Shown here one piece after another: positions 1-21,399 of a stretch of DNA of 21,399 nt. Position numbers and translations under genes: made by a program. The notes under the pieces were generated by a model. The model saw nothing but the letters and a program-made list of their open reading frames with translations. It was not told where the DNA came from and did not search any database. This DNA comes from a virus. Where the stretch lies: positions 1 to 21,399 of IMG/VR virus record IMGVR_UViG_3300032006_000111; one strand, written 5' to 3'. Each line of letters opens with the position of its first letter. The stretch's first letter is position 1.

Positions 1-1
1 C

Positions 2-1081
2 GTAGGGACCACTCTTGCAATTATGGAACGTGCTATGAAAGTACAGTCTGCTATTCAGGCAAGGATACATGCAAGCCTAAAGCAAGAATATAAAATACTA
101 GCAGAAATAATTGCTGACTATACAGACCCTGCTTACCCTTACGAAACAGATGAGGGTGAAGCAATTAAGCTTGAGGACTTTGATGATCGCATAGATGTTG
201 TGCCAGTGTCTGATCCTAATGCATCAACGATGGCTCAAAGAATTATGCAATATCAGGCTGCACTACAATTAGCTGCACAGGCTCCGAATCTTTATGATAT
301 GCCATTGCTTCATCGTCAAATGATGGATCTAATAGGTATACCTAATGCTGACAAGGTGGTTCCAAACCAAGAAGAGGTCCCACCTAAAGATCCTGTAACA
401 GAAAATCAAGACATGCTTACACTTGCTCCTGTTAAAGCGTATGAATATCAGGATCACGAAGCACATATGCGAGTTCACATGGCACTTAAGAGTGACCCGC
501 AACTTGCACAAGAAGTTCAGAACAGTCCTGCAGGTGGTGCGGTAAGCGGTGCGTTGGATGCACATGTTCGTGAACACTTGGCATTTGTATTCCGTAGACA
601 AATAGAACAAGAACTTGGAGCACCACTTCCACCAGTTGGAGAACCGCTACCTCCGAACATAGAAAAACAACTTAGTGTTATGATTGCGGACGCTGCTGAT
701 CAAATGATGGGCAAGAAACAGCAGCAAGCACAGGCTGAGCAGATGGCAGCACAGCAAGAAGATCCAATTGTCAAGCAAAGAGAGCGTGAGCTTGGCATTC
801 GTGAGATGGATGTTCAAAGAAAACAGCAGGCCGATCAAGCAAAACAACAATTGGACACTGCAAAACTTGATCTTGATCGGGAAAAAGCAGCAGCAGGCAT
901 ATCTATGGACCAAAAAGAGTTGGAGGCGAAGGTTCAACTTGAGCAACAGAAAATTGTTGCAGATTTAGAGAAGTTTGAGGCCACACAAGAAGCTGATGGG
1001 TTTAAACTTGGTGTCGATGCAGACAGATTTGCTGCTGAATTAGAACAAAAAGAAAGAAATAAGGAGCGTAAGGATGGCTGA
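2..1081 (+). CDS. Portal protein, C-terminal part (5' end outside window)
   Basis: The reading frame is open from the first bases, so the gene starts upstream; about 359 residues are visible. The segment beginning GTTLAIMERAMKVQSAIQAR, followed by HASLKQEYK, is the helical stem/wing region typical of podovirus portal proteins (established knowledge; matched by eye). The portal forms the dodecameric ring at the capsid vertex through which DNA is packaged and ejected. The last roughly 130 residues are a Gln/Glu/Lys/Ala-rich predicted coiled coil (QQQAQAEQMAAQQE, then REKAAAGISMDQKELEAKV), a plausible barrel or crown-like C-terminal extension reaching into the head. An internal ATG at 23 is an arbitrary Met inside the protein, not the start. 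The stop at 1079-1081 overlaps the next gene by 8 bases, suggesting translational coupling. The portal assignment is fairly sure; the exact family is not determined. Confidence 0.85.
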   Translation, partial: VGTTLAIMERAMKVQSAIQARIHASLKQEYKILAEIIADYTDPAYPYETDEGEAIKLEDFDDRIDVVPVSDPNASTMAQRIMQYQAALQLAAQAPNLYDMPLLHRQMMDLIGIPNADKVVPNQEEVPPKDPVTENQDMLTLAPVKAYEYQDHEAHMRVHMALKSDPQLAQEVQNSPAGGAVSGALDAHVREHLAFVFRRQIEQELGAPLPPVGEPLPPNIEKQLSVMIADAADQMMGKKQQQAQAEQMAAQQEDPIVKQRERELGIREMDVQRKQQADQAKQQLDTAKLDLDREKAAAGISMDQKELEAKVQLEQQKIVADLEKFEATQEADGFKLGVDADRFAAELEQKERNKERKDG

Positions 1082-1262
1082 TGATGTCTTATCTTTACTT
1101 AAAAAGAGAATTAGAAGCCAAATGAACGAAATTGCTGATCATTTGGCAGTAGGCTCAGCGTCAGACATGGAGGAATACCGTAAAATGTGCGGAGTCATAG
1201 AGGGTTTGGCGTATGCAGAGCGAGAAATTATTGATTTAGAGGATAAGTTGAGGGATATGTAA
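1074..1262 (+). CDS. Small conserved-style phage protein, 62 aa, function unknown
   Basis: The ORF starts with ATG inside the last codons of the portal gene (8-base overlap); the sequence just upstream, AAGGAGCGTAAGG, gives a Shine-Dalgarno. The protein is helical and charged: ADDVLSLLKKRIRSQMNEIADHLAVGSASDMEEYRKMCG near the start and IDLEDKLRDM at the end, without membrane segment or signal peptide. Small helical proteins of this style often sit just after the portal in marine podoviruses, but I cannot assign a role. Its position between portal and scaffold suggests a head-assembly accessory. That it is a real gene is supported by tight packing, a good RBS and no better alternative frame. 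Confidence 0.7.
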   Translation: MADDVLSLLKKRIRSQMNEIADHLAVGSASDMEEYRKMCGVIEGLAYAEREIIDLEDKLRDM

Positions 1263-1264
1263 CC

Positions 1265-1444
1265 TTGAAGTGGAAAACTTCGATTCGACTTGCCCAGTAT
1301 TTTGGTATAATTTCTGACGAAGAGGCAGATGAATGGGTTGACCCAGAAGAAGTACCATTTCATTTTGAATTTGATGAAGAGGGACGGCTTTGGGCAATCC
1401 CTAAAAACAAAAAAGTTAGTAAAAAAAGAAAACCTTCTAATTAG
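1265..1444 (+). CDS. Small acidic/basic phage protein with TTG start, 59 aa, unknown
   Basis: Between the previous stop (1260-1262) and the GroES-like gene, the only sensible reading frame starts at TTG 1265 and ends at TAG 1442-1444. It has no ATG or GTG start upstream (the frame is closed by TAA at 1244). A purine-rich TTGAGGGA (1248-1255) lies about 10 bases before the TTG as Shine-Dalgarno. The product reads (M)KWKTSIRLAQYFGIISDEEA, then DEWVDPEEVPFHFEFDEEG, then RLWAIPKNKKVSKKRKPSN. It has a compact aromatic/acidic core and a strongly basic tail, a composition typical of a folded protein rather than random sequence. Function unknown; head-module location only. The neighbouring frame that opens with ATG at 1329 is a shadow. 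The start codon call is an inference. Confidence 0.6.
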   Translation: MKWKTSIRLAQYFGIISDEEADEWVDPEEVPFHFEFDEEGRLWAIPKNKKVSKKRKPSN

Positions 1445-1488
1445 AAGAGCAACTTCCGTAAGGATGCCACAATTTAACGAGAGGTCAC

Positions 1489-1887
1489 ATGACTACACTC
1501 GCACAAGAAGTAGAAGATACGACACTTGCTGAAGAAAAAGAGTTTCTTCGGACTGCATCACAGCTACCTGAGCCTTCAGGTTACAAATTATTGATTGCAC
1601 TTCCTGAAGTGGACGAAACAACGGAAGGTGGCATCATAAAATCACACAAATCCCAGCATGAAGAGTCAATTTCTACCGTTGTAGGCTTTGTATTGAAGTC
1701 TGGTGCCGATGCTTACTCTGATTTTACTAGATTTCCTACTGGTCCTTACTGCAAAGACGGTGATTGGGTGATATTTAGGGCTTTCAGTGGCACCAGAATT
1801 AAAATTCATGGTAAAGAATTTCGTTTAATCAATGATGACACTGTAGAGGCGGTCGTAGAAGACCCCAGAGGCATAGAAAGGGCTTAA
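1489..1887 (+). CDS. GroES-like co-chaperonin (Cpn10 family), 132 aa
   Basis: Residues about 29-124 follow the Cpn10 pattern. 'PSGYKLLIALPE' (29-40) corresponds to the first strand of GroES (PLxDRVLVK). 'TTEGGIIKS' (44-52) matches the mobile loop with its hydrophobic tripeptide that docks on GroEL. 'STVVGFVLKSGADAYSD' (62-78) matches the GxVxAVGxG strand, 'CKDGDWVIFRAFSGTRIKI' (88-106) the VGDxVxFxxYxGxxIK segment, and 'FRLINDDTVEAVVED' (111-125) the terminal YLILRExDILAVI strand. Such a protein caps the host GroEL ring; phage versions such as T4 gp31 enable folding of the capsid protein. It lies between portal and scaffold, suggesting a head-assembly role. Odd points: about 28 extra acidic N-terminal residues and roughly 30 more residues than bacterial GroES. 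RBS GAGAGGT is at 1479-1485. The family call is from motif reading, not a search. Confidence 0.8.
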   Translation: MTTLAQEVEDTTLAEEKEFLRTASQLPEPSGYKLLIALPEVDETTEGGIIKSHKSQHEESISTVVGFVLKSGADAYSDFTRFPTGPYCKDGDWVIFRAFSGTRIKIHGKEFRLINDDTVEAVVEDPRGIERA

Positions 1888-1888
1888 T

Positions 1889-2878
1889 ATGAGTGAAGAA
1901 ACGGGAAGATCAAGCAATGAAGACAGGTTTTTAGGTGTAAGAACGACAATTGATCCACCAGAACCTGAATCGGCTGAGCCTGAGGTTGCAGAAGTCGATA
2001 TTGAGGTGGTTGATGACCGACCAGAAGAGGATCAGAGGTTTGCATCTGCCACAGGCGACGAAGATGAGCTTGCTGACTACGGAACAAAGGTTCAAAAACG
2101 TATTAACAAGCTAAAAAAACAATTTCACGATGAACGTAGGGCAAAAGAGTCTTCGGAAAGGCTATCTAACGAAGCTGTCAACTATACACAGCAACTTCAG
2201 GTAGAAAACCAAAGATTAGTGAAGTTAGTGCAGGATTCTCAGTCTGCATTGACGCAACAGGCAAAAAATCGTGCAGATAACCAGCTTTTACTTGCTGAAG
2301 AAAACTTTAAAAAGGCACATGCGTCAGGTGATGCGGATGCTATAGCTGAAGCACAGAAGAATTTGACTAATGCACAGCTTGCTCAAGCATATGCACCTTC
2401 TGTGTCTAGAAAAATTATAGAAAAGTGGAAACAAGATGTAATGTCCCAGCAGGATCAACAAGAAAGCCAACAACCTTATGATCCAGCACCTATTCCAGAG
2501 CCTGACCCTAAGGCGGTAGAGTGGCAGGGGAATAATGAGTGGTTTGGGACAGACACAGAAATGACAAGCTTTGCTTATGGTGTACATGAGCGACTTGTAA
2601 ATGAAGGTATTGACCCAGACAGTGATGAGTACTATAAATTAATTGATAAACGTATGGGAGAAGTTTTTCCATCGCATTTCGGTGGAGACACTCAAGTTAG
2701 TGTCGAAGCTGCATCTACTCGTAAAAGAGCAAATCCTGTAGTTGCTCCTGCTTCTAGAAATAGTGGTGGAGCGATTCAGAGAAAAGTACAATTGACACAA
2801 ACACAGGTAAGACTCGCTAAACGCCTGGGCTTAACACCACAACAATATGCGACACAACTGATGAAGGAGATGGTCTAA
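1889..2878 (+). CDS. Probable capsid scaffolding protein, 329 aa
   Basis: The gene sits between the portal-proximal genes and the capsid gene, the usual scaffold position. The N-terminal 65 or so residues are very acidic (PEPESAEPEVAEVDIEVVDD). Then comes a basic helical/coiled-coil segment (TKVQKRINKLKKQFHDERRA, about 65-85) and a long Gln-rich coiled coil to about residue 160. A Pro-rich linker follows (PYDPAPIPEPDP), then a globular part and a C-terminal helix 'QVRLAKRLGLTPQQYATQLM' (about 306-325). An acidic start, central coiled coil and short basic C-terminal helix are characteristic of podovirus scaffolds, in which the C-terminal helix binds the capsid protein. Scaffolds polymerise inside the procapsid and leave before DNA packaging. 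Two bases separate it from the GroES-like stop; its own stop overlaps the next ATG by one base (TAATG). Confidence 0.75.
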   Translation: MSEETGRSSNEDRFLGVRTTIDPPEPESAEPEVAEVDIEVVDDRPEEDQRFASATGDEDELADYGTKVQKRINKLKKQFHDERRAKESSERLSNEAVNYTQQLQVENQRLVKLVQDSQSALTQQAKNRADNQLLLAEENFKKAHASGDADAIAEAQKNLTNAQLAQAYAPSVSRKIIEKWKQDVMSQQDQQESQQPYDPAPIPEPDPKAVEWQGNNEWFGTDTEMTSFAYGVHERLVNEGIDPDSDEYYKLIDKRMGEVFPSHFGGDTQVSVEAASTRKRANPVVAPASRNSGGAIQRKVQLTQTQVRLAKRLGLTPQQYATQLMKEMV

Positions 2879-3345
2879 TGGCTAAAAAGCGTGCTACCAG
2901 GAAACCCAGAGAACTAGAAGCTCGTGAAAATGAGACTCGTAGTAAATCATGGGAACCTGCATCAACTCTACCAGATCCCACCCCACAAGATGGCTGGGTA
3001 TTTAGGTGGATAAGAACATCAATGGTTGGAAGTGCGGACAATACCAATGTTTCCAAGAGACTTAGGGAAGGTTGGGAACCAGTTCGTGCTGAAGATCATC
3101 CCGAACTCCAGATTATGAGTGATCATAAATCTGAGTGGGGTGAAAAGGGAAACATTGAGGTCGGTGGACTGCTACTCTGCAAGGCACCCGAAGAGGTGGT
3201 ACAGGAAAGGCGTGAGTATTTTAAGAAGCACGCTGATTCACAGATGCAAGCCGTTGACAACAGTTATATGCGTGAGAACGATCCTCGGATGCCAGTTCTC
3301 GCACCTGATAGAAAGACTCGTGTGGCGTTTGGCGGTAACCGCTAA
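2878..3345 (+). CDS. Conserved-style head-module protein, 155 aa, function unknown
   Basis: The start overlaps the scaffold stop by one base (TAATG), pointing to coupled translation. The N-terminus is basic and probably disordered (AKKRATRKPRELEARENETR). A compact core follows, with 'PQDGWVFRWIRTSMVGSADN' (about 35-54), 'REGWEPVRAEDHPEL' and 'GNIEVGGLLLCKAPEEVV'. A helical charged stretch (VQERREYFKKHADSQMQAVD) and a short C-terminal tail ending RKTRVAFGGNR close it. I associate a 'GWxFRWIRTS...NVxxRxxEGWEPV' pattern with an uncharacterised protein placed next to scaffold and capsid genes in marine podoviruses, but no function is established to my knowledge. It may be a minor capsid component or assembly factor. 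No membrane segment or catalytic motif is visible. Confidence 0.7.
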   Translation: MAKKRATRKPRELEARENETRSKSWEPASTLPDPTPQDGWVFRWIRTSMVGSADNTNVSKRLREGWEPVRAEDHPELQIMSDHKSEWGEKGNIEVGGLLLCKAPEEVVQERREYFKKHADSQMQAVDNSYMRENDPRMPVLAPDRKTRVAFGGNR

Positions 3346-3383
3346 CGTCGAAATTATGAAAAGTAAAGAAAGGTAATAAACTT

Positions 3384-4001
3384 ATGGCTACTTCAGCAGC
3401 ACCGTATGGAGCCAGACCCATTGGTACATTAAGTGCATCAGGCTCATATACGGGCAAGGTGCGTCATTTACCAATTATTACCACATATGGAACCGCTATT
3501 TTTAATGGCGATTTCGTTAAGGTTGCAGCAGACGGTACGATTGCAAAAGATACTGGTACTACTGCCTTGACTAGTTGTGGTATTTTTATGGGATGCTCTT
3601 ATACGGACCCAACAAGTGGACAAAAGACGTTTAGTACACAGTGGCCTGCATCAAACGCAGCAACCGATGCAATGGCTTATGTGCTCGACGATCCTTTTGT
3701 CGTGTTTCAAATGCAAGGTGACGAAGCACTGAACACCACAGACCGTGGACTTAACGCGTCTGTTGTTCAGACTGCTGGTAGCACTGCGATTGGAAAATCC
3801 AAGAACGCTTTGGATGCTTCAACACCAGCTACCACGAACACGCTTCCTCTTCGTATCCTCGACTTTGTCGATGGACCGACGAGCTTGCCTCCGAAAGGAA
3901 CGACCGCGAGTGATGCCTACCCTGATGTCATTGTGAAATTCAATGCCGCGTCGAGTGGGTCAGCCTCTAATCATTCATACTTAAACGCCACTGGCGTATA
4001 A
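3384..4001 (+). CDS. Virion protein next to capsid gene, possibly head decoration, 205 aa
   Basis: The gene lies directly upstream of the major capsid gene with a 14-base gap; RBS AAAGGTAA is at 3369-3376. The sequence is rich in Ser, Thr, Ala and Gly with few charged residues, as in secreted or virion beta proteins. Segments include 'GARPIGTLSASGSYTGKVRH', 'GTAIFNGDFVKVAADGTIAK' (a beta-barrel-like strand pair), 'CGIFMGCSYTDPTSGQKTFS' and 'AYVLDDPFVVFQMQGDEAL'. A small beta protein coupled to the capsid gene is typical of decoration or stabilising proteins (lambda D, SHP analogues), but no specific family is identifiable by eye. There is no signal peptide or transmembrane segment. A minor capsid protein is the main alternative. 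Confidence 0.7.
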   Translation: MATSAAPYGARPIGTLSASGSYTGKVRHLPIITTYGTAIFNGDFVKVAADGTIAKDTGTTALTSCGIFMGCSYTDPTSGQKTFSTQWPASNAATDAMAYVLDDPFVVFQMQGDEALNTTDRGLNASVVQTAGSTAIGKSKNALDASTPATTNTLPLRILDFVDGPTSLPPKGTTASDAYPDVIVKFNAASSGSASNHSYLNATGV

Positions 4002-4015
4002 TAGGAGACTGACTT

Positions 4016-4921
4016 ATGGCTATATCAAGAGCACAACTGCTCAAAGAACTATTGCCTGGACTTAACGCCCTCTTTGGAATGGAGTATGCACGTTATGATG
4101 ACGAGCATGCTGCACTCTATGAGACTGAGAGTTCAGATAGGTCCTTTGAGGAAGAAGTAAAGCTTTCGGGCTTCGACGCTGCTCCCGTTAAAGATGAGGG
4201 ATCAGCAATTTCTTACGACGCTGCACAGGAGAGCTTCACGGCTCGCTACAACCATGAGACTATCGCCATGGGCTTCGCTATTACAGAAGAAGCTATGGAA
4301 GATAATCTTTATGACTCCCTGTCGGCTCGTTACACTAAGGCTTTGGCTCGTGCCATGGCCCATACTAAGCAAGTGAAAGCAGTAGTTCCGCTTAACACTG
4401 GCTTTGATTCTTATCAGTCTGGCGATGGGGTATACTTGTTTAGTGCGTCTCACCCACTAGTTAGTGGTGGAACAAACGCTAATATGCCCAGTACCCATGC
4501 TGACCTCAATGAGACTTCTCTTGAGGCTGCGGTAATTCAGATTGGCAAGTGGACAGATGAGCGTGGTCTAATGATCGCTGCTCGTCCACAGACACTTGTA
4601 ATCCCACCTGATCTGCAATTCGTTGCGGCACGGGTGATGCAGTCTGATCTTCGTCCTGGAACTGCTGACAACGACATTAACGCTGTGCGTTCAATGGGTG
4701 TTGTACCTGGTGGAACCGTTGTAAATCATTATCTAACCGATACTGACGCATGGTTCTTGCTGACAGACGTTCCTAACGGAATGAAGCACTTTAATCGTGT
4801 AGCTTTGGAAACAAGCATGGACGGTGACTTTGACACTGGAAATGTTCGCTACAAGGCTCGTGAGCGGTACAGCTTCGGTGTCTCCGATCCATTAGGGATC
4901 TGGGGAACAACGGGAGCATAG
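4016..4921 (+). CDS. Major capsid protein (HK97-fold type), 301 aa
   Basis: A strong RBS (TAGGAG, 4002-4007) precedes the ATG, fitting a highly expressed gene. The short N-arm (LLKELLPGLNALFGMEYARY) leads into 'EEVKLSGFDAAPVKDEGSAI', an E-loop-like region rich in acidic residues. 'ITEEAMEDNLYDSLSARYTK' followed by 'ALARAMAHTKQVKA' (about 89-122) is a long helix corresponding to the HK97 spine helix. 'DERGLMIAARPQTLVIPPDL' and 'VVPGGTVVNHYLTDTDAWFL' match the P- and A-domain strands seen in Mu gpT-like and podoviral capsid proteins, and the ending 'RYSFGVSDPLGIWG' is typical. The length is close to the unprocessed size for this type, and no protease gene is visible here. It builds the icosahedral (or prolate) shell. 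A terminator-like hairpin follows, isolating the capsid message. Confidence 0.85.
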   Translation: MAISRAQLLKELLPGLNALFGMEYARYDDEHAALYETESSDRSFEEEVKLSGFDAAPVKDEGSAISYDAAQESFTARYNHETIAMGFAITEEAMEDNLYDSLSARYTKALARAMAHTKQVKAVVPLNTGFDSYQSGDGVYLFSASHPLVSGGTNANMPSTHADLNETSLEAAVIQIGKWTDERGLMIAARPQTLVIPPDLQFVAARVMQSDLRPGTADNDINAVRSMGVVPGGTVVNHYLTDTDAWFLLTDVPNGMKHFNRVALETSMDGDFDTGNVRYKARERYSFGVSDPLGIWGTTGA

Positions 4922-4929
4922 TGTGAACT

Positions 4930-4993
4930 AGAGGTGGGGATGGCCTGACCTTAATCCGACGGGTCGGCCTCCCTGCCTCTTTATTATTTATTC
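4930..4993 (+). terminator. Hairpin with T-rich tail after the capsid gene
   Basis: The 5' arm 4930-4950 (AGAGG, GGGGA, GGCC, GACC blocks) pairs with 4962-4980 (GGTC, GGCC, TCCC, CCTCT blocks) through an imperfect stem with single-base bulges and a loop of about 11 bases. It is followed by CTTTATTATTTATT. This has the layout of an intrinsic terminator, although the T tract is interrupted by A. It lies in the 121-base gap between the capsid stop and the next ATG, a position where phages often place a partial terminator. Strength is not predictable by eye. Confidence 0.7.
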
Positions 4994-4998
4994 CCTGA

Positions 4999-5016
4999 CT
5001 ATCGGCAAACCGATAG
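4999..5016 (+). promoter_or_regulatory. Perfect 7-bp hairpin in the leader of the 5043 gene
   Basis: CTATCGG (4999-5005) and CCGATAG (5010-5016) form a perfect inverted repeat around a CAAA loop. No T tract follows, so it is unlikely to be a terminator by itself. It lies 14 bases upstream of the strong Shine-Dalgarno AGGAGA (5031-5036) of the next gene and just after the capsid terminator. It could protect the 5' end of a processed message, be an RNA-processing site, or be a protein binding site. No -10/-35 promoter is recognisable between it and the preceding hairpin. Confidence 0.5.
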
Positions 5017-5042
5017 ACACTGGCCACGACAGGAGAACTTAA

Positions 5043-5567
5043 ATGGCTAACACAACTTTTTCAGGACCAGTCCGATCAGAAAATGGGTTTGAGGTAGTAT
5101 CGAAAAACTCATCGACTGGAGCAGTTACAACATCTTTTACTTATGACGGTTCAGGGATGCAGGTTGCACCTGTAACCTTATCCGATGCTGATACTTCGAT
5201 AACTGCTGCCACTCATGGTGGTAGGGTTGTTGTAGTTCCAGCCATTGGGAGTAATCGTACACTGACACTTCCCAGTCCTGCTGAGGGTGTGTCTTTTACG
5301 TTTGTTTACGGTGGAGCGGCAGAAGAAGCAGAGAATCTGATTATTGATACTGGTGCTGATGCTAACTACTTCATCGGTGGAGTTGTCCATATAGATTCTG
5401 ATGCGGACAGTGTGTCCGTGTACGCAAATGGTAGCTCCAACTCAATTTTAACCCTTACTGATTTTGGTCTCATGGAGATTAATATCGTAGCAAAAGATTC
5501 AACGAATTGGATTATTTGGGGTTACACACAAGGTGCAGACGCACCTGCGTTTACAGATCAATCGTAA
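5043..5567 (+). CDS. Phage structural protein of unknown position, 174 aa
   Basis: Ser/Thr/Gly/Val-rich beta protein. It begins 'ANTTFSGPVRSENGFEVVSK' then 'NSSTGAVTTSF'; this 'TTFSGPVRSENGF' opening is one I know from virion proteins of marine phages placed after the capsid gene. The middle, 'ITAATHGGRVVVVPAIGSNR' then 'TLTLPSPAEGVSFTFVYGGA' (about 53-100), is a beta fold like those in capsid-decoration or fibre head domains, and the end contains 'STNWIIWGYTQG'. It has its own strong RBS (AGGAGA, 5031-5036) and a leader with a perfect hairpin after the capsid terminator, implying separate expression control. It could be a head fibre or decoration protein. No catalytic motif, signal peptide or membrane segment is visible. 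Confidence 0.7.
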   Translation: MANTTFSGPVRSENGFEVVSKNSSTGAVTTSFTYDGSGMQVAPVTLSDADTSITAATHGGRVVVVPAIGSNRTLTLPSPAEGVSFTFVYGGAAEEAENLIIDTGADANYFIGGVVHIDSDADSVSVYANGSSNSILTLTDFGLMEINIVAKDSTNWIIWGYTQGADAPAFTDQS

Positions 5568-5580
5568 TTAACAAGATAGG

Positions 5581-5606
5581 GTCACCCATCTATCTGGGTG
5601 GGTGAC
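5581..5606 (+). promoter_or_regulatory. Leader hairpin with two alternative pairings
   Basis: GTCACCC (5581-5587) can pair with GGGTGAC (5600-5606). The inner CACCCA (5583-5588) can instead pair with TGGGTG (5595-5600), and GATAG (5575-5579) can pair with CTATC (5590-5594). These are mutually exclusive structures in the 93-base leader upstream of the 5661 gene. No T tract follows. This is direct inverted-repeat evidence; a regulatory role is inference. Confidence 0.45.
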
Positions 5607-5618
5607 TACATCTTCGGC

Positions 5619-5649
5619 TATGGGCAGAGCGAAAGCTCCCGTACCCATA
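5619..5649 (+). promoter_or_regulatory. Leader hairpin with GAAA tetraloop abutting the RBS
   Basis: The outer stem TATGGG (5619-5624)/CCCATA (5644-5649) and inner stem GAGC (5627-5630)/GCTC (5635-5638) close a GAAA (GNRA-type) tetraloop. They are separated by a small asymmetric internal loop. The 3' edge of the outer stem touches the Shine-Dalgarno AAGGAGA (5649-5655) of the 5661 gene. GNRA loops are stable and often make tertiary or protein contacts, so the element may stabilise the message or tune translation. It does not match a riboswitch that I recognise. Confidence 0.5.
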
Positions 5650-5660
5650 AGGAGATTTAG

Positions 5661-6059
5661 ATGGCTGATGCAGTAACCTCGCAAACCTTGCAAGATGGCG
5701 ACAAAGTCGCTGTTATGAAGTTCACCAACATATCCGATGGCAGTGGTGAATCTGCTGTTAAGAAGGTGGACGTTTCCGCACTCCAAACTCAGTCGGGTTC
5801 AGGTGCTTCATGTACTGGAGTAACCATTGACTGTATCTGGTATGAATGTAATGGCATGAGTGTAGACTTACTGTGGGATGCATCCACAGATGTCATTGCT
5901 TGGACTCTTAGTGGATATGGATATTTCGACTTTAGATCTGCTGGACCTCTAATCAATAATGCGTCCAGTCCAACTGGCGATATAATGTTTACCACTACAG
6001 GGGCTGGTAGCGGAGATCGGTATGCAGTTATGCTGAAGATGACTAAGAGCTACGAATAA
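5661..6059 (+). CDS. Phage structural-type protein, 132 aa, unknown
   Basis: It starts at ATG 5661 after AAGGAGA. The protein is 'ADAVTSQTLQDGDKVAVMKF' then 'TNISDGSGESAVKKVDVSAL', followed by a beta-rich half with 'IDCIWYECNGMSVDLLWDAS' and 'TGDIMFTTTGAGSGDRYAVM', ending 'LKMTKSYE'. The pattern of weakly polar beta strands with a W-Y-x-C/L-L-W core is reminiscent of small virion proteins found between capsid and connector genes in marine phages. A head-decoration or head-closure accessory is plausible. Three cysteines (two of them in the CIWYEC segment) could be structural. Its TAA stop overlaps the next ATG by one base. No specific family is established by eye. Confidence 0.65.
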   Translation: MADAVTSQTLQDGDKVAVMKFTNISDGSGESAVKKVDVSALQTQSGSGASCTGVTIDCIWYECNGMSVDLLWDASTDVIAWTLSGYGYFDFRSAGPLINNASSPTGDIMFTTTGAGSGDRYAVMLKMTKSYE

Positions 6060-6733
6060 TGGCTACTTCGGGAACAGCAACATTTAATTTAGATATATCA
6101 GAGGTTATCGAAGAAGCATTTGAACGGTGTGGCTTACAGAGCAAGACAGGCTACGACATAGAGACTGCTCGCAGATCTCTCAACCTTCTTAGTCTTGAGT
6201 GGGCTAACCGTGGTCTAAATTTTTGGTGTGTAGAACAAGGTACTTCAAGCACTACTGCTAGTACCTCAACCGTTACACTTCCTTCTGATACAGTTGATTT
6301 AATAGAATACTGGATTAGAGATGGTTCGGGTACATCACAAAGTGATCTACCTCTCTCACGATTTAGTGTATCTCAATACTCCACTATTCCTAATAAGCTT
6401 ACTGAAGGTAGACCTGTAAACATATACATTGATAAGCAAAGGGCTGCACCTGTTGCATACCTTTGGCCTACACCAGATAAGGTCTACACTCTTGCATATC
6501 AAAAGATTAGACGAATAGAAGACACTGGCTCAGTAGGTTCTACCAACCCTGATGTTCCTGCACGATTCTTACCTGCATTAGTTTCTGGATTGGCGTTTCG
6601 TATTTCACAAAAATACCCAGAAGCTTTTGCACGTTCCATGGAATTAAAGCAGGAGTATGAGTTTCAATGGGATCTCGCTCAGTCCGAAGATCGTGACCGA
6701 GCGTCTGTACACTTTGTGCCAGGGGGTTATTAA
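6059..6733 (+). CDS. Head-closure/tail adaptor protein, P22 gp4-like, 224 aa
   Basis: The sequence 'DISEVIEEAFERCGLQSKTG' then 'YDIETARRSLNLLSLEWANR' (about 13-52), followed by 'GLNFWCVEQ', is the helical core of gp4/gp11-like connector proteins, in which a helical bundle docks to the portal. The middle beta part 'STVTLPSDTVDLIEYWIRDG' and 'INIYIDKQ'-like strands (VNIYIDKQRAAPVAYLWPTP) match the C-terminal beta extension. The final helix 'LVSGLAFRISQKYPEAFARS' then 'MELKQEYEFQWDLAQSEDRD' is typical of this group. It seals DNA in the filled head and provides the platform for the tail. Size is slightly larger than P22 gp4 (about 166 aa). It is coupled by 1-base overlaps to both neighbours. Confidence in the connector role is good, in the exact family moderate. 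Confidence 0.75.
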   Translation: MATSGTATFNLDISEVIEEAFERCGLQSKTGYDIETARRSLNLLSLEWANRGLNFWCVEQGTSSTTASTSTVTLPSDTVDLIEYWIRDGSGTSQSDLPLSRFSVSQYSTIPNKLTEGRPVNIYIDKQRAAPVAYLWPTPDKVYTLAYQKIRRIEDTGSVGSTNPDVPARFLPALVSGLAFRISQKYPEAFARSMELKQEYEFQWDLAQSEDRDRASVHFVPGGY

Positions 6734-7068
6734 TGGCACGTTTTGCTAATGGCAAGTATGCTTTCGGCTTTTGTGATCGCACGGGCTTTAGATATAAATT
6801 AAAGGATTTGGTTCCTCAGGTGAAAGCGGGTCGTATGACTGGCCTTATGGTTGGTCGTGATGTGCTTGATGAGGACCAGCCTCAAAACTTTTTGGGCAGA
6901 TTAGGCGACTATGCAGACCCGCAAGCATTGCAAAATGCTAGACCAGATATAGCACAAGACAATAGTAGAGAATTAACTGCTTGGGACCCAGTGGGTAATG
7001 GTAATGGTGGTGGAGGTGGGAACCTAGTAGCACGAGGCAGCGTGGGAATGGTAAAGGTGACTACATGA
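6733..7068 (+). CDS. Small conserved-style phage protein, 111 aa, unknown
   Basis: It starts at ATG 6733, overlapping the gp4-like stop by one base. The N-terminal half 'ARFANGKYAFGFCDRTGFRY' then 'KLKDLVPQVKAGRMTGLMVG' contains an FCDRTGFRY segment that resembles half of a zinc ribbon, but only one cysteine is present, so a metal site is not supported. 'YADPQALQNARPDIAQDNSR' precedes a glycine run (GNGNGGGGGN) and a short beta tail. I have seen this arrangement, between gp4-like and adaptor genes, in marine podoviruses as an unnamed protein. A connector or tail accessory role is inferred from location only. Confidence 0.65.
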   Translation: MARFANGKYAFGFCDRTGFRYKLKDLVPQVKAGRMTGLMVGRDVLDEDQPQNFLGRLGDYADPQALQNARPDIAQDNSRELTAWDPVGNGNGGGGGNLVARGSVGMVKVTT

Positions 7069-7709
7069 ATTATGGAGAGTTGAAGAGTGCCATACAGGAT
7101 TATACAAATAATACTGGTACGGATTTTACTGCTGCCATACCAACATTCGTAAAACAAGCGGAACAACGAATCTATCGTTCTGCAAACTTACCAGTAAACA
7201 GAAAGAACGTTGCAGGTACAATGACAGATGGAAGTGCCTACTTGGCAATGCCTACAGACTTTTTGTTTCCTTTGTCGCTATCTATAACAAGTTCTAGTAA
7301 CCAGATATTCTTATTAAACAAAGATGCTAATTTTATTAGATCTACTTATCCAAATGCATCTACAGAAGGAACGCCAAAGTACTATGGTATTTTTGCAAGC
7401 GATACTTTTATTGTTGGGCCAACTCCTGATGCAAACTATGTAACTGAGTTGCATTATTACTACATGCCAAACTCTATAGTTAATGTTAGCGATGACTCTA
7501 GTACATCATGGTTAGGCACAAACGCAGATACTGCATTACTTTACGGATCACTTGTTGAAGCGTATACATACATGAAGGGTGAAGCAGATTTAATGCAACT
7601 TTATAACCAAAGATATACAGAAGCCCTACAGTTGTTAAAGATAGAAGCAGAAGGACGAATGACTGGGGACGAATATAGAGATGGTACTCCAAGGATAAAT
7701 ATAAAATAA
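7065..7709 (+). CDS. Tail adaptor protein, SU10-adaptor-like, 214 aa
   Basis: The opening 'MNYGELKSAIQDYTNNTGTD' then 'FTAAIPTFVKQAEQRIYRSA' (1-40) is characteristic of the SU10-type phage adaptor group, a helical N-terminal part that binds under the portal. A beta segment follows ('AGTMTDGSAYLAMPTDFLFP'). 'YYGIFASDTFIVGPTPDANY' then 'VTELHYYYMP' corresponds to the typical y-g.....l.l.P.pd..y.v...Yy.....l pattern. The C-terminal helices contain 'DTALLYGSLVEAYTYMKGEA' and 'YNQRYTEALQLLKIEAEGRM'. It acts as the ring linking the connector to the tail nozzle or hub and to fibres. The ATGA start overlaps the previous stop by 4 bases, so it is translationally coupled. Confidence 0.8.
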   Translation: MNYGELKSAIQDYTNNTGTDFTAAIPTFVKQAEQRIYRSANLPVNRKNVAGTMTDGSAYLAMPTDFLFPLSLSITSSSNQIFLLNKDANFIRSTYPNASTEGTPKYYGIFASDTFIVGPTPDANYVTELHYYYMPNSIVNVSDDSSTSWLGTNADTALLYGSLVEAYTYMKGEADLMQLYNQRYTEALQLLKIEAEGRMTGDEYRDGTPRINIK

Positions 7710-8224
7710 TGAACCCCGATAGACTAAAATTTTTAAAAGAGATGCTGTCTAGAAGAAAAGACATTATGTCTGAGTTAGATTTTGACTGGTCTGAGATGTA
7801 TCATGAGGCTAGTCAAGGCATTACTAGCGAGGAATACGGTGACATTGATAAAAGGATGGTGGCAAGAGCCAAGCGATATAGAAGAGATCTTATAAAGGAT
7901 ATGTTTAAGGCAGAGGACGCACGTGCGATTCCTACACTTAATCAACAGCTAGATCAAAGGATCTTAGGAAGGCTTCATGATTATATGCAGAGATTGTTAG
8001 ATAGGGCCAAAGGAATTAAAAGTTTAGTCCCTAAAGGAAAAGTAGGTAGAGTGTTATCTGTCCTCGGACTCCCAGGTATTATGGCTGGATATGCGTTTGA
8101 TCATGCAGCAGCAGCAGATGAGTTAGGTGCTGGAGAGGATGAATTTCTAAGACAGATGAAAGGAGACACTGGTGGGTTATCAGACGAAGAAATGATATGG
8201 AATGCACTACTAGGACATGACTAA
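7709..8224 (+). CDS. Unknown helical protein with hydrophobic segment, 171 aa
   Basis: The start overlaps the adaptor stop by one base (TAATG). The first 110 residues are charged and helical: 'RLKFLKEMLSRRKDIMSELD', 'RMVARAKRYRRDLIKDMFKA' and 'RLHDYMQRLLDRAKGIKSLV'. A moderately hydrophobic stretch 'VLSVLGLPGIMAGYAFDHAA' (about 112-131) could be a membrane-interacting helix, followed by an acidic tail. I do not recognise the family. A strongly basic helical protein with an amphipathic/hydrophobic C-terminal helix within a tail cassette could be a minor virion or ejected protein, but this is inference from location and composition. Confidence 0.6.
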   Translation: MNPDRLKFLKEMLSRRKDIMSELDFDWSEMYHEASQGITSEEYGDIDKRMVARAKRYRRDLIKDMFKAEDARAIPTLNQQLDQRILGRLHDYMQRLLDRAKGIKSLVPKGKVGRVLSVLGLPGIMAGYAFDHAAAADELGAGEDEFLRQMKGDTGGLSDEEMIWNALLGHD

Positions 8225-8508
8225 TGTTTGATATTGACTCAGGGGTAGGAAACGTAACGGTTACTACAAGCAGTAATGGTAACCTTGGCCCAAGCCACTG
8301 GGCGGAAAGGGCTTCAAATATGATTATTTCTGTAGGAAAGGATGCTCACCCTACCATTGCTGAACAAGCAAAAGAGTTTAAAGCTTATATTCATAAGGCA
8401 GTGCAGTATTTTATATGGGAAGCGATAAAAGAAGATCGCTCTAAGGTCATTACCCTGTTGAGGTCAGCAGGTCATAATGACTTGGCTAACTCAGTGGAGA
8501 AACTATAA
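8224..8508 (+). CDS. Small conserved-style phage protein, 94 aa, unknown
   Basis: It starts at ATG 8224, overlapping the preceding stop by one base, and its stop overlaps the next ATG by one base. The short Gly/Thr/Ser-rich beta start 'GVGNVTVTTSSNGNLGPSHW' leads to a helical domain 'AERASNMIISVGKDAHPTIA' then 'EQAKEFKAYIHKAVQYFIWE', and a final helix 'LLRSAGHNDLANSVEKL'. The order 'G.shWAe.a...IisVg..ahp.i..QA.eFk..I...v......Ai..dr' is one I associate with a widespread unnamed small protein of marine tailed phages (including larger cyanophages). No function is established to my knowledge. Confidence 0.65.
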   Translation: MFDIDSGVGNVTVTTSSNGNLGPSHWAERASNMIISVGKDAHPTIAEQAKEFKAYIHKAVQYFIWEAIKEDRSKVITLLRSAGHNDLANSVEKL

Positions 8509-8951
8509 TGGCATTTTCAGGAAATTTTATGTGTACCTCTTTCAAAAAAGAATTGATGGAAGGTGGTCACAATTTTAAAAATACAGGTGGCAATACCTTT
8601 AGGATGGCTTTGTATACAGACAGTGCGTCATTCACTGCTGCTACTACAGCGTATACCAGTTCTAATGAGATTACTAATGACGCAGGATCTGCCTATACTG
8701 CAAAAGGAAATTCACTAACTCGTGTAGATCCTACGACGAGCGGCACGACCGCCTATACTGACTTTGCAGATACTTCATGGTCCACTGCTACGTTTTCAGC
8801 TATGGGTGCAATGATTTTTAATGATAGTCATTCGGGTGATGCGGCTGTCGTTATTTTAGACTTTAGTGCACTAAAGACAGCTACTGCTGGTACGTTCACG
8901 GTTGCTTTTCCTACGGCAGATGCGAGTAATGCGATAATTCGTATAGCCTAG
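8508..8951 (+). CDS. Phage structural-type beta protein, 147 aa
   Basis: It begins 'AFSGNFMCTSFKKELMEGGH' and continues 'NFKNTGGNTFRMALYTDSAS', a beginning typical of small virion proteins in marine phage tail cassettes. The rest is Ser/Thr/Ala-rich beta strands ('TFSAMGAMIFNDSHSGDAAV', 'VILDFSALKTATAGTFTVAF') ending 'ASNAIIRIA', which looks like a jelly-roll or Ig-like fold. No catalytic or membrane motif is seen. Coupled to both neighbours by very short spacing, it is probably a tail or fibre-base component. The product role is inferred from context and composition; that it is a gene is well supported. Confidence 0.7.
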   Translation: MAFSGNFMCTSFKKELMEGGHNFKNTGGNTFRMALYTDSASFTAATTAYTSSNEITNDAGSAYTAKGNSLTRVDPTTSGTTAYTDFADTSWSTATFSAMGAMIFNDSHSGDAAVVILDFSALKTATAGTFTVAFPTADASNAIIRIA

Positions 8952-8952
8952 T

Positions 8953-9717
8953 ATGGCAAATGTAACAGGTTGGGGCCGATCTACATGGGGTTCTGGTACT
9001 TGGGGTAACCCCATACCTGTTGAAGTAACAGGTATAGCAGGCACAGGTGCAGTAGGTTCGGTATCAGTTGCAGGCGATGCAAATGTTACAGTTACAGGAC
9101 TGGCTGGAACAAGTGCAGTAGGATCAGTATCAGTAACCGCAGATGCAAATGTTACTTCTACGGGAGTGGCAGCAACGGGCGGAGTAGGAAGCGTTACGGT
9201 AACGGGTACAGCAAATGTTACCTTAACGGGAGTAGCTGGAACAAGTGCAGTAGGATCGGTTAGTGTTGCGGGAGATGCAAATCTTTCGGTAACAGGTTTG
9301 GCTGGAACGAGTGCACTAGGCTCGGTATCAGTAACTGTAGATGTATCAATTACAGCTACTGGCCTGGCTGCAACAAGTGGATTAGGATCAGTAACAGTTG
9401 CAGGTGATGGCAATGTTGATGTTACTGGATTAGCTGGAACTGGTGCAGTAGGAAGTGTGACTTTTATTGGATCAGTTGAAATAGATGCGGTAGGTGTAGT
9501 TGGTACAACGGGAACACCAAGTGTAAATGTATGGGGATTAATAGATGACTCACAAACTCCTAGCTGGTCGGAAGTCTCAGATTCACAGACTCCTGGTTGG
9601 TCCGATGTCTCAGATTCACAGACCCCTGGTTGGTCTGAGGTCTCTGATTCACAAACTCCTAGCTGGTCATCTGTTAGTGACTCACAAACTCCAGACTGGG
9701 AGCCTATAGGGCGATGA
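8953..9717 (+). CDS. Repeat-built virion protein, probable tail appendage, 254 aa
   Basis: A Trp/Gly-rich start 'WGRSTWGSGTWGNP' (residues 7-20) precedes eight tandem units of exactly 22 residues (25-200) of consensus VTGLAGTSAVGSVSVAGDAN; the last unit is degenerate. Five units of 11 residues of consensus SDSQTPxWSxV (198-252) follow. The first array has the alternating polar/hydrophobic pattern of a beta-helix or stacked beta-hairpin shaft; the second resembles a Trp-Pro-rich extended rod. Only the final residues EPIGR are unique. Such proteins are common in marine phages and metagenomes as uncharacterised tail or appendage proteins. The start at 8953 follows the previous stop by one base. 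Which virion structure it joins is not shown by the sequence. Confidence 0.7.
   Translation: MANVTGWGRSTWGSGTWGNPIPVEVTGIAGTGAVGSVSVAGDANVTVTGLAGTSAVGSVSVTADANVTSTGVAATGGVGSVTVTGTANVTLTGVAGTSAVGSVSVAGDANLSVTGLAGTSALGSVSVTVDVSITATGLAATSGLGSVTVAGDGNVDVTGLAGTGAVGSVTFIGSVEIDAVGVVGTTGTPSVNVWGLIDDSQTPSWSEVSDSQTPGWSDVSDSQTPGWSEVSDSQTPSWSSVSDSQTPDWEPIGR
9025..9552 (+). repeat. Eight tandem 66-bp units (22-residue repeat) within the 8953 gene
   Basis: Repeat starts fall at residues 25, 47, 69, 91, 113, 135, 157 and 179, an exact period of 22 codons. DNA identity is also visible: a 23-base block occurs identically at 9103-9125 and 9235-9257, which are 132 bases (two units) apart. This suggests recent duplication or exchange among units, while the outer units are more diverged. 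Confidence 0.85.
9544..9708 (+). repeat. Five tandem 33-bp units (11-residue repeat) within the 8953 gene
   Basis: The residues DSQTP recur at 199, 210, 221, 232 and 243, an exact 11-codon period, with W two residues after each DSQTP. DNA units resemble gactcacaaactcctagctg and are nearly identical between copies, with changes mostly at Ser/Gly and Glu/Asp/Ser positions. Confidence 0.85.
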
Positions 9718-10967
9718 TGAAACAGGGAATTATGAGCTTACAGGAAGGTGGTGAGACCCCTCCTCAAGGCGATAGAATTAGTGAGTTGAAAAAAAGATTA
9801 AGAAAAATTATAAGTACCTATCGTGAGCAACAACGTCTTTCTGAACAGCTTTTAAATCCGCTTCACGAGGGTCAATATCTCACTAGCAGTGGTAATTTTA
9901 TAACAGATCTTGGTCCTGAAGGTTTAACTGGTCAAGGCAATAAGTGGAGTGCCCTGGATGATGCAGATTTTTTAAATCAAATTGATTGGGAAGGAATGGA
10001 GGAAATAGAAAAGCTAATATCACAGGGTGTTGACATAGATGATATTGAAGACTTTGTCAATCGGGGCATTCTTACGGCTCCAGCGGAAGCTGCAGGTGGT
10101 GGGATGTTTACAGACCCCGATACAAAACAATTAAAGATGTCAAAACCTGATGTCGACTGGGGAGAAGGGGTATACCATTTGGACGGCACTCCCCTAACTG
10201 CTGCCGATTGGGCAGGAAGTGATTTTTTTGATAACTTGACTATGGACTATTTCGGAGACGATGCGAAACTAATGGGTCCTCGTTTAAGGCAATTAGCAGA
10301 AACTAATCCTGGAGCATTTCAAGGGCTATTAGATTATTTAAATGAGTCGGATGATGTTGGTACTTGGCAAGATGAACTGTTATATGGAAAAAAATCTAAA
10401 AGATGGTTTTATCCTAAATCTATTAGCAACCTGTACGATGATCCTAATGTTTCTTTTACGGAGGGACTATATAGAGATTTGAATCAATGGATAGACAGAA
10501 TGTCTGATGAAGAATTTGCAGAAGAAATAGCACAGGCTAATAGGGAGAAAAAGATCTCTTCTCCAAGGGTCAATATGGATCTTCATAAAGCGTTACAGGA
10601 AATAAAAGCAGATTCTCCTGTACCAAGTCGTGGGGCTAGGCTGACAGGCCCAGGACCACTTGACACTAAATTGATGAGTATACTTCCTTTTGGTGCATTG
10701 GCTGGTAAGACGGCAATACACACAGCGTTGCAAGCGATACCCCTGGGTCCTCTAGATGCCTTGGAGATTGCAGTTACTCCAGAAAAATTGGGTAGTGGAC
10801 AATTGCTTGAAGATCCTGAGTTTACAGACGAAGAATTAATACGGTATTATAGCGACTTTCTAGGACCAGATTTAGGAATAATGTCTTCCGATTTAGATTT
10901 TGAACAGTTTTTTGATAATCAACCTGAACCAGGGACACCCATGTTAGATGTCTTAGGAAGGAGATAA
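9714..10967 (+). CDS. Unknown virion-associated protein with 'GG' signal motif at N-terminus, 417 aa
   Basis: ATG 9714 overlaps the preceding stop by 4 bases; ATG 9717 is an equally possible start. The N-terminus 'MMKQGIMSLQEGGETPP' carries the G-I-M-S-L-x-x-G-G motif that recurs in three later proteins. A helical basic stretch follows (SELKKRLRKIISTYREQQRL), then acidic, mixed alpha/beta sequence. Near residues 310-345 is a weakly hydrophobic segment, 'KLMSILPFGALAGKTAIHTA' then 'LQAIPLGPLDALEIAVTPEK'. The C-terminal 60 residues are acidic (DPEFTDEELIRYYSDF). No enzyme motif is visible and I do not recognise a family. Position between the repeat protein and the tail fibre, plus the shared motif with candidate internal proteins, suggests a virion component. 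Confidence 0.6.
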   Translation: MMKQGIMSLQEGGETPPQGDRISELKKRLRKIISTYREQQRLSEQLLNPLHEGQYLTSSGNFITDLGPEGLTGQGNKWSALDDADFLNQIDWEGMEEIEKLISQGVDIDDIEDFVNRGILTAPAEAAGGGMFTDPDTKQLKMSKPDVDWGEGVYHLDGTPLTAADWAGSDFFDNLTMDYFGDDAKLMGPRLRQLAETNPGAFQGLLDYLNESDDVGTWQDELLYGKKSKRWFYPKSISNLYDDPNVSFTEGLYRDLNQWIDRMSDEEFAEEIAQANREKKISSPRVNMDLHKALQEIKADSPVPSRGARLTGPGPLDTKLMSILPFGALAGKTAIHTALQAIPLGPLDALEIAVTPEKLGSGQLLEDPEFTDEELIRYYSDFLGPDLGIMSSDLDFEQFFDNQPEPGTPMLDVLGRR

Positions 10968-10969
10968 GT

Positions 10970-12874
10970 ATGTCGTATGATAATAATTTAAGACTATATG
11001 AAATTGCCACAGGTGGCGAAGACGGTACTTGGGGCACCAAGACCAATACAAACTTAGAGCTAATAGCCGATGCGTTTGGTTCTGGCACAGAAGCCATTAC
11101 TGATAACGCTGACAGTCATACCACTACGATAGCAAATGGTGCAGCAGACGAAGGTCGAGCAATCTTCCTTAAGTACACAGGAACCTTAGACTCTGCCTGT
11201 ACAATTACTCTTGCACCAAATGATGTTAATAAACTGTGGTTTATTGAGAACGCTACGAGTGGCTCACAGAATATTATTATCAGTCAAGGTGGTGGTGCTA
11301 ATATCACCATAGGTAATGGTAATGTAGCAGCAGTTTATACAGATGGTGCTGGCTCTGGGGCGGCTGTTATTGACGCATTTGCTGACCTAGAACTAAGTAG
11401 CACACTTACTGTAGCTGGTGCAAGTACACTTACAGGTGCCGTTACTGCTGGTGCAGGAATTACAGTTACAGGAACGACTCCAACTGTCACTATTGGTGAT
11501 GCTGGGGCAGAAGATACCAAGTTAGTATTTGATGGAAATGCTCAAGATTTTTATATGGGATTGGATGATTCAGCAGACGATCTAGTTATAGGTCTTGGTT
11601 CCACAGTCGGAACTACACCAGCCGTTACTATAGATGAGGACCAAGCAGTTGTATTTCCTGCTGCAACTGTAACGATAGGTGATGGGACAGCAGAGGATAC
11701 CAAGCTTGTCTACGATGGTAACGCTGTAGATTTTTATATGGGCTTGGATGATAGTGCTGACAAACTAGTAATAGGTGTTGGTTCTACAGTAGGAACAAAT
11801 AGTATTCTTACCCTAGACAATGACTCATTAACCATTGGAGATGCTTCAGCAGTTGATACTAAGGTAGTCTTCGATGGAAATGCTCAAGACTTTTATGTAG
11901 GGCTGGATGATTCAGCAGACGACCTAGTAATAGGTGTTGGTTCTACGGTAGGAACTACTCCTGCAATTTCAGTTACTGAAGATCAAGATGTGATAATGAC
12001 CGCTACAAAAAAACTCTACCTAGATGGTGGCGGTAATAGCTACATCTACGAAGCTTCAGCCGATTCGGTTCAAGTAGTAGCTGGTGGCACGGCATCTTTG
12101 TTTGTAACTGATGCTGGCATTGGAGTTCCAGCCACTAATAAAATTTGGCTAGACAATGGCGGCAATACTTATATCCGTGAAAGTTCTGGAGATACAATAT
12201 GCTTTACCACTGAAGGGTCAGACAACTTCAAATTTGCATCAGATGGAGGAAATCCATCTATCCAGATACTCGCTAACGCAGGGGGTGCCACAGGAACGGT
12301 TGAATACTCCGAAGGCGGAACGCAGTTCTGGCAACATGGAGTCAGGGGTGCTGATGAGAAGTGGTATCTGACTGGCAACGCCACACTCCACAGTAGCTAT
12401 GCACTAATGATTTCTGGACAGGATGTAACTGTCGGAGGAGCATTAGCCAAGGGTTCGGGTAGTTTTAAGATCGACCATCCATTGCCTTCAATGAAAGATA
12501 CGCATGATTTATATCATTCGTTTATTGAGGGACCAAGAGCCGACTTAATTTATCGTGGACAGGTAGACCTTGTAGGTGGACAGGCTACGGTAGAAATGGA
12601 CGCTGAGTTTGGAATGACTGCTGGAACTTGGGAATTATTGTGTAGAGATGCTACTTGTTTTACTACAAACGAGACAGGCTGGCACATGGTTAAGGGTTCT
12701 GTATCTGGAAGCACTTTGACTATTGAATGCCAAGAGAGCGACTGTACTGATACAGTGTCATGGATGGTAGTAGCTGAACGTCAGGATCAACATATGTATG
12801 ATACGGAATGGACGGATAGCGATGGAAGGCCAATCCTTGAACGTGAAAAACCAGAAGAAGTTGAAGACCTATAG
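10970..12874 (+). CDS. Tail fibre protein, 634 aa
   Basis: RBS GGAAGGAGA is near 10956-10964. The N-terminal domain (1-140) starts 'SYDNNLRLYEIATGGEDGTW', a type of attachment domain I know from marine phage fibres, followed by 'TITLAPNDVNKLWFIENATS'. The stalk 140-172 is Thr/Ala/Gly-rich (STLTVAGASTLTGAVTAGAG). Three repeats of about 48 residues begin TIGDxxAxDTK at 174, 235 and 288. Two shorter units (KLYLDGGGNSYIYEASAD and KIWLDNGGNTYIRESSGD) follow. The C-terminal domain, 'GSFKIDHPLP' (496-505) then 'DLYHSFIEGPRADLIYRGQV', is found at the ends of many phage fibres and is probably a trimeric tip domain. Four cysteines cluster late (CRDATC, CQESDC). No S74 peptidase motif is visible. It should form trimers that bind the host surface. 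Confidence 0.8.
   Translation: MSYDNNLRLYEIATGGEDGTWGTKTNTNLELIADAFGSGTEAITDNADSHTTTIANGAADEGRAIFLKYTGTLDSACTITLAPNDVNKLWFIENATSGSQNIIISQGGGANITIGNGNVAAVYTDGAGSGAAVIDAFADLELSSTLTVAGASTLTGAVTAGAGITVTGTTPTVTIGDAGAEDTKLVFDGNAQDFYMGLDDSADDLVIGLGSTVGTTPAVTIDEDQAVVFPAATVTIGDGTAEDTKLVYDGNAVDFYMGLDDSADKLVIGVGSTVGTNSILTLDNDSLTIGDASAVDTKVVFDGNAQDFYVGLDDSADDLVIGVGSTVGTTPAISVTEDQDVIMTATKKLYLDGGGNSYIYEASADSVQVVAGGTASLFVTDAGIGVPATNKIWLDNGGNTYIRESSGDTICFTTEGSDNFKFASDGGNPSIQILANAGGATGTVEYSEGGTQFWQHGVRGADEKWYLTGNATLHSSYALMISGQDVTVGGALAKGSGSFKIDHPLPSMKDTHDLYHSFIEGPRADLIYRGQVDLVGGQATVEMDAEFGMTAGTWELLCRDATCFTTNETGWHMVKGSVSGSTLTIECQESDCTDTVSWMVVAERQDQHMYDTEWTDSDGRPILEREKPEEVEDL
11489..11974 (+). repeat. Three imperfect repeats of about 144 bp in the tail fibre gene
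   Basis: Units at 11489-11632, 11672-11815 and 11831-11974 encode TIGDxxAxDTKxVxDGNAx followed by DFYxGLDDSADxLVIGxGST. Spacings of 183 and 159 bases differ because the linkers vary. Repeats one and three share DGNAQDFY and end VGTTPA; repeat two ends VGTNSI. They look like stacked shaft modules. Confidence 0.85.
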
Positions 12875-12875
12875 C

Positions 12876-13106
12876 ATGGAAAGTGAAATGATGAATTTAG
12901 TATCTCTGCTCGCTATACCAGCAGCAGCAGGGGCCGCTTATGGCGGAGTTAAAGCTGGATTAAATGGGACTAGACAGTCCCTCGCTCAGATAGAGCGTAC
13001 TGTAAATCGCATCGGAACAAAGGTGGATACACATGGAGAACGTCTCGCATCAGTCGAAGCAGAAACAGCCAATCTCAAAGAAAGGCTCTCAAGCAAAAAA
13101 GACTAA
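12876..13106 (+). CDS. Small membrane protein with C-terminal coiled coil, 76 aa (possible spanin/holin-like)
   Basis: Possible starts are ATG 12876, 12888 and 12891 (76, 72 or 71 aa); GGAAAG (12878-12883) could serve the last two. Residues 6-26, 'MNLVSLLAIPAAAGAAYGGV' onward, are a moderately hydrophobic, Ala/Gly-rich probable membrane segment. The rest, 'GTRQSLAQIERTVNRIGTKV' then 'DTHGERLASVEAETANLKER', is a coiled coil with a clear heptad pattern, ending LSSKKD. An N-terminal anchor plus coiled coil is the plan of inner-membrane spanins (Rz) and of some small virion or lysis membrane proteins. Its last 74 bases are overlapped by another gene in the +1 frame, a layout also seen in Rz/Rz1. 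No endolysin is visible nearby, so lysis function is only a possibility. Confidence 0.6.
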   Translation: MESEMMNLVSLLAIPAAAGAAYGGVKAGLNGTRQSLAQIERTVNRIGTKVDTHGERLASVEAETANLKERLSSKKD

Positions 13107-13323
13107 TGGCAAGACAGTAGAGGGGACTACAAATGTATACCTTTCTGTTGAGCAGGCAGATTTATTTAAAGTCTTATTGGCTGCAACTAACGAAGCTCAA
13201 AGTAATTTAAACTTTGCATTGCTTGCGGCTAATATTAATGGGGAAAATATTGTGGGAGGTCACTTAGATGGCGATAAACCACATTTTACTGTTAGGAATA
13301 TAAATGCCCAGAAAAAAAGCTAA
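13033..13323 (+). CDS. Small protein overlapping previous gene in +1 frame, 96 aa, unknown
   Basis: ATG 13033 is preceded by AAAGGTGG (13019-13026) with good spacing and starts inside the preceding gene, giving a 74-base out-of-frame overlap. The first 30 residues, encoded in the overlap, are basic and low in hydrophobics (ENVSHQSKQKQPISKKGSQA), as expected for sequence constrained by another frame. The unique part, 'TNVYLSVEQADLFKVLLAAT' then 'NEAQSNLNFALLAANINGEN', is an amphipathic helical region followed by 'GGHLDGDKPHFTVRNINAQK'. No lipobox cysteine is present, so it is not an Rz1-type outer-membrane spanin. Function unknown. The ORF continues 217 bases past the overlap, which supports it as a real gene. 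Confidence 0.6.
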   Translation: MENVSHQSKQKQPISKKGSQAKKTNGKTVEGTTNVYLSVEQADLFKVLLAATNEAQSNLNFALLAANINGENIVGGHLDGDKPHFTVRNINAQKKS

Positions 13324-13337
13324 ACAAAAAGAATAGT

Positions 13338-15728
13338 ATGAGCTTTATAAAAATTTCTCCCAAGCCAGGAGTTTTTACGGATGGTACTAGGTACTCCGCA
13401 GAGGGTACTTGGTATGACACAGACAAGGTAAGGTTTAGAAAAGGCTTTGCTGAAAAGCTTGGCGGGTGGGTAAAGTTTATAGCTGCCTCATTTCTTGGTA
13501 CAGCTAGATCTGTACATGATTGGGTTACGGATGGCGGAAGTAAATATGTAGGAATTGGAAGCCATTTAAAACTCTATGTAGCATTAGGTGGTGGCTATTA
13601 CGATGTTACTCCGTTACGTAGTAGTGTAAACTTAGGATCTAATCCAATAGCTACGGTTAATGGAACATCAATTATAACAATTACTACTTCTTCTGCACAT
13701 GGTGCGGTAGTTGGAGATTATGTTACTATTGCGAATGCAGCCACTTCTAGTGCTATTGATGCCGCTGAGATAAACAAGGAACATCGTATTGTTGCATTGG
13801 GTGCCCCGCCTTCTGGTGGTGCAGCACCAACCGCTCCTACAACTAAGTTTAGAGTTATGTGTGCATCAAAAGCTAATGCAACGGCAAATGCTGGAGGTTC
13901 TAGTGCTACGGCTGCGTTCCAGATTAATACTGGTTTGGATATGTATGTTGATGGTGCTGGATGGGGATCAAGCACGTATGGATCTAGTACATTTGGTACT
14001 GCATCCAGTCTGAGTCAGGCTACTCAATTACGTCTGTGGTCCCTGGATACTTTTGGCGAAGATATGCTTGCATGTGTTCGACAGGGTAAGATCTATTACT
14101 GGGATGAAAGTGACGGTGTTACTGTTAGAGCTAAACCGCTTGAAGAGGTTGTTAGAAGAACGCTAAATCTAACATCTGATCCTATATCTGTTAATAATAC
14201 TTCTAGTGTTATAACGGTTACAGATAGAGGTGGTCATGGAGCAGCCGTTGGAGATAAGGTTACCTTGTCAGGAGCGGCTGATGTTGGTGGTGTGGCCGCT
14301 GACAGTATTAATCAAGAGTTCACTATTGCAAGTACACCTACTGGTAGAACATTTACAGTTGATACTGGAGATGCAGCTTCTAGTACCACAACTGGAGGTG
14401 GTTCGTCGGTCAATGCTTCTTATAAAGCAGGAACTTACTATCCTCCTGTCGGTGCCTATCAGGTATTGATGTCTGAAACTGGTCGCCATGTAGTAGCATT
14501 GGGATGTACTGGGGTCAACTCAACAACTATTAATCCGCTTAATGTTAGGTGGTCAAGTTCAGAAACCGTTGGTACTTGGCAAGCACTTTCTACTAATAGT
14601 GCAGGTGGACAAGAGTTATCTACAGGATCTGAGATTATAGGTGGGCTTGCTACTAGGCAGGAAATATTAATTTGGACAGATGCTGGGCTAGTAAGTATGA
14701 GGTATATCGGAAGTCCTTTCTACTTTTCATTCACAGAAGTAGGAAAAGGAATGTCTATGATCTCACCAAATGCAGCCGTAAATGCTAATGGTAGGGTTTT
14801 CTTTATGGATAGAGGAGACTTTTATACATATACGGGTTCGGTACAGAAACTAAATTGTACCGTACTAACGACTGTTTTTCAAGATTTTGATATAGGTCAG
14901 AGGCATAAAGTTGTAGCAGGATCTAATCCTGATTTTTCTGAAGTAATTTGGTTTTATCCATCTGAGTCAGGAAGTGGTGAAAATGACAGATATGTTATAT
15001 ACAATTACGAAGATAGCATATGGTATACAGGTAGCCTGATACGTGGTAAGTGGAGTCAGGCGAACACAAAAGACTATCCGTTAGCATCTTCTATATTAAG
15101 CAAAAGTCTTGATGCCAACCCTATAACTACTAACACAAGCTCTACAAGCAATGTATCTATTTCTAGTACAGGTCACGGCTTGGGTGTTGGTGATACTATT
15201 ATTATTAGTGGTGCGTCAGCCGTTGGAGGGTTGTCCGAAACACTTCTCAATAATCAACACGATGTAGTTTCGGTGACAGATGAAGACAACTATACAATTA
15301 CAATAGCGGACACAGCTACAGCAGACACTGGCGGAGGTGGCACGGTAAAGATTGCTTACGAAAATGTTCTTTACAGCCATGAGAATGGATATGATGACGA
15401 TGGATCGGCCATAACTGCTTATGTAGAAACAGGTGATATGGACTTAGGAGAAGGTGATAAAGCTTGGTCAATACATAGAATAATACCTGATATTTATTTT
15501 ACAGATGCTGACTCAGGAGACGAGGTCACTATTAGTCTTAATGGCCACAATTTTCCTGCTGATACACAAACATCTATTGCATCGGCAGCATTTACATCAA
15601 GCACAGCACAAGGCTTTGTTCGTGCTAGGGCTAGACAGGTGTCAATGAAGGTGCAGAGTAGTGGTGCTGGTTATGGATGGCGTGTAGGATTTGTTAGGCT
15701 TGATGGCAGGGAGGACAGTAGACGATGA
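13338..15728 (+). CDS. Tail hub/nozzle-type protein with three inserted repeat domains, 796 aa
   Basis: The start 'FIKISPKPGVFTDGTRYSAE' then 'GTWYDTDKVRFRKGFAEKLG' (about 3-42) and the end 'GFVRARARQVSMKVQSSGAG' then 'WRVGFVRLDGREDSRR' belong to a large tail protein common in marine podoviruses. I place it with P22 gp10-like hub / nozzle proteins that form a beta-propeller ring below the connector. The propeller core has blade-like 'SVHDWVTDGGSKYVGIGSHL', 'ILIWTDAGLVSMRYIGSPFY' and 'SEVIWFYPSESGSGENDRYV'. Three insertions of roughly 84-95 residues (about 101-195, 281-364, 592-675) share an HGxxVGDxVxIxxA...N...T pattern, making the protein much longer than P22 gp10 (about 470 aa). It lies between the small overlapping genes and the 15725 gene, whose ATGA start overlaps its stop by 4 bases. 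Exact family not confirmed. Confidence 0.75.
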   Translation: MSFIKISPKPGVFTDGTRYSAEGTWYDTDKVRFRKGFAEKLGGWVKFIAASFLGTARSVHDWVTDGGSKYVGIGSHLKLYVALGGGYYDVTPLRSSVNLGSNPIATVNGTSIITITTSSAHGAVVGDYVTIANAATSSAIDAAEINKEHRIVALGAPPSGGAAPTAPTTKFRVMCASKANATANAGGSSATAAFQINTGLDMYVDGAGWGSSTYGSSTFGTASSLSQATQLRLWSLDTFGEDMLACVRQGKIYYWDESDGVTVRAKPLEEVVRRTLNLTSDPISVNNTSSVITVTDRGGHGAAVGDKVTLSGAADVGGVAADSINQEFTIASTPTGRTFTVDTGDAASSTTTGGGSSVNASYKAGTYYPPVGAYQVLMSETGRHVVALGCTGVNSTTINPLNVRWSSSETVGTWQALSTNSAGGQELSTGSEIIGGLATRQEILIWTDAGLVSMRYIGSPFYFSFTEVGKGMSMISPNAAVNANGRVFFMDRGDFYTYTGSVQKLNCTVLTTVFQDFDIGQRHKVVAGSNPDFSEVIWFYPSESGSGENDRYVIYNYEDSIWYTGSLIRGKWSQANTKDYPLASSILSKSLDANPITTNTSSTSNVSISSTGHGLGVGDTIIISGASAVGGLSETLLNNQHDVVSVTDEDNYTITIADTATADTGGGGTVKIAYENVLYSHENGYDDDGSAITAYVETGDMDLGEGDKAWSIHRIIPDIYFTDADSGDEVTISLNGHNFPADTQTSIASAAFTSSTAQGFVRARARQVSMKVQSSGAGYGWRVGFVRLDGREDSRR
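13638..13922 (+). repeat. Inserted domain copy 1 in the tail hub gene
   Basis: Residues about 101-195 contain 'ITTSSAHGAVVGDYVTIANA', then N-K-E-H-R-I-V and a 'TTKFRVMCASKANATANAGG' strand, aligning with copies 2 and 3. This is the longest copy and carries extra Ala/Gly/Pro-rich sequence (APPSGGAAPTAPTT). Confidence 0.65.
14178..14429 (+). repeat. Inserted domain copy 2 in the tail hub gene
   Basis: Residues about 281-364 read 'VITVTDRGGHGAAVGDKVTL' then 'SGAADVGGVAADSINQEFTI', and end with a TFTVDTGDAASS strand and GGG. This copy is the best match to copy 3. Confidence 0.75.
15111..15362 (+). repeat. Inserted domain copy 3 in the tail hub gene
   Basis: Residues about 592-675 read 'NVSISSTGHGLGVGDTIIIS' then 'GASAVGGLSETLLNNQHDVV', followed by 'NYTITIADTATADTGGGGTV'. 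The shared core is G-H-G-x-x-V-G-D-x-[VI]-x-[IL]-S-G-A-x-x-V-G-G. Confidence 0.75.
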
Positions 15729-15928
15729 CATTAAAGACGTATCGTGGATTGAATATTCCACCAGAAGAGTACGAGCAAGAAGATGAAGGTATATCACGAA
15801 GAACAATAGAACAAAACTTTCAAGACGTAAGTAGTGACATACTTGCTACTAAAACTCAAACAGATAAAGACAGTTCTTTATCGTTGCGAAAATATCAGTT
15901 CTTATTGCTAGGAGCTAGTAATGGCTGA
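15725..15928 (+). CDS. Small tail-cassette protein, 67 aa, unknown
   Basis: ATGA at 15725 overlaps the hub stop by 4 bases; the protein's own TGA (15926-15928) overlaps the next ATG by 8 bases. The sequence starts 'TLKTYRGLNIPPEEYEQEDE' and continues with a helical, acidic stretch (ISRRTIEQNFQDVSSDILAT), ending LLLGASNG. The size, the 'RGLNIPPEEY' beginning and the tight coupling resemble small unnamed proteins next to large tail genes in marine phages. It may be a short fibre-attachment or trimeric connector peptide. No motif supports a specific function. Confidence 0.65.
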   Translation: MTLKTYRGLNIPPEEYEQEDEGISRRTIEQNFQDVSSDILATKTQTDKDSSLSLRKYQFLLLGASNG

Positions 15929-16253
15929 TACATTAAAAGTACTGGGACAAGTAGCACCTGCTAATACAAGTAATGCAGATCTATATACTGTACCTGAGGA
16001 TACTCAGACTACAGTAAGCTCACTTGTCGTCTGCAATCTCACAGGGAACACGCCTACGTTTAGGGTGGCGGTGCGTCCACTGGGTGCAACCGTAGCAAAT
16101 GAAAATTACATTTACTACGATAAGGCAATGGTTGCCAATGATTCACAGTTTATAATTATTGGTATGACACTAAGTGATACGGATGTAGTTACAGTTAGGT
16201 CATCGGCATCCAATGAAATAGCATTCACCTTGTTTGGCGTGGAGACTAGTTAA
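15921..16253 (+). CDS. Small beta-rich tail-cassette protein, 110 aa
   Basis: Strong RBS CTAGGAG (15907-15913) is inside the preceding gene. The protein reads 'ADTLKVLGQVAPANTSNADL' then 'YTVPEDTQTTVSSLVVCNLT', with a second half 'NYIYYDKAMVANDSQFIIIG' and 'DTDVVTVRSSASNEIAFTLF'. It looks like a small beta sandwich. I recognise the combination 'VLGQVAPAntsnadLYTVP...' with 'vvCNlt...tFRVavrp' as a common small protein in marine tailed-phage tail cassettes, plausibly a fibre-associated or receptor-contact protein, but without a characterised function. The stop at 16251-16253 is one base before the next ATG. Confidence 0.7.
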   Translation: MADTLKVLGQVAPANTSNADLYTVPEDTQTTVSSLVVCNLTGNTPTFRVAVRPLGATVANENYIYYDKAMVANDSQFIIIGMTLSDTDVVTVRSSASNEIAFTLFGVETS

Positions 16254-16254
16254 T

Positions 16255-18906
16255 ATGGCTTATATGCAACACAGGCAAGATCCTTTCATGGGTAGTGCAG
16301 AAGAGATGGGAGATCCAATGCCTTCTATGGGAATGCCGATGCCCCAGCCTAGCTATCAGCCCCAACAACAGGCCCAACAAACACTCAATCAAGTTGCTCC
16401 AATGACTATGGCAACAATGCCACAGACAGGCTTGCTTGCGACACCACCGCCAGCAAGACCATTAGGGCAACCAATAGGTGTTGAGCCACAGCAACAGCAA
16501 CAGCAACAGCAAATAATGCAACAGCAACTAATGCGTGCTGCTCCGATGACAATGTCTACGATGCAACCGATGCAACCGATGCCAGGACCAACTGCACAGC
16601 CTATAGGTAGACCTCCTGGGTTTGCACCGACAATGTCACCTGCCCCTGTGCAAGAGCCTGGTGGTGGCGAAGGTGGTGGTCACCAGATAGTTCATGCGGC
16701 TGATGGTGGAATGATTCCACAATATGGAATGGGTGGCCTTATAGGTCTTAGAGGTGGTGGAACCGTACCTATGATTTATTCTGGTGGTGGTTATATACCA
16801 GGGTATGGGCTTGGCGGATTTTTTAAAGGACTGGGTAAATTTGCACTAAAGGCTGCTCCTTATGCAGCGATGTTTACTCCTGGTGGCCCATGGGCTTCAG
16901 CCGCTGTTGCCGCAGCAACTGGTGCTCTAGAAAAGAAGTTGGGCATTGATCAGGAATCATGGGGAGATGTTCTTCATGGTAGAACGGTAAAAAAGAAACC
17001 AACTAGTTGGAGAGAAGCATTGGGTGCAGGGGCAAAGAGGGGTGTCACGGCTTATGCTGGAAGAAAACTTGCAGATGCCGCCCGTAAAGGATGGAAGGGA
17101 CCAAGTGCGGAAGAGCTACAAGCGGACTATATGGACGAAATTGCAGAATTTACAGGAGATCCTGGAGCAATCCCAGGTGCTGCTCCATCAGCACTTACAT
17201 CAGGGTCTGGATGGAGGGGTGCGTTAGAGGGAGTAAAGGGTGCTGCTGGGGAGCTTATTCCAAGTTATGAAGATGTGTTGAAGTATGGTCCATTAGTAGG
17301 TGAGATAGCCAATAGGTTATCAAGGGACCCAGATATGTTGGCTGCGGGAGCAGCGTCAACTCTTCCGTTCCCAGGGCATGTAACAATGCCTAAGGAGATA
17401 ATGCCACGATCTAGTGCTGCTCAAGGGTATTCAGACCTTATTGGGGTACAGGAAGGTGGTGAGCTTGATGAGTTTGAGGAACCAATGCATCCATTTATGG
17501 CTCAATTGTCCAACACTGTTCCCAATACAATGGCATCTATGCCAACACTTCCACAGGGGAGTAATGGTAATTTACCAACAAATCCATTTATGGATGAACT
17601 GTCTAGTGCTGTTCCCAATACAATGGGTAGCATGAATACAGAAGATATGTTGTATGGAGGGGGCGGAGGAACAGGCGACAGCTATGATCCGATGCTTGAT
17701 GTGCCACAGGTAGGAATGTTTTCTACAGGCGAACAAAAGGCAGCAGCAGAGGCACAGAAAAGACAAGATGAAGCGAATGCAATAGAAGCAAAGAAGAAGG
17801 CAGAAAATCCTTACGGTGAAGTCCCTGCTGAAGTATTGAGTGGTGAACGGGAAATGACACAAGAGGAAGTTGATAAACGTGCTGGTCTTATAGAAAAAGA
17901 AATGGATAGACAGAAAAAACAGGCAGAGACTCAAGAGGAAAAAGAAGTTGGTGCAGCCAGGGCAGCGGGAAAGACAGAAGAAACATATCCTCAAAAAGAT
18001 AATACTAGTGGCATGCTGGGAGTTGCAGGTATAAACCGAAAGTCTAATCTTGGACCTGCTCCATGGGAAAATGTTCCAGAAATGCCAGAGGGTTATCGTG
18101 CTGGACTTCATCCAGAAGGTCAGTTAGGTAGTATAACTGGCTACAATCCATTTGATATGCCTACGTCAGGGTTTGGTACAGATGCTGATGCGTTTCTAGA
18201 AAGGCTTAAGGGTGGAAGTTCTCAGGAGCAACCGACTACGCCTCAGTGGCAACCTGATGTTACACCTACTTTTGATGCAGAGGGAAACCCAACAACTGCT
18301 GGTGTAAAAGGTGTACAAGCAGTTCCGCCTCAACAGGTTCCAGGAAGTGCTGATGGTGGTCCAGTTATTTCTACGATGGATACAGTTTATGGAGGAGAAG
18401 TTCCTCCTGACTATCAAGGTCAAAGCGGAAATGTAGATACAAAGCTGGCTGTAACTTTAGCTAATGCTCCAATGACACCAGAGGATGTTGGAATGGATAC
18501 AAGGGAGATTAGAGATACGATTGAGTGGGCATTATTAAATCCTGTAGAAGGGCAGGAATTTCTTGAGCTTTTTAAGCAAATGTTTGGTGAACAGCTTATT
18601 CAAGAAATAGCAGAAGATATAATGGACCTGCAAAGTCCTTCTTCAGATCCTAATATTACGATGAATGATAGGGAGGATCGGCTTGTAGAATTAGAAACGA
18701 GAAAAAGACTTGCAGAAGGAGAGCCAGTAATTCCTCAAGCCATGGTGGCGGGTGGTGAAATGGTGATTAATAGATTTGCTACGGATAAAGCTGGTGTAGA
18801 AAATCTAGAAAGTATAAATGAAAATTTAAGAAGAGATAATCCTGTAAACTTTGAGGAAGTTAGACATCATATTAATGAAGCTGCAAGGTTGAGCCAAAAT
18901 GCCTAA
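16255..18906 (+). CDS. Large Met/Pro/Gln/Gly-rich protein, candidate internal or ejection protein, 883 aa
   Basis: ATG 16255 (AYMQHRQDPFMG) is preferred over an in-frame ATG at 16234, which lies inside the previous gene and adds 7 residues; the normal 1-base junction supports it. The first 130 residues are disordered Met/Pro/Gln-rich, with eight consecutive Gln (about 79-86). Residues 149-170 hold 'ADGGMIPQYGMGGLIGLRGG', then a Gly/aromatic part and a hydrophobic helix-like region (FFKGLGKFALKAAPYAAMFT, about 190-209). A second signal-like 'LIGVQEGGE' occurs near 395-403. Four copies of P[MN]TMx[ST]M are scattered along the protein. A charged helical region (500-600) follows. The C-terminus has 'AMVAGGEMVINRFATDKAGV', resembling the 'SDGEFVM/xA' endings of tape-measure-like proteins (by eye). 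An internal or ejected virion role is inferred. Confidence 0.6.
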   Translation: MAYMQHRQDPFMGSAEEMGDPMPSMGMPMPQPSYQPQQQAQQTLNQVAPMTMATMPQTGLLATPPPARPLGQPIGVEPQQQQQQQQIMQQQLMRAAPMTMSTMQPMQPMPGPTAQPIGRPPGFAPTMSPAPVQEPGGGEGGGHQIVHAADGGMIPQYGMGGLIGLRGGGTVPMIYSGGGYIPGYGLGGFFKGLGKFALKAAPYAAMFTPGGPWASAAVAAATGALEKKLGIDQESWGDVLHGRTVKKKPTSWREALGAGAKRGVTAYAGRKLADAARKGWKGPSAEELQADYMDEIAEFTGDPGAIPGAAPSALTSGSGWRGALEGVKGAAGELIPSYEDVLKYGPLVGEIANRLSRDPDMLAAGAASTLPFPGHVTMPKEIMPRSSAAQGYSDLIGVQEGGELDEFEEPMHPFMAQLSNTVPNTMASMPTLPQGSNGNLPTNPFMDELSSAVPNTMGSMNTEDMLYGGGGGTGDSYDPMLDVPQVGMFSTGEQKAAAEAQKRQDEANAIEAKKKAENPYGEVPAEVLSGEREMTQEEVDKRAGLIEKEMDRQKKQAETQEEKEVGAARAAGKTEETYPQKDNTSGMLGVAGINRKSNLGPAPWENVPEMPEGYRAGLHPEGQLGSITGYNPFDMPTSGFGTDADAFLERLKGGSSQEQPTTPQWQPDVTPTFDAEGNPTTAGVKGVQAVPPQQVPGSADGGPVISTMDTVYGGEVPPDYQGQSGNVDTKLAVTLANAPMTPEDVGMDTREIRDTIEWALLNPVEGQEFLELFKQMFGEQLIQEIAEDIMDLQSPSSDPNITMNDREDRLVELETRKRLAEGEPVIPQAMVAGGEMVINRFATDKAGVENLESINENLRRDNPVNFEEVRHHINEAARLSQNA
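16489..16512 (+). repeat. CAGCAA hexamer repeat coding for eight glutamines
   Basis: Four perfect copies of CAGCAA (24 bases) encode eight consecutive Gln in the 16255 gene, with more Gln after a short ATAATG interruption. Changes in copy number would stay in frame. Confidence 0.9.
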
Positions 18907-20590
18907 AGAAAAATATTATCCTAGTTATCAAGTTGGTGGAGAAATAGAAGATGATCCGAGTAAGTGGGAGTCTATTCTAGATATACTCGAAAGAGTTAGG
19001 GGAATGGCTCCGCCTAGCCCCTTAAAACACATACCTGAACAATATCGTGCGTTTCGTGACCGTCGAGAACGGACTAAAAGGATGTTCGAGGCTCCTCAAA
19101 AATGGGATGTCCCGAATGCGAGGCCGAAGCCCTTGGGTGGACCACCAAAAAGTCGTACCTGGGAAGGTATAGAGAAAGATCTTTATGATTTAGAAAACAA
19201 GATGCGTGAGCGAGGAGAAGATCCTACTAATATCTATGATTTACTTGATAAGCTTAGAGAAAGCATGAGAGGCCACCTTCCAATTCCTGAAATAGATACA
19301 TTGCCTCCGCATTTAAGGCCACGAGATCGTCGTCACGAAATCCAATACCCGTATTTAAAAAAAGCATCTAATGGTGGTATTATAGGATTAGAAGATGGTG
19401 GCATGGCTCCTGAAACAACTACTGTTGAAGCCTCTACAGTTAATCCAGCGGTTGGACAACAGTATGCAGATTTAACTGATAGAATTGTACAAGAAGGGCA
19501 ACGGCCCTATCAGCAGTATGGTGGACAAAGAATTGCTGGGTTTACTGGTCCCGAAGCCATGGCACAACAGGGCATAGTTAACTACGGAATGTCTGGCGGG
19601 CCACAAGGTACTCAGCAAGCTGGGGGAACGATGGGTCAGGCGGGACGGATGATGGGTAGTGCGGCACAGGGAATAGGTTCGTTGATGCCAGCCTATGGTG
19701 CAATGAGTGGGCAGTTCGGTGGACATGCTACAGGTGCTCTTGGTGCAGCACAGCAAGGTGCAACTGCTATGGGTACGTTAGGAGCGTCGATGGGTAGCCC
19801 TGCTCAACAAAGTAGCACTGATATGGGTGATTATATGTCTCAGTACACCAAAGGCGTTACAGACCCACAATTAGCACAATTAGCAGAGTTCCAAAAAATG
19901 CAGGGTGAAGAACTTGGTGCCCAAGCTACAGCTTCTGGCAACTTGGGTGGAATGAGGGAAGGTGTTCAGTCTGCACAAATAGCTAGAGATACTGCACAAC
20001 AAGCTGCTGGTATTATTGGCAAGGCACAACAGGATGCATTCGCAAATGCACAGCAGGCATTCCAGGCTGACAGGGCTGCTCAGATGGCTGGGCAGGGACA
20101 ACAGTTACAAGCTCAGCAAGCAGCGGGTGCGTTAGGCCAGGCTGGTTACGGCACTATGGGTGCGTTGATGGGTCAGCAGATGGATGCATTAGGGGCACAG
20201 CAAAGAGCTTTGGGTCAGATGGGTGGCATAGGAGCACAGATGGGTGCCTTAGGTACGAGGCAGGCAAATCTTGGCCAACAGCAGCAAGCACAGCAATTAC
20301 AAAGGCTGAATGCTATGCAGAACGTCGGTGCCCAGCAAAGAGCGTTACAGCAACAGTCAATGAATATGGGCTATCAAGATTGGCAGAATCAACAGAACCA
20401 GAATCGTCAGAATATTAACTGGCAACTTAATGCGATGGGTGCTCTTCCATATCAAAACATACAAGCAAGAACTGATTACACTGGAGTGCCAAGCGATCTA
20501 AATGCATTCTTGGGTGCAGGGGTTAAGGGGATGACACTATATAATCAATATAAAAATGGTGGCTCTACTGGAAATGGAGGCCAGAACTAA
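18899..20590 (+). CDS. Gln/Gly/Ala-rich protein, candidate internal virion protein, 563 aa
   Basis: The ATG overlaps the previous stop by 8 bases. The start 'MPKEKYYPSYQVGGEIEDD' has a partial 'GGE' signal. A basic, charged region of about 140 residues follows, then 'NGGIIGLEDGGMAPETT' (about 158-174), the same G-G-I-I-G-L-x-x-G-G motif as in the neighbours. After it comes 'QQYADLTDRIVQEGQRPYQQ' then 'YGGQRIAGFTGPEAMAQQGI' (about 185-225), which resembles a segment of many unnamed phage proteins. The remaining 300 residues are a low-complexity helical region very rich in Gln, Ala, Gly and Met (QQAGGTMGQAGRMMG; AQQAAGALGQAGYGTMGALM). No lytic transglycosylase or other enzyme motif is visible. 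Coupled to both neighbours, it is probably part of one internal or ejected assembly. Function inferred. Confidence 0.6.
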   Translation: MPKEKYYPSYQVGGEIEDDPSKWESILDILERVRGMAPPSPLKHIPEQYRAFRDRRERTKRMFEAPQKWDVPNARPKPLGGPPKSRTWEGIEKDLYDLENKMRERGEDPTNIYDLLDKLRESMRGHLPIPEIDTLPPHLRPRDRRHEIQYPYLKKASNGGIIGLEDGGMAPETTTVEASTVNPAVGQQYADLTDRIVQEGQRPYQQYGGQRIAGFTGPEAMAQQGIVNYGMSGGPQGTQQAGGTMGQAGRMMGSAAQGIGSLMPAYGAMSGQFGGHATGALGAAQQGATAMGTLGASMGSPAQQSSTDMGDYMSQYTKGVTDPQLAQLAEFQKMQGEELGAQATASGNLGGMREGVQSAQIARDTAQQAAGIIGKAQQDAFANAQQAFQADRAAQMAGQGQQLQAQQAAGALGQAGYGTMGALMGQQMDALGAQQRALGQMGGIGAQMGALGTRQANLGQQQQAQQLQRLNAMQNVGAQQRALQQQSMNMGYQDWQNQQNQNRQNINWQLNAMGALPYQNIQARTDYTGVPSDLNAFLGAGVKGMTLYNQYKNGGSTGNGGQN

Positions 20591-21399
20591 TGGCTATTCT
20601 TTCTTTTGCACAAAGAGCCGAGTATGCATCTGACCTTCCTACATCTGTTTTGGAAGCAGTAGCTAAAGGGGAACCTCCTCCAGGACCATATGCTGCAGCC
20701 ACAGATCTTGTTGGGTCATTGCCTGCAGGTGCAGAGCTAGGCATAAGAAATAGATTTAAGAAAAATAAAGCCGTACTAGATCAGAAACGAAAAGCAGAAG
20801 AAGAAAATCAAAAGTTAGGATTAAAAGCTCCTCCTGAACCAGATATAGTTTCAAAGATTGTAGCAGAGTCACGAGGAGGTGGAGAGGAGTCTCCGTTTGC
20901 AGGGGGACAAGAACAAGGACTTTCGCAGGGAGAGCTTCCAGTACAAAATGTATCTAGTGGTGGTATAGTTGGCTTATCGAATGGAGGACAGGCCCAGAGT
21001 TATCCTGATCTACCAATTCCTGATAGTATTTGGAATCGTGCTATGGAGGACGAGACATTTGCTAACGAGTTTATGACTTTATTAGCAGAAGAGGCCATGG
21101 AGAGTGATCCATCCTTGTTTGAGAATGAAGGTTGGTGGGATCAAACTGCAGGTGCAAGAAATCTTACGTGGGATCTTATTAAACCAGAATCTCCTTGGAC
21201 GAAAGAAGAAGGATTTAATCCTTGGGGTCTCCTAGACTGGGGTGTAATGGGGGCAGGTGCCCTTGGTACAGCGTACTCAGGAGGATTAGCATCTGCACCT
21301 ATATCTGCTGCTCTGGCTTCATATAAGGCCGCCAGAAAAGCTGGTAGGGTTGCGGATGCTGCAAAGGCAGTGGCACAATTGAGTAAACTTGGAACAAGT
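20590..21399 (+). CDS. Unknown virion-type protein with 'GG' motif, 3' end outside window
   Basis: ATG 20590 overlaps the preceding stop by one base (TAATG). The frame stays open to the window end, giving at least 270 residues. It starts 'AILSFAQRAEYASDLPTSVL' and has a basic helical linker (RNRFKKNKAVLDQKRKAEEE). 'SSGGIVGLSNGGQAQ' (about 122-136) is the shared glycine-flanked motif. An acidic region (WNRAMEDETFANEFMTLLAE) is followed by 'WGLLDWGVMGAGALGTAYSG' then 'GLASAPISAALASYKAARKA', a Gly/Ala-rich hydrophobic segment that could cross or insert into a membrane. The architecture matches the 16255 and 18899 proteins, so a candidate internal/ejection protein is inferred. The full length is unknown. 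Confidence 0.6.
   Translation, partial: MAILSFAQRAEYASDLPTSVLEAVAKGEPPPGPYAAATDLVGSLPAGAELGIRNRFKKNKAVLDQKRKAEEENQKLGLKAPPEPDIVSKIVAESRGGGEESPFAGGQEQGLSQGELPVQNVSSGGIVGLSNGGQAQSYPDLPIPDSIWNRAMEDETFANEFMTLLAEEAMESDPSLFENEGWWDQTAGARNLTWDLIKPESPWTKEEGFNPWGLLDWGVMGAGALGTAYSGGLASAPISAALASYKAARKAGRVADAAKAVAQLSKLGTS

Follow-up and report, generated by a model that had tools for sequence, protein, structure and literature searches.

Related beta-barrel modules predicted at three sites of a short-tailed phage tail nozzle, where other members of the family carry different domains or none

The window, by which we mean the whole stretch of viral DNA analysed here (21,399 nucleotides), carries an upstream gene for the major head protein, followed by a fibre-like protein, small ORFs, a tail nozzle protein and a protein of DNA-ejection type. 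The nozzle gene lies between fibre and ejection genes, as a nozzle gene would, and the gene order is identical in phage SU10. The features discussed below are the following:

10970..12874, + strand: fibre-like protein, 634 aa, upstream of the nozzle gene; matches phrog_31104 on residues 2-121.
13338..15728, + strand: tail nozzle protein, 796 aa, modelled as a platform and a seven-bladed propeller with three inserted modules.
13629..13925, + strand: Module 1 at site s1 (residues 98-196), placed by strand order where blades 2 and 3 meet.
13986..13991, + strand: empty insertion site sB, residues 217/218, inside the model's one low-confidence loop (209-222).
14163..14429, + strand: Module 2 at site s2 (residues 276-364), placed by strand order where blades 3 and 4 meet.
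14535..15092, + strand: propeller stretch without inserts, residues 400-585, counted from the strands as blades 5-7.
15099..15362, + strand: Module 3, residues 588-675, site s3, in blade 1, at the place of the short-fibre dock loop of SU10.
18899..20590, + strand: protein of DNA-ejection type, downstream of the nozzle gene; matches phrog_4287 with E 1.9e-6.

From its repeats and from the gene order we infer a fibre role for the 634-aa protein (10970-12874, +), whose translation contains several near-repeats of the type TIGD..AEDTK.V.DGNA.DFY.GLDDSAD.L.IG.GSTVGT. Further upstream, a 254-aa protein (8953-9717, +) matches the Pfam family CTD (Spt5 nonapeptide repeat) at residues 200-250 with 33 bits, for a cut-off of 25.4; this is most likely a low-complexity tail.

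The 796-aa protein is the tail nozzle of a short-tailed phage, of the P22 gp10 / SU10 gp17 / Pa223 type. It belongs to a known nozzle sequence family: the ORF matches phrog_3287 with E 9e-63, and among sequences of the PDB it matches the tail protein of Pa223 (E 2.6e-13) and the VP1 nozzle (E 1.2e-5). NCBIfam gave no match for any of the three proteins tried. Modelled from an input of 65 sequences (pLDDT 87.4, pTM 0.82), the protein adopts the platform and seven-bladed beta-propeller of podovirus nozzles and P22 gp10-type hubs. The model superimposes on Pa223 (9nwi_Y) with a Z score of 32.2 over 467 residues at 2.9 A, on SU10 gp17 with Z 29.7 over 472 residues, on the VP1 nozzle with Z 29.3 and on P22 gp10 with Z 26.1. 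An earlier note on this DNA had spoken of a hub-like propeller tail protein, and the fold matches with Pa223, SU10 and P22 gp10 bear this out. The nozzle is presumably a hexamer. With the Pa223 / LUZ24-type nozzle (PDB 9nwi_Y) the window protein has both sequence family and fold in common; unlike the window protein, that nozzle is only about 513 aa long and has no barrel modules. Annotation libraries file the nozzle protein under 'head and packaging' or 'stabilization protein'.

Three stretches of this protein, each of about 85-95 residues, are related to one another. Local alignment scores were 148 for Modules 1 and 2, 85 for Modules 1 and 3, and 138 for Modules 2 and 3. In 2000 composition-preserving shuffles per pair the observed score was never reached (best shuffle 70, 65 and 80, respectively), and windows taken from the core of the same protein, 29-33 of them compared, scored 40-41 at best, versus 85-148 between modules. 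Self-BLAST of the whole protein at default settings gave no internal match; the excised modules do align with one another. The predicted order of strands, with one short helix, is identical in the three copies, and one module profile retrieves them all. The relatedness claimed in the earlier note, at about these residues, is thus far above chance. The core motif that it proposed, GHGxxVGDxVxIxGAxxVGG, describes copies 2 and 3 well, with one mismatch each, and copy 1 loosely, with five. The copies are dispersed and not in tandem, as had been remarked, and they explain the extra length of the protein: some 530 residues remain without them, versus 492-523 in relatives free of modules.

To place these stretches in the family, 131 proteins were gathered, from which 11 were dropped as short, cut off or otherwise incomplete, and the remaining 120 were reduced to 78 representatives at 85% identity. 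L124 was dropped for the 18 stops in the frame read, and L015, in which an X was present in alignment A1, was excluded from alignment A2. Since the 80 relatives kept came from at least 597, and one of the two search patterns sits at the end of site 1, occupancy counts are biased and the frequency of site 1 is inflated. Inserts of at least 45 residues were confined to six sites (window numbering). Site 1 (104/197) was filled in 73 of the 78 representatives, a figure raised by the search pattern at its edge, and site sB (217/218), empty in the window protein, in 24. Sites 2 (270/369) and 3 (585/674) were each filled in 8, five of the site-2 cases being the window's own clade; sites 94/104 and 392/399 were filled in two and one, respectively. 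Between residues 399 and 585, no insert of 12 residues or more was found in any of the 78.

Nine named relatives have no module at all, namely phiM5, DB2, ctjtQ, MJing1 and LUZ24 (492-513 aa) and tf, Ss1, OH and Lyrsu01 (503-523 aa). The closest group of the window protein, eight proteins, keeps open and similar copies at all three sites, the third being cut off in L004. Judged by these sequence comparisons, the modules are true insertions. They had been predicted to sit as insertions at different places of the propeller, and the shorter homologues that lack them agree with this. The opposite outcome, modules forming part of the core in all homologues with no copies elsewhere, was looked for and was not what we found.

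One module modelled alone (88 aa, pLDDT 94.7) superimposes on the beta-barrel of the phi92 and K1F endosialidases (PDB 1v0e, 3ju4, 4hiz) with Z scores of 10.9-12.0 over 81 residues at 1.9-2.0 A. Foldseek matched the model to 4hiz_A with E 1.4e-4, and the module profile matched PDB endosialidases with E 6e-5 to 1e-4. The next structural group is that of the E1 FCCH domains (Uba6/Uba1), over 70-74 residues and with Z up to 7.8, a value in the range possible for unrelated small folds. On the Pfam side, PF16190 (E1_FCCH) scored 25.0 bits on the whole protein and 19.4 on Module 3 alone, below the gathering score of 29.5, so the module is filed as similar and not as a member; PF12195 (End_beta_barrel) scored 16.9 and 20.6 bits, respectively, for a gathering score of 35. 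Other profile matches in the PDB (phage coat proteins, a peroxidase, an aspartate decarboxylase and a laccase, E 0.02-1) were too weak to be retained. The model thus makes the module a small beta-barrel, to be grouped by fold with the endosialidase barrel and E1-FCCH.

In PMC12632334, the K1F barrel is described as one of three polysialic-acid binding sites and as a hot spot of host discrimination. Residue S460 of K1F, one of two serines quoted there and numbered as in that paper, aligns with the serine of an SGA stretch present in Modules 2 and 3 and missing from Module 1, and the loop that follows the SGA-like stretch is shorter in K1F than in the window's modules. In both endosialidases the barrel is set in an enzyme with a beta-propeller, just as the window's barrel adjoins one; theirs belongs to a tailspike enzyme, whereas the window's is a nozzle. 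By analogy, glycan binding by the modules is plausible. The combination of nozzle and FCCH is already on record, since automatic annotation in BFVD names two such proteins, A0A6J5LGE5 and A0A6J5L3G3, 'Ubiquitin-activating enzyme E1, FCCH domain containing protein'; their nozzle fold matches have E values of 1e-23 and 3e-22, respectively, at low identity (10-11%).

Outside nozzles, the module was sought with single modules of relatives and with a DNA pattern. By tblastn, Module 2 alone had no match in the phage collection at E 0.01. The DNA pattern returned 120 stretches, 26 of which had an ORF accepted by the module profile; we take the other 94 to be mostly chance matches. From these 120 stretches, 25 module-carrying ORFs were non-nozzle by the core profile. 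L137 (724 aa), which is among them, has a match to phrog_3287 at 1e-9; by sequence it is probably a distant nozzle, as are its five close relatives L138, L184, L199, L200 and L212, which leaves about 19 true non-nozzle ORFs. The module was found in proteins of 1687-2229 aa (phrog_358) with DUF4815, in a tail protein (phrog_376) and in a head-closure-like protein (phrog_578). Together with phrog_28581 (see below), these cases confirm that the module occurs in other phage structural proteins, a point that the earlier note had proposed to check. Across the 2708 ORFs of the window and the loci gathered, all 124 ORFs matched by the profile were nozzles; the module is thus not common beside the nozzle gene.

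Two further proteins were noted in this context. At locus L247, a 603-aa protein (3792-5600, +) with similarity to head-closure Hc3 (phrog_578) has at least one E1_FCCH stretch above the Pfam cut-off (31.5 bits), in addition to further module matches. In the window itself, a 111-aa protein of the head region (6733-7068, +) matches the first half of phrog_28581 with E 3e-5. That family has the same barrel module as its second half, which the 111-aa protein lacks, so that a second virion gene also differs in whether it carries the module.

The sites used by the modules can be compared with those of nozzles of known structure. SU10 gp17 (PDB 7z4b, 7z47, 7z4f) is described in PMC9509320 as having four Ig-like nozzle domains inserted where blade 2 passes into blade 3, a channel lined by blades 4-6, and a tri-tryptophan loop that docks the short tail fibre. 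Platform and seven-bladed propeller are common to SU10 gp17 and the window protein. The four Ig-like domains of SU10 share a single site, whereas the barrel modules of the window protein are spread over three sites, one per site. T7 gp12 (PDB 6r21), matched by fold only, also has a seven-bladed propeller, and its inserted domains differ from those of the window protein; according to PMC6702177, a tip domain departs from blade 3, and a beta-barrel fibre dock on the outer surface connects the platform with the propeller's end. In both phages, dock and tip domains are found on the outer side (PMC9509320, PMC6702177).

In the model, we assign site 1 to the junction between blades 2 and 3, strands 56-89 being counted as blade 2 by strand order. 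A profile alignment sets window residues 66-91 on SU10 residues 74-99 (short, E 0.0036), and the extra domains of SU10 come after the stretch matching window residues 89-91. A longer match with SU10 (E 2e-6) ends at SU10 residue 849, in the fibre-dock loop with W839, W847 and W857, which corresponds to site 3 of the window protein. Exactly at site 3, a tri-tryptophan loop is present in LUZ24, tf, Ss1 and Lyrsu01, as in SU10, and absent in OH, DB2, phiM5, MJing1 and ctjtQ. The window protein lacks this dock loop, and Module 3 occupies its place. From the SU10 alignment, the tri-tryptophan loops at site 3 and the place of the T7 dock, it follows that the slot of the fibre dock is taken by Module 3 and that of the tip domains by Module 1. 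Residues 400-585, free of inserts, overlap the channel-lining blades of SU10 only partly.

What fills these slots differs among relatives. On a tree built from core columns, site 1 needs a minimum of 2 state changes, sB of 7, and sites 2 and 3 of 4 each; the tree was made by a quick method, LUZ24 and a few others sit on long branches, and the changes may be gains or losses. The fillings comprise the window's type, a type that we call RG after a '...T-R-G...' stretch, a type with an SGTG-like stretch, and others, and since they differ in kind, separate gains are favoured. L057 has sites 1, 2 and 3 filled like the window protein, but with other types at 2 and 3. The RG type accounts, by a simple pattern, for 15 of the 24 sB fillings and is also found at sites 0, 1 and 3. 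This domain of about 75-90 residues is seen at sB in L009, L024, L056, L067 and others, at site 1 in L084, L086 and HTVC023P (L049), where it lies within or directly beside the site-1 module, and at site 3 in L057 and L118. No Pfam family matched it in the proteins scanned (L009, L057 and L084 among others), and it looks like an undescribed portable phage domain.

The descent of the three copies was not settled by a tree of 90 modules, which is compatible with Modules 2 and 3 being copied from Module 1 or coming from outside. In that tree 8 of 84 inner branches were starred, and none of the groupings of Modules 1 and 2, 1 and 3, or 2 and 3 was rejected (p-AU 0.53, 0.84 and 0.50, respectively). 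A quick tree had put Module 3 with three non-nozzle modules (SH-aLRT 97), a placement that the test of the grouping of Modules 1 and 3 does not support. Nothing in the base composition points to the modules having arrived recently.

Among the relatives the slots are filled repeatedly, by this module or by quite different domains, and this suggests a nozzle that serves as a docking board for host-facing parts. The best explanation is that the family keeps its slots while their contents are exchangeable. On the reading that we favour, and hold to be rather probable, a conserved nozzle channel carries plug-in barrel modules that act as exchangeable domains facing the host, at the tip and at the fibre dock. 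The propeller with its platform, some 530 aa, would form the conserved channel of a hexameric nozzle; three barrel copies are plugged into its loops, s1 lying where blades 2 and 3 meet, s2 where blades 3 and 4 meet, and s3 at blade 1. Module 1, and probably Module 2, would extend the host-facing tip where SU10 has its Ig-like nozzle domains. Module 3, in the slot of the short-fibre dock, would either hold the fibre differently or itself touch the host surface. By the equivalence of sites with SU10 and T7 features the modules may project outward, as the earlier note had suggested, so that they would be placed to contact the host surface, perhaps its glycans, and to replace the fibre dock. In favour of this reading, the modules of the window's clade are somewhat more variable (61-66% mean identity) than core residues 370-796 (74-76%).

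The main rival is a purely structural role, in which the modules are spacers or clamps that fill gaps from one nozzle subunit to the next, or from nozzle to adaptor, and make the tail more stable without touching the host. We regard it as unlikely, though with some evidence on its side: the presence of a filled site 1 in 73 of 78 representatives, the module in head-closure-like proteins, and SU10, whose inserted nozzle domains also clamp neighbouring subunits (PMC9509320). Conservation would fit it too. Between other lineages (600 random pairs), the s1 module equals the core in conservation (48.5% versus 46.2% identity), and within the window's clade core residues 198-275 (63%) show no less variability than the modules do. 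A fixed subunit contact fits poorly, however, with sites 2 and 3 being filled in few lineages and by unrelated kinds, and with nine named relatives that do without any module.

Neutral cargo is a good deal less probable. Here short mobile coding stretches would spread among phage structural genes and be kept in tolerant loops, as the portability of the module across phage proteins, the several unrelated kinds in the same loops and the RG-type domains within or beside the s1 module (L084, L086, HTVC023P) would allow; against this, the eight proteins of the closest group keep their three copies open and similar (as far as L004 extends), no sign of a mobile element was seen, and composition does not point to recent arrival. 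Chance similarity of small-residue-rich, repetitive beta sequence has a negligible probability: the modules are indeed rich in S, T, G and A, but the shuffles, which preserve composition, the shared strand order of the model and the single profile that finds every copy all speak against it.

Insertions in nozzle propellers (SU10, T7) and nozzle proteins named after FCCH are already known, and the newer part of the reading with exchangeable modules is the refilling of slots; in the open-licence literature, we found no description of repeated refilling of the same nozzle slots. A broader proposal, which we put forward as tentative, is that nozzles are plug-in boards, with a fixed channel and few slots that draw on a shared pool of phage beta domains. 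The window's clade would then have a lectin-like barrel in the short-fibre-dock slot, the nozzle itself contacting the host as the short fibre of SU10 does. Fibres and spikes are where the parts that set host range are mostly looked for. Should fixed slots of the nozzle indeed hold exchangeable domains that face the host, these would be overlooked determinants of host range, and the position and kind of insert would be a rule that can be read from metagenomes and put to the test.
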